A DNA stretch of 64,000 nucleotides. Source: Aquirufa antheringensis. Its GTDB lineage: Bacteria > Bacteroidota > Bacteroidia > Cytophagales > Spirosomataceae. Position 1 is the stretch's first letter. Every line of letters begins with the position of its first letter. The DNA lies in NCBI RefSeq assembly GCF_004307425.1, contig NZ_SEWZ01000001.1:249662-313661 (forward strand), read 5' to 3'. The position numbers and the translations under genes were made by a program. A model generated the notes under the pieces. That model was not told where the DNA came from, did not search any database, and saw only the letters and a list, made by a program, of their open reading frames with translations. This document shows, piece after piece, positions 1 to 64,000 of this stretch.

Positions 1-1514
1 AGAATGCAAAGGAGATCTTCCACTTTTTTGAGGCGAAACAAACACCGATTTTTGCAGATGTGACATCTGGTTTATTGGATTATCTACACGTGGAAAGTAT
101 GTTCAATGACTACGATCGCGATGTGTTATTAAAACAAAAGTATTCTACACAAGGACCAGCTTTAGCGGTGGGTGATGTAAATGGTGATGGTCTAGAAGAT
201 ATTTACCTAGGTGGGGCAGCGGGTCAAATCAAGCAATTATTTATCCAAAAAACCGGTGGCAAATTCGTCAATTCTCCTCAAGCAGATTTCAGTTTAGATC
301 AGACTACTGAGAATACGGATGCGACTTTCTTCGATGCGGATAAAGATGGCGACTTAGATTTGTTCGTGGTAACGGGAAGTAATGAGTTCGCGGAGAATGC
401 GCCGGAACTTCACGATTTATTGTATTTGAATGACGGCAAAGGCAACCTAAAACGTGATGTTCGATTCCCAATGATTTACGAAAATGGTTCAAGTGTATCT
501 GCTGCGGATTACGATAAGGATGGTGACATCGATTTATTCGTGGGAACGCGGATGATCAATGCGAAGTATGGCCAAAGTGCCCAAAGCAATCTGTTTATCA
601 ACGATGGAACGGGAGGGTTCAAGAATCAGTCAAAACGCTACATGCCACAAGTGACAGAGCTAGGGATGGTGACTGATTCAGAATGGGCTGATGTGAATGG
701 CGATGGCTATGTAGATCTTTTAGTGACGCAAGATTGGGGTCCGGTGGTTGTGTTTAAGAATGAAAGAGGTAGAAAATTAACGAAGCAGGAGCCCGTTGCG
801 GGATCGGAAGGACTTTGGTCTTGTATTAAACCGGCGGACATAGATGGCGATGGGGATATGGATTTTGTGCTGGGGAATTTTGGCCTAAATTCTAAGATTA
901 AAGCCTCAGCTGAGTCACCGGCCTACTTACACGTAGGGGATTTTGATAAGAATGGTGCCATCGAACAAATCATCTCTTGCGTAACAGAGGATGGAAATAC
1001 CTATCCGATGGTGTTGAAAGGGGAGATGCAGCGTGCGCTTCCGATGATTAAGAAAAAGTTCATCAAGTACAAGGATTATGCGAACAAAACGGTAGACGAA
1101 TTATTCACGGAAGAACAGCGTGAAGGTGGAACTGTGCGTCAAATTACGACCACTCAATCGTCCTTTATGATCAACGATGGGAAAGGCAACTTTAGCTTGC
1201 AAGCACTTCCTTACCAGGCTCAATTCTCTCCTATTAGGGGAATTCAAGCAGCCGATTTCAATAAGGATGGCAAACTAGATATTTTATTAGCGGGTAATTT
1301 CTTTGATTCACTTCCGGAATGGGGGCGATTTGATGCGAATTATGGTCTTCTACTAGAAGGACAAGGAAAAGGGAAGTTCGCCGTGAAATTATCAAAGCAA
1401 ACAGGATTTAAAACCCTCGGTCAAGTACGTAATATGGCGCTCGTAAAAGGAGGAAAGTCGACGTATGTAGTATTGGCCAAAAATGATGACAAAGCCCAAG
1501 TATTTAAATTTTAA
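1..1514 (+). CDS. FG-GAP/VCBS repeat protein, CRTAC1-like, 5' end outside the window
   Basis: The reading frame is open from base 3 back to the window edge, so this is the 3' part (about 503 codons) of a longer gene; the GTG at 60 is internal. It carries repeated calcium-binding FG-GAP/VCBS motifs of the type GDVNGDGLEDIYL, DADKDGDLDLFVV, DYDKDGDIDLFVG and DINGDGDMDFVLG-like blades, expected to fold as a beta-propeller at the cell surface or in the periplasm. The segment from about base 45 (TPIFADVTSG) aligns block by block with the C-terminal half of the next gene, so the whole protein is probably a paralogue of about 1100 residues with an upstream ASPIC/UnbV domain. Four bases separate its TAA from the next start codon, consistent with one operon. 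Ligand unknown. Confidence 0.85.
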   Translation, partial: NAKEIFHFFEAKQTPIFADVTSGLLDYLHVESMFNDYDRDVLLKQKYSTQGPALAVGDVNGDGLEDIYLGGAAGQIKQLFIQKTGGKFVNSPQADFSLDQTTENTDATFFDADKDGDLDLFVVTGSNEFAENAPELHDLLYLNDGKGNLKRDVRFPMIYENGSSVSAADYDKDGDIDLFVGTRMINAKYGQSAQSNLFINDGTGGFKNQSKRYMPQVTELGMVTDSEWADVNGDGYVDLLVTQDWGPVVVFKNERGRKLTKQEPVAGSEGLWSCIKPADIDGDGDMDFVLGNFGLNSKIKASAESPAYLHVGDFDKNGAIEQIISCVTEDGNTYPMVLKGEMQRALPMIKKKFIKYKDYANKTVDELFTEEQREGGTVRQITTTQSSFMINDGKGNFSLQALPYQAQFSPIRGIQAADFNKDGKLDILLAGNFFDSLPEWGRFDANYGLLLEGQGKGKFAVKLSKQTGFKTLGQVRNMALVKGGKSTYVVLAKNDDKAQVFKF

Positions 1515-1518
1515 AACA

Positions 1519-4500
1519 ATGCGTACCAATTATTTTTCAATTCTCTTTCTTTCTATTGTTCTTTTTGCCTGTAATTCAGGTGATGATGTAGTGCTTTTTG
1601 AAAAATTAGATGCAGAAAAAACGCACATCGATTTTTCAAATAATATCACAGAAACGAAGGATTTCAATATCCTAGATTATCTCTATTTCTACAATGGAGG
1701 CGGAGTTTCGTCTGGTGATATCAACAATGATGGCCTGGTAGATTTGTTTTTTGTGTCAAACCAAGGCAAAAACAAATTGTACCTGAACAAGGGAGATATG
1801 CAATTTGAAGACATCTCCGTGAAGGCAGGAATCGAAGGATTCTCTGACTGGAAAACGGGGGTGACGATGGCCGACGTAAATGCGGATGGCTTTTTGGATA
1901 TCTACATTTGTGCGGTAGGGAATTACAAAGGTTTAGAAGGGTCGAACGAGTTATACATCAACAACGGTGACAATACGTTTACAGAGAAATCGAATGAATT
2001 CGGTTTAGATTTCACCGGATTCTCCACTCAAGCGGCCTTTTTTGATTACGATAAAGATGGCGATTTAGACTGCTACTTATTGAATCACGCCGTGCACAAC
2101 ACGCGTTCGTATGACCGCGTCAATACGCGTTCGTTGAAAGATAACGAGGCGGGCGATTATTTATACCGAAACGATGGAGGCAAATTCGTAGATGTGTCGA
2201 AAGAGTCTGGCATCTACCAAGCGGCAATGGGTTATGGTCTAGGAATTTCGGTGGCGGACATTAACAACGATGGCTGGTTAGATATCTACGTGAGCAATGA
2301 CTTTCACGAGGATGATTATTACTATATCAATCAAAAGGACGGTACTTACAAAGAAGGTATTCGCGATCACTTCAAGCACTTGAGTCGCTTCTCGATGGGT
2401 TCAGATGTGGCGGATATTAATAACGATGGCTTTCAAGATGTGATGACCTTGGATATGTATCCGGATGACGAGAAAGTGGAGAAATCGTCTGTGGGAGAGG
2501 ATCCTTTGGACATCTACATGTACAAATTACAGTTCGGTTATTTCAATCAATACAGCCGTAACTGTCTTCAGTTAAATATGGGAGGCCAAAAATTCTCCGA
2601 CATCGCTGCCTCTTCCGGAGTTGCCGCGACAGATTGGAGTTGGTCGACTTTAATGAATGACTATGATGGCGATGGCATTAAAGATATCTTCATCTCGAAC
2701 GGTATTTTACGCCGCCCGAATGACTTAGATTATTTGAAATTCGTCATTGGCGATTCGCTGCATTATGGTTTGCCTACGTCGGAGAAATTAGATCAAGAAG
2801 CCATCGATTTGATGCCGGATGGCCGTGTACACAATTACATTTTTAAAGGCGCGAAGGATTTACGTTTCGTAGATAAATCAATTAAATGGGGCTTTGAAGA
2901 AAAAGGCGTTTCGAACGGATCAACGTATGCGGATTTAGACAACGACGGTGATTTGGATTTAGTGACAAACAACTTGAATGAAAAGGCAAGTGTCTACCAA
3001 AACAACAGCCGCCAATTATTGAAGCATAATTTCGTCAATGTTAAATTCAAAGGTGATGGCGGAAATACGTTTGGTATAGGGGCAAAGGTCATCTTGAAAA
3101 CGAAAGACGGACAGCAATTGCAGCAGATGATGCCCACGCGTGGTTTTATGAGTTCGGTAGAGCCTACTTTACTTTTCGGTATCGGAGATTTACAGCAGGT
3201 GGATGAGATGCTCGTGATTTGGGAGAATGAAAAAATGCAGATCATTAAGAATCCTAAGATTAATACCACGTTAACGATGGAGCAAAAGAATGCGAACGTA
3301 AATGTGAAAGATTACGTGTTCTCTGCGCCGGTGAAGCCACTTTTTGCGGAGGTGACGGCCGGAATAAATGTGCCGTACCAGCACCAGGAAAATGTGTATT
3401 TCGATTTCAATCGCGAGCTTTTAATACCTTTCAAGGTATCGATCGAAGGACCGAAAATTTCGGTGGGTGACGTGAATGGAGATGGTCTGGAAGATGTGTA
3501 CCTGAGTGGTGCGAAATACCAGGCAGGTCAATTATTGCTTCAGAAAGGTGCTGGCTTTGTGGTATCAAATCAGCCCGTATTTAAGGCAGATTCATTATAT
3601 GAAGATGTGGATGCCCTGTTCTTTGATGCAGATGGAGATACGGATTTAGATTTGTATGTGGTAACCGGGGGAAATGAATTCTTTGACAAAATGCCGGAGC
3701 AATTCGATCGTTTGTATACGAATGATGGCAAAGGGAATTTCACCCGCGCCTTGAATGCCTTACCTCCGATGTACGATAATAAATCAGTGGTTCGTCCTTG
3801 CGATATCGACCGCGATGGAGATATGGATTTGTTTGTGGGTGGCCGTGTCGTAGGTTATTCGTATGGCGCTTCGCCGCGTTCTTATTTATTAGTGAATGAC
3901 GGTAAGGGGCACTTTGCAGATAAGACTGTTGCACTTGCTCCGGAATTGCGTGAGGCGGGGATGTTGACGGAGGCGATTTGGGCAGATATTGATAAAGATG
4001 GAGATCAAGATTTAACCGTGGTGGGTGATTGGATGCCGATTAAGACCTTTGAAAATAACAAAGGGAAATTCAAATTAATCGAGAATGGACTGGAAGAGAA
4101 GACGGGATTCTGGTCAGGTATAACGGCGGCGGATTTTGACAAAGATGGCGATATGGACTTCATCATAGGAAATCTAGGGACGAACACGAAGCTTCGCAAG
4201 GACTTAGAGGGTCAGTTGCGGATGCAGATTAAGGACATCGATAAAAATGATACCAAAGAGCATATCGTATCGTATAACCGTGGGGATGATTGGTTCCCGA
4301 TTAATAGCAAGGATGAGATGGGAAAACAGATTCCAAGTATCATCAATAAGAAATATACGGCCTACCATATGTTCGCGGGTAAGACGGTGGAGGAGATTTT
4401 TGGCGATAAGGAATTAGAGGGTGCGGAGGAAAAACGCGTGAATACGTTTGAATCTGTTTACTTGGAAAACCAAGGAAACAAGACCTTCAAAATGGTAGCG

Positions 4501-4812
4501 CTTCCTCCATTAGCTCAGGTTTCTAAAATCATGGTCATGCGCACGGAGGATGTGGACAAAGATGGAAACCTGGACGTGATCGTGGGAGGTAACTTTAACG
4601 GCGCTTCGATGTACCAGGCGCGTTATGATGCCTTCTTTGGGCTAATCCTGAAAGGCAATGGGAAAGGCGGGTTCAAACCACTTATCCCCACAGACACAGG
4701 TTTGATGCTCGAAGGCGACATTCGCGACATAAAACAGGTGAAGACTACCGCTGGAATCTTGTACCTAGTGGCTCGTAATAACGATAAACTCCAGGTGTTT
4801 AAGAAATTATAG
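1519..4812 (+). CDS. Lipoprotein with two FG-GAP/VCBS propellers and a central ASPIC/UnbV domain (CRTAC1-like)
   Basis: 1097 residues. I chose the ATG at 1519 because it begins a clean lipoprotein signal with the lipobox ending in Cys18 (LFAC); a longer frame reaches back to 1483 but overlaps the preceding gene. The N-terminal half has many DxNxDG-type blades (GDINNDGLVDLFF, DVNADGFLDIYI, DYDKDGDLDCYL, DINNDGWLDIYV). A central region around residues 495-590 looks like ASPIC/UnbV (GIGAKVILKT, then RGFMSS and LLFGIG). The C-terminal half is a second propeller that matches the preceding gene. Likely anchored to the outer membrane and surface-facing. Such proteins are common beside TonB-dependent receptors in Bacteroidota; the bound substrate cannot be told from sequence. 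Confidence 0.9.
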   Translation: MRTNYFSILFLSIVLFACNSGDDVVLFEKLDAEKTHIDFSNNITETKDFNILDYLYFYNGGGVSSGDINNDGLVDLFFVSNQGKNKLYLNKGDMQFEDISVKAGIEGFSDWKTGVTMADVNADGFLDIYICAVGNYKGLEGSNELYINNGDNTFTEKSNEFGLDFTGFSTQAAFFDYDKDGDLDCYLLNHAVHNTRSYDRVNTRSLKDNEAGDYLYRNDGGKFVDVSKESGIYQAAMGYGLGISVADINNDGWLDIYVSNDFHEDDYYYINQKDGTYKEGIRDHFKHLSRFSMGSDVADINNDGFQDVMTLDMYPDDEKVEKSSVGEDPLDIYMYKLQFGYFNQYSRNCLQLNMGGQKFSDIAASSGVAATDWSWSTLMNDYDGDGIKDIFISNGILRRPNDLDYLKFVIGDSLHYGLPTSEKLDQEAIDLMPDGRVHNYIFKGAKDLRFVDKSIKWGFEEKGVSNGSTYADLDNDGDLDLVTNNLNEKASVYQNNSRQLLKHNFVNVKFKGDGGNTFGIGAKVILKTKDGQQLQQMMPTRGFMSSVEPTLLFGIGDLQQVDEMLVIWENEKMQIIKNPKINTTLTMEQKNANVNVKDYVFSAPVKPLFAEVTAGINVPYQHQENVYFDFNRELLIPFKVSIEGPKISVGDVNGDGLEDVYLSGAKYQAGQLLLQKGAGFVVSNQPVFKADSLYEDVDALFFDADGDTDLDLYVVTGGNEFFDKMPEQFDRLYTNDGKGNFTRALNALPPMYDNKSVVRPCDIDRDGDMDLFVGGRVVGYSYGASPRSYLLVNDGKGHFADKTVALAPELREAGMLTEAIWADIDKDGDQDLTVVGDWMPIKTFENNKGKFKLIENGLEEKTGFWSGITAADFDKDGDMDFIIGNLGTNTKLRKDLEGQLRMQIKDIDKNDTKEHIVSYNRGDDWFPINSKDEMGKQIPSIINKKYTAYHMFAGKTVEEIFGDKELEGAEEKRVNTFESVYLENQGNKTFKMVALPPLAQVSKIMVMRTEDVDKDGNLDVIVGGNFNGASMYQARYDAFFGLILKGNGKGGFKPLIPTDTGLMLEGDIRDIKQVKTTAGILYLVARNNDKLQVFKKL

Positions 4813-4813
4813 G

Positions 4814-6289
4814 ATGCGCAATCTGCTGGCAATCGCCCTCTTCTCGGTACTAGCCTATGGCTTGCCCAGCTGCTCGAACAAAGCAGCGGAGGGGAAAGAG
4901 CTAGCAAAAACCTATTGTGCCTCTTGCCACTTGCTTCCGGATCCCGCGAGTTTACCTAAAAATGTGTGGCAGTATAGCACCTTGCCCTACATGGGAATCA
5001 TGATGGGGGTGAATAAGGAGATCGGGATGTTGGAAAAACCGCTATCTGATTACACGATTCTAGGTCCAGGTTCGCAGATGATTCCAGATGAAGACTGGGA
5101 AAAGATCAAGGCCTATTATTTAGAGGAGGCGCCCAAAACTTTGGAGATGCCTGCTTATATTCCTTTGCCTTCGCAGACTCTATTCGAAGCAGAACCCATC
5201 GTAGCCACCTTGCCCGGTACAACTTTGCCTAATATGACAGCCGTCAGAATAGATGCGCGACGTCATCAAATCACCGCAGGGGATCAATCGAATCGCGTGA
5301 TTTGGAAGTGGGATGCGGCGGGAAAATTACTCGAAACTAAGAAAGATCAAGATGCCTTGACAGATATTACTCTGTTAGGTTCCGAAACCTTGTATACGTT
5401 CATCGGGACCACGACACAGGCCAATCCGGACGTGAATGGATTCGTAAGCCAAGCGACGACAGGTAAGAAATTAGTGCAAGGATTGAATCGCCCGATTGGT
5501 TTGGTGTCAGCTAACTTGGATGCGGAAGCAGGCGATGAATTGATCACGTCTGAATTCGGATTTAAGGTGGGTGGAATGAGTGTCTGGAAGTTGGATAAAG
5601 GCACGTACAAAAAACAGGTGTTGAATCCGCAAACTGGGGCGACGAAGACGATTGTTCGCGATTTTACGGGGGATGGTCGTCTCGATATTTTGGCGCAGTT
5701 TGCGCAGGGTGATGAGCGTATTTTGCTCTATGAGAACTTAGGTGGATTGAAGTTCAAAGAAAAACAACTACTTCGTTTCCCCTCTATCTATGGATCCTCT
5801 TCGTTCGATGTCGTGGATATCGATGGGGACAAGGACTTGGATATCATTTATACGGCAGGGGATAATGCCGATTTTACGACGGTTTTAAAGCCATACCACG
5901 GGATGTATGTTTTCGAAAATACGGGTGGATTTACATTCAGACAAAAAGCCTTTTTCTCTCAAAACGGCGCCACCAAAGTAATGCCCGGCGATTTTGACGG
6001 CGATGGCGATGCGGACTTGATATCGATTGCCTTGTTCCCAGATGTGGCGGCTAGACCGGGCGAGGGGGCGATGTATTTTGAGAATAAAAAAGGAACCTTT
6101 GTTCCAATGACTTTACCCATACAACACTTGGGTCGCTGGTCTGTGATGGACGTGGCGGATCTGGATGGAGACGGTGATTTAGATGTGGCGTTGGGTTCCC
6201 ACGCGGTGGCTAAATTCCCACAAGGAGGATTTGATCCTCAATGGAAGCAGGCAAAAGGTCTGCTCATCTTACGAAATAAAACAAAATGA
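4814..6289 (+). CDS. Cytochrome c / FG-GAP repeat lipoprotein
   Basis: 491 residues, starting one base after the previous stop. A lipobox ends at Cys20 (LPSC). Directly after it lies a c-type haem motif, Cys35-A-S-Cys38-His39, in a short cytochrome-like stretch to about residue 110 with the downstream QMIPDEDW segment typical of c-type cytochromes. The remainder has FG-GAP motifs such as DFTGDGRLDILAQ, DIDGDKDLDIIYT, DFDGDGDADLISI and DLDGDGDLDVALG. It is therefore a membrane-anchored haem protein carrying a beta-propeller. Its stop overlaps the receptor start by four bases (ATGA at 6286-6289), implying translational coupling. Electron-transfer partner and substrate are unknown. Confidence 0.85.
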   Translation: MRNLLAIALFSVLAYGLPSCSNKAAEGKELAKTYCASCHLLPDPASLPKNVWQYSTLPYMGIMMGVNKEIGMLEKPLSDYTILGPGSQMIPDEDWEKIKAYYLEEAPKTLEMPAYIPLPSQTLFEAEPIVATLPGTTLPNMTAVRIDARRHQITAGDQSNRVIWKWDAAGKLLETKKDQDALTDITLLGSETLYTFIGTTTQANPDVNGFVSQATTGKKLVQGLNRPIGLVSANLDAEAGDELITSEFGFKVGGMSVWKLDKGTYKKQVLNPQTGATKTIVRDFTGDGRLDILAQFAQGDERILLYENLGGLKFKEKQLLRFPSIYGSSSFDVVDIDGDKDLDIIYTAGDNADFTTVLKPYHGMYVFENTGGFTFRQKAFFSQNGATKVMPGDFDGDGDADLISIALFPDVAARPGEGAMYFENKKGTFVPMTLPIQHLGRWSVMDVADLDGDGDLDVALGSHAVAKFPQGGFDPQWKQAKGLLILRNKTK

Positions 6290-8799
6290 AACTAAGCCTA
6301 AGGGTAATCCTATTATTGCTACTCTGTGGCCCATTGACTTTTGCCCAACGCAAAGGTTATGTCATCTTTAGTGGAAAAATTGTCGATGTAGAGAATAAAG
6401 CACCCATTGCTGGAGCTTCGGTCTTTTTCTCTGGCTCCTCTGCCGGGGGAACCTCTGATTCGCTTGGGCAGTTTACTGTCACGATTGCCGCTAGATCCTA
6501 TCAAGTCATAGCGAGAAGTCTAGGCTATAAGTACAAAACCTTTCGCTTAGATCTCTCTAAAAACACCCAAACAACCATCGAATTAGAACGCTCCGAGCAA
6601 TTATTAGGCGAGGTGGTCATCACAGCGGAAAAGGCAGATGCGAACGTGAACCGAGCCATGATGGGGGTGGAGAAGATGTCTTCCAAAACCTTGAAAAAAC
6701 TGCCTACCTTAATGGGTGAGGCCGATGTGATTCGTAGTATTTTATTGTTGCCCGGGGTATCGACCGTAGGCGAGGGCGCCTCAGGATTCAACGTCCGAGG
6801 TGGTAATGTGGATCAAAACCTGGTCTTGTTAGACGGTGTTCCCTTATTTAACACCTCCCATTTATTCGGATTCTTCACCGGTTTTAATGCCGATATGGTC
6901 CAGGATTTGAGCTTGTACAAAGGTGGTATTCCCTCCATGTACGGCGGTCGCGCTTCATCCGTTTTAGATGTGCGCGTGAAGGAAGGCGATTTTGAAAAAT
7001 GGTCATTGCAGGGTGGCGTGGGACCCATTTCATCTCGCATTTTAGTGGATGGACCTTTAGTGAAAGGAAAAACATCTTTAATCGTGGGAGCCCGCGGTTC
7101 TGTTTCGGACTTTTATCTGAAGTATTTCCCTAATCCGAGTCTAGCGAAAAGCAAGGCGGATTTCTATGATGTGAATTTTAAGTTGACACATCGATTTGGG
7201 AAGAACCAGCGCATCTCTTTATCCGGTTATGCGAGCAATGATGGATTCAAATTTGCGCAGGATACCCTGTATTCTTGGAACACGAAGGCGTTAAGCTTTA
7301 AACACAATGCCTTATTGAAGGGTGATTTGTCTCATAATTTTACGGCTTTTTATAGCGATTATACCTATGGGATTGAGGGCCAAAAAAGTGGCTTGGAATT
7401 CCTTTGGAAACCATCCATCATCCAAACCTCCGTTAAGGAAGAGTTGAGCAAGGACTTAGGTAAATATGGTCGCCTGGATGCGGGTGCAGAGTTATCGGCC
7501 TTTACGAATGATGCAGGTAGTTTCTTACCTAATTCGTCCTCTTCTAAGGTAGACAAATTCGCGATGTCCACCGAGCATACCCGGGAGATGGCGGCCTATC
7601 TAGGCCACAGTTTACCACTTGGCAAGAAATTGAGTTTAGATTATGGACTTCGCTATGCGTCTTATCAATTGTTAGGGCCAGGTGATTTCTACCAATATAA
7701 ACTAGGGACACCTCGTGAAATCAATACGATTACGGACACGCTGAGTGCAGCTTCTAATGAGGTAGTAGCTACGTATGGTGGATTCGAACCGCGTCTTTCG
7801 TTCGCTATTAAATTAGACACAAGTTTCTCGATCAAAATCGGTTTCAACCGCATGCAGCAGTTCCGCCACTTATTGTCGAATACGATGGCCGTTTCGCCCT
7901 CTGATATTTGGAAGAATTCGAATCAACAAATTCCTCCCCAAATCGCAGATCAATATTCCATCGGTTTCTTCAAGAACTTCACGAATGCTTCAAACGCCGT
8001 TTTCGAAACCTCCGCAGAATTCTATTACAAGAATTTAAACAACGTGGTGGATTATGTGGATGGAGCGCAATTATATTTGAACCCGACGGTGGAGACACAA
8101 TTATTAGTGGGTAAGGGTTTAGCGTATGGGGGAGAATTCTTCTTGAAAAAGTCACGCGGCAAGCGATTGACCGGTTGGATTTCGTATACCTATGCAAGGA
8201 CGTTTAGAACGATTCAGGCGAATGAGAATCAGAAAGAAGCGAATTTTGGGATTCAATTCCCGGCGAACTTTGATACGCCACACACCTTTAAATTTGTGTT
8301 GAATAATCGCTGGACAAATCGCATCTCATTCAATGCGAACTTTACCTACACGACGGGTCGCCCGATCACGTATCCGAATGGTCGTTACAAGATTTATTCG
8401 TTTAATGATTTGTACGACTATGCGGTGGCGACAGGGATATTTCCGCGACCAGGTTTGGCACAATCATCGTATACCTACAACGGAACGACGTACACCTTTT
8501 TGCAGCCTAAAGAAATCAAAGAACTGTTAGATGGCTATTCCACCGCCTCGTTCACGTTGCGAAATGCAGAGCGAATCCCAGATTACATCCGCTTAGACGT
8601 GGGGATAACGATTGATCCCAAACCAGGTAAGCGCTGGCAAGGCAGCTGGAACTTCTCGATCTATAACTTATTAGGTCGCCAGAACGCCTATTCCGTTTAC
8701 TTCCGTTCCTCGACCGGCGAAATTAACCAAGCGAAAACTTTCCAATTGTCGGTTTTGGGCGCCGCGATTCCATCTATCACTTATAACTTCAAATTCTAA
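6286..8799 (+). CDS. TonB-dependent outer-membrane receptor with carboxypeptidase-regulatory-like N-terminal domain
   Basis: 837 residues. A Sec signal (about residues 1-20, ending TFAQ) is followed by a carboxypeptidase-D-regulatory-like beta-sandwich (about 25-105: GKIVDVENKAPIAGASV), a plug domain (about 115-235, with GFNVRGGNVDQNLVLLDGVP and YGGRASSVLDVRV) and a long beta-barrel ending in Phe (YNFKF), the usual outer-membrane insertion signal. It should bring a TonB-energised ligand across the outer membrane. No SusD-like partner is in the window; instead a DUF4249 lipoprotein follows, a common pairing. Start overlaps the upstream stop by four bases and its stop shares one base with the next start. 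Substrate not predictable. Confidence 0.93.
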   Translation: MKLSLRVILLLLLCGPLTFAQRKGYVIFSGKIVDVENKAPIAGASVFFSGSSAGGTSDSLGQFTVTIAARSYQVIARSLGYKYKTFRLDLSKNTQTTIELERSEQLLGEVVITAEKADANVNRAMMGVEKMSSKTLKKLPTLMGEADVIRSILLLPGVSTVGEGASGFNVRGGNVDQNLVLLDGVPLFNTSHLFGFFTGFNADMVQDLSLYKGGIPSMYGGRASSVLDVRVKEGDFEKWSLQGGVGPISSRILVDGPLVKGKTSLIVGARGSVSDFYLKYFPNPSLAKSKADFYDVNFKLTHRFGKNQRISLSGYASNDGFKFAQDTLYSWNTKALSFKHNALLKGDLSHNFTAFYSDYTYGIEGQKSGLEFLWKPSIIQTSVKEELSKDLGKYGRLDAGAELSAFTNDAGSFLPNSSSSKVDKFAMSTEHTREMAAYLGHSLPLGKKLSLDYGLRYASYQLLGPGDFYQYKLGTPREINTITDTLSAASNEVVATYGGFEPRLSFAIKLDTSFSIKIGFNRMQQFRHLLSNTMAVSPSDIWKNSNQQIPPQIADQYSIGFFKNFTNASNAVFETSAEFYYKNLNNVVDYVDGAQLYLNPTVETQLLVGKGLAYGGEFFLKKSRGKRLTGWISYTYARTFRTIQANENQKEANFGIQFPANFDTPHTFKFVLNNRWTNRISFNANFTYTTGRPITYPNGRYKIYSFNDLYDYAVATGIFPRPGLAQSSYTYNGTTYTFLQPKEIKELLDGYSTASFTLRNAERIPDYIRLDVGITIDPKPGKRWQGSWNFSIYNLLGRQNAYSVYFRSSTGEINQAKTFQLSVLGAAIPSITYNFKF

Positions 8800-9860
8800 T
8801 GAGACACTTACTCTTATTTTTCTGTGCCTTGTTTCTTTTGAGTTCTTGCGAGACGGAGATCGAGGATTTTCAAACCCAAAACGTGAGTTCAGCCATCGTG
8901 GTCTACGGTGAAATTTCGAATGTAGACGGTCCCTATAACGTGCGCTTGAACTACGTGAGTGCTTATTCTCCCTACGACGCGACGCAGTTTTCTGGTCAGC
9001 CCATCACAGATGCCAATGTGCGCATTGTGGATGGTAATGGGAAGGAAACGGCCTATTATGAAAAGAGTAAAGGCTATTATTTGAGTCCAGTCGGTTTTAA
9101 AGGCGAGGTAGGCCAAAAATACAAATTACGCATTAAGCTTTCAGGGGGAAAAACCATTGAATCGAATTTTCAAACGATTAATGCCGCTCCAGAATTGGCT
9201 GAATTTTCGTATTCTTTTAAGGATGCGACTAAAGTGGAAGATATGCGCTTTCCACTAACGGCAAGTATCAAGGATCCCAAAGCCACCGAAGATTTTTATT
9301 TCGTGAAGCGCCAGGACTTTAGACAGTTTTTATTAACCTGTCCTAATCCGCCACCACCACCCGCTCCCGTTCCAGCCTGCAATTGCAAATGCTGGCAAGC
9401 TCCGCAGAACACGCAGCCTTATTTACTCGATGATTTTTTGCTCAGCGGTAAGAATTTATCTTTGGATTTAGGTCAGCTTCCTTATGAGGATTTGACGGAT
9501 TGGGTGGTGCAATTAGATGTCTATTCGGTATCTAAAGAAACGCATACCTATTGGAAACGATTAGAGGATCAGCGCAAGTTAAGTGGGGGGATTTTTGATA
9601 AGGTGCCTGCTCAGGTGATCGGTAACTTAACCTGTACAAGCGATCCTTCACAGGAGGTTTTGGGCTATTTTATGGTGGGCGGATTAACGCAGAAGCGATT
9701 GAGTGTAGACCGCTTTAATGGGATTCCTACAGAGGCTTATCAGAAATTATTGTTTTATGTAGACTTCCAAAATGTGCGCTACAAAGACATCCCCCTTTGG
9801 AATTGCAAAGACGCCGCTTTTATCAAATATAACCTCGGATATTCCTTGCCTCCATTATAA
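8799..9860 (+). CDS. DUF4249-family lipoprotein
   Basis: 353 residues with a lipobox ending at Cys17 (LSSC). The region after it (VVYGEISNVDGPYNVRLNYVS) looks like the start of DUF4249, a family of outer-membrane lipoproteins usually encoded after a TonB-dependent receptor, as here with a one-base overlap (TAATG). It probably sits at the cell surface and helps the receptor. Odd point: residues about 185-205 hold a Cys/Pro-rich insert (CPNPPPPPAP, then CNCKCW) and more cysteines follow (LTCTSD, WNCKD), which could form disulfides or bind metal. Function of the family is not firmly known. Confidence 0.85.
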   Translation: MRHLLLFFCALFLLSSCETEIEDFQTQNVSSAIVVYGEISNVDGPYNVRLNYVSAYSPYDATQFSGQPITDANVRIVDGNGKETAYYEKSKGYYLSPVGFKGEVGQKYKLRIKLSGGKTIESNFQTINAAPELAEFSYSFKDATKVEDMRFPLTASIKDPKATEDFYFVKRQDFRQFLLTCPNPPPPPAPVPACNCKCWQAPQNTQPYLLDDFLLSGKNLSLDLGQLPYEDLTDWVVQLDVYSVSKETHTYWKRLEDQRKLSGGIFDKVPAQVIGNLTCTSDPSQEVLGYFMVGGLTQKRLSVDRFNGIPTEAYQKLLFYVDFQNVRYKDIPLWNCKDAAFIKYNLGYSLPPL

Positions 9861-9871
9861 ATATAGTATGC

Positions 9872-9902
9872 TTGCATAATAGTTTTTTTCTCTGCAAATT
9901 TG
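9872..9902 (+). promoter_or_regulatory. Bacteroidota-type promoter for the acyl-CoA dehydrogenase
   Basis: TTG at 9872-9874, 20 bases, then CAAATTTG at 9895-9902, one mismatch from the TTG-N19/21-TAnnTTTG consensus of Bacteroidota. Transcription would begin about 20 bases before the ATG at 9925. Confidence 0.6.
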
Positions 9903-9924
9903 TTACAACCTAAACGTTATAACC

Positions 9925-11712
9925 ATGGCAAAAGAATACGACCGTCGCAACCTAGACTTTATTTTAAACGAGGTTTTTGATACTGCTTCTCTTTGTAACT
10001 ATCCTCGATACGCGGATTATACCCCTGATATGTTTACAATGGTATTGGATTCAGCCGATGCCATCGCGGAAAAATATTTACGTCCCATCTATGTGGAATC
10101 GGATCGCAAAGCGGCTGAATTAGTGGATGGCGTCGTCCATGTTCACCCTGGAATTGAGCCCTACATTAAGGAGATGGGGGAGTCCGGAATGATCGGTTGT
10201 ACCTTTGATCTAGAACATGGTGGTCAGCAAGTGCCATCGATGATCGGTGGGGCACACGAATTCATTCGCGGTGCGGCACACAATTCAGCGGTCATGTTTA
10301 CGGGATTATCCCATGGGGCTGCTCACTTAATTGCCTCTTTTGGTTCCAAAGAATTAGCGGATACTTACGTTCCTAACATGCTTTCTGGCAAGTGGACTGG
10401 TACGATGTGCTTAACAGAGCCACAAGCCGGAAGTTCATTGAATGATGCGTCTACCTCCGCTAAGGATTTAGGGGATGGAACCTATGCCATCAAAGGACAA
10501 AAAGTATTCATTTCAGGAGGGGATAATCACTTCTCAGAAAATATCATTCACCTGGTTTTAGCCCGTTTAGAAGGCGCTCCAGCGGGTACGAAAGGAATTT
10601 CTCTTTTCGTTGTACCTAAGAAGCGGATTGAAAATGGAACATTGGTGAACAACGAAGTGGTTTCTATGGGCGTCTACCATAAGATGGGCCAAAAAGCGAC
10701 CCCAGCCCTCCACCTCTCTTTTGGGGATAAAGGTAATTCTATCGGCTATTTAGTGGGTGAACCTAACAAAGGTTTGTCATACATGTTCCAAATGATGAAC
10801 GAAGCTCGTTTAGGGGTGGGAATGGGTGGAGCCTACATCGCATCTGCTGCCTACCACGCTTCTAAGCAATACGCGAATGAGCGTGCACAGGGTCGTTTAT
10901 TGACGAATAAAGACCCGCATACGCCGCCTACCTTAATTAAAAACCACCCGGATGTGCAGCGCATGTTGTATTTCCAAAAAGCGATCGTCGAAGGCTCGAT
11001 GGGCCTATTATTCCAATGTTTTATGTGGGATGATTTAGCAAAAAGCTTAGAAGGGGAAGCAAAAAAAGAAGCCCAAATGATGCTCGACTTGATGACTACC
11101 GTAGCTAAAACCTATCCTGCAGAGATGGGGACTCAGGCGGTTAATCAAGGATTGCAAGTTTTAGGAGGCTACGGATACACCGAAGATTTCCCTTTAGAGC
11201 AAATGGCCCGCGACGTACGGATTATGTCGATCTATGAAGGAACAACCGGTATTCATGGTTTGACTTTATTAGGTCGCGGTATTCCCGCGAACAACGGAGC
11301 GGCTTTGCAGACCTTAGGAAAGTTAGTTTACGCAGACATCGCTGTGGCAAAAGGCCACGAAAACCTAAGCAAATATGCAGAGATGTTAGAAAAAGAACTG
11401 GAGAATCTGACCAAAGTGACGATGCATAAATTAGGCTTCGCGATGAAAGGCGAAATCGAAGTGTTCTTAGCGGATTCGACCTTGTATATGGAGTTGTTCG
11501 GCTTGATTACTGTCGCTTGGCAATGGTTGAAGCAAGGTCACGTGGCGGCTGCTGCCTTAGCCAAAGGTGGGTTAAACGCAGAAGATGAAGCTTTCTACAA
11601 GGATAAGATTCACACGATGAAATTCTTCTACCACTACGAGGTGCCTAAGGCTTTGGGTTTATCGAAGCGTTTGATGGATGAAGAAGTTTTGACTATTTTT
11701 GATCACAAATAA
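9925..11712 (+). CDS. Acyl-CoA dehydrogenase, long form
   Basis: 595 residues, longer than the ~380-residue classical enzymes because of an extra C-terminal helical domain. FAD-dependent alpha,beta-dehydrogenation of acyl-CoA in beta-oxidation is the expected reaction. Visible marks are [15 protein letters not shown] in the middle domain, [28 protein letters not shown], and IYEGTTGIH with Glu438 in the position of the catalytic base. It has its own promoter and is followed after eight bases by a secreted aminopeptidase, so the two may be co-transcribed. Chain-length preference is unknown. Confidence 0.93.
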
Positions 11713-11720
11713 AAAGTATT

Positions 11721-13664
11721 ATGTTTAAAAAACACGTATTCCTGGGTCTAGCGTTGTTATTATCAACTGCTGCGTTAGCTCAAAGTAAGTATTCCGCTTA
11801 CGAATTGTTTCATCCGCTTTGGAATTATGGACCTGTATCTCCTATGCGTTCTGCGGCGGGTGTTCCCGGACCAGGCTACTGGCAGAACTCGGCAGATTAT
11901 AAGATTGCCGTTTCATTAGACGATGTCGCGAATAAAATCACGGGCGATGTAGAAATTACCTATAAGAATAATTCCCCTGATAAGCTGCCGTTTTTGTGGT
12001 TGCAATTAGACCAAAATAGTTTCAATACGCAGTCTCGCGGAGGCAAGACGACGCCTATTTCGGGTGGTCGTTTTGGGAATTTAGCTTTCCAAGGTGGGTA
12101 TAAAATTGAGAGCGTAACGATCGATGGTAAGCCAGCTAATTTCATTGTGGAGGATACGCGGATGCAGATTCGCTTGGCTTCTCCTTTGGCAGAAAAAACA
12201 GGAACAGCTAAAATCAAAATCGTTTATTCATTCACTTCACCGGAGAATGCTTCGGATAGAATGGGTATCCAGCAAACGAAAAATGGCGCGATCTACACGG
12301 TAGCGCAGTGGTTCCCCCGCGTTTGTGTGTACGATGACATCGAAGGATGGAACGTATTGCCTTATTTAGGAGCTGGGGAGTTTTATTTAGAATACGGTAA
12401 TTTCGAATATTCAATCAATGCCCCGGCATCACACATCGTGGTGGGTTCAGGTGAATTGTTGAATCCGACAGAAGTATATACGGCTGATCAGGTTAAGAAA
12501 TGGGCTGCAGCTGCGAACTCAGAAACAACGGTCGTGATTCGTTCGGCGGCTGAGGTTACAGATCCAGCTTCTCGTCCGGCGAAAGATCGCTTGACTTGGA
12601 AATTTAAGTGCAACAATGCGCGTGACGTTGCATTTGCGTCATCGAAATCATTCATTCTGGATGCATGTCGTATCAATTTACCTAGCGGCAAGAAATCGAT
12701 GGCCGTATCGGTTTATCCGGTAGAATCAGATGGCAAAGAGGCTTGGGCACGTTCATCAGAATACGTGAAAGCATCGATTGAGCATTATTCGAATTGGTTA
12801 TATGAGTATTCGTATCCGGTAGCTACGAACGTCGCTGGTATCGTTTCTGGTATGGAATATCCGGGCATCATTTTCTGTGGCTATAAGGATAAAACAGCTT
12901 CATTATGGGGCGTGACGGATCACGAATTTGGCCATAACTGGTTCCCTATGATTGTGGGTTCTAATGAGCGTAAATTCGCCTGGATGGATGAGGGTTTCAA
13001 TACCTTTATCAATTTCTATTCGACGGATGCTTTCAATAAGGGCGAATACAAGAACCGTAAATTTGATATGCACACGATGGCGAAATCGATTTTCCGCGAA
13101 ACCGCAGATCCAATTATGTCGATTCCTGATGTGATTCAAACCCGTAACTTAGGAATGGAGGCTTACGGTAAACCTGGTTTTGGCTTACGTATCTTGCGTG
13201 AAAATATTTTAGGTGCTGATCGTTTTGATTATGCTTTTAAAAATTATATCAACAAATGGGCTTTTAAACACCCGACTCCAATGGACTTCTTCCGTGCAAT
13301 GGAAGATGGTGCTGGTGAGGATTTAGGTTGGTTCTGGAGAGCTTGGTTCTATGAACTTTGGAAACTAGATCAATCGGTGAAAGACGTAGATTACGTAGAA
13401 CAAGATCCTGCAAAGGGGGCTGTGATTACGATCGAAAACTTAGACAAGATGGCTATGCCAGCAGTGGTGGAAGTGGAATTAACGAGCGGAGAAAAAGAAC
13501 GCTTTACGTTCCCGGTGGAGATTTGGCAGAGAGGTTCTAGCTGGACGTTCCGCACTTCAACGAAGCTACCAATTAAATCGGTGGTGATCGATCCAGATCA
13601 TTCATTTCCGGATATGGATTCGAAGAATAATACGTGGAAGCCGCTGAGTGTTCGCTCAAGGTAA
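11721..13664 (+). CDS. Secreted M1-family zinc metallopeptidase
   Basis: 647 residues with a Sec signal ending about residue 21 (ALAQ). The zinc site is complete: His401-Glu402-Phe-Gly-His405 followed 19 residues on by Glu424 (WMDEGF), the HExxH-(18)-E spacing of gluzincins of family M1. An N-terminal beta-domain with the M1-like stretch [21 protein letters not shown] precedes it. It should remove N-terminal residues from peptides in the periplasm or outside. A strong hairpin terminator follows at 13671. Confidence 0.92.
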
Positions 13665-13670
13665 GAAATG

Positions 13671-13697
13671 AAAAAGGCCCTTTATGGGCCTTTTTTT
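13671..13697. terminator. Bidirectional rho-independent terminator between M1 peptidase and XRE gene
   Basis: AAAAAGGCCC, loop TTTAT, GGGCCTTTTTTT. The arms have an A-run on one side and a T-run on the other, so it can work on both strands. The stop codon of the convergent XRE gene lies in the loop. Confidence 0.85.
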
Positions 13698-14002
13698 ATG
13701 ATAAAATCTATAAGTCGTAGTTGGAAATTAATGATTTTTTTCAATTCAAGAATCGTTTCCTCGTAAGTAGGTTCAATTAAATTATAAGAATTTATTTCTT
13801 TAATTTTCGATTCAAAAAGCTCTACTAATGGTACTTCAAGGATCTGAGAAATAATAAGTAGTGTTTCATACTTAATTTTAGTTTGTTGATTTTCGATTTT
13901 CGAATATGCTGTTTGAGATATCTCTAATTTGTTAGCAATATATTCTTGTGAAATACCAAGTTTAGATCTAATTTTCCGGATTTGATCGCAAGGGTGTGTC
14001 AT
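13682..14002 (-). CDS. XRE-family helix-turn-helix transcriptional regulator
   Basis: 106 residues. Residues about 8-62 form a Cro/CI-type HTH (IRKIRSKLGISQEYIANKLEISQ and then AYSKIEN, the recognition-helix region), followed by a helical tail of about 45 residues that may dimerise. It is divergent from the lipoprotein gene at 14128 with a perfect 9-base inverted repeat between them, so it probably represses itself and its neighbour. Base use is clearly more A/T-rich than in the flanking genes, suggesting acquisition by transfer together with the next two genes. Ligand or trigger unknown. Confidence 0.85.
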   Translation of the reverse strand: MTHPCDQIRKIRSKLGISQEYIANKLEISQTAYSKIENQQTKIKYETLLIISQILEVPLVELFESKIKEINSYNLIEPTYEETILELKKIINFQLRLIDFIIKKGP

Positions 14003-14055
14003 TTTATTAGTGGTTATTTATTCTAAATGTACGAAACCCATTTGTTTTAATTACT

Positions 14056-14077
14056 TAAGTTATAATGCTATAACTTA
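14056..14077. promoter_or_regulatory. Candidate operator: perfect inverted repeat in the divergent gap
   Basis: TAAGTTATA at 14056-14064, four bases (ATGC), TATAACTTA at 14069-14077. Nine-base perfect arms seven bases upstream of the lipoprotein promoter's TTG and between two divergent genes, one of which encodes an XRE protein, fit a repressor operator. Confidence 0.6.
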
Positions 14078-14083
14078 TATTTT

Positions 14084-14113
14084 TTGGTGGACATAATTTT
14101 CAACCCATATTTG
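14084..14113 (+). promoter_or_regulatory. Candidate promoter of the AT-rich lipoprotein gene
   Basis: TTG at 14084-14086, 19 bases, CATATTTG at 14106-14113 (one mismatch to TAnnTTTG). The start codon follows 14 bases downstream, so the 5' untranslated region would be about ten bases. Confidence 0.5.
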
Positions 14114-14130
14114 AAAAAAAATCAAATATG
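14106..14130. repeat. Second perfect inverted repeat overlapping the -7 box and start codon
   Basis: CATATTTGA at 14106-14114, seven A residues, TCAAATATG at 14122-14130. The left arm contains the predicted -7 element and the right arm contains the ATG of the lipoprotein. It could be a second operator; if transcription starts further upstream it would instead fold an RNA hairpin that hides the start codon. Confidence 0.5.
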
Positions 14131-14835
14131 AAAAATCCACTAATACTATTTATTTACCTGTTTTCATTCAGCACCTTATTTAGTTGTCAAGATGAATTAG
14201 GAGGAATAAAGCCACAAAATGCCCTAAAAGGGCAATTGATCCCGTTAGAAAAACGACCCAATGGCGTTGCAATCATTTTTAAATCTACTGAAGAGATGAT
14301 TGAGTTTTTATCTATTTTAGAAAAGGATAAATTAACCAAAACTGATTCTGTAAAACTAATTAGTCTTAGTTTAAGCTCAATGAGTGATTCAATAAGGCAA
14401 ACATTTTTTAATCGTTACAATTCAGAAAACAAGTTACAATTGTTGGGCAATACAGATGATATGGAAATTTGTACTGATTGTGTAAATAAAAATCCTAAAG
14501 GATTTATTAGATACAATTTGGATTGGTTGAGAAATTTTTCTGCAAATTTTACATGGAACAAAAACGGAGAAGTTGATAATGTATTTTCTCGTTTAGATGG
14601 TTTTTTCTTTGGTGGGTCTTACGTGCAAGATTACTGGAATCAATTTGGGAATATTCAACCAAATGGTAATATTCAATTAATAATTGGTGGACATTGGGAA
14701 ATAATAGTCTCTGTTAATGGATCTTTAAATTTTGGTTATTCACATCCTATGGAAGAATTGTATATAACCTATAACACTTTAACCGGAGTCTATTCAATTT
14801 CTTCAGTTAAACCTTCAGCTTGGAAAATACACTAA
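14128..14835 (+). CDS. Unknown lipoprotein of the AT-rich cassette
   Basis: 235 residues with a lipoprotein signal ending at Cys20 (LFSC). I do not recognise the mature part. It has a helical N-terminal third rich in Lys/Ser (residues about 45-100), a CTDC motif near residue 114, then an aromatic- and Asn/Gly-rich C-terminal half (FFFGGSYVQDYWNQFGN, GGHWEIIVSVNGSLNFGY) that looks like beta-strands, possibly a sugar- or surface-binding fold. Strong A/T bias relative to neighbours. Likely controlled by the divergent XRE protein and co-transcribed with the 39-residue peptide two bases downstream. Confidence 0.8.
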   Translation: MKNPLILFIYLFSFSTLFSCQDELGGIKPQNALKGQLIPLEKRPNGVAIIFKSTEEMIEFLSILEKDKLTKTDSVKLISLSLSSMSDSIRQTFFNRYNSENKLQLLGNTDDMEICTDCVNKNPKGFIRYNLDWLRNFSANFTWNKNGEVDNVFSRLDGFFFGGSYVQDYWNQFGNIQPNGNIQLIIGGHWEIIVSVNGSLNFGYSHPMEELYITYNTLTGVYSISSVKPSAWKIH

Positions 14836-14837
14836 TC

Positions 14838-14957
14838 ATGAAATATCTATTCCTACAATCGCTTTGGCTCGGAGAATTAATCTCTGTATTTATTTATGTA
14901 CTTGTACTATTATTTATAGTTCAAGTATTTCGTTGGTTTTACCTTCGATTTAAATAA
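14838..14957 (+). CDS. Small membrane protein, 39 residues
   Basis: ATG at 14838, two bases after the lipoprotein stop, TAA at 14955-14957. The peptide has one clear membrane segment (about residues 12-31, LISVFIYVLVLLFIVQVF) followed by a basic aromatic tail (RWFYLRFK), the usual inside-positive pattern. It shares the A/T-rich composition of the cassette. It ends one base before the convergent tyrA stop. No homologue is recognised; it could be a partner of the lipoprotein or a small toxic peptide, neither of which is shown. Confidence 0.55.
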   Translation: MKYLFLQSLWLGELISVFIYVLVLLFIVQVFRWFYLRFK

Positions 14958-15815
14958 CTACCCTTTTAAAATCCTCCCGATATCATTCGCCTTTCCTAAT
15001 TCTTCTTTCAGTTTTTCATAGCTGCCAGAAAGCATCAGGCCTTTGTATTTCAACAGGGTGTTGATGTATTCGTCCAAAACGTCGAGCAGATTCTCTTGGT
15101 TTTGGTGGAAAATTTGGCTCCAGGTTTCAGGGGAAGATTTCGCTAGACGCACGGTGGATTCGAAACCGGTGGAGGCTAGTTCGAAAATGCGGGCTTCGTT
15201 TTTTTCTTTCTCCAGTACCGTATTTGCCAAAGCAAAGGAACAGATGTGCGAGATGTGTGAAATATAGGCCGTGTGCATGTCGTGCTCGATGGATCCCATA
15301 TAGATGAGGTTCATCTCTAAGCCGCTGCGGTATAAATCTTCAATCAAAGCAACGGCAGCAGGGTCACTGAGTTCTTTATCGCAAATGACACCTCGTTTAC
15401 CCACGAACAAGCCTTGAACAGCTGCTTCAGGGCCCGAGAACTCGGTTCCGGCCATCGGGTGAGTGGAAACGAACTGAGCTCTTTTCGGGTGGTTCTTTAA
15501 AGCCTCGAAAACCGGGGTTTTGGTGGAACCTACCTCGATGATCACTTGCCCAGGTTTTAGCGCATCCAATACCGATGGAATTAAAGCCACTAACAGATCA
15601 ACTGGGATCGCGCAAACGAAGACGTCTACTTGATCGATGGCCTCTTGCCAAGAGGCGATGCGGTCAACGAGTTTTAAGGAAAGGGCCTTTTTCTGGTGTT
15701 CGGGATTGGTATCAATACCGATGATCTCGGATGCCCAGCCACTCTTGCGAAGACCGAGTGCGATGGATCCACCAATTAATCCGATACCGATGATGCCTAC
15801 TTTAGGAGATGCCAT
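14958..15815 (-). CDS. tyrA: Prephenate dehydrogenase
   Basis: 285 residues from the ATG at 15815 (MASPKVGIIGIGLIGGS), which places the NAD(P)-binding GxGxxG at residues 10-15; the frame extends to 15908 but that part lies inside the upstream gene. Oxidative decarboxylation of prephenate to 4-hydroxyphenylpyruvate for tyrosine. THPMAGTEFSGPEAA is the conserved substrate-site segment, and SIEHDMHTAYISHISH is the helical dimer-domain motif. It overlaps the aminotransferase by 14 bases, so the two are one operon under the Tyr leader at 17039-17104. No ACT or chorismate mutase domain is attached. Confidence 0.93.
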   Translation of the reverse strand: MASPKVGIIGIGLIGGSIALGLRKSGWASEIIGIDTNPEHQKKALSLKLVDRIASWQEAIDQVDVFVCAIPVDLLVALIPSVLDALKPGQVIIEVGSTKTPVFEALKNHPKRAQFVSTHPMAGTEFSGPEAAVQGLFVGKRGVICDKELSDPAAVALIEDLYRSGLEMNLIYMGSIEHDMHTAYISHISHICSFALANTVLEKEKNEARIFELASTGFESTVRLAKSSPETWSQIFHQNQENLLDVLDEYINTLLKYKGLMLSGSYEKLKEELGKANDIGRILKG

Positions 15816-16980
15816 TGCTGTGGTTTTTGATGCGATCAATCGCTTGTGAGAAAACGGATTCTTGTGCGCAAAGCGAGATACGGATGTAGCCGTCGCCTTG
15901 TGTTCCAAAGATTCCGCCCGGCGTAATGAACACCGCGTTTTCGTCTAATATTTTATCAGAAAGTGCGTAGCCGGAGTTGAATGTGGCTGAGATTTTGGCC
16001 CAAACAAACATCCCCGACTGTGCCGGATCATACACGCAATCGAGTAAATCCAATAAGTCAAATACGAGTTTCTGGCGCGAACGGTAAATGCGATTCTGAT
16101 TCTCAAACCACGCGCTGTCAGCAGAAAGAGCTTTAACGGCTGCCTGTTGCAAAGGCAAGAACATCCCAGAATCCATATTGGATTTGAACTTCAAGACCGG
16201 TGCTAGAAACTCCGCTTTCCCAAAAGCCGCCCCAATTCTCCAACCCGCCATATTGTGGGACTTCGAAAGGGAATTTAATTCGATCGCGACATCCTGCATC
16301 CCCGGAATGGACAGCATGCTCATCGGCTTCTCGTTCAGGATGAAGCTATAGGGGTTATCATTGACTAATAAAATCGCATGGCGAATAGCGAAATCGCGCA
16401 ACTCCGTGAAGAATTCCACCGTTGCTTGTGCACCGGTAGGCATGTGCGGGTAGTTGACCCACATGATTTTGACTTTGGAAAGATCACGCTTTTCTAACGC
16501 CTTTAAATCAGGTAACCAACCCGTGGAGGCTGATAATTCATAGCTTTCTACCGTCGCACCGGCTAAAGAGCAAGCCGCCGAATAAGTAGGGTAGCCCGGA
16601 TTAGGGATCAAGGTCACGTCGCCTTTCTCTAAATAGGCCATCGCGATGTGCATGATACCTTCTTTGGAGCCGATCAAGGGCAGAATCTCAGAAGCGGGAT
16701 TAACCGTAACGCCATAATGCTTCGCATAAAATGAGGCGAAAGCCTCGCGCAAAGCGGGAATACCTTGGTAACCTTGGTAGGCATGGTTGGCTGGATTTGC
16801 CGCGCTTTCTGTCAATGCCGCGATGGTCTCAGACGATGGGGCTAAGTCTGGAGATCCAATACCTAAGTTAATGATAGGTACGCCGGATTCCTTTAAAGCC
16901 GCGATCTGCTTCAATTTCTTAGAGAAATAGTATTCCTCCACGCTGTTTAAGCGGCTCGCCGCTGTGATGTGTAAGCTCAT
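15802..16980 (-). CDS. PLP-dependent aminotransferase, probably aromatic amino-acid aminotransferase
   Basis: 392 residues, class I/II fold-type I. Lys240 in LNSLSKSHNMAGWRIG is the pyridoxal-phosphate Schiff-base lysine; NYPHMPTG and NDNPY are the usual cofactor contacts. Start set at ATG 16980 (MSLHITAASRLNSVEEY); the extra 14 codons upstream are merely translated terminator sequence. With prephenate dehydrogenase overlapping downstream and a tyrosine-codon leader upstream, the likely job is transamination of 4-hydroxyphenylpyruvate (and perhaps phenylpyruvate) with glutamate. A LL-diaminopimelate-type or broad-range enzyme is the alternative. Confidence 0.9.
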   Translation of the reverse strand: MSLHITAASRLNSVEEYYFSKKLKQIAALKESGVPIINLGIGSPDLAPSSETIAALTESAANPANHAYQGYQGIPALREAFASFYAKHYGVTVNPASEILPLIGSKEGIMHIAMAYLEKGDVTLIPNPGYPTYSAACSLAGATVESYELSASTGWLPDLKALEKRDLSKVKIMWVNYPHMPTGAQATVEFFTELRDFAIRHAILLVNDNPYSFILNEKPMSMLSIPGMQDVAIELNSLSKSHNMAGWRIGAAFGKAEFLAPVLKFKSNMDSGMFLPLQQAAVKALSADSAWFENQNRIYRSRQKLVFDLLDLLDCVYDPAQSGMFVWAKISATFNSGYALSDKILDENAVFITPGGIFGTQGDGYIRISLCAQESVFSQAIDRIKNHSNGIS

Positions 16981-16983
16981 AAA

Positions 16984-17008
16984 ACAAAAAACCGACGTAA
17001 AGTCGGCT
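16984..17008 (-). terminator. Attenuator terminator in front of the aminotransferase
   Basis: On the minus strand AGCCGAC, loop TTTAC, GTCGGTT, then a T-run broken by one G. Seven pairs including one G-U. The T-run abuts the aminotransferase ATG, so RNA ending here lacks the coding region. Its 5' arm is also the 3' arm of the alternative hairpin at 17003-17038, making the two structures mutually exclusive. Confidence 0.85.
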
Positions 17009-17038
17009 GATATAATTGACAAAAAACTATATAACCGA
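17003..17038 (-). promoter_or_regulatory. Antiterminator hairpin of the tyrosine attenuator
   Basis: On the minus strand TCGGTTATATAG (17038-17027), an 11-base loop, then TTATAT, a bulged C, and AGCCGA (17015-17003). This makes 12 pairs with G-U wobbles and one bulge and takes up the terminator's 5' arm. Its first base directly follows the stop codon of the leader peptide, so a ribosome at that stop would mask it. Confidence 0.75.
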
Positions 17039-17104
17039 TTAGGCAGCGTTGTAATAACCTGCGTAATAATACCCTGTTAAATAGTTGATTGCGTGTGAAT
17101 TCAT
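17039..17104 (-). CDS. Tyrosine-rich leader peptide of the aminotransferase-tyrA operon
   Basis: 21 codons, ATG at 17104 and TAA ending at 17039. It begins MNSHAINYLTG and continues YYYAGYYNAA; six of 21 residues are Tyr (positions 8, 12, 13, 14, 17, 18), far above chance. The frame is followed immediately by the antiterminator and terminator before genes for the last steps of tyrosine synthesis. Expected action: with little charged Tyr-tRNA the ribosome stalls at the Tyr run, the antiterminator forms and the operon is read; with enough Tyr it reaches the stop and the terminator forms. The predicted promoter puts the transcription start one or two bases from the ATG, so the leader may be translated leaderlessly. 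Confidence 0.85.
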   Translation of the reverse strand: MNSHAINYLTGYYYAGYYNAA

Positions 17105-17108
17105 ATGC

Positions 17109-17138
17109 CAAAGGTAGGAAAAATTTGCTTTTATGCAA
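17109..17138 (-). promoter_or_regulatory. Promoter of the tyrosine leader and operon
   Basis: On the minus strand TTG (17138-17136), 19 bases, TACCTTTG (17116-17109): an exact match to the Bacteroidota consensus TTG-N19-TAnnTTTG. The -33 part overlaps the last codons of recX. Transcription should start near 17104-17105. Confidence 0.75.
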
Positions 17139-17583
17139 ATAGAGGCTTCAATAGCTCGCGAACGAGGGAGGATTCGTATCCTTTAGAGAGGCCAAAGTTA
17201 TAACACTTCTGATACCGTTGTGGCGAGGTCCCCGTTTTAATCTCGTCTCTTTTCTTCTGTAAAATAGCACGAGCTTTTTCGATGTAATCCGCATCATCGA
17301 TGCCATCCCAAGCTGAGGCTAAAAGAGAAGCTGAAATGCCGCGCTTGCGTAATTCGTAATTGATTTTCGTGCGTCCCCAGCTTTTCTGATTGAACTTCGA
17401 GCGGACGAAGATTTCGACAAAACGCGCTTCGTTCAGGTAGTTGTTTTCGCGGAGCCACATTAAATACGAAGGGAAATCAGCCGGCGAAACCTCAAAAGTC
17501 TTCATCTTCTGCTCCAGTTCTTGGACGCATCTTTCCTGGTAGGCGCAATAGCGGGCCAGCTTTTGGAGAATCTCGCTATTCAT
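17131..17583 (-). CDS. recX: RecX-family regulatory protein
   Basis: 150 residues, the usual size of RecX, all-helical with the conserved tandem three-helix repeats (LWLRENNYLNEARFVEIFV-like segment, then KSWGRTKINYELRKRGIS). RecX binds the RecA filament and limits recombinase activity. It lies ten bases after hemA on the same strand, not beside recA. The 3' end holds the -33 element of the tyrosine leader promoter. Confidence 0.85.
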   Translation of the reverse strand: MNSEILQKLARYCAYQERCVQELEQKMKTFEVSPADFPSYLMWLRENNYLNEARFVEIFVRSKFNQKSWGRTKINYELRKRGISASLLASAWDGIDDADYIEKARAILQKKRDEIKTGTSPQRYQKCYNFGLSKGYESSLVRELLKPLFA

Positions 17584-17593
17584 AAAGGCAGAT

Positions 17594-18868
17594 TTAAGAA
17601 TCGATTTCTTCGAAACTTTCTAGGTTGAACAGATCGTTCAGAACGTCCACCATTTTATCCGAATCGCCACGCTTGCAAGCGGCTTTTAAGTGGATGATGG
17701 GTTGTTTGATGATTTTTTGGACTAAACCAGCCGTGATTTTCTCTAGCTTCTCGGTCTCTTCCTTCGTCAAACCTTTCATATGGCGGTTCATCTCCTCCTT
17801 GCGGATTTGCTCCAGCGCATTTTTCAATTTGTGGATGGTAGGCGAAACCTCCATCTCTTTAGACCAATCATTAAAGCTCACAATACTCTCTTCGATGATG
17901 GTGCGTACATCCGGAATAGAGGCTAAGCGAGTGGCCAAAGCCTCATCCGCGCGCTCCTTCAAGGTGTCGATGTTGTATAAAAGGACCCCATTAATCTTCT
18001 CAATACCATCCTCGATGCTGCGAGGCACAGAAAGGTCGATGAAGTATTTGAAGGATAATAATTGCAATTTCTTAATCTCTGCCTGCGTGATCATCGGGCT
18101 ATCCGTGCGTACAGACGAGATAATGATGTCAGCAGTGGCGATTTCTTTCCACAAGTCAGCGATAGGAGCAACTCTGAAAAGTTCCTTTCCAGCGGCAATC
18201 TTCTCTGCTTTCTCGATCGTGCGGTTCATAATGGTGAACTCCGCAAAATCCTTTTCTTCCATATTCTTGCATACATCCAAACCGATTTCGCCTAATCCTA
18301 GGATTAAGACTTTCGGGTGAGGAAGTGCTTGAGAAAGTTCTTCCGCTAAGGCAACGGTCGCATAGGAAACAGAGGCTGCTCCATCACGGAACGAAGTTTC
18401 TTGGGCTACGCGCTTGTTAGAATAGAAGATGGTATGCATCAAACGGTGCAAATACGGACCAGCCATATTTAAATCCGCCGCTTGTTGGTAGGCTTTTTTG
18501 ATCTGGTTCGGGATCTGTAAATCCCCTACTACTTTTGACTGCAAGCCGGTTGCTACTTCGAATAAATGGCGTAGAGAATCCTCTGTTTCGTCCATTTGCT
18601 TGAAATAACCTAGGTATTCGGCGGTGTTCGTTAAGCCTTTTTCGATTAAGAAAGCCTTGATTAAGTCGGTCGAGATATCGCGATCAGACGTATAGTAGAA
18701 CTCCGTGCGGTTGCAGGTAGAGACAATTAATAATTCATTTAGCCCGAAAAGATCCTTACACTTCACATAAAACCCTTTGCTCTCGTCCTCGTTCAACGCT
18801 AACATCTCGCGAATGGCGAGCGGCGCAGTACGGTGTGAAAGGCTGACGGATTTAAAAGGTAAACTCAT
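17594..18868 (-). CDS. hemA: Glutamyl-tRNA reductase
   Basis: 424 residues from ATG 18868 (MSLPFKSVSLSHRTAPLAIRE); the 13 upstream codons (from 18907) lie in the promoter region. NADPH reduction of glutamyl-tRNA to glutamate-1-semialdehyde, the first committed step of C5 haem synthesis. Cys52 in STCNRTE is the catalytic nucleophile. SKVVGDLQIPNQIK is the conserved substrate segment, LILGLGEIGLDVCKN the NADPH Rossmann site, and the C-terminal ~100 residues are the helical dimerisation domain. Confidence 0.95.
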   Translation of the reverse strand: MSLPFKSVSLSHRTAPLAIREMLALNEDESKGFYVKCKDLFGLNELLIVSTCNRTEFYYTSDRDISTDLIKAFLIEKGLTNTAEYLGYFKQMDETEDSLRHLFEVATGLQSKVVGDLQIPNQIKKAYQQAADLNMAGPYLHRLMHTIFYSNKRVAQETSFRDGAASVSYATVALAEELSQALPHPKVLILGLGEIGLDVCKNMEEKDFAEFTIMNRTIEKAEKIAAGKELFRVAPIADLWKEIATADIIISSVRTDSPMITQAEIKKLQLLSFKYFIDLSVPRSIEDGIEKINGVLLYNIDTLKERADEALATRLASIPDVRTIIEESIVSFNDWSKEMEVSPTIHKLKNALEQIRKEEMNRHMKGLTKEETEKLEKITAGLVQKIIKQPIIHLKAACKRGDSDKMVDVLNDLFNLESFEEIDS

Positions 18869-18896
18869 TTCTGTCTTAAGCGTGATTATTAATTCA

Positions 18897-18904
18897 CAAA
18901 AGTA
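18897..18904 (-). promoter_or_regulatory. Candidate -7 element upstream of hemA
   Basis: TACTTTTG on the minus strand matches TAnnTTTG. Predicted transcription start about 25 bases before the hemA ATG. No TTG is found at the proper distance upstream, so only half the promoter is supported. Confidence 0.4.
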
Positions 18905-18977
18905 CAATGCAAAAGTTTAAAATGTATCTGTCTTTGAAAGAAAATCGTAATTTAGATGAAGAAAAAATAGGAATCAT

Positions 18978-19802
18978 ATGCACTTCAAAAATAAGACAGT
19001 CTTTATCACCGGAGGATCTCGCGGAATTGGATTAGAGATTGCAAAAAAATTAGCTTCAGAGGGTGCAAACATCGTTATTGCGGCTAAAACGTCTGAGCCA
19101 CATCCTAAATTACCAGGTACGATTTACACGGCGGCGGCTGAAATTGAGGCGGCTGGCGGAAAGGCTTTGGCCTGTATGGTAGACATTCGTGACGAAAATC
19201 AGGTTTTAGCGGCGGTTAAATTAGCTGTCGAGACCTTTGGAGGCATCGATATATTAATCAATAATGCGTCGGCGATTCAGCTGACCGGGACCTTGCATAC
19301 GAAGATGAAGAAATACGATCTGATGAATCAGGTGAATACGCGCGGGACCTATTTGTGTGCTCAGGCTTGTTTGCCTTATTTATTGAAAGCGGAAAATCCT
19401 CAGGTATTGACTCTTTCTCCGCCCTTGAATGTGGAAGCGCGCTGGTTTGAGAATCACGTGGCGTATTCGATTGCCAAATTTGGGATGTCCCTTTGTACCC
19501 TCGGAATGGCGTCTGAATTTAAGGGGAAAGTGGCATTTAATTCACTTTGGCCTAAGACCATTATTGCGACTGCTGCCATCGAATTCGCGGTGGGGAATGT
19601 GTCGATGATGCAATTAGGACGCAAGGCAACTATTATGGCGGATGCGGCTGCAGCGATTTTACAGAAAGATGCGAAGACGGTCACAGGAAATTTCTACATC
19701 GACGAAGACGTGTTACGTGCAGAAGGAGTGACGGATTTCACGGAATACCGCGTCAATCCGAATACGCCAGAAAATCAATTGTTACCCGACTTTTTCATTT
19801 AA
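18978..19802 (+). CDS. SDR-family oxidoreductase (hydroxysteroid dehydrogenase-like protein 2 type)
   Basis: 274 residues. Rossmann nucleotide-binding motif TGGSRGIG at 11-18, NNAS at 95-98, a Ser near 147 and catalytic Tyr163-x-x-x-Lys167 (YSIAK), so a complete short-chain dehydrogenase/reductase. The segment EPHPKLPGTIYTAAAEIEAAG after the second strand is typical of the HSDL2-like subgroup, which lacks the SCP2 domain here. The substrate is probably a carbonyl or hydroxyacyl lipid, not determinable. Its stop shares one base with the next start codon. Confidence 0.85.
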   Translation: MHFKNKTVFITGGSRGIGLEIAKKLASEGANIVIAAKTSEPHPKLPGTIYTAAAEIEAAGGKALACMVDIRDENQVLAAVKLAVETFGGIDILINNASAIQLTGTLHTKMKKYDLMNQVNTRGTYLCAQACLPYLLKAENPQVLTLSPPLNVEARWFENHVAYSIAKFGMSLCTLGMASEFKGKVAFNSLWPKTIIATAAIEFAVGNVSMMQLGRKATIMADAAAAILQKDAKTVTGNFYIDEDVLRAEGVTDFTEYRVNPNTPENQLLPDFFI

Positions 19803-20758
19803 TGGTAGAAAATTATACCCCGCCACTTTGGTTACCGGACGGGCATACACAAAGTATTTATCCCTCGGTTTTTCGGAAAGTGATTCTTTCGGAAACGCCA
19901 CGTCGCGAACGAGTGACGACTCCCGATCAGGATTTCTTGGATATCGATTGGTATGGTGGCGAACTTTCAGAGCGTCCCTTATTAATTGTGTCCCATGGTT
20001 TAGAGGGATCAAGTGATCGCCAATATGTGACAGGCTTAATTCACAAATTGAAGGGAATGAACGCGCTGGCCTGGAATTACCGCAGTTGTTCAGGGGAGCC
20101 AAATAAGAATCTACGGTTTTACCACAGTGGGGCGACGGATGATTTGGACTTCATTATTAAACTAGCCATCGAACGAGGCGCGAAAGATATCTATCTCGCT
20201 GGATTTAGTTTAGGGGGCAACTTAACCTTAAAATGGTTAGGTGAACAGGGTAAAAATCCTCCCCAAATGATTCGAAAAGCTGTCGCATTTTCCGTACCTT
20301 TACACCTTTCATCGAGTAGCAAGCAATTAGCTAAGCGGGAAAACAGACTCTACACTCATCGATTTCTACAAACTCTCATTAAAAAAGTCAAGGAAAAGTC
20401 CGCGCGCTATCCTCAGGATATTACCGTGGAGATGATTGATTCGATTAAGAGTTTAGTGGATTTTGACGATGTGATCACAGGGCCTTTACACGGGTTTAAA
20501 GACGGGGAAGACTATTACGAAAAGAGTAGCTCCTTGTATTTTTTGGATCAGATTAACGTACCCACTTTAATCGTGAATGCAAAAAATGACCCATTTTTAT
20601 CGGCGGAATGTATTCCGGAATCTTTTGTGAAGACCTTGGACTTTGTCCAATTAGACGCACAGGAAAAAGGAGGACATTGTGGTTTTTATCCGAAGAATTA
20701 CCAGGGTTATACTTGGTCGGAAAATCGCGCCGAAACTTGGTTTAAAAAAAGCGTTTAG
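19802..20758 (+). CDS. Alpha/beta hydrolase, YheT family
   Basis: 318 residues. The start LWLPDGHTQSIYP is characteristic of the YheT/ABHD1-3-like group. Nucleophile elbow GFSLGGN with Ser136, an Asp in NAKNDPFLS and a His in GGHCGFYP complete the triad. HGLEGSSDRQYVTGL is the oxyanion-hole segment. Members act as esterases or lipases on small or lipid esters. Overlaps the SDR gene by one base, hinting at related lipid chemistry. Confidence 0.87.
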   Translation: MVENYTPPLWLPDGHTQSIYPSVFRKVILSETPRRERVTTPDQDFLDIDWYGGELSERPLLIVSHGLEGSSDRQYVTGLIHKLKGMNALAWNYRSCSGEPNKNLRFYHSGATDDLDFIIKLAIERGAKDIYLAGFSLGGNLTLKWLGEQGKNPPQMIRKAVAFSVPLHLSSSSKQLAKRENRLYTHRFLQTLIKKVKEKSARYPQDITVEMIDSIKSLVDFDDVITGPLHGFKDGEDYYEKSSSLYFLDQINVPTLIVNAKNDPFLSAECIPESFVKTLDFVQLDAQEKGGHCGFYPKNYQGYTWSENRAETWFKKSV

Positions 20759-20769
20759 AAAATAATAAC

Positions 20770-22680
20770 ATGCCTACAGCTCAAGCAGAACCTTTAAAAA
20801 TTGTCATTGATTTCGATAGCACATTCACGAAAGTGGAGGGGCTCGATGAATTAGCGAGAATCGCGCTTCAGGGAAATCCGAAGCAGGCGGAGATCGTGGG
20901 AAAGATTACCGATATCACCGACCAAGGAATGGTAGGGGCCTATTCTTTCGCCGATTCCTTACGCGATCGCGTCGCTTTATTGCCGGCAAATCGCTCGCAT
21001 GTAGATCAATTGATCGTCTTTTTAAAAGGTAAAATCTCCGAGTCATTTAAGCGCAACAAGGATTTTCTAGAAGAAAATGCCGCACAAATCTTAATCGTTT
21101 CCTCTGGTTTCAAAGACTTTATCGTTCCCGTAGTGAACGAGATGGGTATCCCAGCGGAGAACGTATACGCGAATACGTTCACGTATGATGCGGAAGGAAA
21201 TATCACCGGATACGATGCGGACAATTTATTGTCCCAGGATAAAGGTAAAGTACGCTTGTTGCAATCATTGCAATTAGAAGGCGAGGTTTACGTGATCGGT
21301 GATGGTATCACGGATTATGAGTTGCGCGAGTCAGGTTTAGCGAATAAGTTCTTTGCGTTCACGGAGAACGTGTCGCGGAAGGCGGTGACGGACAAAGCGG
21401 ATTACGTAGTTCCGTCATTAGATGAGTTCTTGTACATCAACGGTTTAAGCCGCGCGCAATCGTATCCTAAATCAAGAATCAAAGTTCTTTTATTAGAAAA
21501 CGTGCACCCTGGTGCCGTTCAGGCGTTCAAGAAAGAAGGTTTCCAGGTGGAGCTTTTGAAAGGCGCTTTGGATGAGGATGAATTGATCGAAAAAATCAAG
21601 GATGTGTCCATCATTGGTTTGCGTTCGAAGACGAATTTGACGAAAAAAGTATTAGAACACCCGAATGCCTCTCGTTTGATGTGTGTGGGTGCTTTCTGTA
21701 TCGGTACAAACCAAATCGATTTAGTGGAATGTGAGAAGCGCGGTATTGCGGTGTTTAATGCGCCGTATTCGAATACACGTTCGGTAGTGGAATTGTCGAT
21801 TGGTTTAATGGTGATGTTGACGCGTAATATCTTCGAGAAATCGACGAAAATGCACGCGGGTGTTTGGGATAAGTCGGCTACGAATTCGTACGAGATTAGA
21901 GGTAAGAAAATTGGTTTAGTAGGATATGGAAGTATCGGTACGCAGATTTCCGTGATTGCGGAGGCGCTGGGTATGGAGGTGTATTTCTATGACTCGGTAG
22001 ATAAATTAGCTTTAGGTAATGCCAAAAAATGCAGCAGCCTGAAAGAGTTATTATCGCAAGTGGATTTTGTGAGTTTGCACGTGGATGGTCGTAAGTCAAA
22101 CACGAATATCATCGGCAAGGAGCAATTCTCTTGGATGAAAGATAATGTCATCTTCTTGAACTTGTCACGTGGTCACGTGGTCGAAATTTCGGCTTTAGTG
22201 GAGGCGATCAAGTCCGGTAAAGTGTGGGGCGCGGCGATTGACGTATTCCCGCATGAGCCGAAGACGAATGACGAGGAGTTTATGAGTGAATTACGCGGAT
22301 TGCCTAACGTGATTTTGACGCCGCACATCGGTGGTAGCACGGAGGAAGCGCAGCAAAATATTGGTGAATTCGTGCCAGCGAAGTTGTTGCAATTTATGAA
22401 CAATGGTAGCACGTATGGCTCTGTGAACTTCCCAGAATTACAATTGCCGCCGTTAGAGGATGCGCACCGTTTGTTGCATATTCACCACAATGTGCCGGGG
22501 ATTTTGGCCCAAATCAACCAAATCTTCGCCAAATACCACGTAAATATCATCGGTCAATACTTAAAGACCACAGAGAATACGGGTTATGTGATTACGGATG
22601 TGGCCAAAGAATACTCGGATGAAATCGTGAGCGAATTGAAGCTGATCGATAACACCATTAAGTTTAGAATGTTATATTAA
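20770..22680 (+). CDS. Fused phosphoserine phosphatase / D-3-phosphoglycerate dehydrogenase
   Basis: 636 residues, about 200 longer than a plain SerA. N-terminal HAD domain (about 1-225): DFDST with Asp14 as nucleophile and Asp16, SSGF near 111, Lys near 160 and GDGITD at 177-182, as in SerB. C-terminal part (about 235-545): a 2-hydroxyacid dehydrogenase with GYGSIG at 385-390 and the catalytic trio Arg467 (LSRG), Glu496 (HEP) and His519 (PHIGG). An ACT-type domain (about 567-636, HHNVPGILAQINQIF) probably senses serine. Together with the next gene, one base away, it supplies all three enzymes from 3-phosphoglycerate to serine. No frameshift separates the halves. Confidence 0.9.
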   Translation: MPTAQAEPLKIVIDFDSTFTKVEGLDELARIALQGNPKQAEIVGKITDITDQGMVGAYSFADSLRDRVALLPANRSHVDQLIVFLKGKISESFKRNKDFLEENAAQILIVSSGFKDFIVPVVNEMGIPAENVYANTFTYDAEGNITGYDADNLLSQDKGKVRLLQSLQLEGEVYVIGDGITDYELRESGLANKFFAFTENVSRKAVTDKADYVVPSLDEFLYINGLSRAQSYPKSRIKVLLLENVHPGAVQAFKKEGFQVELLKGALDEDELIEKIKDVSIIGLRSKTNLTKKVLEHPNASRLMCVGAFCIGTNQIDLVECEKRGIAVFNAPYSNTRSVVELSIGLMVMLTRNIFEKSTKMHAGVWDKSATNSYEIRGKKIGLVGYGSIGTQISVIAEALGMEVYFYDSVDKLALGNAKKCSSLKELLSQVDFVSLHVDGRKSNTNIIGKEQFSWMKDNVIFLNLSRGHVVEISALVEAIKSGKVWGAAIDVFPHEPKTNDEEFMSELRGLPNVILTPHIGGSTEEAQQNIGEFVPAKLLQFMNNGSTYGSVNFPELQLPPLEDAHRLLHIHHNVPGILAQINQIFAKYHVNIIGQYLKTTENTGYVITDVAKEYSDEIVSELKLIDNTIKFRMLY

Positions 22681-22681
22681 T

Positions 22682-23758
22682 ATGAGCACCTTTTTTACCC
22701 CCGGCCCTGCGGCCTTGTTTCCTACGGTACAGTCCCATTATATGGAGGCTTTTCGCTTAAACCTCGGTTCGATTTCCCATCGTTCCGCGGCTTTCCGTAA
22801 GATCTACCAGCACGCAGATGAGCAATTGCGCGAGTTATTCGCCTTGCCTAAGAGCCACGCAGTCCTATTTACGGGATCTGCGACAGAGGTATGGGAGCGT
22901 ATCATCATGAATACAGTGGAACACGAGAGTTTTCACCTAGTGAATGGCTCGTTTTCGAAGAAATTTTTCGATTTCTCTAAAGACCTACACAAGTATGCGA
23001 ATTCGATGCACAAGCCATTTGGCGAGGGTTTTGATGCCGCGGAAGTGGAAGTGCCGGAATACGCGGAATTGATTTGCTGCACGGCAAATGAGACGAGTTC
23101 AGGTGTGCAGATGAAGGCTTCAGAGATCCATAAGATCAAGAAAGCAAACAAGGATAAGTTTGTGGCGGTGGATATGGTTTCGTCTGCGCCTTACCCGAAT
23201 CTCGATTTTAGCTTAGTAGACTCAGCCTTTTTTAGTGTCCAAAAATCATTCGGAATGCCCGCCGGTCTAGGCGTTTGGTTTGCGAATGAGGCGATGCTGG
23301 AGAAGTCGGAACGAATGAAGAAGCACGAGGGTATCGTGGGGACGTATCACTCGTTGCCAAGCCTTTGGGAAAATTATAAGAATTTCGAAACGCCAGAAAC
23401 TCCTAACGTGATGGCGATTTATGTGTTAGGCAAAGTGGCGGAGGATTTTAACCGAATCGGCGTGGAGACTATGCGCAAGGAGACGGATAAAAAAGCGAAA
23501 GCTTTATATGATTTTGCGAAGAAATCGGATAACTTCGAAATATTCGTGGAGAATGAAAATCACCGCTCGGCGACTGTTGTGGTGTTAAACTGCAAAGAGG
23601 GGTCGTCTAAAGTGATCAATACGATTAAAGAGAGAAGCGATATGATTATTGGGGCTGGATATGGCAAATTGAAAGAAACCCAAATCCGCATCGCGAATTT
23701 CCCAGCAGTAAATATGGACCAGGTTCAGGCTTTAATAACTGAATTAGGTTCACTTTAA
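22682..23758 (+). CDS. serC: Phosphoserine aminotransferase-like class V aminotransferase
   Basis: 358 residues. The opening FFTPGPAALFP and NLGSISHRSAAF are typical of class V transaminases; Lys188 (FFSVQKSFGMPAG) should bind PLP. It lies one base after the serB-serA fusion, so conversion of 3-phosphohydroxypyruvate to phosphoserine is the best reading. The family also includes alanine-glyoxylate aminotransferases, and sequence alone does not exclude that; the neighbour does most of the work. Confidence 0.85.
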   Translation: MSTFFTPGPAALFPTVQSHYMEAFRLNLGSISHRSAAFRKIYQHADEQLRELFALPKSHAVLFTGSATEVWERIIMNTVEHESFHLVNGSFSKKFFDFSKDLHKYANSMHKPFGEGFDAAEVEVPEYAELICCTANETSSGVQMKASEIHKIKKANKDKFVAVDMVSSAPYPNLDFSLVDSAFFSVQKSFGMPAGLGVWFANEAMLEKSERMKKHEGIVGTYHSLPSLWENYKNFETPETPNVMAIYVLGKVAEDFNRIGVETMRKETDKKAKALYDFAKKSDNFEIFVENENHRSATVVVLNCKEGSSKVINTIKERSDMIIGAGYGKLKETQIRIANFPAVNMDQVQALITELGSL

Positions 23759-23773
23759 TAAAAACCTAAAACT

Positions 23774-24769
23774 ATGAAAAATGGATCACCCATTCGGTGG
23801 GGTATATTGGCATGCGGCGGAATTGCCCGCAAATTTGCAGATGATTTAGCCTTTGTTAAGGACGGTTATTTAGCGGCTGTTTCCTCTAGAGATATTTCCC
23901 GTGCAGAAGAATTTGCGTCCCATTATGGGCCCGATGTAAAATGCTTTGGTTCGTATGAAGCGATGCTTGCAAGCGGCGAAATCGATGTGGTGTACATCGC
24001 CTCTCCGCACGGATTGCACCACGAGCATACGTTATTATGTCTGAATGCGGGACTTCCTGTTTTATGTGAAAAAGCCTTTGCGATCAATTCGAAGCAAGTC
24101 GCTGAAATGATTCAGACGGCGCGTGATAAGAAAATCTTCTTAATGGAGGCTTTATGGACGCGTTTCCATCCCTCTATCGTGAAACTGCAAGAGATTCTAG
24201 CCTCGGGTGTGATCGGAGATATCGTTCACCTGGCAGCAGACTTTGGCTTTCACGCACCCTACGATGCGGAGGCGCGTTGGTTCAACCCAGCGTTGACCGG
24301 CGGATCCTTATTAGACATCGGTATTTACCCTTTATTTATCTCCAAATTCGTGTTAGGGGAGCCTTTAGAAATGAAAGCGACTGGCGTGATGGCGCCTAGC
24401 GGAGTGGATATGAACACGTCCATCGCCATGAAATATAGTTCAGGAGCAACGGCTACCTTGTTCTCCACGTTCGCCACGAAGACGGATACGACCTGTGAAA
24501 TTCATGGTACGAAAGGTAAGATCCATATGCATTCGCGTTTTCACGAAACGAAAGGAATCACGGTAACCATTCACGAAACAGAGCAAGAAACGTTCTATGA
24601 AACGGAGCGCTTAGGCTGGGGTTATAGCTACGAAGCGGAGGCAGTGCAAGCGGATTTGCGTGCGGGTCGCACAGAAAATGCCTTGATGACGCACGCCTTC
24701 AGTACGGAATTAATGGCTTTATTAGATGAAATTCGTTCTCAAATTGGTTTAAAATATCCTAATGAATAA
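23774..24769 (+). CDS. Gfo/Idh/MocA-family NAD(P)-dependent oxidoreductase
   Basis: 331 residues. N-terminal Rossmann motif GILACGGIARKFADD, then the family signature around 95 (LPVLCEKAFAIN, the EKP position being Glu-Lys-Ala here) and a C-terminal alpha/beta domain with GGSLLDIGIYP. Likely oxidises a sugar, inositol or dihydrodiol; substrate unknown. Overlaps the next gene by eight bases. Confidence 0.9.
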   Translation: MKNGSPIRWGILACGGIARKFADDLAFVKDGYLAAVSSRDISRAEEFASHYGPDVKCFGSYEAMLASGEIDVVYIASPHGLHHEHTLLCLNAGLPVLCEKAFAINSKQVAEMIQTARDKKIFLMEALWTRFHPSIVKLQEILASGVIGDIVHLAADFGFHAPYDAEARWFNPALTGGSLLDIGIYPLFISKFVLGEPLEMKATGVMAPSGVDMNTSIAMKYSSGATATLFSTFATKTDTTCEIHGTKGKIHMHSRFHETKGITVTIHETEQETFYETERLGWGYSYEAEAVQADLRAGRTENALMTHAFSTELMALLDEIRSQIGLKYPNE

Positions 24770-25409
24770 GATCCTTCTTTTCCTGTTATTGTCTTTTAGC
24801 GTATGCGCACAGAATCGTTTCGAGAGAGAAATCGTGGCCTATGAAAAGCAAGATTCCATCGCATTGCCGGCAAAAGGGATGAAATTGTTCCTCGGTTCAT
24901 CGAGTTTTCGTTTGTGGAAAAGCTTCGATGCGGATACGAAAGGAATGAATGCCTTTAACCGCGGCTTTGGCGGAAGTACTTTAAAAGATGCCTTGTATTA
25001 TTTCGATCGCATGGTCGTGAAATACCAGCCCTCTTGGGTATTTATGTATGAAGGAGATAATGATTTAGCGATGGGCCAAAGTCCGGATGAGATCGCCTCG
25101 CAATTTGAGGAGTTTTCAGCCCGTTTAGCGAAGCAGGTTCCGGGGGCAAAACTCGTTTTCGTATCAGCTCGTCCTAGTATAGCTCGGGAGGCGATGAAAT
25201 CCAAACAACAAGACTTGAATCAACGCATCGCTGCGATTGTTGCGAAGAAAAAGGGGCATTATGTCATCGATATGCACTCGCCTTTCTATAACGCGGACGG
25301 CACTTTAATGCAAGATATTTTCGTAGCGGATAAATTGCACCTGAATGAGAAGGGCTATGTCATTTTCGCCAAACAAATACAAAACTTCATTCAACAGCAT
25401 GCCAAATAA
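24762..25409 (+). CDS. Secreted SGNH/GDSL hydrolase
   Basis: 215 residues with a Sec signal (about 1-16, CAQ). SGNH blocks: GSSSFRLW near 45-52 (Ser nucleophile), FNRGFGGST (Gly block), GDNDL near 98-102 (Asn block), and Asp190-Lys-Leu-His193 (DxxH). It should cleave an acyl or acetyl ester in the periplasm, perhaps on sugars. It overlaps both the preceding oxidoreductase and the following NrtR-like gene, so the three are translationally coupled. Confidence 0.87.
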   Translation: MNKILLFLLLSFSVCAQNRFEREIVAYEKQDSIALPAKGMKLFLGSSSFRLWKSFDADTKGMNAFNRGFGGSTLKDALYYFDRMVVKYQPSWVFMYEGDNDLAMGQSPDEIASQFEEFSARLAKQVPGAKLVFVSARPSIAREAMKSKQQDLNQRIAAIVAKKKGHYVIDMHSPFYNADGTLMQDIFVADKLHLNEKGYVIFAKQIQNFIQQHAK

Positions 25410-26145
25410 AGATGTTTTAAAAGGTGATTGGTTACCGAATATCTCGGTGGACTGCGTCATTTTTGGGTTTCAAGAGAATCACCTGAAGGTGCTTTTGTTG
25501 AAATTTAGAAATAACGAGATTTGGTCGTTGCCGGGTGGTTTTATTGGAAAAGAAGAGGACGCGGATGAGGCTGCGAAACGAATTTTGTGGCAACGGACAG
25601 GTCTGGAGAATATCTATTTGCAGCAGTTTCATACTTTTGGCGATTTGAAAAGGAATATCGGGGCGATTGAAAAACATGAGGAGATTAATCTAGCCATGGG
25701 TCGTTCGAATGAAGATTTAAAATGGTTATCGCATCGCTACATTACCATTGGTTATTATGCTTTAGTGGAATATTCTAAAGTGAAAGTGACCTTAAATGAT
25801 GTGTCAGATGATTCTTCTTGGATGGATGTGGATCAAATTCCGTCCTTGTTTTTAGATCACACCGAAATCGTAAAAACGGGATTAACTCATTTGCGCAGCT
25901 CAATTGATACGAAATTAGCGGCGTTTAATCTGTTGCCAGAGACGTTTACCATGTCTGAGTTGCAACAAGTCTATGAGACGATTTTAGGGAAGGAATTAGT
26001 GCGAACGAATTTCCAGCGTAAGATGCTGAGTTTAGATATTCTGGAGCGAATTGAAAAGAAATATTCCGGTGGAGCGCACAAAGCCCCTTATTTATATCGT
26101 TTGGACAAGAAAAAAGCGGAGGCTTTTTTGTCCTCCGCTTCGTAA
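25399..26145 (+). CDS. NrtR-like transcriptional regulator (degenerate Nudix domain plus winged helix)
   Basis: 248 residues from ATG 25399 (MPNKDVLKGDWLPN), 11 bases inside the previous gene. N-terminal Nudix-fold domain to about residue 150: the box region GGFIGKEEDADEAAKRILWQRTG lacks the REUxEE glutamates that bind metal (KRILWQR instead), so it is more likely an ADP-ribose-type sensor than an enzyme. C-terminal winged helix (about 175-240: FTMSELQQVYETILG, then NFQRKMLS) is as in NrtR, which controls NAD or sugar metabolism. It may regulate the overlapping SGNH/oxidoreductase genes. Its last codons contain the yebC terminator. Confidence 0.85.
   Translation: MPNKDVLKGDWLPNISVDCVIFGFQENHLKVLLLKFRNNEIWSLPGGFIGKEEDADEAAKRILWQRTGLENIYLQQFHTFGDLKRNIGAIEKHEEINLAMGRSNEDLKWLSHRYITIGYYALVEYSKVKVTLNDVSDDSSWMDVDQIPSLFLDHTEIVKTGLTHLRSSIDTKLAAFNLLPETFTMSELQQVYETILGKELVRTNFQRKMLSLDILERIEKKYSGGAHKAPYLYRLDKKKAEAFLSSAS
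26109..26140 (-). terminator. yebC terminator inside the 3' coding end of the NrtR-like gene
   Basis: Read on the minus strand: AAGCGGAGG (26140-26132), nine-base loop, CCTCCGCTT (26122-26114), then TTTTT. Nine perfect pairs. The U-tract exists only on the minus strand, so it serves the convergent yebC while encoding the last residues of the plus-strand protein. Confidence 0.75.
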
Positions 26146-26150
26146 TTTCA

Positions 26151-26867
26151 TTAGCCCATGTTATGGTAGACGTTCTGTACATCGTCGTCTTCTTCTAGAC
26201 GCTCGATGAGTTTTTCGACGTCAGCTGCTTGCTCTTCGGTTAATTCTTTGGTCTCATCTGGGATTCGCTCGAAATCCGCACCCATTAACTCGAACCCTTT
26301 TTCTTCTAGGAATTTTTGAATTCCGCCAAAAGCCGTGAACTCCCCATAGATATTAATCTGGTTCGTTTCCTCATCTAAGAAAACTTCATCACCACCAAGG
26401 TCGATTAATTCGAATTCTAATTCTTCTAAATCGATTTCTGGTTTAGCCGCGATTTTGAAAACGGATTTACGGGTAAAGATGAAATCTAACATCCCAGTTG
26501 TTCCTAAACTTCCTCCGCATTTCGTGAAAGAAGAACGGATATTGGCTACCGTACGGTTGATATTATCGGTGGTTGTTTCGACTAAGATAGCGATACCGTG
26601 TTGTGCGTATCCTTCGTAAACGATCTCTTTGTAATCCTCTTGGTCTTTCGAAGTCGCGCGTTTGATAGCGCGTTCTACGTTTTCCTTCGGCATGTTCACT
26701 GCCTTCGCGTTTTGGATGATGGCACGTAAGCGGGAGTTAGACGAAGGGTCGCCACCACCTGCTTTCACTGCAATCACAATATCCTTACCAATTTTGGTAA
26801 AGGTTTTGGCCATTTGACCCCAACGTTTGAATTTTCTCGCTTTTCTAAATTCGAAGGCTCTTCCCAT
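26151..26867 (-). CDS. yebC: YebC/PmpR-family regulator or translation factor
   Basis: 238 residues, family-typical length. The start MGRAFEFRKARKFKRWGQM is the Bacteroidota version of the basic N-terminus; VIAVKAGGGDPSSNSRLR and NMPKENVERAIKRA are family signatures. The C-terminal ~25 residues are acidic (EEDDDVQN). Members have been described as DNA-binding regulators and, more recently, as factors helping ribosomes at difficult stretches; which applies here is open. Convergent with the NrtR-like gene, five bases away. Confidence 0.93.
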   Translation of the reverse strand: MGRAFEFRKARKFKRWGQMAKTFTKIGKDIVIAVKAGGGDPSSNSRLRAIIQNAKAVNMPKENVERAIKRATSKDQEDYKEIVYEGYAQHGIAILVETTTDNINRTVANIRSSFTKCGGSLGTTGMLDFIFTRKSVFKIAAKPEIDLEELEFELIDLGGDEVFLDEETNQINIYGEFTAFGGIQKFLEEKGFELMGADFERIPDETKELTEEQAADVEKLIERLEEDDDVQNVYHNMG

Positions 26868-26886
26868 AGTTCATTAATTTGAATTG

Positions 26887-26894
26887 CAAAAATA
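26887..26894 (-). promoter_or_regulatory. Candidate -7 element upstream of yebC
   Basis: TATTTTTG on the minus strand matches TAnnTTTG and would start transcription about 16 bases before the ATG. No TTG at the right distance upstream. Confidence 0.35.
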
Positions 26895-26985
26895 AAACAA
26901 GCTGATGGAATTCCGCTATCCCATCTAAAAAAAATCCCCCTATAGTACCGCCTTCTTAGCTGATTATTTTGGCTAAATTGCAGAA

Positions 26986-29214
26986 ATGAAAAAATACGTC
27001 TGGCTCTTTTTTGTCCTTTTTACCACATCGCTCTTTGCCCAAAAGAAGAACGAAAACTTCCAAATGCACATCAAAAAAAGCACGGGAGCCATCAAAATCG
27101 ATGGAATCTTAGAGGAGAACGCCTGGTTTCAATCTGCAGCAGTCAGTGATTTCATGATGTGCAATCCCTTCGATTCCTTGTGCGCCCAGGTGCGGACGGA
27201 TGTGAAGATGACCTACGATGACAAATACATGTATATTTCCGCGGAATGTTTCTTAAAAGAACCCGGGGCTTTCGTGGTGGAGTCGATGAAGCGAGATTTT
27301 AGTTTTGGAGTCAATGATAATTTTTTAGTTTTCATCGACACGTTCGAAGATAAGACGACGGGTTTTGCGTTCGGAGCGAATGCGGCTGGGGCGCAATGGG
27401 ACGGCCAAATGTCCGAGGGTGCTAAAGTGAACTTGAATTGGGATAATAAATGGGAATCAGCGACCACCTACAAGCGAGATTCGTGGATTTTCGAGGCGGC
27501 GATTCCCTTTAAGTCGATTCGCTATAAGGGGAATCTGAATCGCTGGGGGATTAATTTTTCTCGCTATGATTTGAAGGCCAAAGAAAAATCCGCCTGGGCC
27601 CCTGTCCCTCGGCAATTTCCCACGGCATCGTTAGCCTACGCAGGTGTTTTAGTGTGGGATACGCCGCCACCCACACCTAAAAAGAATGTTTCCTTGATTC
27701 CCTATGTCTTATCAGGGGTGACGGCTAATTACGAAACGAAAGATCCTGCCTCGATGCGCAACCAAATAGGGGGTGATATTAAAGTAGCCATTAATTCAGG
27801 ATTGAACTTGGATATGACCTTGAATCCAGATTTCTCGCAGGTGGATGTGGATAGGCAACAGACGAATCTGGACCGTTTTGAGCTCTTTTATCCAGAAAAA
27901 CGCCAGTTTTTTATTGAGAACTCGGATTTATTTGATGGATTTGGGACGGATAATATTCGACCCTTTTTCTCCCGTAGAATCGGTTTAGCCTTGAATCCCA
28001 AGACGGGGATTTACGAGCAGACGCCCATCACCTACGGGGCGCGATTAAGTGGAAAGTTAAATCAGGATTGGCGGATTGGGGCTTTGAATGTGCAGTCTGA
28101 ACGAATTGACGCGAAAGGAGTGCCTACCCAAAATTATTCCATGGTTGCCTTGCAACGCAAGTTATTCGCCCGCTCAAACTTTGGGGCCTATATGGTGAAC
28201 AAGCAATCGTTTATCGATACGGATCTGCAGCGTTCGAATGGCTTTCAAACCTATAATCGGGACCTGGGCTTCGAATATAATTTAGCTTCAGCAGATAATT
28301 TCTGGACGGGATCGCTCTTTTATGCGAACACGATTAGCCCTTTGCAAAAGGATCGCAGTTTTTCGCAAGCGGCTTCTTTGGCCTATAAAGACAACGACTG
28401 GGCATTTGGCTTCAAAGAATCTTGGGTAGGAGAGAATTATAATCCAGAAACAGGCTATGTTCCTCGCGTTAATTATATACAAACGCAGCTAGATGCAGCG
28501 AAGAATTTCTACCCTAAAAATAAGTCAACGAACGTGTTTTATACGACACTATCCGCGATGACGATGAGCTATTGGAATAACCAAGGCACTTTTACAGACA
28601 ATACGACCTACGTTGCCTATGAGGGGACGATGAAGGATCGCTCCACTTTTGGGGCCTATTTGTCCTATGATTATGTGAAATTATTATATGATTTTGATGC
28701 GACCCGCATGGGCAATACGGCCTTGAAAAAAGGGACTGAGCACGATTGGTATGCGCTGAATGCGCGTTATGGTTCTTCGCCTATCAAGTTATTTACCTAT
28801 ACGTTATCGTCTCGTTTTGGGGGGTATTATGGCCAAGGTTGGCGCACCGGAATTACCGCAGATATTGGATATCGATTCCAGCCTTATGGTAGTTTCTCTG
28901 TTGCCGTGGATTATAATGACATTGTGGATGTGGCCATCCCAGGAACGGATGTGGCGGCAGCGAAGAAAGTGTCCTCTAACTTCTGGATCATTCGACCTAA
29001 AATAGATATCACTTTTTCAAACAAATTGTTCTTTGCTACGTTCTTTCAGTTGAACCAGCAAACAAAGAATATCAACTTAAACGCACGTTTGCAATGGCGT
29101 TACAAGCCTGCTTCGGATTTATTCTTAGTGTACACGGATAATTATTTTCCGGAGATCATGCAAATTCGTAACCGCGCATTGGTGTTGAAATTGAATTATT
29201 GGCTTAATTTGTAA
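26986..29214 (+). CDS. DUF5916 protein: carbohydrate-binding-like domain plus outer-membrane barrel
   Basis: 742 residues with a Sec signal (about 1-19, LFAQ). Residues about 30-235 resemble a family 9 carbohydrate-binding-like fold (IKIDGILEENAWFQSAAVSDF, then DDKYMYISAECF). The rest is the DUF5916 barrel (NPDFSQVDVDRQQTNLDRFELFYPEKR is very typical), ending in an amphipathic strand (LVLKLNYWLNL). Expected in the outer membrane; function of the family is not established. Followed after 19 bases by the DUF2911 gene. Confidence 0.87.
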   Translation: MKKYVWLFFVLFTTSLFAQKKNENFQMHIKKSTGAIKIDGILEENAWFQSAAVSDFMMCNPFDSLCAQVRTDVKMTYDDKYMYISAECFLKEPGAFVVESMKRDFSFGVNDNFLVFIDTFEDKTTGFAFGANAAGAQWDGQMSEGAKVNLNWDNKWESATTYKRDSWIFEAAIPFKSIRYKGNLNRWGINFSRYDLKAKEKSAWAPVPRQFPTASLAYAGVLVWDTPPPTPKKNVSLIPYVLSGVTANYETKDPASMRNQIGGDIKVAINSGLNLDMTLNPDFSQVDVDRQQTNLDRFELFYPEKRQFFIENSDLFDGFGTDNIRPFFSRRIGLALNPKTGIYEQTPITYGARLSGKLNQDWRIGALNVQSERIDAKGVPTQNYSMVALQRKLFARSNFGAYMVNKQSFIDTDLQRSNGFQTYNRDLGFEYNLASADNFWTGSLFYANTISPLQKDRSFSQAASLAYKDNDWAFGFKESWVGENYNPETGYVPRVNYIQTQLDAAKNFYPKNKSTNVFYTTLSAMTMSYWNNQGTFTDNTTYVAYEGTMKDRSTFGAYLSYDYVKLLYDFDATRMGNTALKKGTEHDWYALNARYGSSPIKLFTYTLSSRFGGYYGQGWRTGITADIGYRFQPYGSFSVAVDYNDIVDVAIPGTDVAAAKKVSSNFWIIRPKIDITFSNKLFFATFFQLNQQTKNINLNARLQWRYKPASDLFLVYTDNYFPEIMQIRNRALVLKLNYWLNL

Positions 29215-29233
29215 TCTAAATAAAAAACAACCT

Positions 29234-29743
29234 ATGAAGAAGTTCTTATTACTATTGACTTGTTTAGTTTCTTTCAGTGTTTTGGCACAGAAAGCGGCTC
29301 CATCACCTGCTGCTGTGGCTACGGCAAAAGTAGGCAACACCGAAGTGATGATTAAGTATGCGCAACCTTCGGTGAAAGGCCGTTTGGTTTTTGGTACGAA
29401 AGAAGCGAAAGCTTTAGTTCCTTATGGTGAAGTTTGGAGAACAGGCGCGAACGAAGCGACTACAATCGAAATCTCCAATGACATCACGGTTCAAGGCAAG
29501 ACCTTAGCTAAAGGAGTTTATTCTTTATTGTCTATCCCAGGCGAAACAGAGTGGACGATTATCTTTAACAAAGAAGCTAAAATGTGGGGTGCTTATACCT
29601 ACAAGGAAGCAAATGATGTGTTACGTGTAAAGGCACGCGTAAGCGAGCATGCACACACAGAGCAATTCACGATCGGAATCACGGCTGCAGGCCAGGTGAG
29701 CTTAGATTGGGACAAAACTTCGGTTTCGTTTTACTTGAAATAA
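29234..29743 (+). CDS. DUF2911-family secreted protein
   Basis: 169 residues with a Sec signal (about 1-19, VLAQ). The body matches DUF2911 features: YAQPSVKGRLVFG, VPYGEVWRTGANEATTIEIS, LAKGVYSLLSIPG and WTIIFNK, ending in a beta-strand SVSFYLK. Probably a periplasmic all-beta protein; no activity is known. Ends in a strong terminator, so it closes the transcript of the DUF5916 gene. Confidence 0.87.
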   Translation: MKKFLLLLTCLVSFSVLAQKAAPSPAAVATAKVGNTEVMIKYAQPSVKGRLVFGTKEAKALVPYGEVWRTGANEATTIEISNDITVQGKTLAKGVYSLLSIPGETEWTIIFNKEAKMWGAYTYKEANDVLRVKARVSEHAHTEQFTIGITAAGQVSLDWDKTSVSFYLK

Positions 29744-29758
29744 AATCAAGATCTTGAT

Positions 29759-29792
29759 AAAAAAGCGGTTCAGTATTGGGCCGCTTTTTTTA
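29759..29792 (+). terminator. Rho-independent terminator after the DUF2911 gene
   Basis: AAAAAAGCGG, 12-base loop with possible inner pairs, CCGCTTTTTTT. A separate 14-base palindrome, ATCAAGATCTTGAT, lies just before it at 29745-29758. Confidence 0.85.
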
Positions 29793-29806
29793 TTGCCAAA
29801 ATTCGT

Positions 29807-29836
29807 TTGAAATACACATTCCTTTGGCTATTTTTA
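29807..29836 (+). promoter_or_regulatory. Candidate promoter of the response-regulator gene
   Basis: TTG at 29807-29809, 19 bases, TATTTTTA at 29829-29836 (one mismatch to TAnnTTTG), about 28 bases before the ATG at 29865. Confidence 0.5.
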
Positions 29837-29864
29837 CTCGCAATTGACGATAAATAAAGAATAT

Positions 29865-30233
29865 ATGAAAAAGGTATTGATAGCGGAAGATAGTTCAGTG
29901 ATCCAAAATCTAGCTAAGAAGATTTTAGAATTTCAAAACTTCGAAATTCACGCCGTGAAAAATGGACAACAAGTGTTAGATGAATTAGCGAAAGCTGAAT
30001 TTGATATTATCTTACTTGATATCAATATGCCAGTAATGGACGGTATGGACTGCGCTCGTGCGGTTCGTGCGTTAGCAGACAAGAAAAAAGCAGCTATCCC
30101 GATGATTGCGATCACTGGAAATGCACGCAACTATTCGATGGATGACTTTAAAGCAGCCGGATTCAATGATTTCTTAGCTAAGCCTTTGAACTTCGATTCC
30201 TTGGTTTCTCAGGTGAAAGCCTTAACGGAATAA
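29865..30233 (+). CDS. Single-domain response regulator (CheY-like receiver)
   Basis: 122 residues from ATG 29865 (MKKVLIAEDSS); seven further upstream codons are possible but begin before the likely ribosome site. Acidic pocket Glu8-Asp9, phospho-acceptor Asp52 (LLDINMPVMDG), Thr in AITGNAR and Lys in FLAKPL are all present, so phosphorylation should work. No output domain: it must act by protein contact. No histidine kinase is in the window. Followed after four bases by an MBL hydrolase. Confidence 0.92.
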   Translation: MKKVLIAEDSSVIQNLAKKILEFQNFEIHAVKNGQQVLDELAKAEFDIILLDINMPVMDGMDCARAVRALADKKKAAIPMIAITGNARNYSMDDFKAAGFNDFLAKPLNFDSLVSQVKALTE

Positions 30234-30237
30234 AGTT

Positions 30238-31008
30238 ATGTCCCCTTCTAAAGTGACGTTTTTAGGAACGGGAACTTCGCAGGGGATTCCGATGATCGCT
30301 TGTGACTGCGCTGTTTGTCAGTCCACGGATGAGCGAGATAAGCGTCTGCGTGTTTCGGTGCACATCGAAATAGGAGGGAAGAGCTTCATCATTGATACGG
30401 GTCCAGATTTTCGCCAGCAGGTGCTTAGGGCTGGAATTAAGCGATTGGACGCCGTTTTATACACACACGAACATAAAGATCACACGGCAGGAATGGATGA
30501 TGTGCGGGGATTTAATTTTCACCAGCAATCGTCGATTCCTTTATATGCCCGTGCTCAGGTCATCGAGCAGTTGAAGCGGGAGTTTGCCTATGCTTTTGGC
30601 GAAAATAAATACCCAGGCGTGCCGGAAATTGATGTCTATGAGATCGATGGCCAGCCCTTTACGGTCCAAGGGATCAACATTCAGCCCATCTTCGTGAAAC
30701 ACTTTTACTTAGATGTGTTGGGTTTTCGGTTTGGAAATTTTGCCTATGTGACGGATGCGAATTCCATCGCCCCAGAGGAGCAAAATAAACTACGAAATCT
30801 AGACGTATTGGTTATCAATGCCTTACGTAAAACAACCCACGTTTCCCATTTTACGCTAGCAGAAGCCCTTGAATTAATCGCGGATTTAAAGCCGAAACAG
30901 GCGTATATTACCCATGTTAGTCACCAAATGGGTTTGCATGCCGAGGTACAAAAAGAATTACCCCCTAACGTTTCTTTGGCCTATGATGGGCTCGTTTTAA
31001 ACTTATAA
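30238..31008 (+). CDS. MBL-fold metallo-hydrolase, PhnP-like
   Basis: 256 residues. FLGTGTSQGIPMIACDCAVC at the start (with the CxCxxC cysteines) and the metal motif His77-Glu-His79-Lys-Asp81-His82 mark a PhnP/cyclic-phosphodiesterase-like metallo-beta-lactamase fold; further ligands are in VTDAN and ITHVSHQ. It probably hydrolyses a phosphodiester of a nucleotide or ribose compound. No phosphonate (phn) genes are nearby, so the phosphonate role is not implied. Two bases separate it from the next gene. Confidence 0.87.
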   Translation: MSPSKVTFLGTGTSQGIPMIACDCAVCQSTDERDKRLRVSVHIEIGGKSFIIDTGPDFRQQVLRAGIKRLDAVLYTHEHKDHTAGMDDVRGFNFHQQSSIPLYARAQVIEQLKREFAYAFGENKYPGVPEIDVYEIDGQPFTVQGINIQPIFVKHFYLDVLGFRFGNFAYVTDANSIAPEEQNKLRNLDVLVINALRKTTHVSHFTLAEALELIADLKPKQAYITHVSHQMGLHAEVQKELPPNVSLAYDGLVLNL

Positions 31009-31010
31009 AT

Positions 31011-31658
31011 ATGGCATTCAAAGCTGTTTTGTTCGATATGGATGGCGTGATCGTAGATAACCTACCGTATCACGTGGAGGCTTGGTTGCTTTTTTGTGAG
31101 CACCACGGCATTCCCCTGACCAAAGAAGTATTTTACAAAGAGTTAAACGGGATGAATTCGAAGGACACCTTTGAATGGTTTTATAAAAAGGAAATGACTC
31201 GCGCGGAAGTGGAAGTGCTGGAAGAGGAGAAAGAATTACTTTACCGAGCGTTTTATGCGGAGCATAGAAAGCCAGCTGAAGGGCTTTTAGTCTTTTTAAA
31301 TGAGCTGCGTTCCAGAGGAATTAAAACCGCGTTAGCTACTTCGGCAGGTCCGGGGAATATTGATTTTATAGTGGATGGTCTAGGTATTCGGGATCAGTTC
31401 GACGCGATCATTGGTGGTGCTGAAGTAACAAAAGGAAAGCCAGATCCAGAGATTTATAGTAAAGCGGCTGCGCTAGTGGGTGTCGCACCGGAAGACTGCT
31501 GGGTGATTGAAGATTCCCTCCAAGGTATTGCGTCTGGGTTAGCAGCCGGTGCGCGCGTGGTAGGAATCACTACCTCTCATACGGCTCAGGAATTAGCCCA
31601 TACCCAGGTGATTGCCCCTAATTTTATTGGTTTATACGATCAAATAGCTTCCTTATGA
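31011..31658 (+). CDS. HAD-superfamily phosphatase / beta-phosphoglucomutase-like
   Basis: 215 residues. Motif I FDMDGVIVD with Asp9 and Asp11, cap domain, motif II LATSAG, Lys in TKGKPDPEIY and motif III WVIEDSLQGIASG. The pattern fits the beta-phosphoglucomutase/phosphatase subgroup; phosphatase versus mutase activity cannot be told. Overlaps the next start by four bases (ATGA at 31655-31658). Confidence 0.9.
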   Translation: MAFKAVLFDMDGVIVDNLPYHVEAWLLFCEHHGIPLTKEVFYKELNGMNSKDTFEWFYKKEMTRAEVEVLEEEKELLYRAFYAEHRKPAEGLLVFLNELRSRGIKTALATSAGPGNIDFIVDGLGIRDQFDAIIGGAEVTKGKPDPEIYSKAAALVGVAPEDCWVIEDSLQGIASGLAAGARVVGITTSHTAQELAHTQVIAPNFIGLYDQIASL

Positions 31659-34258
31659 GACATCTACTCTTCTTATTCTTGTTTATCTGCACAGCTACTT
31701 TTGCCCAAAAAGGCCGCTATAAAATGGAGATGGTGCCGGGTAAAATGATCCAGGAATATACGCCCGAATACTTGGGCCTGAAACGTGATTTGCCAGCAGG
31801 CTATACCGAAAATATGCGGGCTATTTTAGCCCAGGCTGCTGCCATAAAATTAGACGCTTCATCCCAAACGAAGGCCGCAGCAAACATCGTTTTGACTTAC
31901 GAAACAGTTCCGCCAGCGGATGTGAAAGCGGTTTTTGAGAAGGCGGCGGCCACTTGGTCTACGGTATTTTCTTCTGATGTGCCCATCAATGTCTATGTCA
32001 AATGGGCGTCACTTTCCGCTAATGTACTAGGTAGTGCAGGTGCTTCAGTGAATGTGCGAAACTTCGTGGGAGCGAATCGTTTGAATACGTTTTATCCTAT
32101 TGCTTTGGCAGAAAAAATGGCTCACAAGAATTTGAATGGGACGAATGCAGATGTCGTTGCTACTTTTAATTCTGATTTTACGGCTTGGTATATTGGTACG
32201 GATGGCGTTCCTACCATTAATCAAATTGACTTGTATTCTGTGGTGTTACATGAGATGGGTCATGGTTTAGGTTTTATTGGTCAGATGAGCGTGGATAATG
32301 GGGAGGCCGGTTATGGTTTTCCGGGAATTTTTGACCAAAACATGGTTAATGCTACAAACGTCGCATTAACGGACACGAATAGTTTTAAAAATCCATCTGT
32401 CGCCTTGTATACGCAGCTTACTTCCGGCAAAATTAATTTATCTACTCCGGCTGTTTTACGTACGAATGGTAGCGCAGGTAAATTGTACACTCCATCCACG
32501 TATTCTGAGGGATCCAGTATTTACCACGTGGATCAGGTGAAATATAAAGTGGGTGATGAGAATGCTTTAATGACCCCCCAAATCGCCCGAGGTGAGATAA
32601 CTCGGAGTATTGGGCCGATTGTGAGTTCGGCATTTAATGATTTTGGCTGGTATTCATCGAATTTAATTGGTGAGGAATACCCGGATACGGAGGATCAGGC
32701 GACGGATAAGGTCTTTTCGGTGCAGGTGTATTCGGATACACTTTGGGATGAATCTTCTTTAAAGCTGTATCTAGCTGTTAATTCCAATACGTTTAATGCG
32801 GTATCCGCTTTTGTAAAAACGGGTAACACCTATTCCTATACCTTGCCTAAAAGTGCAACGGCCAGAAATATCAAGTATTATTGGTATGCGCAGGAAAAGT
32901 CAGGGAAGAAATTTGTGACGCCGGCAGAGGCTCCTGTGATTTCTGGGACCTCCTTGGGAAGTTATTTTGAGTTTAATATCGCCCCAGATACGACGAAGCC
33001 GGTGGTCGTTTATGCGAATCCATTGAAGTATATTTTTACCTCTCAAACTTCGTTTACGCTTCCTACATTACTGGCAGCGGATAACATCGGAATCGATACG
33101 GTCTATATGGAATATTCCATCAATGGGGGGGCTACGATTCGGAAAGGATTTACAAAAGTGGCTGGATTGAGTTTTAGCTTTACGAATAGTTTTGATTTTG
33201 CTGCTGGTTTATTGAAAGCAGGGGATGTGATTAAGTACCGGATCATCGTAAAAGATAAGGCCAAAACCACCAATACAGTCACCCTACCCGTAACTGGAAA
33301 CTATGAGTTCGTGGTGATAGGTTTGCAGGCCGTTGCGGCGAATTATCTGCAGAATTTTGACACAGCTCCTGCGACTGATTTTTATTTGAAAGGCTTTAGT
33401 TTTGCCCAGCCTTCCGGCTTTACATCAATGGGTTTGCACAGTGCGCACCCATATGCGGATGGGTCAGAGGAGTCCTATAATGGGGCTGGCGGATCAGATA
33501 AGTTCACTAATAGTGATGCAGTCTTGCTAAAACCTATCACTGTGCGCGCAGACACGGCTAAAATGTATTTTGAAGAGGTGGTGTTAGTGGAGCCGGGCGA
33601 TGCAGGGGCGTCATTTTTAAATACGGATGGAACCGTGAATCGCAGTTTCTATGATTATGTAACGGTTCAGGCTTCGAATGATGCAGGTAAAAACTGGTAT
33701 AACTTAATCAACGGTTGGGATTCTAATTTCTCTACTACTTGGTTGAATGCGTACAATACGGGCTTTGATTCAAAAGGCAATTCGACCGGGGTGGGTTCGT
33801 CTACGTTGGTCAAAAAACGTGAAATCGATATCCTTTCCTCCGGTAAATTCAAAGCCGGCGATCAATTAATCTTCCGCTTCCGTTTGCACGCTGACGTAGG
33901 GGCGCACGGCTGGGGCTGGGCGATAGATAATTTGAATATCCAAGGGTCGGTAGCTCCGCCACCGCCACCGTTGGTTTTAGCGGCAGAGCCTACCTCTTAT
34001 TCGACTGAAATGCAGGTAACGCCTAATCCCACTTCGCGCTGGGTAAACTTACGTTTAGCTGTAGGTTCAACTGATGAGAAGGTGGTGACTGGAATTTTGG
34101 GATCTCAGGGTCAATGGATTCAGCAAGAAAGTGTGCAGGTAAAGGGAGGAATGCTAGAGAAGCAATTCGACATTTCTACCTTGCCTGCTGGAACCTATTA
34201 TGTCCAAGTAATCACCAATAGAAATGTATATAATAAGCGAATTATTGTGGTTCGCTAA
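31655..34258 (+). CDS. T9SS-exported protein with putative zinc-protease motif and C-terminal sorting domain
   Basis: 867 residues. Sec signal ending about residue 18 (TFAQ). A protease-like region around residues 120-330 has LHEMGHGLGFIGQ, an HExxHxxGxxG motif in which the third metzincin His is Gly. Two beta-sandwich-like segments follow (about 350-540), a MAM/jelly-roll-like segment (about 555-770, with WGWAIDNLNIQG), a Pro-rich linker (PPPPP) and a type A T9SS sorting domain over the last ~80 residues (VTPNPTSRWVNLRL, then LPAGTYYVQV and KRIIVVR). Expected to be secreted through the type IX system and attached or released outside. Protease activity is inferred only. Confidence 0.85.
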   Translation: MRHLLFLFLFICTATFAQKGRYKMEMVPGKMIQEYTPEYLGLKRDLPAGYTENMRAILAQAAAIKLDASSQTKAAANIVLTYETVPPADVKAVFEKAAATWSTVFSSDVPINVYVKWASLSANVLGSAGASVNVRNFVGANRLNTFYPIALAEKMAHKNLNGTNADVVATFNSDFTAWYIGTDGVPTINQIDLYSVVLHEMGHGLGFIGQMSVDNGEAGYGFPGIFDQNMVNATNVALTDTNSFKNPSVALYTQLTSGKINLSTPAVLRTNGSAGKLYTPSTYSEGSSIYHVDQVKYKVGDENALMTPQIARGEITRSIGPIVSSAFNDFGWYSSNLIGEEYPDTEDQATDKVFSVQVYSDTLWDESSLKLYLAVNSNTFNAVSAFVKTGNTYSYTLPKSATARNIKYYWYAQEKSGKKFVTPAEAPVISGTSLGSYFEFNIAPDTTKPVVVYANPLKYIFTSQTSFTLPTLLAADNIGIDTVYMEYSINGGATIRKGFTKVAGLSFSFTNSFDFAAGLLKAGDVIKYRIIVKDKAKTTNTVTLPVTGNYEFVVIGLQAVAANYLQNFDTAPATDFYLKGFSFAQPSGFTSMGLHSAHPYADGSEESYNGAGGSDKFTNSDAVLLKPITVRADTAKMYFEEVVLVEPGDAGASFLNTDGTVNRSFYDYVTVQASNDAGKNWYNLINGWDSNFSTTWLNAYNTGFDSKGNSTGVGSSTLVKKREIDILSSGKFKAGDQLIFRFRLHADVGAHGWGWAIDNLNIQGSVAPPPPPLVLAAEPTSYSTEMQVTPNPTSRWVNLRLAVGSTDEKVVTGILGSQGQWIQQESVQVKGGMLEKQFDISTLPAGTYYVQVITNRNVYNKRIIVVR

Positions 34259-34279
34259 GGCCTAGCAAAGCTTTTTACT

Positions 34280-34287
34280 TATCTTTG
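34280..34287 (+). promoter_or_regulatory. Candidate -7 element upstream of accD
   Basis: TATCTTTG, an exact TAnnTTTG match, 26 bases before the ATG at 34314. No TTG at the correct distance upstream. Confidence 0.45.
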
Positions 34288-34313
34288 CAGACTTAATCAT
34301 TAAAATTAGCCCT

Positions 34314-35156
34314 ATGTCTTGGTTTTCAAGAAAAGAAAAAGGAATTGTTACCCCCACTGCTTCTAAATTAGACGCCCCGGATGGTTTGTGGTACCAATGT
34401 CCTTCTTGCAAAAAAGCGATTCATACGCGCGAACACCGTCTGTTTGCCTACACTTGTTCAGGTTGTAATTACCACGAAAAAATCGGCTCACAAGACTATT
34501 TCGAATTGTTATTTGACAATTCCCTTTACACTGAATTAGATCCGATGATGGGTTCAGGTGACCCATTAGAGTTCACGGACACGAAAAAATACACTGATCG
34601 TATTAAAGCTACGGAATACAACACGGGCTTGAAAGATGCGGTTAGAACAGCTTACGGTGAGATTAATGGATTGCCTATCACCATTTCGGCGATGGACTTT
34701 AACTTCATCGGTGGATCGATGGGATCCGTGGTGGGAGAGAAGATCACCCGCGGTATGCGCCACTCCTTAGAGACAGGAAAGCCCTTCTTAATGATTTCTC
34801 GCTCTGGTGGTGCCCGTATGATGGAGGCAGGTTTTTCGTTAATGCAGATGGCCAAAACCTCTTCTTTAATCGCCCTCCTCGCAGAAGCTAAGATTCCTTA
34901 TATCTCCCTAATGACCAATCCGACTACGGGTGGTGTAACAGCTTCGTTCGCGATGCTAGGAGACTTCAATATCGCAGAGCCAGGGGCCCTAATCGGTTTC
35001 GCAGGGCCACGTGTGATTAAGGAAACCATCGGTAAGGATTTACCTAAAGGATTCCAAAGCGCCGAGTTCGTCGAAGAGCACGGCTTCTTAGACTTCATCG
35101 TAGATCGTAAAGATTTGAAAGACAAATTGAGTTCCTTGTTAGGGATGTTGAAATAG
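34314..35156 (+). CDS. accD: Acetyl-CoA carboxylase carboxyltransferase subunit beta
   Basis: 280 residues. N-terminal C4 zinc ribbon with Cys29, Cys32, Cys48 and Cys51 (CPSCKK and CSGC), followed by the crotonase-like carboxyltransferase domain with SMGSVVGEKI, SRSGGARMMEAGFSLMQMAK and TNPTTGGVTASFA. With AccA it moves carboxyl from biotin-AccB to acetyl-CoA. accB and accC are in this window at 61-63 kb on the other strand; accA is not seen. Ends in a strong bidirectional terminator. Confidence 0.95.
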   Translation: MSWFSRKEKGIVTPTASKLDAPDGLWYQCPSCKKAIHTREHRLFAYTCSGCNYHEKIGSQDYFELLFDNSLYTELDPMMGSGDPLEFTDTKKYTDRIKATEYNTGLKDAVRTAYGEINGLPITISAMDFNFIGGSMGSVVGEKITRGMRHSLETGKPFLMISRSGGARMMEAGFSLMQMAKTSSLIALLAEAKIPYISLMTNPTTGGVTASFAMLGDFNIAEPGALIGFAGPRVIKETIGKDLPKGFQSAEFVEEHGFLDFIVDRKDLKDKLSSLLGMLK

Positions 35157-35187
35157 AAAAAAGCCAGCTGAGAAGCTGGCTTTTTTT
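35157..35187. terminator. Bidirectional terminator between accD and higA
   Basis: AAAAAAGCCAGCT, loop GAGA, AGCTGGCTTTTTT. Thirteen pairs counting the A/T flanks, usable from either side; the two genes converge here. Confidence 0.9.
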
Positions 35188-35545
35188 ATTCTGCTTTATG
35201 TAAAAATACTTCCGCCGGAATTCGGAAAAAATCTTTTAATTTTTGGGCCATTTTTAGGGTGATTTCACGACGGCCAGAAAGTACAGATGAGACATGGCCT
35301 TTACTTCCAATTAAAGGCTCAAGGTCTTTTGCTTTCATTCCCATTTCTTCCATTTTGTATTTAATTACTTCAAGGGCATCTAATTCAGGTAGTTCAAAAT
35401 GTTTGTTGTCGTAATCCTCAATTAATACCATTAGAAGTTCTAATTCATCTTTTTCTGGGGTATTAGATTTTGCGTGGAAAATCTCCATTAGCCTTTTAGA
35501 AGCTTTTTTGTATTCGGACTCCGTTTTTATGACCTTCCAATTCAT
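35186..35545 (-). CDS. higA: HigA-family antitoxin-like HTH protein, apparently without a functional HigB
   Basis: 119 residues. The beginning MNWKVIKTESEYKKASKRLMEIF and TPEKDELELLMVLIEDYD are characteristic of the HigA antitoxins paired with HigB in Bacteroidota; residues about 65-115 hold the XRE HTH (MKAKDLEPLIGSKGHVSSVLSGRREIT). Normally a ~95-residue HigB RNase precedes it with overlap. Here only a short HigB-like tail remains upstream (35542-35628). It may act as a free regulator. More A/T-rich than neighbours. Confidence 0.85.
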   Translation of the reverse strand: MNWKVIKTESEYKKASKRLMEIFHAKSNTPEKDELELLMVLIEDYDNKHFELPELDALEVIKYKMEEMGMKAKDLEPLIGSKGHVSSVLSGRREITLKMAQKLKDFFRIPAEVFLHKAE

Positions 35546-35628
35546 GGCTTTTTTGTTTTAAAATCTAAAATATTTGTGTCGAATGAAATGGTAGCAGCTT
35601 CGATTTTATCATATGCAAGATTATACAT
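35542..35628 (-). pseudogene. Relic of the HigB toxin C-terminus
   Basis: Minus-strand frame of 28 codons containing LAYDKIEAATISFD and ending TKKP-stop, with its TGA overlapping the higA ATG. The words Y-D-K-I-x-A-x-T-I near the end are the typical C-terminus of HigB toxins, and the stop/start overlap is the usual higBA arrangement. An in-frame TGA lies three codons before the first Met, and the RNase core (the RxV/YIRFxGTH segments) is absent; 40 bases further upstream is the terminator of the next gene. I read it as a 5' deletion of higB. Confidence 0.55.
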
Positions 35629-35667
35629 TAGTTTTCATTTTGCAAACTTTTCTACTTATAATCTCAC

Positions 35668-35698
35668 AAAAAAAGCCCGCTATTTCTAGCGGGCTTTT
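35668..35698 (-). terminator. Terminator of the zinc-ribbon gene
   Basis: Minus strand: AAAAGCCCGCTA, GAAA tetraloop, TAGCGGGCTTTT and three more T. Twelve pairs. Located 20 bases after the stop codon. Confidence 0.9.
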
Positions 35699-35717
35699 CC
35701 ATTGTATTCTGTTGAAA

Positions 35718-36527
35718 TTACTCAGCAGCAGCTGCTTCTGCTTTTGGTGCAGCTTTAGCGCGAGATTTCTTTTCTTTCTCCGGTGCTGGGATAACATCTT
35801 CTACACCGGCGAATACACGTCCGCAATGCTCGCAAACTAAGATTTTCTTCTTGTCTTTGATGTCTGTTTGACGTTGTGGTGGAACAGAGCTGAAACAGCC
35901 GCCACACGCACCACGCTTCACTAAAACAACCGCTAAGCCGTTACGTGCGTTGTCGCGTAATTTTGTGTATGATTTGAAAAGACGCTCGTCTACGGTTTTC
36001 ACTGCTTTCTCACGATCTTTCAATGATTTTTGCTCGTCTTCTTCGCTTTCAGCGATGATTACTTGCAATTCATTTTGTTTGATCTCTAAATCCTTCTTGC
36101 GCTCGAATAAATTCGATTCAACAGAAGCGATTTCGTCGTTTTTGTTCAAAACTTTGAAGTCGATTTCTTTGATACGCTTGTCAGCAATCTCCATTTCGAT
36201 TCCTTGCAATTCAATTTCTTTAGAAATCGCATCGAATTCGCGGTTATTGCGCACATTCATTTGTTGTTCCTTGTACTTAATGATTAAGTTATCAGAATTT
36301 TTCTTTGCGATTCTATAGTTGCTGATTTGCTCTTCGAAATCAGCTACGTCTTGTTGGAATTTAGCCAAACGAGTCTCTAAACCCATGATCTCGTCTTCTA
36401 AATCACGAACTTCTTCGGGTAAATCACCCCGAACTTTGCGGATAGAATCTAAGTTTGTATCAATTGTTTGAAGCTTTAAAAGGGCCTCTAACTTTTGGGC
36501 AATCGTTGTTTCGGTAACTGTAGCCAT
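35718..36527 (-). CDS. Coiled-coil protein with C-terminal C4 zinc ribbon
   Basis: 269 residues. Residues about 10-185 are a long helical coiled coil with heptad patterns (DLEDEIMGLETRLAKFQQD and on). Then Cys208-x-x-Cys211 and Cys232-x-x-Cys235 (ACGGC and CEHCG) form a zinc ribbon, followed by a Lys/Ala-rich tail. This matches the CT398/zf-RING-7-type proteins, thought to bind nucleic acid or assist transcription or secretion, without a settled role. Thirty-seven bases follow the Nif3-like gene, the common neighbour in Bacteroidota. Confidence 0.9.
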   Translation of the reverse strand: MATVTETTIAQKLEALLKLQTIDTNLDSIRKVRGDLPEEVRDLEDEIMGLETRLAKFQQDVADFEEQISNYRIAKKNSDNLIIKYKEQQMNVRNNREFDAISKEIELQGIEMEIADKRIKEIDFKVLNKNDEIASVESNLFERKKDLEIKQNELQVIIAESEEDEQKSLKDREKAVKTVDERLFKSYTKLRDNARNGLAVVLVKRGACGGCFSSVPPQRQTDIKDKKKILVCEHCGRVFAGVEDVIPAPEKEKKSRAKAAPKAEAAAAE

Positions 36528-36564
36528 TATTCTAATTTATTTGAATTGTCTAACCTCTCTCGTT

Positions 36565-37656
36565 TTAAGCGAAACGTACCGGATTGGTATTGGTCTCACT
36601 TTTCAGAACGGCAAAATTACTAATTTTTTTTGATAAATAGTCATGTATCGCATCAATAATCATGACTTCTGACTCGTAATGCCCCACATCGATGATTAAA
36701 CATTGATTTTCTGCGTCAAAAAACTCGTGGTACTTAATATCAGCCGTAATATAGGCGTCACAACCTTGTTTTACGGCCTCTTTTATGAGGAAACTTCCGG
36801 CACCACCACAAACAGCCACTTTGGAAATGGGACCTGACGGTAAAGCCGTGTGTTTGAGGGTTTGTAGGCCTAGACGTTTTTTGGCAAAAGCAATAAACTC
36901 CTCAGGAGACATAGGTTTTTCCAAAGTACCCACATAGCCTGATCCCACTTCCTGCCACGAATTATCGAGCGAATGTATAGAATAGGCCACTTCTTCGTAG
37001 GGATGGGCAGCTTTGAGCGCGGTCAAAATCTGACTAGAAAGATGCGAAGGGAAAACCATTTCGACTTTTACCTCCTGAACTTCAGATAAGATGCCAGCAG
37101 ATCCCGTATGCGGATTCGCCTCCGAGGAAGGCTGAAAGCGTCCTAAACCCTCCTGCGTGAAACTGCAAGATGAATATTCGCCAATATTCCCCGCCCCAGC
37201 CGTATGCAAAGCGTCACGCAAGACTTGCTCATGCGACGCTGGTACATAATACTGCAAGGCTTTCAAGGCATCGCGCATCGGTTTCATTACTTGTCCTGTG
37301 ATGCCTAACTTCGAAGCTAGGTGATAACTAACCCCTTTAGGTGCGTGGTCTAAATTAGTATGGGATGCGTATAAGGCAATATTGTGTTGAATGGCTTTGA
37401 TGACCGTTCGTTCCACATAGTTTGCGCCGGTGATTCGTTTTAACCCGGAGAAAACGATGGGATGGTGCGAAATAATTAAGTTGCAGCCCTTTTTAATGGC
37501 TTCGTCTACGACTTCCTCTGTGCAATCTAGGCTAATTAATACGCCTTTCACTTCTGCTGAGCTGTCGCCTACAAGAAGGCCTGCGTTATCATAGGATTCT
37601 TGCCAGGCCAAAGGTGCCCAAGCTTCCATCTGCTGACAAATTTCTCTTATTTGCAT
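36565..37656 (-). CDS. Nif3-like dinuclear metal-centre hexameric protein
   Basis: 363 residues from ATG 37656 (MQIREICQQMEAWAP); the frame extends eight codons further upstream without support. Nif3/YqfO features are SYDNAGLLVGDS, NLIISHHPIVF and SHTNLDHAPKG for the first metal ligands and CGGAGS and DVGHYESE for the last. The length implies the inserted PII-like middle domain (about residues 120-230) of YqfO-type members. Usually labelled GTP cyclohydrolase 1 type 2, but enzymatic activity is uncertain. Confidence 0.92.
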   Translation of the reverse strand: MQIREICQQMEAWAPLAWQESYDNAGLLVGDSSAEVKGVLISLDCTEEVVDEAIKKGCNLIISHHPIVFSGLKRITGANYVERTVIKAIQHNIALYASHTNLDHAPKGVSYHLASKLGITGQVMKPMRDALKALQYYVPASHEQVLRDALHTAGAGNIGEYSSCSFTQEGLGRFQPSSEANPHTGSAGILSEVQEVKVEMVFPSHLSSQILTALKAAHPYEEVAYSIHSLDNSWQEVGSGYVGTLEKPMSPEEFIAFAKKRLGLQTLKHTALPSGPISKVAVCGGAGSFLIKEAVKQGCDAYITADIKYHEFFDAENQCLIIDVGHYESEVMIIDAIHDYLSKKISNFAVLKSETNTNPVRFA

Positions 37657-37728
37657 ATCACACGTTCGTTTTGCCTGCAATTTAGGAAATCTAATGGTAT
37701 ATTTAACCTTTCAAAAAACTCCAACCCT

Positions 37729-38166
37729 ATGCGAATTAGACCAGCTGCGCTCATCATCGAAAATAATCACGTGCTTTTTTTGCGCTACGATTATCCGGGT
37801 GGCAGCAAATTCGCTTTGCCGGGAGGAAACGTCGATGCGGGCGAGACTTTTCCGGTTTGTATAGCACGCGAGTGTGAGGAGGAACTAGGTATCGAGGTAG
37901 AAGTGGGGGAATTAATTTCAGTGGGTCAAGTGCATGCGACGGCTGATTTTTCCGCTTGTACGCACTTGGTTTTTGAAGGAGATATCGTGGGAGGAATTCC
38001 GCAATTGCATCCGGATGAAACGACTGCAAATGATTTAGTTTGGGTGCCAGCGGATAAAATCGCTGAATTGAATATCTATCCCGCCCTGAATGACGCTATT
38101 CTTGATTTCATTCATTCTGGAAAGAAGGGTCAGTATGTGGGAACGCTTAAGCAGATTTGGCTTTAA
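37729..38166 (+). CDS. NUDIX hydrolase
   Basis: 145 residues from ATG 37729 (MRIRPAALIIENN); the frame goes back to 37600 but that part is antisense to the Nif3-like gene. The Nudix box is complete (GGNVDAGETF then RECEEELGI), so unlike the NrtR-like protein this one should bind Mg and hydrolyse a nucleoside diphosphate-X compound. Substrate unknown. Its 3' end overlaps the convergent symporter gene by 20 bases. Confidence 0.88.
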   Translation: MRIRPAALIIENNHVLFLRYDYPGGSKFALPGGNVDAGETFPVCIARECEEELGIEVEVGELISVGQVHATADFSACTHLVFEGDIVGGIPQLHPDETTANDLVWVPADKIAELNIYPALNDAILDFIHSGKKGQYVGTLKQIWL

Positions 38167-39523
38167 TCTGATTTCCCACCAGCAAGCCGATCAATCCCGC
38201 TAAAAGTCCATACCACACCGCTGGAATTTCAGACGGGCTGATAAAGTGAAAATATCCCCAAAACACTAATCCCAAGACCATACTCAAGTGACTTCCCCAA
38301 GGTGTCGTGCGTTTCCACCACAGACCTGCATTCAGCGGAATAAAGAGGGAAACGAGGCTGAAGGCAGAGGCTTCGCCTACGAGTTCGAAGATGTTTTGGC
38401 GTTCAATAGCCATAATAATACAGGCCAAAGTCACTAAAACCACCGAAACTCGGATAAATAGCAACACCGTTTTATCAGATGGTTGGCGCATCAAGGGCTT
38501 CAAAATATTCTCCCCTAATACCGAAGCTGGCGCTAAAATCGCACCGGAAGTCGTACTTAATAAGGCTGAAAGTAGCGCCCCTAAAAACAAGACTTGCATC
38601 GCCCGGGGAGTGAATTTCATGACCAAGGTAGGGATCAATAAATCGTCTTCAGCAAGCAGCGAAGGGTATAATCGAACCGCGATAAAGGCAATCAACAAAG
38701 GTAAAAGCGCAATTGTCAAGTACATCGCGCCGGCAGCAATACTCGCTCTAGCGGCTATTTTTTCACTCTTCGCGGACATCACGCGTTGAAAAATATCTTG
38801 CTGTGGAATAGAACCAAAACCAATCGTAATCCAAGCCGCGCCATAAATCAACCAATCTTTCCAGGTGTTTTCATGCGGGATAGCTCGGAAGAAACCTTTG
38901 GGTTGCGAGTTGACGAGTTGGTTGAAATCCGGGACTTTGGCCCATAATAAATAGGCTAAAAATAACAGCCCCGCAATTAAGATAATGTTATGAAAAAAGT
39001 CGGTCACCGAGATCGACCACATTCCTCCTAAAAGGGTGTAGGCCATCACTAATAAGGCGCCTATGATGATGCCCATCTCGACAGAGATAGGCAATAAAAG
39101 GTGCATCGTGAGTCCTAAGGCCACTAATTGAGCAGAAATCCAGCCGAAATAGGACGGGATCATTATGAGCGCCGAAAGCTTCTCTGAAAAGGCGCCAAAA
39201 CGCAAGCGGAAATAATCACTAAAGGTCAATACCGGCAGTGGATACAGTTTTCGCGCATAAATGGCACCCACTAAAAACAAGCCGACCGCCGCGCCAAAAG
39301 GTTCCTCAATAATCGCCAACACCCCGCCATGTACGAATTCCTTAGGCGCACCTAAAATCGTTTCAGACCCAAACCAGGTCGCGAAAGTCACCATTGTCGC
39401 CAAAGCAAAAGGCAACGAGCGCCCCGCTAACACAAAATCCTGCGTAGAATGCACCTTTTTGCTAGCCCACCAGCCCACGGCCAGGTTCAGTGCAAGGTAA
39501 AAAATGACAAAGCCTACGAGCAT
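38147..39523 (-). CDS. Sodium:solute symporter (SSS) family transporter
   Basis: 458 residues of mostly hydrophobic helices, about 12-13 membrane segments, starting LVGFVIFYLALNLAVGWWASK. Typical SSS features: RSLPFALATMVTFATWFGSETILGAP in the first conserved helices, GGMWSISVTDFFHNIILI and GFGSIPQQDIFQRVMSAKS. Uses the sodium gradient to import an organic solute; substrate not predictable. Confidence 0.9.
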   Translation of the reverse strand: MLVGFVIFYLALNLAVGWWASKKVHSTQDFVLAGRSLPFALATMVTFATWFGSETILGAPKEFVHGGVLAIIEEPFGAAVGLFLVGAIYARKLYPLPVLTFSDYFRLRFGAFSEKLSALIMIPSYFGWISAQLVALGLTMHLLLPISVEMGIIIGALLVMAYTLLGGMWSISVTDFFHNIILIAGLLFLAYLLWAKVPDFNQLVNSQPKGFFRAIPHENTWKDWLIYGAAWITIGFGSIPQQDIFQRVMSAKSEKIAARASIAAGAMYLTIALLPLLIAFIAVRLYPSLLAEDDLLIPTLVMKFTPRAMQVLFLGALLSALLSTTSGAILAPASVLGENILKPLMRQPSDKTVLLFIRVSVVLVTLACIIMAIERQNIFELVGEASAFSLVSLFIPLNAGLWWKRTTPWGSHLSMVLGLVFWGYFHFISPSEIPAVWYGLLAGLIGLLVGNQIKAKSA

Positions 39524-39543
39524 TCTTTTGGTTAAAATGAGCC

Positions 39544-39551
39544 CAAAAATA
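39544..39551 (-). promoter_or_regulatory. Candidate -7 element for the sodium symporter
   Basis: TATTTTTG on the minus strand, 20 bases before the ATG at 39523. On the other strand TACCTTTA (39563-39570) sits four bases before the dacB-like ATG. No clear -33 element for either. Confidence 0.35.
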
Positions 39552-39574
39552 CGAAAACCTTTTACCTTTATCCT

Positions 39575-40822
39575 ATGAAAAATCTCGCCTTTTTATTCCT
39601 ATTCGCTTTAGCAGGTTGCCAAAGCTCCCATTTGCAGATCGCCTTCAACGAATCCAGCCTCGCTCAGCGGGCCAGCGGCGTCATGATCAAGGACCTTTCT
39701 TCTGGTAAGGTATTATTCGAAAAGAATGCAGATCAGTATTTCATGCCGGCTTCTAACATGAAGCTGTTGACCTTTTTAGAGGCGAATAGAATTTTAGGCA
39801 GTCAAATCCCTTCCTTTACATACCGGGAAACAAAGGATACCCTCTTTTTCTGGGGTACCGGCGATATTTCTAATCTGCATCCCTCCATCAAAAACACCGC
39901 CTTGCGCGATTTCCTTGCGGCTTCCTCGAAAGTTTTAGTGTACGGATCGCCTTTGAAACCCATTCCTGTGATGGGATCCGGCTGGGCTTGGGACGATTAT
40001 AACGACCACTATTCGGCAGAAATATCGGATATGCCTTTGTATGCGAACTTGGTGAATTTTTCGGCTTCTGAAAAGCGTTGGAAGATTTTGCCAGACGCCT
40101 TTGAGGCCGTGGCTAAAACAGGATCAACGTTAGAAGTACGTCGAAATCGCTTGAAAAATCAGTTTGAATTACCGGTCTTACAAACCGAAAAATATGGTGC
40201 TCAAGATGTACCATTCATTACTTCGCCAGATATGACGGCCTTTTTATTGACGGATACCCTACATAAATCCGTAGAGACCATGCCGCTCGCGGTTCATCCG
40301 GATGCCCGAATTTTTTATGCCGGCAAAATGGACAGTTTATACCTCCCTATGTTGCACGAAAGTGACAATGCCGTGGCGGAACAATTATTAGTGATGATTG
40401 CCGCAGAGAAAGGTTGGGATCCCACGCAGGTAATCGAAAACTTGAAAAAGGAGCCAGGTAATGAATTTTTACGAGATATTCGCTGGGTAGATGGCTCCGG
40501 TTTATCGCGTTATAATTTAATTAGGCCAAAGGATTTCATCCACATCTTAGAATTATTAGCGAAAGAAGTAGCTCCAGATCGTTTACGTGCCCTGTTGCCA
40601 GAAGCCAGTAAAACGGGTACGATGCGTAACGTGCAAGACCTAAATCCCGGCGTGCGGATGTGGGCAAAGTCAGGCTCTTTTGGAAATACCTATGATCTTT
40701 CGGGTTATTATCTCACCAAAGACGGGAAGACACTTGCCTTCTCCGTATTATCGAATCTAGGTAATGCGTCTGTGAGAGATATTAAGAAGTCGGTGGTGGA
40801 GTTTTTGAAAGCCATTCACTAA
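39575..40822 (+). CDS. dacB: D-alanyl-D-alanine carboxypeptidase/endopeptidase, PBP4 (DacB) family lipoprotein
   Basis: 415 residues with a lipobox ending at Cys15 (LAGC). Serine-peptidase motifs: Ser60-Asn-Met-Lys63 (SxxK), Ser263-Asp-Asn265 (SxN), and Lys365-Ser-Gly367 in the KTG position (WAKSGSFG, followed by LSGYY), a conservative Thr-to-Ser change. VDGSGLSRYNLIRP is the usual DacB signature. It should trim peptidoglycan stem peptides or cross-links in the periplasm. Shorter than E. coli PBP4, so the inserted domains are reduced. Confidence 0.9.
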   Translation: MKNLAFLFLFALAGCQSSHLQIAFNESSLAQRASGVMIKDLSSGKVLFEKNADQYFMPASNMKLLTFLEANRILGSQIPSFTYRETKDTLFFWGTGDISNLHPSIKNTALRDFLAASSKVLVYGSPLKPIPVMGSGWAWDDYNDHYSAEISDMPLYANLVNFSASEKRWKILPDAFEAVAKTGSTLEVRRNRLKNQFELPVLQTEKYGAQDVPFITSPDMTAFLLTDTLHKSVETMPLAVHPDARIFYAGKMDSLYLPMLHESDNAVAEQLLVMIAAEKGWDPTQVIENLKKEPGNEFLRDIRWVDGSGLSRYNLIRPKDFIHILELLAKEVAPDRLRALLPEASKTGTMRNVQDLNPGVRMWAKSGSFGNTYDLSGYYLTKDGKTLAFSVLSNLGNASVRDIKKSVVEFLKAIH

Positions 40823-40823
40823 A

Positions 40824-40854
40824 TGGTGAATGGTAAGTGGTAAATGGTAAATGG
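40824..40854 (+). repeat. Heptanucleotide tandem repeat
   Basis: TGGTGAA, TGGTAAG, TGGTAAA, TGGTAAA, TGG: four and a half units of TGGTRAR starting two bases after the dacB stop. The last dacB codons (CCATTCAC) also pair with GTGAATGG in the first units. Confidence 0.85.
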
Positions 40855-40856
40855 AG

Positions 40857-40934
40857 GACTAAGCTGCGTAGTAGCGACTAAATCGCATCGCGATGACTAA
40901 GACGTAGTCGACTAAGTCCGCAGGACGACTATCG
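40857..40934. repeat. GACTAA-punctuated array of four short hairpins
   Basis: GACTAA occurs at 40857, 40876, 40895 and 40910, with a partial copy (GACTA) at 40927. Each is followed by a different short inverted repeat with a three-base loop: GCTGC-GTA-GTAGC (one G-U pair), ATCGC-ATC-GCGAT, GAC-GTA-GTC, GTCC-GCA-GGAC. The stems differ in sequence but the plan is constant. The array fills the gap between two convergent genes and runs into the permease stop codon. Confidence 0.85.
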
Positions 40935-42227
40935 TAAAAACTTTCGATATACTAAATAACTCACCCCCACAAACCCTACCACATACACCACACTCCCCAG
41001 ATTCGTCACTAAGGTTCCGATCAAGAAGAGGGTAGAGATGATCACTAATATCCAAGGTAAGACGGGATATCCCCAGGCTAAATAAGGACGTTTTAGGTTA
41101 GGCTCAGAGACACGGAGCTTTAATAGTGACGCGAATCCCGCTAAATAACTGGCCACAAAAAAGAAGGTTGCAATGTCCGAGAGACGTTCGTTTATTTCTT
41201 TACCTGCTAAAAGAAACAGGCAAGCTGCGAACACCGTTAAATGAGTCGCGGTGGTGGGAGAACCTGCCGCATTTACTTTTTCTGCCTGTTTGAAAAACAA
41301 TCCATCACGACTCATCGAGTAAATCACCCGCGGGGCGAACATCACTTGCGTGTTCAAGATTCCTAAGATGCTCAACATTAAAAAGACGGTAATCCAGCGG
41401 CCCATGTCAGCGCCAAATAAGGCTTTCATCGTATCAGCTGCCGCTAATTTACTCGTTGAAAGGGTGTCGAGTGGAAGACTATACAAGATGCCCACATTGA
41501 TCAGCAAGTAGATAAATGCGACGATGATGACGCCGATGAACATGGATTTTGGCATGGATTTAACAGGATCCTTATTTTCTTCCGTGAAATAACTAGCGGT
41601 GTGCCAGCCGTCGAACGCATAGAAGATGGACAACAAGGCGGTCATGATGCCGGTCGTTAAAGGCAATCCAGTGGGTGCCGTTGTTTTCTGCAAGAAAACG
41701 CCACCAGTACCGTAGGCAAAGCAGATGGCGATGAAAATCAATAAGGCCAAAGCCTTGATGCCACTCAGCCATTCTTGGGATTTACCGGCCATCACCACGC
41801 CTAATTGATGGAAAAACCACAATAGGGCAAGGATTCCGATGGCACAATAGACTAAATAAGGGCTTAGGCCAGGGAAAACAATGATGAGGTATTCGCTGAA
41901 GGTATAGGATCCAAAACCTAAGGCAGTCACGGTTCCTAACCAACTCGTTAGTCCCACAAGGAAACCGACGTAACGGCCAAAAGCCCGTTCGGCATAGCCA
42001 TACCAAGACCCAGCTTTGGGAATCGATAAGCTTAATTCCAACACACAACTAACGCCTAATAACGCATAAATAGCCACTAAAACCCATAAACTGAGGATTA
42101 ATCCGGGGTCTTGTAAGGAGGCTGCAATGGGACCTGGTTTACGTAAGATGCCGGTTCCTACGGTTCCGCCTAAGGTGACTGCGATCCCGAAACCGGTGCC
42201 TAATACCTTCCAGAGCTTATTTTCCAT
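40929..42227 (-). CDS. APC-family amino-acid permease
   Basis: 432 residues with about 12 membrane helices. The first helix segment GTGFGIAVTLGGTVGTGILRKPGPIA holds the unwound G-T-G-x-G-type substrate-binding motif of APC transporters, and FYAFDGWHTASYFTEENKDPVKSMP is the conserved helix 6 region. Imports or exchanges amino acids; specificity unknown. Eleven bases of overlap with the gene upstream suggest one transcript. Confidence 0.9.
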   Translation of the reverse strand: MENKLWKVLGTGFGIAVTLGGTVGTGILRKPGPIAASLQDPGLILSLWVLVAIYALLGVSCVLELSLSIPKAGSWYGYAERAFGRYVGFLVGLTSWLGTVTALGFGSYTFSEYLIIVFPGLSPYLVYCAIGILALLWFFHQLGVVMAGKSQEWLSGIKALALLIFIAICFAYGTGGVFLQKTTAPTGLPLTTGIMTALLSIFYAFDGWHTASYFTEENKDPVKSMPKSMFIGVIIVAFIYLLINVGILYSLPLDTLSTSKLAAADTMKALFGADMGRWITVFLMLSILGILNTQVMFAPRVIYSMSRDGLFFKQAEKVNAAGSPTTATHLTVFAACLFLLAGKEINERLSDIATFFFVASYLAGFASLLKLRVSEPNLKRPYLAWGYPVLPWILVIISTLFLIGTLVTNLGSVVYVVGFVGVSYLVYRKFLR

Positions 42228-43335
42228 GCAAGACGTATTGACCCACGGTAGGGAAGTGGTCGGAGTATTTGATGTTGCGCAGGGTTAGGAAGTTCGTTGC
42301 TTTCCATTCCTCGGAGAAGAATTGATCATCGATGCGCACTAAATAGGGGCTGCGATTGAGGGTAAAGCCAAAACCAGATCCCGCTTCCTCGAAGGAATTT
42401 TTCAAGCGTTCCCGAATCGTTCCATAGGCCCAGCCGGAAGGGGTTTCGTTTAAATCTCCTACGACTAAGATGGGATAGGGGCTTTTTTGGATGAGGCGAT
42501 TGATTTTGTCCATCTCCTTTTTGTGCTCAATAAAGCCCTTGCGAAGGGAGGAGATGATGCCACGGCCTTCTTTTTTGGCATCCGTATAATCTTGTAAACG
42601 AATTTTTGAGGTCACTTTATTTACCCGAATGCCCATAGACCAAAGCTGCAAGTTGATCACCCGAATGGTATCTTGATCTTTCACAATATCAGTTAACAGA
42701 TATCCATTCGCTGAATTTTCAAATTGTTCGCCCTCTTCATGGATGATGGGGTATTTTGAGAAAACGACTAAGCCCATTTTTTCGTGGGAATCAAATAATT
42801 GCTTCTTAAGTGGAATGAAGGCGTAGTGCGGATATTTTTCCTTCAAGAAAGAGACCGTGTGAAAGGCCTTGCGATCGGAATGGGAATAAAACTCTTGGAA
42901 ACATTTAATGTCTGCGTCGTAATCACGCATGAATTTTTTCAGGTCCTCTAATGGCTCTTTTTTGGCCTCATATTCATTCGAATACATCCCAAAAACATTG
43001 TAGCTCATCACCGTCAATGGTTTTTCTAAAGTAGCTACCGGCTGATTAAAGCTAATGGTTCTACCGATAAAACCATAGCCTAGTGCTAACACGATCAAGG
43101 GCAAAAGCGCTCGCTTCGCTCGCTGAAAAATCCAGTAAATCAGGGATATAAGGCATAATAACTGGGCATAAGGCATCGTCATCATCAGAAAGCCAGCGAA
43201 CCAGTGTTCTACTATCAGGGAATAACTCAAAAGGTAGGTCAATAGCGTGTACAGGCACAATGGCAACGTTCCTAACCAGATCAAGGAAGAGATGATTTTT
43301 TTCTTCAGGGGTGCCTTTGTGTTGCGTTTCGCCAT
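42217..43335 (-). CDS. Membrane-anchored endonuclease/exonuclease/phosphatase (EEP) family protein
   Basis: 372 residues from ATG 43335 (MAKRNTKAPLKKK); a TTG six bases upstream is a worse start. Three N-terminal membrane segments (about 15-100), then the EEP domain: MSYNVFGMYSNEY, CFQEFYSH (metal-binding Glu), VVGDLNETPSGWAY and KYSDHFPTVGQYV (Asp-His). Likely a surface- or periplasm-facing phosphodiesterase or phosphatase; substrate unknown. A -7 box ends three bases before the ATG. Confidence 0.88.
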   Translation of the reverse strand: MAKRNTKAPLKKKIISSLIWLGTLPLCLYTLLTYLLSYSLIVEHWFAGFLMMTMPYAQLLCLISLIYWIFQRAKRALLPLIVLALGYGFIGRTISFNQPVATLEKPLTVMSYNVFGMYSNEYEAKKEPLEDLKKFMRDYDADIKCFQEFYSHSDRKAFHTVSFLKEKYPHYAFIPLKKQLFDSHEKMGLVVFSKYPIIHEEGEQFENSANGYLLTDIVKDQDTIRVINLQLWSMGIRVNKVTSKIRLQDYTDAKKEGRGIISSLRKGFIEHKKEMDKINRLIQKSPYPILVVGDLNETPSGWAYGTIRERLKNSFEEAGSGFGFTLNRSPYLVRIDDQFFSEEWKATNFLTLRNIKYSDHFPTVGQYVLHGK

Positions 43336-43338
43336 ACC

Positions 43339-43346
43339 CAAAGATA
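43339..43346 (-). promoter_or_regulatory. -7 element abutting the EEP-family start codon
   Basis: TATCTTTG on the minus strand, then three bases, then ATG at 43335. If used, transcription begins at or next to the start codon. No TTG at the usual distance upstream. Confidence 0.45.
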
Positions 43347-43383
43347 CACATTGTCACGCATTTTATAAATTTTCGATACAGGT

Positions 43384-43414
43384 TTGGGTTATTTCAAAAT
43401 ATTTTCTAATTTTG
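43384..43414 (+). promoter_or_regulatory. Promoter of rpmB
   Basis: TTG at 43384-43386, 20 bases, TAATTTTG at 43407-43414: an exact consensus match, about 37 bases of 5' untranslated region before the ATG at 43455. Confidence 0.75.
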
Positions 43415-43454
43415 CAATCCCTTTAGGAAAGAACAATTTTAAATAAAATATACG

Positions 43455-43694
43455 ATGGCAAAGGTTTGTCAAATTACAGGACGCAAAACTCAAGTAGGAA
43501 ACAACGTTTCTCACGCTAACAACAAGACTAAGCGCAAGTTCTACCCGAACTTACAGACTAAGAAATTTTTCTTAGAGTCAGAAGGTGTTTGGGTTCGTAT
43601 GAAGGTTTCTGCGAAAGCAATTCGCACAATCAACAAAAATGGTTTCGAAAAAACATTAATCGCTGCAGCTCGTAAGGGTACGTTAAGCGTTTAG
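43455..43694 (+). CDS. rpmB: Large-subunit ribosomal protein bL28
   Basis: 79 residues, full length. MAKVCQITGRKTQVGNNVSH and NNKTKRKFYPNLQ are the family's opening motifs. No zinc cysteines beyond Cys5. Has its own consensus promoter and a terminator right after it, so it is a single-gene transcript; rpmG and the small DUF4295 gene that often follow it in Bacteroidota are not here. Confidence 0.96.
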   Translation: MAKVCQITGRKTQVGNNVSHANNKTKRKFYPNLQTKKFFLESEGVWVRMKVSAKAIRTINKNGFEKTLIAAARKGTLSV

Positions 43695-43717
43695 TTTTCA
43701 AAATATTTATCGAAATT

Positions 43718-43749
43718 AGCCTTCTTGATTTTTCAAGAAGGCTTTTTTT
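43718..43749 (+). terminator. rpmB terminator
   Basis: AGCCTTCTTGA, loop TTTT, TCAAGAAGGCT followed by six more T. Eleven perfect pairs, 23 bases after the stop codon. Confidence 0.9.
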
Positions 43750-43761
43750 ATTTGTACCTAC

Positions 43762-44472
43762 ATGTTAAGCGATTTAGAATTTGAGCGTTACCGTAAACAG
43801 CTGAATCTGCCGGAATGGCGGAAGGCGCAACAGATGCGCTTGAAAGAATCGAAGATTCTTGTCGTGGGTGCGGGAGGTTTGGGCTGTGGAGCTTTGCCTT
43901 TTCTAGCTGCGGCTGGCGTGGGGTCAATCACGATTCTAGATGCGGATGTGATTGAGTTATCGAATTTAGCCCGTCAAGTATTGTATAAAACGGATGCTGT
44001 AGGTGCCTCAAAGGCCTTCAAGGCAGCAGAGGCTTTGCAAGCCTTGAATCCAACCATCGTCATTCAGGGTATTGCAGAGAATTTAACGGCAGATAATGCA
44101 TCCAGCTATATTGCGCAATACGATCTGATCATTGATTGTACGGATAATTTCAAAACAAGGTATTTGATTAATGATACCTGCGTCGCTTTAGAAAAGCCTT
44201 TCGTCTATGGGGCCATTCATGCCTGGGAGGGACAGTTTGCCGTATTTCATCCGGCAGGGCCTTCTTATCGATCGCTTTTTCCTGTTGAACCTAGTTCACA
44301 GGAAATTCCCGCCTGCGATGAAGTAGGGGTTTTAGGTGTATTACCCGGAATCATTGGTTTATTGCAGGCCAAAGAAGCCATATTCTACCTCGCCGGCTTC
44401 GAATCGCCAGCACAGCAAGGATTGATGACCTTTGATCTACGCGATATGCGTCTCAGTTCGTTTAGGCTATAA
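43762..44472 (+). CDS. ThiF/MoeB/HesA-family adenylyltransferase-like protein lacking the zinc cysteines
   Basis: 236 residues. ATP-binding GAGGLG at 36-41, DADVIELSNLARQ and IDCTDNFKTRYLIND are the E1-like adenylation motifs, and PACDEVGVLGVLPGIIG keeps the Cys of the crossover loop. The usual CYRCLF zinc pair is SYRSLF, and no C-terminal CxxC is present, so structural zinc is lost. It probably activates the C-terminus of a MoaD/ThiS-like sulfur carrier, but none is encoded nearby. Converges with rimO, overlapping it by 11 bases. Confidence 0.85.
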   Translation: MLSDLEFERYRKQLNLPEWRKAQQMRLKESKILVVGAGGLGCGALPFLAAAGVGSITILDADVIELSNLARQVLYKTDAVGASKAFKAAEALQALNPTIVIQGIAENLTADNASSYIAQYDLIIDCTDNFKTRYLINDTCVALEKPFVYGAIHAWEGQFAVFHPAGPSYRSLFPVEPSSQEIPACDEVGVLGVLPGIIGLLQAKEAIFYLAGFESPAQQGLMTFDLRDMRLSSFRL

Positions 44473-45784
44473 TGTCGCCATACAAGTCGAATTCTTCGGC
44501 CTTATTAATTTTCACCGTTACGAAATCACCCAAACGCGCATATTGTTCCGCTGGAATCAACACTTCATTATCCACCTCTGGTGAATCGAATTCGGTACGC
44601 CCCACGAAGTAACCACTCTCTTTGCGGTCGACCATCACTTTCAAAGTTTGGCCTACTTTCGCTTGATTCAATTCCTCCGAGATTCCTTGTTGCAAGGCCA
44701 TGATCTCGTCAGAACGGAATTGCTTCACGTCCTCCGGCACATCGTCGTTCACTAGGTAAGCGTGCGTATTTTCCTCGTGGCTATAATTGAAGATGCCTAA
44801 ACGGTCGAAACGCATACGTTCCACGAAGGAATAGGTTTCCTCAAAATCCTCTTCTGTTTCCGTAGGGTAACCTGAAATCAAGGTCGTTCTCAGGGCGATT
44901 CCTGGTACTTTCTCGCGAATCGTATGAATTAAATCCTCTGTCTTCTCGCGTGTAATTCCACGGCGCATGTGTTTTAACATCGCGTCTGAACCACTTTGGA
45001 GTGGCATATCGAGGTATTTACAGATATTTTCGCGTTCCGCCATGGTGTCTAAGATTTCCAAAGGAAAACCAGCTGGGTAAGCGTATTGCAAGCGGATCCA
45101 TTCGATGCCATTGACATCAGATAGACGCTCTAGTAGTTCTTTTAATTGTCGGCCAGATTTGCCCTCGCCTTTTAGGTCTAAACCGTAAAAAGTAAGGTCC
45201 TGGGCGATCAAGATCAATTCCTTCGTGCCCTTTTTCGCGAGCGATGAAGCTTCTTTCACTAATTCTTCGATAGGCGTGGACACGTGTTTTCCACGCATCA
45301 ACGGAATGGCACAGAAACTACAAGGGCGATCGCAACCCTCTGCAATCTTTAAATAGGCATAGTGTGCAGGGGTCGTCAAAAGACGCTCGCCCACTAATTC
45401 GTGCTTGTAATCCGCCTTTAAGGCTTTTAATAAACGAGGTAATTCATTCGTCCCAAAGAACGAGTCCACCATCGGGATTTCTCTTTCTAAATCATCTTTA
45501 TAGCGATGAGAAAGGCAACCCGTCACATATAATTTATCGATTTTACCCGCCTCTTTTGCATCAGCATAGCGTAAAATAGTGTCGATGGATTCTTGTTTGG
45601 CATTATCAATGAAGCCGCAGGTATTGATCACGACGATGTTCGCCTTGTCCTTTTTCGCCTCATGGGTCACCTCTAATCCATTCCCTTTTAATTGGGTGTA
45701 GAGTACTTCTGAATCGACTAGATTCTTCGAACAACCGAGGGTGATGATGTTGATGGAGGGCTTTGGGGCTACTTTGGTCTTCAT
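44462..45784 (-). CDS. rimO: Ribosomal protein S12 methylthiotransferase
   Basis: 440 residues, full length. Auxiliary iron-sulfur cluster ligands Cys18, Cys56 and Cys90; radical-SAM cluster Cys151-x3-Cys155-x2-Cys158 (CDRPCSFC). The C-terminal TRAM domain (KVGQTLKVMVDRKE onward) binds substrate. Adds a methylthio group to an Asp of uS12. The start LGCSKNLVDSE and SFFGTNELP segments distinguish RimO from MiaB. Confidence 0.95.
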   Translation of the reverse strand: MKTKVAPKPSINIITLGCSKNLVDSEVLYTQLKGNGLEVTHEAKKDKANIVVINTCGFIDNAKQESIDTILRYADAKEAGKIDKLYVTGCLSHRYKDDLEREIPMVDSFFGTNELPRLLKALKADYKHELVGERLLTTPAHYAYLKIAEGCDRPCSFCAIPLMRGKHVSTPIEELVKEASSLAKKGTKELILIAQDLTFYGLDLKGEGKSGRQLKELLERLSDVNGIEWIRLQYAYPAGFPLEILDTMAERENICKYLDMPLQSGSDAMLKHMRRGITREKTEDLIHTIREKVPGIALRTTLISGYPTETEEDFEETYSFVERMRFDRLGIFNYSHEENTHAYLVNDDVPEDVKQFRSDEIMALQQGISEELNQAKVGQTLKVMVDRKESGYFVGRTEFDSPEVDNEVLIPAEQYARLGDFVTVKINKAEEFDLYGDIIA

Positions 45785-45810
45785 GGATTTTTATATCAGC
45801 CCGCAATTTA

Positions 45811-45839
45811 CAAAGATTTGACGCTAAAATTGCCCGCAA
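45811..45839 (-). promoter_or_regulatory. Candidate promoter of rimO
   Basis: On the minus strand TTG (45839-45837), 18 bases, AATCTTTG (45818-45811), one mismatch to the -7 consensus, 26 bases before the ATG. Confidence 0.45.
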
Positions 45840-45896
45840 CAGATACAATTGTTGTAGACTTTTAGTAGTATTGTAAAAATCATAAACCTAATTAAT

Positions 45897-46604
45897 ATGA
45901 ACAAAATTTTTTTAACCTGCGCGGCAGTCTGCTTCGCATTTGTGTCTTTTAGCCAAGGAGTAAATGAATTAACAAAGGCTGAAAAGAAGAATGGCACCCA
46001 ATTATTATTTGATGGAAAAACGTTCACGGGCTGGCACAGCTACGGAAAAGGAGATAAAGTAGGATCTTCTTGGACAATTGAAGATGGCGTAATCGGTTTT
46101 GATGCAGCGAAAAAAGACGGTGGCGATTTAGTGACAAACGAATCGTATGATAATTACGAATTCACGATCGATTGGAAGATTTCCCCGAATGGTAATTCAG
46201 GTATTATCTTCAACGTGACGGATGATCCTAAGAAATATTACGCGACGTATGTGACAGGCCCAGAATTTCAGGTGCTGGATAATGATGGCCATGCGGATGG
46301 TAAAATCACGAAGCACCGCGCAGGAGATTTATATGACTTAATTAAGTCGTACAAAGAAACGGTAAAGGCCGTGGGCGAGTGGAATACTGGACGCATTGTG
46401 AATAACAAAGGCTTATTGCAATTGTATTTAAACGGTACCTTGGTAGTGGAAACGCGTACAGATGACCAAAACTGGAAAGATTTAATCGCCGGTTCGAAGT
46501 TCAAAGGAATGCCTGATTTTGGTAAAGTCATGCAAGGCCACATCGCCTTGCAAGATCACGGAAATCAAGTTTGGTTCAGAAACATTAAGATCAGAAAATT
46601 ATAA
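45897..46604 (+). CDS. DUF1080 (3-keto-disaccharide hydrolase-like) secreted protein
   Basis: 235 residues with a Sec signal (about 1-19, FSQG). The concanavalin-like fold motifs are those of DUF1080: LFDGKTFTGWHSYG, SSWTIEDGVIGFD, YEFTIDWKISPNGNSGIIF, GPEFQVLDNDGHAD and GHIALQDHGNQVWFRNIKIR. Members of this family act on glycosides, some on 3-keto-glucosides. An SMP-30-type lactonase gene faces it, which would fit oxidised-sugar breakdown. Ends at a strong terminator. Confidence 0.9.
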   Translation: MNKIFLTCAAVCFAFVSFSQGVNELTKAEKKNGTQLLFDGKTFTGWHSYGKGDKVGSSWTIEDGVIGFDAAKKDGGDLVTNESYDNYEFTIDWKISPNGNSGIIFNVTDDPKKYYATYVTGPEFQVLDNDGHADGKITKHRAGDLYDLIKSYKETVKAVGEWNTGRIVNNKGLLQLYLNGTLVVETRTDDQNWKDLIAGSKFKGMPDFGKVMQGHIALQDHGNQVWFRNIKIRKL

Positions 46605-46610
46605 AAAATG

Positions 46611-46644
46611 AAAGGCCTCGATTTTGCGATCGAGGCCTTTTTTT
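46611..46644. terminator. Terminator between DUF1080 and SMP-30 genes
   Basis: AAAGGCCTCGAT, loop TTTGCG, ATCGAGGCCTTT plus four T. Twelve pairs. The A-run on the left lets it also work for the convergent gene. Confidence 0.9.
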
Positions 46645-46658
46645 ATGTTACGCTACGT

Positions 46659-46688
46659 GGATTTGTACGGATTCGCACGGATTATTTC
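46659..46688 (+). repeat. Short 10-base tandem repeat
   Basis: GGATTTGTAC, GGATTCGCAC, GGATTATTTC: three units sharing GGATT with a ten-base period, between the terminator and the SMP-30 stop codon, which lies inside the last unit. Confidence 0.55.
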
Positions 46689-47683
46689 AGACCTTTCGTC
46701 TTCACCCGCAACAGGTTCATTTTCGAAGTAATGAACAAGGTTGAACCATCTTCTCCAAAATTCACATTCGAATTCGGGTTCCCTGTTTCAATGCGTCCCA
46801 ATAATTTTCCCGCTGGGCTAATGATCAAAATTCCTCCTGGTCCTGTCGTCCAAATATTGCCTTGCTTATCCAGCTTCATCCCATCATAGCCGCCACGAAT
46901 TCCTTGCTTCGCTAATTCGGCTGCATCAAAAAATACGCTGGGTTCGCCTAAATTCCCTTTCTTGTCTACCGGGAAGGCCAAAATATGGGATTCTTTAGGC
47001 TCAGATGAGCCTACATATAAAATGCTTTCGTCTCGATTCATCGCTAGGCCATTCGGTCTCGCCATTTTATCGTATTGCAAGCTCAATTCGCCTTTTTTCG
47101 AGAGGCGATACACCCCTTGGAAAGCGATTTCTTTCGCCACCTCTTCTTTTCCGCGGCCGGGTAAACCATAGGGAGGATCGGTGAAATAGTAGTCGCCATT
47201 ATTGGCTTGGATGACGTCGTTCGGGCTGTTGAGCTTTTTGCCCTCCCACAAGCCAGTCAGTGATTTTTTTGATTCAGGTTTTCCCAAAGGCATTTCGGCA
47301 ATCCTCCTGTCTCCATGTTCGGCTGATACGAGGTTCCCTTTTTGGTTGATAATCAAGCCATTTGCACCCGGTTCATAAGAATAATAGGTGGAGCCTGTGT
47401 AGCCAGATGGCGTTAAATAAAGCACGGCACCTTTCTCTGCGGTCCATTGGTAGATTTTATTTTCAGGAACATCAGAGAATAATAGATACCCACCTTTCTT
47501 CACCCAAACCGGACCTTCTGACCAGGTATATCCCTCAGCGACAATTTCAATGGGAGTAGTTGGGTCGATCAAAGTAGTCACAGATTCATCGTAGACGTGA
47601 ATCTTCCCAATCGTTTTGTATTGTGCGTTCACCGCCGTGCTTAATCCTAGGATTGTGATGAGCGGTAGTATTAATTTTTTCAT
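46682..47683 (-). CDS. SMP-30/gluconolactonase-family secreted protein
   Basis: 333 residues with a Sec signal (about 1-20, VNAQ). Six-bladed propeller motifs: AEGYTWSEGPVWVKKGGYLLFSD near the metal-binding Glu, LNSPNDVIQANNGDYYFTDPPYG (the central Asn), RPNGLAMNRDESILYV (the Asn/Asp pair) and GGYDGMKLDKQGNIW. Likely hydrolyses a sugar lactone in the periplasm. Divergent from prmC, convergent with the DUF1080 gene. Confidence 0.9.
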   Translation of the reverse strand: MKKLILPLITILGLSTAVNAQYKTIGKIHVYDESVTTLIDPTTPIEIVAEGYTWSEGPVWVKKGGYLLFSDVPENKIYQWTAEKGAVLYLTPSGYTGSTYYSYEPGANGLIINQKGNLVSAEHGDRRIAEMPLGKPESKKSLTGLWEGKKLNSPNDVIQANNGDYYFTDPPYGLPGRGKEEVAKEIAFQGVYRLSKKGELSLQYDKMARPNGLAMNRDESILYVGSSEPKESHILAFPVDKKGNLGEPSVFFDAAELAKQGIRGGYDGMKLDKQGNIWTTGPGGILIISPAGKLLGRIETGNPNSNVNFGEDGSTLFITSKMNLLRVKTKGLK

Positions 47684-47732
47684 AGCGTTTTCATCGGTTT
47701 ATAATTCGTAAATTTACCCAAATTCTCCACAA

Positions 47733-48578
47733 ATGAAATCGATTGCCAGTCCTATTCTCATCCAGCAAATAACCGAAGCGATTTCGACGCATTATCAGCC
47801 ATCTGAGGCCCGTGCGATTGCTTTTCGTTGCCTGGATTTAGGATGGAATTTGAGTTCGATGGATATTATCTTGAAAAAAGAAGTGGACCTGCCGGCAGAT
47901 TGGTCATCGCGTTTAGCGCGTCTTGCCGCAGGAGAACCCTTGCAATACGTGATGGGCAAGACCTATTTTAGAGATCATTTGTTTCAAGTGAATGCAGATA
48001 CCTTGATTCCGCGTCCGGAAACGGAAGAATTAGTGGATCTCGTTTTAAGCCACGCTCCGGAGAATGCCTCCGTTTTAGATGTGGGGACGGGTTCAGGTTG
48101 TATTCCTATTTCTTTGAAGTTAGAACGGCCATCGCTTTTAGTGGAGGCTTGGGATATTTCTACCGCTGCGCTGGGTATGGCTCGCCAAAATGCCAACGCC
48201 TTACAGGCAGAAGTAGAATTCAAACAGCAAGATATTTTCGACTGGTCTTCCTCTGAAGGTACTTGGGAGGTGATTGTGTCGAATCCGCCTTATGTGACAG
48301 AGGAGGAGAAAAAAGAGATGGCGATTCACGTGCTTGATTATGAACCACATTTGGCCCTATTTGTTCCGAATGATGATGCCCTAAAATATTATGAGGCATT
48401 AGCGGATTTTGCGCTGGAACGATTGCGCACAGCTGGCTACTTGTGTCTAGAAATTAACCAGTATTTTGGAACTCAAACCGTAGAGCTCTTGTTTAGCAAG
48501 GGTTTCCAAGAAGTCAAGCTTCTAAAGGACTTCAAGGGGAATGACCGGATGATTGTGGCCCAAAAATCAGGTCTTTAA
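47733..48578 (+). CDS. prmC: Peptide chain release factor N5-glutamine methyltransferase
   Basis: 281 residues. SAM-binding DVGTGSG at 116-122 and the catalytic Asn184-Pro-Pro-Tyr187. N-terminal helical domain (about 1-85) with LQYVMGKTYFRDHLF, the segment recognising release factors, and IPRPETEELV. Methylates the GGQ glutamine of RF1 and RF2. No prfA is adjacent. Confidence 0.93.
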   Translation: MKSIASPILIQQITEAISTHYQPSEARAIAFRCLDLGWNLSSMDIILKKEVDLPADWSSRLARLAAGEPLQYVMGKTYFRDHLFQVNADTLIPRPETEELVDLVLSHAPENASVLDVGTGSGCIPISLKLERPSLLVEAWDISTAALGMARQNANALQAEVEFKQQDIFDWSSSEGTWEVIVSNPPYVTEEEKKEMAIHVLDYEPHLALFVPNDDALKYYEALADFALERLRTAGYLCLEINQYFGTQTVELLFSKGFQEVKLLKDFKGNDRMIVAQKSGL

Positions 48579-48589
48579 AATTTAAATAG

Positions 48590-48597
48590 TATTTTTG
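48590..48597 (+). promoter_or_regulatory. Candidate -7 element upstream of lemA
   Basis: TATTTTTG, exact TAnnTTTG, 32 bases before the ATG at 48630. The TTG element is not evident. Confidence 0.4.
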
Positions 48598-48629
48598 TTT
48601 CAGCTTAAAACCAATTAAAATTTATCAAG

Positions 48630-49223
48630 ATGAATAAGACAGTATGGATTGTTTTGGGAGTGATTGCTCTCGTGATTTTTTGGGGTGTAGGTTCACGTAA
48701 TAGCATGGCCACATCGGATCAGGACGTAAAAGCGAAATGGGCGAACGTTCAGAGTGCGTACCAACGTCGTGCGGATTTAATTCCAAACTTAGTGAAGACG
48801 GTTCAAGGCGTAGCGAATTTCGAAAAATCAACGTTAACAGCGGTGATCGAAGCACGCGCAAGTGCCACACAGATGAAATTAGATTCTAAGGATTTAAGTC
48901 CGGAGAATTTGCAAAAATACCAAGCGGCTCAATCTTCTTTAGGAGGTGCTTTATCGCGTTTGATGGTGGTAGCTGAAAACTACCCACAATTAAAGGCTAC
49001 GGAGAACTTCTCTGAATTGCAAGCTCAGTTAGAGGGAACAGAGAACCGTATCAAAGAAGAGCGTGATAATTTTAACGCAGCTGTTCAAGCATACAATACG
49101 TTAATCGTTACTTTTCCGAACAGCTTAATCGCCTCTTTCTCTGGATTTGCTGAGAAAGGATTCTTCCAAGCAGAAGCTGGTTCAGAGAAAGCGCCGGAAG
49201 TGAATTTTGACGAGAAGAAATAA
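48630..49223 (+). CDS. lemA: LemA-family membrane protein
   Basis: 197 residues. One N-terminal membrane helix (about 4-21, VWIVLGVIALVIFWGVG), then the helical LemA domain: VKAKWANVQSAYQRRADLIPNLVKTVQG, LSRLMVVAENYPQLKATENF and IKEERDNFNAAVQAYN. Starts a three-gene run with two TPM-domain genes (gaps of two and nine bases), a very common grouping. Cellular role unclear, perhaps envelope stress or membrane protein turnover. Confidence 0.93.
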   Translation: MNKTVWIVLGVIALVIFWGVGSRNSMATSDQDVKAKWANVQSAYQRRADLIPNLVKTVQGVANFEKSTLTAVIEARASATQMKLDSKDLSPENLQKYQAAQSSLGGALSRLMVVAENYPQLKATENFSELQAQLEGTENRIKEERDNFNAAVQAYNTLIVTFPNSLIASFSGFAEKGFFQAEAGSEKAPEVNFDEKK

Positions 49224-49225
49224 GC

Positions 49226-49648
49226 ATGTTGTCAGAAGAACACCAAAACCTGATTTTGCAAGCCATTCACGACGCTGAATTACAGACGTCTGGGGAGATT
49301 CGTGTACACGTAGAAAGTCATTGCGCCGGACACCCGATCGATCGGGCGAAGGAGGTATTCTTTCAACTGGGCATGAATAAGACGGATTTGCAGAATGGGG
49401 TTTTGGTGTATCTGGCCATCAAAGACCGCAAGTTTAGTATCATCGGAGACAAAGGAATCGATGCGAAAGTGCCGGCGGAGTTTTGGGAAACGATTCGCGA
49501 TGAAATGCGGGCCTATTTAGCGAAGAATGAATTCGGAGCGGGATTAGCGCACGGCGTGAAGCGCACGGGCGAAGTCTTAGCGGGCTTCTTTCCCTACCAA
49601 GCGGGAGATGTAAATGAATTGTCGAACGAGATCTCCTTTGGGCTCTAA
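49226..49648 (+). CDS. TPM-domain protein (cytoplasmic form)
   Basis: 140 residues without signal peptide. TPM (TLP18.3/Psb32/MOLO-1) fold: AIHDAELQTSGEIRVHVES, AKEVFFQLGMNKTDLQNGVLVYLAIKDRKFSIIGDKGID. Some TPM proteins are weak acid phosphatases. Lies between lemA and a membrane-anchored TPM gene, likely one operon. Confidence 0.88.
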   Translation: MLSEEHQNLILQAIHDAELQTSGEIRVHVESHCAGHPIDRAKEVFFQLGMNKTDLQNGVLVYLAIKDRKFSIIGDKGIDAKVPAEFWETIRDEMRAYLAKNEFGAGLAHGVKRTGEVLAGFFPYQAGDVNELSNEISFGL

Positions 49649-49657
49649 CTAGTTTTT

Positions 49658-50401
49658 ATGCGCAAGCTTTTATTTCTACTTCTTTTTAGTGTACGACTTT
49701 TCGCGCAAGAAGGCATTCCAGCTAAACCGAATGGCTTTATCCTCGATGAGGCAGGCTTATTAAATCCGGAGGAGGAAAATGCGCTCGAGCAGAAAATGCG
49801 CGGTTATGCAGATTCGACTTCCACTCAGTTCGCCATTGTCCTCGTTAATTCGACCAATGGACGAGATCCTTACGATTATGCAATCGATATAGGCAAGATT
49901 TGGGGTGTAGGCCAAAAAGGTAAAAACAACGGCGTGGTCATCCTCGCAGCGATGCAGGATCGCAAACTGCGCATCGTAACAGGTCGTGGCATCGAAGATG
50001 TCTTACCTGATGCCATTTGCAAACGCATTATCAACCGGACTTTAAAGCCTACCTTCAAGGCAGGAGTATATTACCAAGGTTTAGATGAAGCGACCACCGA
50101 GATGATGCGTCGCGCTAGCGGTGAGTTCAAGAACGAGGATAGCGGTGAAGAACCGCAAGGAATTCCTCCATTTATCATCATCTTCCTTATTCTTGTCATT
50201 TTCTCAATTATCAAAGCCATTCGTAACCGCGGAGGGGGAGGAGGTCCTGGATCTAGAGGAGGCGGTATGTTTTTTCCACCTATCTTTTTAGGCGGAGGAG
50301 ATTATGGACGAGGAGGCTCTGGCGGTGGAGGCGGTGGATTTGATTTTGGCGGCTTTGGCGGAGGTGACTTTGGCGGAGGCGGTGCCGGAGGCGATTTTTA
50401 A
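49658..50401 (+). CDS. TPM-domain protein with membrane helix and Gly-rich tail (YgcG-like)
   Basis: 247 residues. Sec signal (about 1-17, LFAQ), TPM domain (about 20-150: [60 protein letters not shown]), one membrane helix (about 171-188) and a C-terminal tail almost wholly Gly with Phe/Asp ([18 protein letters not shown]), low-complexity and probably cytoplasmic. Same operon as lemA. Confidence 0.9.
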
Positions 50402-50402
50402 T

Positions 50403-50410
50403 TATCTTTG
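50403..50410 (+). promoter_or_regulatory. -7 element abutting gmhA
   Basis: TATCTTTG overlaps the end region of the TPM gene; four bases then the ATG at 50415. Transcription from it would be leaderless or nearly so. No TTG upstream. Confidence 0.4.
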
Positions 50411-50414
50411 CATT

Positions 50415-50987
50415 ATGAATAATCTGATCACCCAATCCCTTCAAGAGTCTCAGCAAGTATTAGCTGATTTTTTAGCCAATCCAGCGAAGATCGAAGCCAT
50501 TGAAAAGGCGGCTGATGTGTTAGTGGAGGCCTTGAAAAAGGGGAATAAGATTTTGTCTTGTGGGAATGGTGGAAGCCATTGCGATGCGATGCATTTCGCA
50601 GAGGAATTATCCGGTCGTTACCGCGAGAATCGCCCGGCTTTAGCGGCGATGGCGATTTCAGATCCATCCCACATTTCTTGTGTGAGCAATGACTTTGGGT
50701 ATAATTACATCTTTTCTCGCTTCATCGAAGGCTTAGGAAACCAAGGCGATGTGCTGGTAGGTATTTCTACTTCTGGGAATTCGGCGAATATCATAGAGGC
50801 GGTGAAGGCCGCTCAAGCAAAAGGAATGGAAGTGATTCTCTTAACGGGCAAAGACGGCGGTCAATTAGCGTCCTATGGTTGCCATGAAATAAGAGTGGAC
50901 CACTTTGGTTACGCAGATCGCATTCAAGAAATCCACATCAAAGTGATCCACATATTGATTCAATTGATTGAATCGAAACTTTTCTAA
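50415..50987 (+). CDS. gmhA: Phosphoheptose isomerase, SIS domain
   Basis: 190 residues from ATG 50415 ([19 protein letters not shown]); the frame extends back to 50304 inside the Gly-rich gene and that part is not GmhA-like. SIS motifs: [34 protein letters not shown] and the C-terminal [17 protein letters not shown]. Converts sedoheptulose 7-phosphate to D-glycero-D-manno-heptose 7-phosphate for lipopolysaccharide core. Ends flush against ftsA on the other strand with no visible terminator. Confidence 0.92.
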
Positions 50988-52334
50988 TTAATACGAGGCA
51001 TCTCCATCCTCATCATCACCCATAACTACGTCCACCATTTTGCGGAATAGGTCACCTATGCGCGGAGCTGGCTTCGAAGGTTTGGAATCCGTATATCCGG
51101 TTTCTTTCGCCATTTCTTTTACGGGAGCACTCGCCATAGCGGCTTCATCTGCTTCTGCTGTTTCTTGCTGATCGTAATAAACCTGTACTAGGCCAATGAC
51201 CGTTGCGAAAGATGGGTCTTTGATTTCCGTGGCAATAGCTGGGTTAGTAGATGTCGCGTTCGGGTCCCCGATACGGGCGTCAAGGCCGGTGAATTTTTGG
51301 AACAACTCATCGATATACGGAAGCTGAGCTCCTCCACCCGTTAACACTAGACCGGCTTTTAAGTTCTTGATATCGGTATGCTTGGAGATTTCAGCCACAA
51401 GGATGGCCGCTAATTCTTTCAAACGCTCTTCGATAATAATAGCTAAGTTCTTCACAGAAACAGGCGTAGCCTTACGGCCTGCAATACCCGGAATCATAAC
51501 AACTTCACTGACTGGAATGTCTTTTTGGATAGCTGATCCGAAACGTACTTTCAACGTCTCTGCGTGATCACGTGAGATATCTAAACCAGATTGAATATCA
51601 TCCGAAATTAAATCGCCACCCCAGTTTAAAACGGTAGCGTGCTTTAAGCGGTTATTTTGGAAAATGCTGATCTCAGTCGTTCCACTACCTAGATCCACTA
51701 GCACGACTCCTTCTTGTTTCTCTTCTTTATTTAAAACCGAGCTAGCTGTTGCTAAAGAACTGAAATAGACATTTCCTTTCTTCAAGTGCTTCGTCTCCGC
51801 TGATTTCAAACACTGCGTTAACAAGTCGTTCTTGCTCGGATTTGCCGAAATGAAGACAAAGTCGGCTTGGATTTTTTGGCCGATTTGGCCGATAGGATCT
51901 AAGGTTTCAGGTAAATTGCCTACTTTGAAACCAATAGGTAAGGTATGTAAAACGCAAGGATTTTTGTCTACAAACGTGCGTTTCGCTTCTTCAAAAAGGC
52001 TCATCACCTCGTTGTTTGAAACGGCTTCTCTCTCGTTTTTGCGTATTTTAGATAGGCTAAATGGTTGTACTTTAATGTGCGAACCTGACAAGTTCGATGC
52101 GAAGAAATGTTCCGAATTTTTTCCGTCTAACACGTGTGAAATTTGGTTCATCGCCTCAGAAATCGCAGCCGTTGTTTTATTGATATTAACAATCTCCCCG
52201 TTTAACACATTATTGTTGTTCACAGAGGATCCTGTCGCTAAAATCTCTAATCTGCCTCGGTCGTTTTGCTTTCCTGCAATCGCCCTCACATGAGAACTAC
52301 CAATGTCTAAACCGATAATTAAGTCGTTACGCAT
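50988..52334 (-). CDS. ftsA: Cell division protein FtsA
   Basis: 448 residues, actin fold. ATP-site motifs IIGLDIGSSHVRAIAG, VLVDLGSGTTEISIF and GLVLTGGGAQLPYID. The end has an amphipathic helix (IGDLFRKMVDVVMG) suited to hold it on the inner membrane, then an acidic tail. It links FtsZ to the membrane. Forty-five bases follow ftsQ. ftsZ, the usual next gene, is absent here; the convergent gmhA takes its place. Confidence 0.95.
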   Translation of the reverse strand: MRNDLIIGLDIGSSHVRAIAGKQNDRGRLEILATGSSVNNNNVLNGEIVNINKTTAAISEAMNQISHVLDGKNSEHFFASNLSGSHIKVQPFSLSKIRKNEREAVSNNEVMSLFEEAKRTFVDKNPCVLHTLPIGFKVGNLPETLDPIGQIGQKIQADFVFISANPSKNDLLTQCLKSAETKHLKKGNVYFSSLATASSVLNKEEKQEGVVLVDLGSGTTEISIFQNNRLKHATVLNWGGDLISDDIQSGLDISRDHAETLKVRFGSAIQKDIPVSEVVMIPGIAGRKATPVSVKNLAIIIEERLKELAAILVAEISKHTDIKNLKAGLVLTGGGAQLPYIDELFQKFTGLDARIGDPNATSTNPAIATEIKDPSFATVIGLVQVYYDQQETAEADEAAMASAPVKEMAKETGYTDSKPSKPAPRIGDLFRKMVDVVMGDDEDGDASY

Positions 52335-52379
52335 TATATTTTTTTTGTAGAACGGATATTAAATTAAAACATTTGGTCA

Positions 52380-53153
52380 TTATTCGCAAATAACCTGATT
52401 CTTATATTTCAGCTGCACCCAGCTGTACTTATTCCAACCTTTGTTGGGGATCACTTTTTGGTAGAATATGAACAATTTCTTGAATTTGTTTTCGATATTC
52501 ATGGGTAGGCCAAAGTCGATGCGCGTTGTCCCTATCGTCGGAATTAACACAATTCCACCATCTTTAGCTACGATGATTTGGGAGATTTGCGCTTTCCAAA
52601 ATTCGTTATTCTCAATAAACTGAAAGAAGGGAATTAAGGTCTTGCCGCGTTTATCTTGCAGGTCTCTTTTTCCATCGAAATAGGGGCCACCCGTTATTAG
52701 AATGCGGGGTGTGAACAAGGGACTCGTTCCAATGAATTTTCCATCTTCTGAAATGTATTGATCAGGGAATGGGGATGTGCCTATGGTCGAACGAACGATA
52801 CGTGCAATGGGCTTGTATTCTTTGACCGATACCGTAACCACGCCACTGAAATCATGGTGAGCCTCACAAGATTTTACTAAGGGAATGCGCTTGACGCGTT
52901 CTTCGATTTGACGCAAGGAAATCTGGGTGATGGGTTTGTCTAAGAAATAGTCGGTACCCTGTTCAGACACCATTAATTTAATGTCTTTTTTGCTTAATAG
53001 AGCCTTTTCATTCTCAGAATCGAGACTTACTTCCACTCCCTTGCAAACAACTTCATTAAAGCTAATTTCTGCAAAAACGACAGCAGCCAGGATGAGGGTG
53101 AATAAAATCACCATCCCGATTACTTGCTTGATTAACGTCGCGTTTGCCTTCAT
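52380..53153 (-). CDS. ftsQ: Cell division protein FtsQ/DivIB
   Basis: 257 residues. One membrane helix (about 10-30) after a short cytoplasmic tail, then a POTRA-like and beta domain (about 50-240: LLSKKDIKLMVSEQ, ERVKRIPLVKSCEAHHDFSGVVTVSVKEYKPIAR). Recognised by fold pattern and its place between murC and ftsA; primary sequence is weakly conserved in this family. Confidence 0.88.
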   Translation of the reverse strand: MKANATLIKQVIGMVILFTLILAAVVFAEISFNEVVCKGVEVSLDSENEKALLSKKDIKLMVSEQGTDYFLDKPITQISLRQIEERVKRIPLVKSCEAHHDFSGVVTVSVKEYKPIARIVRSTIGTSPFPDQYISEDGKFIGTSPLFTPRILITGGPYFDGKRDLQDKRGKTLIPFFQFIENNEFWKAQISQIIVAKDGGIVLIPTIGTTRIDFGLPMNIENKFKKLFIFYQKVIPNKGWNKYSWVQLKYKNQVICE

Positions 53154-53167
53154 TTTGAAAAATTATA

Positions 53168-54544
53168 CTAAGATAAGCTCAATTTTAAATCATTCAAAAG
53201 AAGATCGATATCTCCTGCGCCCATCGTCACTAAAAGTTTCGGTTTCTGGGTATCAATTACCTTTAAAAGATCCGCTTTAGAGATGACCTGTTTGTCTTGT
53301 AAATCGATCTTGCTTAATAACCAATCCGATGTGACGCCTTCCATCGGCAATTCGCGTGCCGGATAAATATCCAATAAAAAGAGTTCGTCAGCGATGGCGA
53401 GGCTTTTGGCAAAATCATCGATAAAGTCCCTCGTTCTAGAGAATAAATGCGGCTGGAAAACGGCCGTAATTTTTTCGCCTGGGTAAAGCGCTTTCACCGA
53501 GTTCAAGCATGCCGCAATTTCCGTGGGGTGGTGCGCGTAATCATCGATCATCACGTGCTCATCTGATTCCACGTGGTACTCGAAACGGCGTTTAACACCT
53601 AGGAACGAAGCAATACCTACTTTGATCTCTTCACCGGTCACACCTACCTGCATCGCTAAAGCAGCGGCAGCTAAGACATTTTCAATATTATGAAACCCTG
53701 GAATGCGCATCGGTATATCAAGTACTTCGCCACCTGGATAGCTCATGTCGAAAATCATCCGGTGATCTTCGATGCGGATGTTATGTGCCTTGAAGTCCCC
53801 TGTGTCAATCCCAAAAGTCGATTCACCCAAGTCAGAATGTAAACTCAATCCCTTTTTTTGGATGAAGAAACCGCCTGCCTTGATTTGGTTCACAAACAAT
53901 TGGAAACTCTCTAAAACTGAATCCCCATCGGCATAGATATCTAAGTGATCCGCATCTGTGGAGGTCACCACCGCCGCTTGAGGGTGCAAGGTTAAGAAAG
54001 AACGATCGTATTCATCTGCCTCAACCACACAAACGATGTTTTCTTTCGAATGGTTTGGGATGAAGTTCGTGCCGTAATTGACGGTTATACCCCCTAAAAA
54101 CGCGGTTACATTCTTCTTAGCACTGATGAGTAAATGGGTCAAAAGCGACGAGGTTGTCGTTTTGCCATGGGTTCCCGCCACCGCAAGGGTAGGGATTTGT
54201 TGTGTAATCCAGCCTAAAATTTCCGAACGCTTGTAGAGGCGTATGCCTTTGGAAAGCAAATAATTCATCTCCACATGATCCTTCGGGATGGCCGGCGTAT
54301 AGATAAATAAGCTATGTTCAATGTCTGATAGGCAAGCCGCCGGAATCAGGTCGATGGAATCCTCGTAGTGAATCACCATTCCCTCCTCCGCTAATTTCTT
54401 TGTCAAGGGACTCTCCGTTTTATCGTAACCTGCCACCGGAAAACCATTATGCAAGAACCAGCGCGCGATGGCCGACATACCGATGCCGCCGATTCCTAAA
54501 AAATAGACTTGTTTTAAATCGTTCAGGCTTAATTCTTTTTTCAT
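53168..54544 (-). CDS. murC: UDP-N-acetylmuramate-L-alanine ligase
   Basis: 458 residues. N-terminal UDP-binding GIGGIGMSAIARWF, central ATP motif AGTHGKTTTSSLL, and VMIDDYAHHPTEIAACL and FQPHLFSRTRDF in the C-terminal domain, all diagnostic of MurC. Adds L-alanine to UDP-MurNAc in the cytoplasm. Overlaps murG by four bases. Confidence 0.95.
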   Translation of the reverse strand: MKKELSLNDLKQVYFLGIGGIGMSAIARWFLHNGFPVAGYDKTESPLTKKLAEEGMVIHYEDSIDLIPAACLSDIEHSLFIYTPAIPKDHVEMNYLLSKGIRLYKRSEILGWITQQIPTLAVAGTHGKTTTSSLLTHLLISAKKNVTAFLGGITVNYGTNFIPNHSKENIVCVVEADEYDRSFLTLHPQAAVVTSTDADHLDIYADGDSVLESFQLFVNQIKAGGFFIQKKGLSLHSDLGESTFGIDTGDFKAHNIRIEDHRMIFDMSYPGGEVLDIPMRIPGFHNIENVLAAAALAMQVGVTGEEIKVGIASFLGVKRRFEYHVESDEHVMIDDYAHHPTEIAACLNSVKALYPGEKITAVFQPHLFSRTRDFIDDFAKSLAIADELFLLDIYPARELPMEGVTSDWLLSKIDLQDKQVISKADLLKVIDTQKPKLLVTMGAGDIDLLLNDLKLSLS

Positions 54545-55623
54545 CGGCTTAAAATGGATTGGGCTATTTCATGTGCTGCGTTTGGCTTTGCTAAACGAAG
54601 GCTATTTTTTTCGAGGGTACTTAAATCGGTTTGCAGTGCTGCTAACGCTTCTGTGATTAATTTTTCTTTCACATCTACGTCGCGAACCAGAATGGCGGCG
54701 TTTTGGGAAACGAGGCTTTTCGCATTCTCCGTTTGGTGATCTTCTGCGGCGCTTGGTAGTGGAACTAAGATGCTGGCTTTACCGATGAGGCAAATTTCGG
54801 AAACGGAGGACGCACCGGCTCTAGAAATCACTAAATCGGCCATGGCATACGCTAAATCCATTTCATAAATAAAGGCGGAAACGTAGGTGCTCGCATTTCC
54901 AGCCACCGCCTGCTTGGCCGTAGATTCAAAAGCAATTCCAGTCTGCCAAATCAACTGCACACCAGCATCAGTTAATCGGTCTAATCCGGCTAGTATCCCG
55001 TGGTTGATGCTACGTGCCCCTTGGCTACCACCGATGATTAATATCGTTTTTTTAGCGGGATCTAAGTGGAAATGCTCAGCGGCTTGTGCTTTTTTGCCGG
55101 CCGCATTGATTAAGTCTTTGCGAACTGGATTTCCACTCAGGGTGATTTTCTCCGCGGGGAAGAATTTCTCCATGCCTGGATAGGCTACAAAAATATGCTC
55201 CGCCTTAGCGGCTAAGGCCTTATTCGTAATGCCCGCAAAGGAATTTTGTTCTTGAATATAATAGGGGATACCGAGGAATCGGGCAGCTAATAATAGCGGT
55301 CCAGAGGCGTAACCTCCTACACCCACGGCCACATCAGGTTTGAAATCTTGAAGGATTTGAACCGATTGCCAAAGGCTTTTGATTAACTTAAATGGGAAGA
55401 ATATATTTTTCCAAACCTGCGTTCGTTGGATGCCCACAATGGGAAGACCGATGATGTTAAAGCCCGCTTTAGGTACCTTTTCCATCTCCATTTTTCCTTC
55501 CGCTCCTACGAATAAGAATTCCAAAGAGGAATCGATTTCCTTCATCGCATTGGCGATCGAAATGGCCGGGTAAATATGTCCCCCAGTTCCTCCTCCAGAA
55601 ATAATGACACGTTTAATAGACAT
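54541..55623 (-). CDS. murG: UDP-GlcNAc:lipid-pyrophosphoryl-MurNAc-pentapeptide transferase
   Basis: 360 residues, GT-B fold. ISGGGTGGHIYPAISIANA binds the lipid I diphosphate, and GGSQGARSIN and SRAGASSVSEICLIGKASILVPLPSAAEDHQ form the UDP-GlcNAc site. Makes lipid II at the inner face of the membrane. Shares one base with ftsW. Confidence 0.95.
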   Translation of the reverse strand: MSIKRVIISGGGTGGHIYPAISIANAMKEIDSSLEFLFVGAEGKMEMEKVPKAGFNIIGLPIVGIQRTQVWKNIFFPFKLIKSLWQSVQILQDFKPDVAVGVGGYASGPLLLAARFLGIPYYIQEQNSFAGITNKALAAKAEHIFVAYPGMEKFFPAEKITLSGNPVRKDLINAAGKKAQAAEHFHLDPAKKTILIIGGSQGARSINHGILAGLDRLTDAGVQLIWQTGIAFESTAKQAVAGNASTYVSAFIYEMDLAYAMADLVISRAGASSVSEICLIGKASILVPLPSAAEDHQTENAKSLVSQNAAILVRDVDVKEKLITEALAALQTDLSTLEKNSLRLAKPNAAHEIAQSILSR

Positions 55624-56795
55624 TAGGCAACGGCGGGTTGAACAGGTTCAGGATCTTTGTCCTTGCTTACGGCTAAAATGAGGCCAATCGATATGGCTGT
55701 AAAGATCAATGACGTTCCTCCGGCAGAAATCATAGGCATCGGCTGACCGGTTACAGGGCCAGCGTCCACGGCTACGAGCATATTGATGAAAGCCTGGAAT
55801 ACGATGGAGAAGGTTAATCCGGCCGATAATAAGCCACCAAAAGGCTTATTACTATACTGAATGGCCTTCGCCCCCCGGTACATAAAAATCAGGAAGAGTA
55901 GCGGAATAGCGAGTCCACCTACGATGCCATATTCTTCAATGATAATGGCATAAACGAAATCGGATTCGGCTTGTGAAAGGATGTAGCGCTGCTGACTTTT
56001 GCCAGGGCCTTTCGGGTGAATAGCTCCGGTGGCGATGGCGTAGAGACTTCGGGTGATTTGGTAATCCTCGTTCTTTGCCTTATTTACTTTGGTCTCATTT
56101 TTACCAATACGCTGTATATAGTTTTCAATACGGGTTTTTACGGTTTGAGCCCTTTGCCCAATCCCTAAAACCACCACACTAAAGCCAATAGCGGCCACCG
56201 TAAGCATAATCAAGCCAATTTTTTTCGCCGGTACGCGACCAAAAAACATCAGAATGAGACTCGTTAAAAAGATCAAAATACTCGTAGAGAAGTTAGACAG
56301 CATAATCAAGAAGCAGGAGACACCTATCTTGAACAGGATGCGAAAAAACATCACCCAATTATAGGATTCTGGATCTGCCTGTTTAGAAGAAAAATCCTTC
56401 GCTAAGCTCGTGATTAGGCATAATTTCACCATATCAGAGGGCATAAAAGAGATAGGGCCTAAATTTACCCAGCGATTTGCTCCCCCCTTCGTTGCCCCAA
56501 AAACATAAGCCACCATAACTAATCCCCAAGACAAAAACAGCGCCAAGTCACTGAATTTGGCGACACGGCTGTAATTGGATTTGGAAAAATAGGACATCAA
56601 ATAGAAAGAAATCCCTAAGATGACCAAGGTTTTAATGAAGCTTGAAAGGGGCTCAAACGGGCCATCCATCGTCAACTTTGCTTTCGCAGAGAACTGAATC
56701 AATAACCCGAACGCGTTTAAAATAAACACGATTAACCAAATCTTATAATCCCCTTTCAGATGCTCCTGAAAGAAGGCTCTGATCTTACTATCCAT
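55623..56795 (-). CDS. ftsW: SEDS-family peptidoglycan polymerase FtsW
   Basis: 390 residues with about ten membrane helices. SEDS marks: GGANRWVNLGPISFMPSDMVKL, YILSQAESDFVYAIIIEEYGIVGG and GQPMPMISAGGTSLIF. Placement between murD and murG indicates FtsW rather than RodA. Slightly long periplasmic loop near residues 225-265. Overlaps murD by eight bases. Confidence 0.93.
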   Translation of the reverse strand: MDSKIRAFFQEHLKGDYKIWLIVFILNAFGLLIQFSAKAKLTMDGPFEPLSSFIKTLVILGISFYLMSYFSKSNYSRVAKFSDLALFLSWGLVMVAYVFGATKGGANRWVNLGPISFMPSDMVKLCLITSLAKDFSSKQADPESYNWVMFFRILFKIGVSCFLIMLSNFSTSILIFLTSLILMFFGRVPAKKIGLIMLTVAAIGFSVVVLGIGQRAQTVKTRIENYIQRIGKNETKVNKAKNEDYQITRSLYAIATGAIHPKGPGKSQQRYILSQAESDFVYAIIIEEYGIVGGLAIPLLFLIFMYRGAKAIQYSNKPFGGLLSAGLTFSIVFQAFINMLVAVDAGPVTGQPMPMISAGGTSLIFTAISIGLILAVSKDKDPEPVQPAVA

Positions 56796-58113
56796 GGATC
56801 AAACGTTTAACAGTGTTTTTAAATTGATCTCCTCGATCTTCGTAATTCTTAAATAAATCGAAACTAGCACAAGCTGGTGATAGTAATACGACATCGCCAT
56901 CGACCGCCCACTCTTTTGCTTTCAGTACGGCATCCTCTAACGAATCCGTCGCGAAAAGTTGCGGTACGATAGGTCCGAAATGCTGCTCTAGTTTTGAGTT
57001 ATCTGTTCCTAAGCAAATCAATCCCTTTACTTTTTCCTTCACTAAAGGATCTAATACCTCGTATTCATTCCCTTTGTCCACACCTCCCATCATCAGGATT
57101 AAGGGTTGCTTGTAGCTATTTAAGGCATAAAAGACCGCATCCACATTCGTGGCTTTCGAGTCATTGATAAATTCCACGCCACTCCATACGCCACAAGATT
57201 CTAATCGATGTGGAGCATTCTCAAAGAAGGGTAAGGACTGAAGGATTTGCGAGAAGGATACACCTGCCTCATGTGCCGCTAACATGGCCACGGCCATATT
57301 GATGGCATTGTGTGGTCCTTTTAATGGTGCATCTGCTAAAAGTAGTTCCGCTCCATCGAATTGAATCTTTTCAGCCGTAATGTAGGCGTGTGCTTTTTGC
57401 TGAAAGCTAACGGTTTTGAACGTTGCACTTGCAGGTATTTTAGCTAGGTTAGATTGAATCACCTCATCATCCGCCCAAAACACACAGCTCGTCTTGGTAT
57501 CGGCATTTTGGAAAATACGGAACTTCGAGGCAATGTAGTTTTCGAATTTATATTCGTAGCGATCTAGGTGATCCGGTGTGATATTTAATAAGACAGCTAC
57601 ATCTGGTTTGAATTGAAAGCAACGATCTAATTGGAAGCTGGAAATCTCTAGAACATAGACGTCGTGCTGATCTTCCATCACTTGTTTAGCGAAGCTTTGA
57701 CCAATATTTCCCGCTAAACCTACCTTAAGGCCAGCTGATTGTAGGAAATGATAGGTTAGTAGGGTAGTGGTTGTTTTGCCATTTGAACCTGTGATGGCAA
57801 CAATCTTCGCTTTCGTATAGCGCGCCGCAAATTCGATTTCGGACACCAAGGAAATACCTTTTGCCTTGATGGCCTTTACGATGTCCGTTTTTTCTGGAAT
57901 TCCGGGACTGATGATGATCTCTTGAGAGCCTAAAATTCGCTCCAAACTATGTCCTCCCGTCTCGAATTCAATTTCATTGTCACGTAAGGTTTGTTGGTAG
58001 TTTTCTTTTAGCGCACCCGCATCAGATAAAAATACGGCAAATCCTTTTGATTTAGCTAATAGAGCGGCTCCTACGCCACTTTCTCCTCCACCTAAGATGC
58101 TAATTAACGCCAT
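56788..58113 (-). CDS. murD: UDP-N-acetylmuramoylalanine-D-glutamate ligase
   Basis: 441 residues. GGGESGVGAALLA at the N-terminus, ITGSNGKTTTTLLT for ATP, NITPDHLDRYEYKFENYIASKFRIF and FINDSKATNVDA are MurD-typical. First gene of the partial dcw run; mraY and murE, which commonly precede it, are replaced by tsf. No clear promoter was found in the 58114-58200 gap. Confidence 0.95.
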   Translation of the reverse strand: MALISILGGGESGVGAALLAKSKGFAVFLSDAGALKENYQQTLRDNEIEFETGGHSLERILGSQEIIISPGIPEKTDIVKAIKAKGISLVSEIEFAARYTKAKIVAITGSNGKTTTTLLTYHFLQSAGLKVGLAGNIGQSFAKQVMEDQHDVYVLEISSFQLDRCFQFKPDVAVLLNITPDHLDRYEYKFENYIASKFRIFQNADTKTSCVFWADDEVIQSNLAKIPASATFKTVSFQQKAHAYITAEKIQFDGAELLLADAPLKGPHNAINMAVAMLAAHEAGVSFSQILQSLPFFENAPHRLESCGVWSGVEFINDSKATNVDAVFYALNSYKQPLILMMGGVDKGNEYEVLDPLVKEKVKGLICLGTDNSKLEQHFGPIVPQLFATDSLEDAVLKAKEWAVDGDVVLLSPACASFDLFKNYEDRGDQFKNTVKRLIHG

Positions 58114-58212
58114 GCTCGACTTGAAAATATTCGAAATTGAATTGAGTTACAAGTTAGAAAATGTCGCGCATTCTATCAACTCAAAATGAGCATCTGGTCG
58201 GAATTTTACTGA

Positions 58213-58246
58213 CAAAAAAAAGACCCACCGTTTCGGGTGGGTCTTT
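58213..58246 (-). terminator. tsf terminator
   Basis: Minus strand: AAAGACCCACC, short loop, GGTGGGTCTTT and more T to a run of nine. Lies 20 bases after tsf and separates it from murD on the same strand. Confidence 0.85.
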
Positions 58247-58265
58247 CGTAAGAATTCGAGTGGTA

Positions 58266-59099
58266 TTACACCAAAGCGATACGTTTGAACGATGAAATCG
58301 TTAAACCTTTTTGCGTTTGCTCTAATAGTTGACGAATCGTGATCGATGAGTCTTTTACGAATTGTTGGTTCAATAAAGTTTGCTCTTTGTAGAACTTCTC
58401 TAATTTACCTACCGCAATTTTCTCTAACATCGCCTCAGGCTTACCTTCTTGACGTGCTTGATCTTTTCCGATTTCGATTTCTCTTTCAATTGTTTCAGAA
58501 TCTACTCCATCCTTGTCTAAAGCGACAGGTTTCATAGCCGTGATTTGCATCGCGATATCTTTACCTACTTCTGATACGTCTACTCCTTGTACATTTTCGA
58601 ATGCTACTAGAACACCGATTTTGTTATTCGAGTGAATGTATGAAACCACTTTCTCAGCTGTAACGTTTTCGTAGGCTGCTAAGGTGATTTTCTCTCCAAT
58701 TTTACCGGTTAACTCGATGATGTGACCTTCTACTGAACGTCCATCGGCTAATGGCTCAGCTAATAAATCATGCGCAGAAGGAGCGTGAGACGCTGCTGCT
58801 GTATCGATGATTGTTTTAGCTAAATTATTGAAGTCAGCTACTTTAGAAACTGGTTCAGTTTCACAAGCTAAAGCGATTAATTTACCGTTTGAGTGATCTG
58901 CATTAAGTGCTACTAATACAACACCTTCATTCGTTTCATTGTCCGCACGTTTCGCTGCTACTTTTTGACCTGCTTTACGAAGGATGTCTACTGCTGCTTC
59001 GAAGTCACCTTCGGCTTCAGTCAAAGCTTTCTTGCAATCCATCATTCCGGCACCGGTCATTTGACGTAACTTGTTAACGTCTGCTGCTGTAATTGACAT
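58266..59099 (-). CDS. tsf: Translation elongation factor Ts
   Basis: 277 residues. VNKLRQMTGAGMMDCKKALTEAEGDFEAAVDILRK is the N-terminal UBA-like domain and its EF-Tu contact; ACETEPVSKVADFNNL-like core and the C-terminal helices follow. Recycles EF-Tu-GDP. Twelve bases after rpsB. Confidence 0.96.
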   Translation of the reverse strand: MSITAADVNKLRQMTGAGMMDCKKALTEAEGDFEAAVDILRKAGQKVAAKRADNETNEGVVLVALNADHSNGKLIALACETEPVSKVADFNNLAKTIIDTAAASHAPSAHDLLAEPLADGRSVEGHIIELTGKIGEKITLAAYENVTAEKVVSYIHSNNKIGVLVAFENVQGVDVSEVGKDIAMQITAMKPVALDKDGVDSETIEREIEIGKDQARQEGKPEAMLEKIAVGKLEKFYKEQTLLNQQFVKDSSITIRQLLEQTQKGLTISSFKRIALV

Positions 59100-59111
59100 A
59101 TCTATGAATAT

Positions 59112-59921
59112 TTATTCTTGTTCTGCTTCTTTTTCGTATTTAGCCGCTACCTTAGCTGCCTCTTGTGAATCGTCGTCCGCTGCTTTTTTAGCTTCTACTT
59201 CTTCCGCCTCACGAGCATCATCCTTATCTTGCTTTCTTTCTGCTAAACCTTCTTCGATCGCTTTAGAAATAGCAGTGATGATGATAGAGATAGACTTGTA
59301 TGCATCATCGTTTGCTGGGATTGGATAATCAACTAAATCTGGGTTAGAGTTCGTATCACACATAGCGAAAACTGGGATACCTAATTTCTTAGCCTCAGAA
59401 ACCGCGATATGCTCACGCTTAACGTCTACAACGAACAAAGCCGCTGGAAGACGAGTTAAGTCAGTGATACCACCTAACACACGCTTTAATTTTTCTTCTT
59501 CACGAGTTAACATTAAACGCTCACGCTTAGCGATTGTCTTCACGATAACTTCGTCTTTTAACATTTTATCAATGCTAGACATCTTCTTGATAGACTTACG
59601 TACAGTCGCGAAGTTAGTCAACATACCACCTAACCAACGGTCAGTTACGTACGGCATTTTTAATTTATCTGCTTCTGTAGTCACAATTTCTTGTGCTTGT
59701 TTCTTAGTTGCAACGAACATTACTTTACGGCCTGAACGTACAATAGAACGAAGAGCTGCTGAAGCTTCTTCTAAAGAAGAGATAGTTTTATTTAGATCAA
59801 TGATGTGGATACCATTTTTCTCCATAAAGATATATGGAGCCATTTTAGGATCCCACTTACGTGTCAAGTGACCGAAGTGAACGCCTGCGTCAAGCAAGTC
59901 GTTGTAGCTTAATTGTGCCAT
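59112..59921 (-). CDS. rpsB: Small-subunit ribosomal protein uS2
   Basis: 269 residues. [53 protein letters not shown] and [26 protein letters not shown]-type signatures. The last ~45 residues are an acidic/charged extension ([20 protein letters not shown]) beyond the E. coli core, common in Bacteroidota. Confidence 0.96.
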
Positions 59922-59947
59922 TTTGGTTGTTTAAAAATGTGAATAAT

Positions 59948-59990
59948 AAAAAGGTGGAAAAGGCATCGGCAACAGACAAGCCTTTTCCAC
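59948..59990 (-). terminator. Hairpin between rpsI and rpsB, terminator or attenuator
   Basis: Minus strand: GTGGAAAAGGC, 15-base loop, GCCTTTTCCAC, then CTTTTTATT. Eleven perfect pairs with a short U-tract. Because rpsB follows on the same strand with no obvious promoter of its own, partial termination or RNA processing is as likely as full termination. Confidence 0.6.
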
Positions 59991-59999
59991 GAACAAATC

Positions 60000-60389
60000 T
60001 TAACGCTTAGAGAACTGGAATCTCTTACGAGCTTTCGCACGTCCTGGTTTCTTACGCTCCACCATACGTGGGTCACGAGTTAAGAAGCCTTCTTTTTTCA
60101 AAGGAGAACGTAATTCTGCATCTTGCGTTTGAAGTGCACGTGAAATCGCCATACGAAGCGCTTCAGCTTGCCCTTTGATACCACCGCCATCTACGTTAGC
60201 TGTTACATCAAATGAACCTACTGTGTTCGTTAAAGCGAAAGGTTGATTAACCACAATCTGAAGAATTTCAGATGGGAAGTAATCAGCTAATACACGGCCG
60301 TTGATTTTAATCTGGCCTTTACCTGGTGTCATCGAAATACGAGCTACTGCTGTCTTTCTTCTACCGATTTTACTTGTTATTTCTGCCAT
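60000..60389 (-). CDS. rpsI: Small-subunit ribosomal protein uS9
   Basis: 129 residues, full length. [24 protein letters not shown] at the start and [24 protein letters not shown]-type basic tail ending in Lys-Arg, which reaches the P-site. Fourteen bases after rplM. Confidence 0.96.
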
Positions 60390-60403
60390 TATCTTAGTAT
60401 CCG

Positions 60404-60847
60404 TTAAAAGGTAAGTTCTTTAGGTTGTTGAGCTGCGTGAGGATGTTCTGGTCCTGCATAAACGAATAGGTTGTTGAATAACTCACGTCCTAAACGGTTT
60501 TTAGGTAACATACCTTTTACTGCTGATTCGACAACACCTCTTGGGTTTTTAGCTAAAACCTCACGTGGAGTTGCGAAACGTTGACCACCTGGGTAACCCG
60601 TGTGACGGATATACACCTTGTCTGTCATTTTCTTACCAGTTAAGCGAATTTTGTCCGCGTTGATAACGATAACTTGATCGCCACAATCAACGTGTGGAGT
60701 GTAAGAAGGCTTGTGCTTTCCACGAATGATTTTCGCAATTTCAGAACAAACACGTCCCAAAACTTGATTTTCAGCATCTACAACAAACCAAGCTTTCTGA
60801 ACAGTAGCTTTGTTTGCGGAGATGGTTTTGTAACTTAAAGTATCCAC
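60404..60847 (-). CDS. rplM: Large-subunit ribosomal protein uL13
   Basis: 147 residues. [38 protein letters not shown] and [14 protein letters not shown] are diagnostic. The start codon is GTG (bases 60847-60845), giving the usual [15 protein letters not shown] beginning; no ATG is available nearby in frame. First gene of rplM-rpsI-rpsB-tsf. Confidence 0.95.
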
Positions 60848-60960
60848 TTGTTTATAATTTAACTGTTTGAATCGTTTCCAGCTAGACTACGGAATTTGTC
60901 TAAAGGAATTGATTATGACCTATTTTATCTTTCAAACGGGCATTCAATCGAAAAATGGGA
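60848..60960 (-). promoter_or_regulatory. Long 5' untranslated leader of rplM, candidate autoregulatory RNA
   Basis: About 113 bases between the predicted transcription start and the GTG. It can fold: GTTTGAA (60937-60931) pairs with TTCAAAC (60871-60865), enclosing TAGAC (60902-60898) paired with GTCTA (60887-60883). Ribosomal-protein leaders that bind their own product, including for L13, are known in bacteria; this assignment is inference. Confidence 0.45.
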
Positions 60961-60963
60961 GTG

Positions 60964-60994
60964 CAAATTTATAAAATCTTGATTTGATATGCAA
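60964..60994 (-). promoter_or_regulatory. Promoter of the rplM operon
   Basis: Minus strand TTG (60994-60992), 20 bases, TAAATTTG (60971-60964): exact match to the Bacteroidota consensus. Downstream of the accC terminator, giving the ribosomal genes their own transcript. Confidence 0.75.
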
Positions 60995-61020
60995 GTGTCT
61001 AATTGAAAATGTTTTAGAAC

Positions 61021-61051
61021 AAAAAAAGGAGGCCTGAAAGCCTCCTTTTTT
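61021..61051 (-). terminator. accC terminator
   Basis: AAAAAAGGAGGC, six-base loop, GCCTCCTTTTTT; 20 bases after the accC stop. Ends the fabH-efp-accB-accC transcript before the rplM promoter. Confidence 0.9.
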
Positions 61052-61070
61052 ACTACCTGTTTAGGTTAAA

Positions 61071-62414
61071 TTACAAATCACTTAGATCGAATGTTTCCAT
61101 GAACGCCGTCGTGAATTGACCGGACTTAAACGTAGGATCATCCATCAACTTGATGTGGAATGGAATCGTTGTTTTGATACCTTCGATGACGAATTCTTGC
61201 AAAGCACGCTTCATACGAAGTAAAACTTCTTCCCGGCTTTGGCCTGAAACAATTACTTTCGCAATCATTGAATCGTAATTAGGTGGAATAGTATAGCCAG
61301 AATACACGTGAGAGTCAATACGAACGCCGTGGCCACCTGGAAGGTGAAGATTCGTAATCTTACCTGGTGACGGACGGAAACCGTTCGCTGGATCTTCCGC
61401 GTTAATACGGCATTCTAAGGCATATAATTTAGGGAAGTAGTTTTGGCCCGAAATCGCGATGCCCGCTGCTACCTTAATTTGCTCCTTAATTAGATCGAAA
61501 TCCGTTACTTCTTCTGTGATCGGATGCTCTACTTGGATACGGGTATTCATCTCCATGAAGTAGAAATCCCCATTTTTGTCCACTAAGAACTCAATCGTAC
61601 CCGCGCCTTCGTACCCAATGGCCGTTGCACCTGCGATCGCCGCATCACCCATTTTCTTGCGCAATTCGTCTGAAAGGGCTGGGGATGGCGTTTCTTCACA
61701 CAATTTTTGGTGACGACGTTGAATCGAGCAATCGCGTTCTGATAAGTGACAAGCTTTGCCAAATTTATCTCCCACAATCTGAATCTCAATGTGACGAGGC
61801 TCTTCCACGAATTTCTCCATGTACATCGCATCGTTTCCAAAAGCCGCCGCTGATTCCATCTTCGCATCTTCCCATAATTTGTCAAATTCTGACTCCTCCC
61901 GGATGATACGCATCCCGCGGCCACCACCACCAGCCGTAGCCTTGATGATTACCGGGTATTTGATGGCTTTCGCTAATTCTTTTGCTTCTTCTACGGTGTC
62001 GATTAAGCCGTCAGAACCCGGGATAACTGGAACCCCAGCACGCTTCATCGTCTCTTTCGCTGTCGCTTTATCTCCCATCGAATTAATCATGTCCGCCGAA
62101 GCACCGATGAACTTAATCCCATGTTCAGAACAAATACGCGAGAATTCTGCATTCTCAGAAAGGAAACCGTAACCCGGGTGAATTGCATCTGCTCCAGTCA
62201 CTTCTGCAGCCGAAATAATCGCCGGAATACTCAAATAAGATTGTCTGCTGGGCGGAGGTCCGATACATACGGCCTCATCCGCAAAGCGAACGTGTAAACT
62301 GTCGCGATCGGCGGTAGAGAAAACAGCCACCGTTTTGATGCCCATCTCCTTACAAGTCCGAATAATACGCAAGGCAATTTCCCCGCGATTCGCTATTAAT
62401 ATCTTTTTAAACAT
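61071..62414 (-). CDS. accC: Biotin carboxylase subunit of acetyl-CoA carboxylase
   Basis: 447 residues, full length for Acc[25 protein letters not shown] at the start, ATP-grasp glycine loop [28 protein letters not shown]-type active site and [19 protein letters not shown] with catalytic residues. Carboxylates the biotin on AccB using ATP and bicarbonate. Three bases after accB. Confidence 0.96.
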
Positions 62415-62417
62415 AGA

Positions 62418-62882
62418 TTACGCTTTTTCAACCAAGAATAAAGGTTGATCAAATTCTACTGGACTAGCATTGTCAACTAAGATTTTAACGATCTTTCCAG
62501 AGATCTCTGAATCGATTTCGTTAAACAATTTCATCGCTTCGATCACACAAACCGTTTTACCTGGAGCGATTTCCGTTCCTACTTCTACGAAGTTATCTTT
62601 ATCTGGACCTGGAGCACGGTAGAATGTACCGATCATAGGAGACTTAACGGTATATAAGTTATCTGCTACGGGTGCAGGTGCTGCTGGAGCCGCTGGCGCC
62701 GCTGCTGCCGGAACAGCTGCTACTGGAGCCGCCGCTGGTGCTGCAGAAACGACACTTACTACCGGTGCTGCTTCTCCGTGTTTCTTAACAGAAACCTTTA
62801 AACCTTCTGTTTCGATGCTAACCTCAGCTAATGGAGATTTAGCGATATAATCGAGTAATCGTTGAATTTCTTTAGTATCCAT
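62418..62882 (-). CDS. accB: Biotin carboxyl carrier protein of acetyl-CoA carboxylase
   Basis: 154 residues. Short N-terminal helix-strand part, an Ala/Pro-rich flexible linker (about 38-75) and the biotinyl domain with Lys118 in EAMKLFNEI as biotinylation site. SPMIGTFYRAPGPDKDNFVEVG is the thumb region. Carries carboxybiotin between AccC and AccA/AccD. 35 bases after efp. Confidence 0.96.
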   Translation of the reverse strand: MDTKEIQRLLDYIAKSPLAEVSIETEGLKVSVKKHGEAAPVVSVVSAAPAAAPVAAVPAAAAPAAPAAPAPVADNLYTVKSPMIGTFYRAPGPDKDNFVEVGTEIAPGKTVCVIEAMKLFNEIDSEISGKIVKILVDNASPVEFDQPLFLVEKA

Positions 62883-62917
62883 TCTTTTTGTTAATTAAAC
62901 GCTACAAAGGTAGCTAA

Positions 62918-63481
62918 TTATTTTACACGCTCAGCGTATGAATAGGTTCTTGTATCTACTTTAATTACTTCATCTTGTTCGATGAAAATAGGTACGGTAA
63001 TCGTTGCTCCTGTTTCTACCGTTGCTGGTTTCTTAGGAGAGTTAGCCGTATCGCCACGAACACCTGGTTCTGTGTAAGTTACCTTCAATTCTACGAATGG
63101 AGGCAATTCACAAGATAAAGCAGCATCGTTTTCGGTATTGATCAAAATCTCCACCTCTTGTCCTTCTTTCATCAAATCAGCCATCACACATAAATTCTCA
63201 TTTAATAGAATTTGCTCGAATGACTCTTGGTCCATGAAGTTATAGCCAAACTCATCCTTGAAGATGAATTGGAATTTTCTGCGTTCTACACGTACTGGAT
63301 AGATTGCCACGCCTGAGTTAAACGTGTTATCGATAACTTTTCCTGATGTTAATGAACGTAATTTAGTCCGAACGAAAGCCGGGCCTTTTCCTGGTTTTAC
63401 GTGAAGGAATTCAATGATCGAATATAAATCGTCATTGTATTTAATCACCATCCCATTTTTAATGTCTGCTGTAGTTGCCAT
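62918..63481 (-). CDS. efp: Translation elongation factor P
   Basis: 187 residues, three-domain EF-P. The tip loop is HVKPGKGPAFVRTK, with Lys32 at the position modified in EF-P of many species. Relieves ribosome stalling at polyproline stretches; the window itself encodes such runs (for example in the DUF4249 and T9SS proteins). No epmA/epmB is in view. Six bases after fabH. Confidence 0.95.
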   Translation of the reverse strand: MATTADIKNGMVIKYNDDLYSIIEFLHVKPGKGPAFVRTKLRSLTSGKVIDNTFNSGVAIYPVRVERRKFQFIFKDEFGYNFMDQESFEQILLNENLCVMADLMKEGQEVEILINTENDAALSCELPPFVELKVTYTEPGVRGDTANSPKKPATVETGATITVPIFIEQDEVIKVDTRTYSYAERVK

Positions 63482-63487
63482 TTCTAA

Positions 63488-64000
63488 TTATTTAGGGTCG
63501 TATGCCCATTTAACGTAAGCTGATCCCCACGTGAAACCTCCACCGAAGGCCGCTAAGATCAGATTATCTCCTTTTTTTAGTTTGTTTTCGTAATCCCAAA
63601 GACAAAGCGGAATCGTCGCCGCCGTCGTATTTCCATATTTCTGGATGTTCAACATCACCTTATCTTCACTCACACCCATGCGATTTGCCGTCGCATCGAT
63701 GATACGTTTATTCGCTTGGTGCGGAACTAAATATTTAATATCGTCACCAGTTAAGTGATTGCGCTCCATGATTTCTGCCGAAACATCAGCCATACGCGTC
63801 ACCGCAAATTTAAATACGGATTGACCTTCTTGGCGAATGTAATGCCATTTTGCTTCCACCGATTCTACCGTAGGAGGGTAGGCGCTACCGCCGCCTTTTT
63901 GCATTAAGGATTCACATCCTTCTCCATCTGATTTCAAAATGAAGTCTTGTACGCCTAAACCTTCGAAATTAGGTTCTAACATGACCGCTGCCGCACCATC
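63488..64000 (-). CDS. fabH: Beta-ketoacyl-ACP synthase III, N-terminal part outside the window
   Basis: C-terminal 170 codons; the frame stays open through 64000 ([10 protein letters not shown] continues upstream). Two of the three catalytic residues are visible: His in [10 protein letters not shown] and Asn in [13 protein letters not shown]; the Cys lies beyond the edge. [16 protein letters not shown] is the family end. Condenses acetyl-CoA with malonyl-ACP to start fatty-acid synthesis. First visible gene of fabH-efp-accB-accC. Confidence 0.94.

Follow-up and report, generated by a model that had tools for sequence, protein, structure and literature searches.

What controls the aminotransferase-tyrA operon of Aquirufa antheringensis, and is the short interval ahead of it a tyrosine attenuator? 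We examined this locus within a window of 64,000 nucleotides, the whole stretch of DNA analysed, on which an earlier note had proposed leader-peptide attenuation, with a design departing from the textbook one. In model bacteria, tyrosine operons are run by TyrR or T-boxes, and the classic four-segment leader-peptide attenuators are those of trp, his, phe, leu, thr and ilv operons in Proteobacteria. This list is covered in part by PMC1262725 and PMC2965389 (papers are cited throughout by PMC number).

Layout and conservation of the locus

The putative attenuator lies on the minus strand and spans 17139-16981, with recX (17583-17131, minus strand) on one side and the two-gene operon on the other (Table 1). 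All the elements listed in the earlier note, which had left the strand unnamed, were recovered: promoter, 21-codon frame with six Tyr codons, antiterminator and terminator. The promoter, compared with the Bacteroidota consensus of PMC7366714 and PMC9723704, consists of TTTG (17139-17136), a 19-base spacer and TACCTTTG (17116-17109). The leader ATG (17104-17102) lies four bases 3' of TACCTTTG, and the frame ends in TAA at 17041-17039. The encoded peptide, MNSHAINYLTGYYYAGYYNAA, has tyrosine at 6 of its 21 codons (8, 12, 13, 14, 17 and 18). Of the 425 ATG-initiated frames, 15-30 codons long, that the window contains, it alone has at least six Tyr codons, the runner-up having four, and dinucleotide shuffles of the leader interval produced such a Tyr-rich frame in 3 of 5000 cases. 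As had been claimed, the antiterminator arm TCGGTTATATAGTT begins directly after the TAA, and the T-rich tail of the terminator, ending at 16981, abuts the aminotransferase ATG at 16980.

Table 1 Features of the tyrosine leader and its operon in the window
Feature	Position	Strand	Basis
Promoter, Bacteroidota primary-sigma type, TTTG-N19-TACCTTTG	17109..17139	minus	Sequence; overlaps recX 3' end
Leader ORF, 21 codons + TAA, predicted leaderless	17039..17104	minus	Sequence
Segment 1, candidate anti-antiterminator 5' arm, inside leader ORF	17076..17092	minus	Pairs with 17035-17019 in whole-leader minimum-energy fold
Segment 2, directly 3' of stop codon; 17038-17025 is the antiterminator 5' arm	17019..17038	minus	Fold; pairing in alignment A2, 92.3%
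Segment 3, antiterminator 3' arm; last six bases common to terminator 5' arm	17003..17017	minus	Fold, 14 bp + one bulged C
Intrinsic terminator, AGCCGAC-TTTAC-GTCGGTT + T-rich tail up to aminotransferase ATG	16981..17008	minus	Fold and conservation
Class I/II PLP aminotransferase, 392 aa, presumed aromatic	15802..16980	minus	PF00155, E 9.7e-59
tyrA, prephenate dehydrogenase, 285 aa	14958..15815	minus	NF006307, 332 bits (cutoff 295); PDH_N + PDH_C

A covariance model of the leader run against the whole genome returned the window leader as its sole strong match (E 9.5e-21). The next match (E 0.16), considered as a second copy and rejected, sits within an ORF judged AraC-like on inspection, and three further matches were weaker (E 3-5). 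In the alignment inspected by eye, the GCAGG of leader codons 15-16 (within 17062-17042) was nearly invariant across the genus and had a potential partner in every clade, a CTGC/CCTG/TTGC-like stretch close to the frame end, possibly forming a pause hairpin.

Family models assign to the downstream genes the synthesis of the amino acid whose codons fill the leader, with a presumed substrate for the aminotransferase. The best NCBIfam models for this enzyme are LL-diaminopimelate aminotransferases, with scores under their cutoffs, and we presume its aromatic role from the linkage to tyrA and pheA. The first 14 bases of tyrA lie within the aminotransferase frame. The same genome has a stand-alone pheA at another place, directly downstream of the tRNA genes for Ser, Pro and Arg (L137, 2408-2717), and no leader was seen before it. 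Each of the two DAHP synthase genes is preceded by one weak aromatic frame (only frames were considered).

Of the 38 genomes of the genus, 36 yielded the aminotransferase, and all 36 loci carried the arrangement TTTG-N19-TAnnTTTG-N4-ATG, a leader of 20-21 codons with 5-7 Tyr, and the terminator. Codons 8, 13 and 14 encoded Tyr in all 32 distinct rows from the genus and group g27, as did codon 12 in 29 rows, the other three having no such codon; a YYAG core was invariant in these 32 rows. A search for the aminotransferase in the family covered 194 genomes, 168 of them with a match. Outside the genus, all 24 loci with a 60-77% identical aminotransferase (nine genera) had a Tyr-rich leader followed by a terminator; these leaders are 15-21 codons long, 4-8 of them Tyr, and differ largely in sequence. 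A Tyr-rich leader, a hairpin and a T-run were thus present at 60 of 60 examined orthologous loci (52 distinct leaders, ten genera), and the enrichment in the codon of the end product, 6 of 21 in the window, was found at each. No such leader was detected in any of 22 loci examined from a group of the same family with aminotransferases of about 50% identity, sampled from the approximately 120 remaining family matches (near 50% identity among the matches listed); tyrA was seen in 16 of those 22 stretches.

The gap between promoter and leader ATG was four bases at 44 of the 60 loci and five at 8, whereas it was 18-20 at six g28 loci; no box was found at one locus and a doubtful one, 24 bases away, at another. 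Because the -7 box of Flavobacterium psychrophilum, a distant relative, lies at -12 to -5 (PMC9723704), a four-base gap would be expected to place the A of the leader AUG at +1, and we predict from the sequence that the leader ORF is leaderless. Leaderless or very short 5' ends are reported within the phylum: about 5.5% of F. psychrophilum mRNAs are leaderless, in a phylum described as having no Shine-Dalgarno sequences (PMC9723704), and about 3.7% of Bacteroides thetaiotaomicron 5' UTRs are shorter than 10 nt (PMC7366714). The trpL ORF of Sinorhizobium meliloti, which begins at the 5' end of its transcript, offers a precedent (PMC7298713). A genome-wide scan for leaderless leaders found the exact promoter pattern 7 times and a relaxed form 15 times, where the reversed pattern used as control occurred 2 and 5 times, and no other amino-acid leader was recognised in it. 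Seven of the 15 open frames were longer than 160 aa, which suggests that ordinary genes use short 5' ends too. These seven long frames start 3-6 bases 3' of the promoter match (G000: L229, L230, L231, L232, L234, L235 and L237), some of them being UvrA-, DnaX- or GrpE-like by eye, a hint that this genome makes mRNAs with little or no 5' UTR.

Hairpins and the four-segment question

The predicted antiterminator pairs TCGGTTATATAGTT (17038-17025) with AATTATAT-C-AGCCGA (17017-17003); this helix, TCGGTTATATAGTT with AATTATATCAGCCGA, comprises 14 bp at -10.6 kcal/mol (z -5.1). The terminator hairpin AGCCGAC/GTCGGTT (17008-16990) was computed at -9.2 kcal/mol (z -3.5). The two predicted structures have an arm in common and are mutually exclusive, as in an attenuator. 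Pairs were counted in alignments A1 (the 32 distinct rows from the genus and g27) and A2 (13 leaders), with alignment A3 (six rows) and locus L073 excluded. In A2, 99.1% of terminator cells were paired and three pairs had changed on both sides, in seven cells; shuffled alignments reached three pairs in 6 of 500 cases and seven cells in 0 of 500. In A1 the terminator showed no covariation (500 of 500 shuffles gave as many changes; 83.9% paired), a count spoiled by the rows of one clade and of g27, which are out of register. The antiterminator was paired in 92.3% of A2 cells, compared with 29-42% when the arms were slid, and had one pair changed on both sides; 18 of 500 shuffles scored as high for covariation. 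The alignment of relatives that had been suggested as a check thus bore out the Tyr codons, the antiterminator hairpin and, in A2, the covariation of the terminator, but not the latter in the misaligned A1.

Pairing between cognate segments was also compared with pairing across lineages, in 19 chosen representative lineages out of the 52 distinct leaders (60 loci). Segments 2 and 3 of the same leader paired at a mean of -14.8 kcal/mol, versus -12.1 for non-cognate combinations, the cognate being better in 17 of 19 lineages (2 of 20,000 permutations). The window lineage was one of the two exceptions, at -7.5 against a non-cognate mean of -9.1 and with 12 of 18 non-cognate partners as strong, a score for which the segment boundary used trims part of its own 3' arm.

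Segment 1 corresponds to leader codons 5-10. When the whole leader is folded to minimum energy, it pairs with segment 2, and the terminator forms. An equilibrium folding model, with the ribosomal A-site set at a given codon, predicted for the window leader a terminator probability of 1.00 when untranslated. With the A-site on Tyr 8 the predicted value is 0.83; it falls to 0.20-0.23 on Tyr 12-14, rises to 0.69-0.74 on Tyr 17-18 and is back at 1.00 once the stop is reached. Across 22 representatives, this probability fell below 0.5 at some Tyr codon in nine; in the other 13, including variant L006 of the window's own clade (at least 0.97 at its Tyr codons), the terminator stayed above 0.5 at every Tyr codon, so that a kinetic argument, in which the antiterminator forms first, is needed for them. 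In two g28 representatives the free leader itself gave just 0.61 and 0.82.

The earlier note had supposed that the antiterminator competes with the terminator alone, in three segments; with such a design an untranslated leader would read through. Some observations fit this reading. Column covariation of the 1:2 helix was weak, with no excess in A2 (234 of 500 shuffles) and, in A1, a single pair with changes on both sides (7 cells) and pair 21:78 broken in 13 of 32 rows. Synonymous recodings of genus leaders often matched the native 1:2 pairing (140 of 200 were as strong for the window leader), and the helix might simply come with the Tyr codons. Against the three-segment reading stand the whole-leader fold described above and the comparison of lineages, in which cognate 1:2 pairing averaged -14.4 versus -10.7 kcal/mol for non-cognate segments (0 of 20,000 permutations) and exceeded the mean of non-cognate partners in all lineages but g1c and g2e (17 of 19). 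The sequences of both segments vary between genera. Base-shuffled ORFs were as strong in only 9 of 200 cases for the window leader and in at most 17 of 200 for nine of eleven leaders, the remaining two giving 35 and 46, and the terminator probability of the free window leader, 1.00, compares with means of 0.72 for base-shuffled ORFs and 0.90 for synonymous recodings. A three-segment switch is thus unlikely in our judgement, and the departure from the classic design is not supported. We tentatively favour the classic four-segment design; the evidence for 1:2 pairing is weaker within Aquirufa than across lineages.

Leader codons and operon content in the Bacteroidota

The survey of other named Bacteroidota comprised 66 further loci (80 minus 14 repeats of the Tyr group) with flanks of 1200 bases. 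In 49 of them pheA lies directly upstream of the aminotransferase, and 43 of these 49 loci had at least one aromatic leader with a terminator, giving 50 leaders in all, with two at each of seven loci. Codon usage in these 50 leaders was F270:Y180:W22, as against F42:Y339:W0 in the 55 leaders of the pheA-less Tyr group (55 of its 60 loci passed the same strict filter). None of the 17 loci lacking a recognised adjacent pheA had a leader, some of these stretches ending early upstream. On the reverse strand, taken as a control, two leaders turned up for the pheA-first loci and none for the remaining sets. All ten upstream genes tested by Pfam were prephenate dehydratases (PheA), after which result a profile built from 11 PheA sequences was adopted for the pheA calls. 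It superseded a tblastn classification with the genome's own PheA, which missed divergent PheA proteins, called just 34 of 122 loci pheA-first and put leaders in 40 supposedly pheA-less loci. Looser leader filters flagged 60 of 80 loci, chance frames included, and were kept out of the main count.

At the level of the order, 16 of 20 loci were pheA-first with no leader seen within about 900 bases upstream, which was all that the stretches covered; among 20 upstream stretches of order-level loci fetched separately, 13 had an aromatic leader and terminator, L123 being left out of this number (its terminator is 183 bases from the leader). Locus L113 (561-780, genome G508), one of the four that are not pheA-first, with two tandem mixed Tyr/Phe leaders and no recognised adjacent pheA, is an exception to the rule that links codons to operon content. 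The loci are related, and the Bacteroidota counts are therefore not independent. Judged from sequence, the codons sensed appear to follow the enzymes encoded by the operon. We consider it reasonably likely that these leaders form a Bacteroidota-wide family of aromatic attenuators, which read Phe and Tyr (and Trp) where pheA heads the operon and Tyr alone once pheA has gone, are leaderless in the Aquirufa branch and stand two in series in Hymenobacter- and Chitinophaga-type operons.

Units of the latter kind, two Phe/Tyr leaders with terminators in series before pheA-aminotransferase-tyrA, were seen at L117, L118, L119, L150, L151, L162, L164 and L181, all Hymenobacter- or Chitinophaga-type, and the tandem of L113 precedes aminotransferase-tyrA. 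By eye, no evident TAnnTTTG promoter separates the units of L113, L117, L118 and L119.

Proposed mechanism and relation to known systems

The proposal of a tyrosine leader-peptide attenuator is strongly supported by its retention at every orthologous locus examined in the ten genera and by leader codons that follow operon content, the match between sensor and product and the conservation being the best evidence for its function. A tyrosine-responsive, ribosome-mediated transcription attenuator probably controls the aminotransferase-tyrA operon. We infer its start site, the stalling, the response to tyrosine and the role of the 1:2 helix as follows. Transcription would start at the leader AUG or within one or two bases of it, so that the ribosome would load on a leaderless end. 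With ample Tyr-tRNA it would reach the stop codon and cover the adjoining segment 2, leaving segments 3 and 4 free to pair, and RNA polymerase would stop before the aminotransferase AUG. With scarce Tyr-tRNA the ribosome would halt at Tyr codons 12-14 and hide segment 1, segment 2 would pair with segment 3, and transcription would go on into the operon. In an untranslated leader, segment 1 would pair with segment 2 and the terminator would form, as in the classic four-segment logic.

Codon-level stalling has to be weighed against sensing of free tyrosine or of the nascent chain, as by a TnaC-like arrest peptide. The peptide is short and conserved within the genus and g27, with the invariant core noted above, yet between genera the peptides differ widely save for their Tyr runs, and the partial replacement of Tyr by Phe and Trp in pheA-containing operons is what codon sensing predicts; an arrest peptide is very improbable. 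A T-box, or another riboswitch binding tRNA or a metabolite directly, has next to no chance of being the regulator: T-boxes do control tyrosine genes of other bacteria (PMC1262725), but no T-box, Rfam amino-acid leader or Bacteroid-trp RNA (RF01692), nor any other Rfam family, matched at gathering score in the window and 20 loci of this and related operons, and the transcript ahead of the antiterminator is almost wholly leader ORF. The terminated leader RNA or its peptide might also act in trans, like rnTrpL/peTrpL of S. meliloti. Termination should release a discrete RNA of about 115-120 bases, and the predicted position of the leader ORF at the transcript end resembles that of S. meliloti trpL (PMC7298713); we regard this addition to codon-reading attenuation as quite unlikely.

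A codon-reading tyrosine switch with a leaderless start would, if true, show how ribosome-polymerase coupling operates in Bacteroidota, a phylum with a promoter type of its own, and the natural series of leaders from Phe plus Tyr to Tyr only lets the evolution of attenuator specificity alongside operon content be tested directly. The Tyr-only specificity, the tandem units in relatives and the rewriting of codons with operon content are the points of interest. No tyrosine-only leader-peptide attenuator was found among the open-access titles listed; an earlier mention in Bacteroidota is possible, for instance in the review by Lopatovskaya et al. (2010) cited in PMC4833913. The type of switch is classic and most likely scarcity-responsive, its tyrosine version being apparently undescribed in the literature searched.

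The earlier note had presented attenuation as a system of Proteobacteria, where it is indeed known; it is not confined to them (PMC9723704, PMC1262725). Leader-peptide attenuation has been proposed from transcript mapping for amino-acid operons of F. psychrophilum, of the same phylum as Aquirufa, operons that the excerpt of PMC9723704 leaves unnamed. A 2005 list drawn from a prediction database includes putative attenuators before tyrA operons, among them pheA>hisHb>aroA-aroQ>tyrA of B. thetaiotaomicron (PMC1173090, Table 7); these concern the same kind of operon and are likewise predicted, and the rows listed give no leader peptide, no sensed amino acid and no close relative of Aquirufa. The Bacteroid-trp RNA is a cis-regulatory motif of Bacteroidetes (PMC2864571, Table 1), with a link to trp suggested by its name, and had no Rfam match in the Aquirufa leader. 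S. meliloti trpL has its ORF at the very 5' end of the transcript (PMC7298713), as is predicted for the Aquirufa leader, and differs in reading Trp, in belonging to an alphaproteobacterium and in the known trans action of rnTrpL. Like classic four-segment attenuators, the Aquirufa leader has an ORF enriched for the codon of the amino acid that the pathway makes, an antiterminator and a terminator that exclude each other, a stop codon placed so that a ribosome that has finished would block segment 2, and a candidate 1:2 helix; unlike them, it has tyrosine specificity, a Bacteroidota promoter, a predicted leaderless start and a biosynthetic AUG directly behind the T-rich tail.
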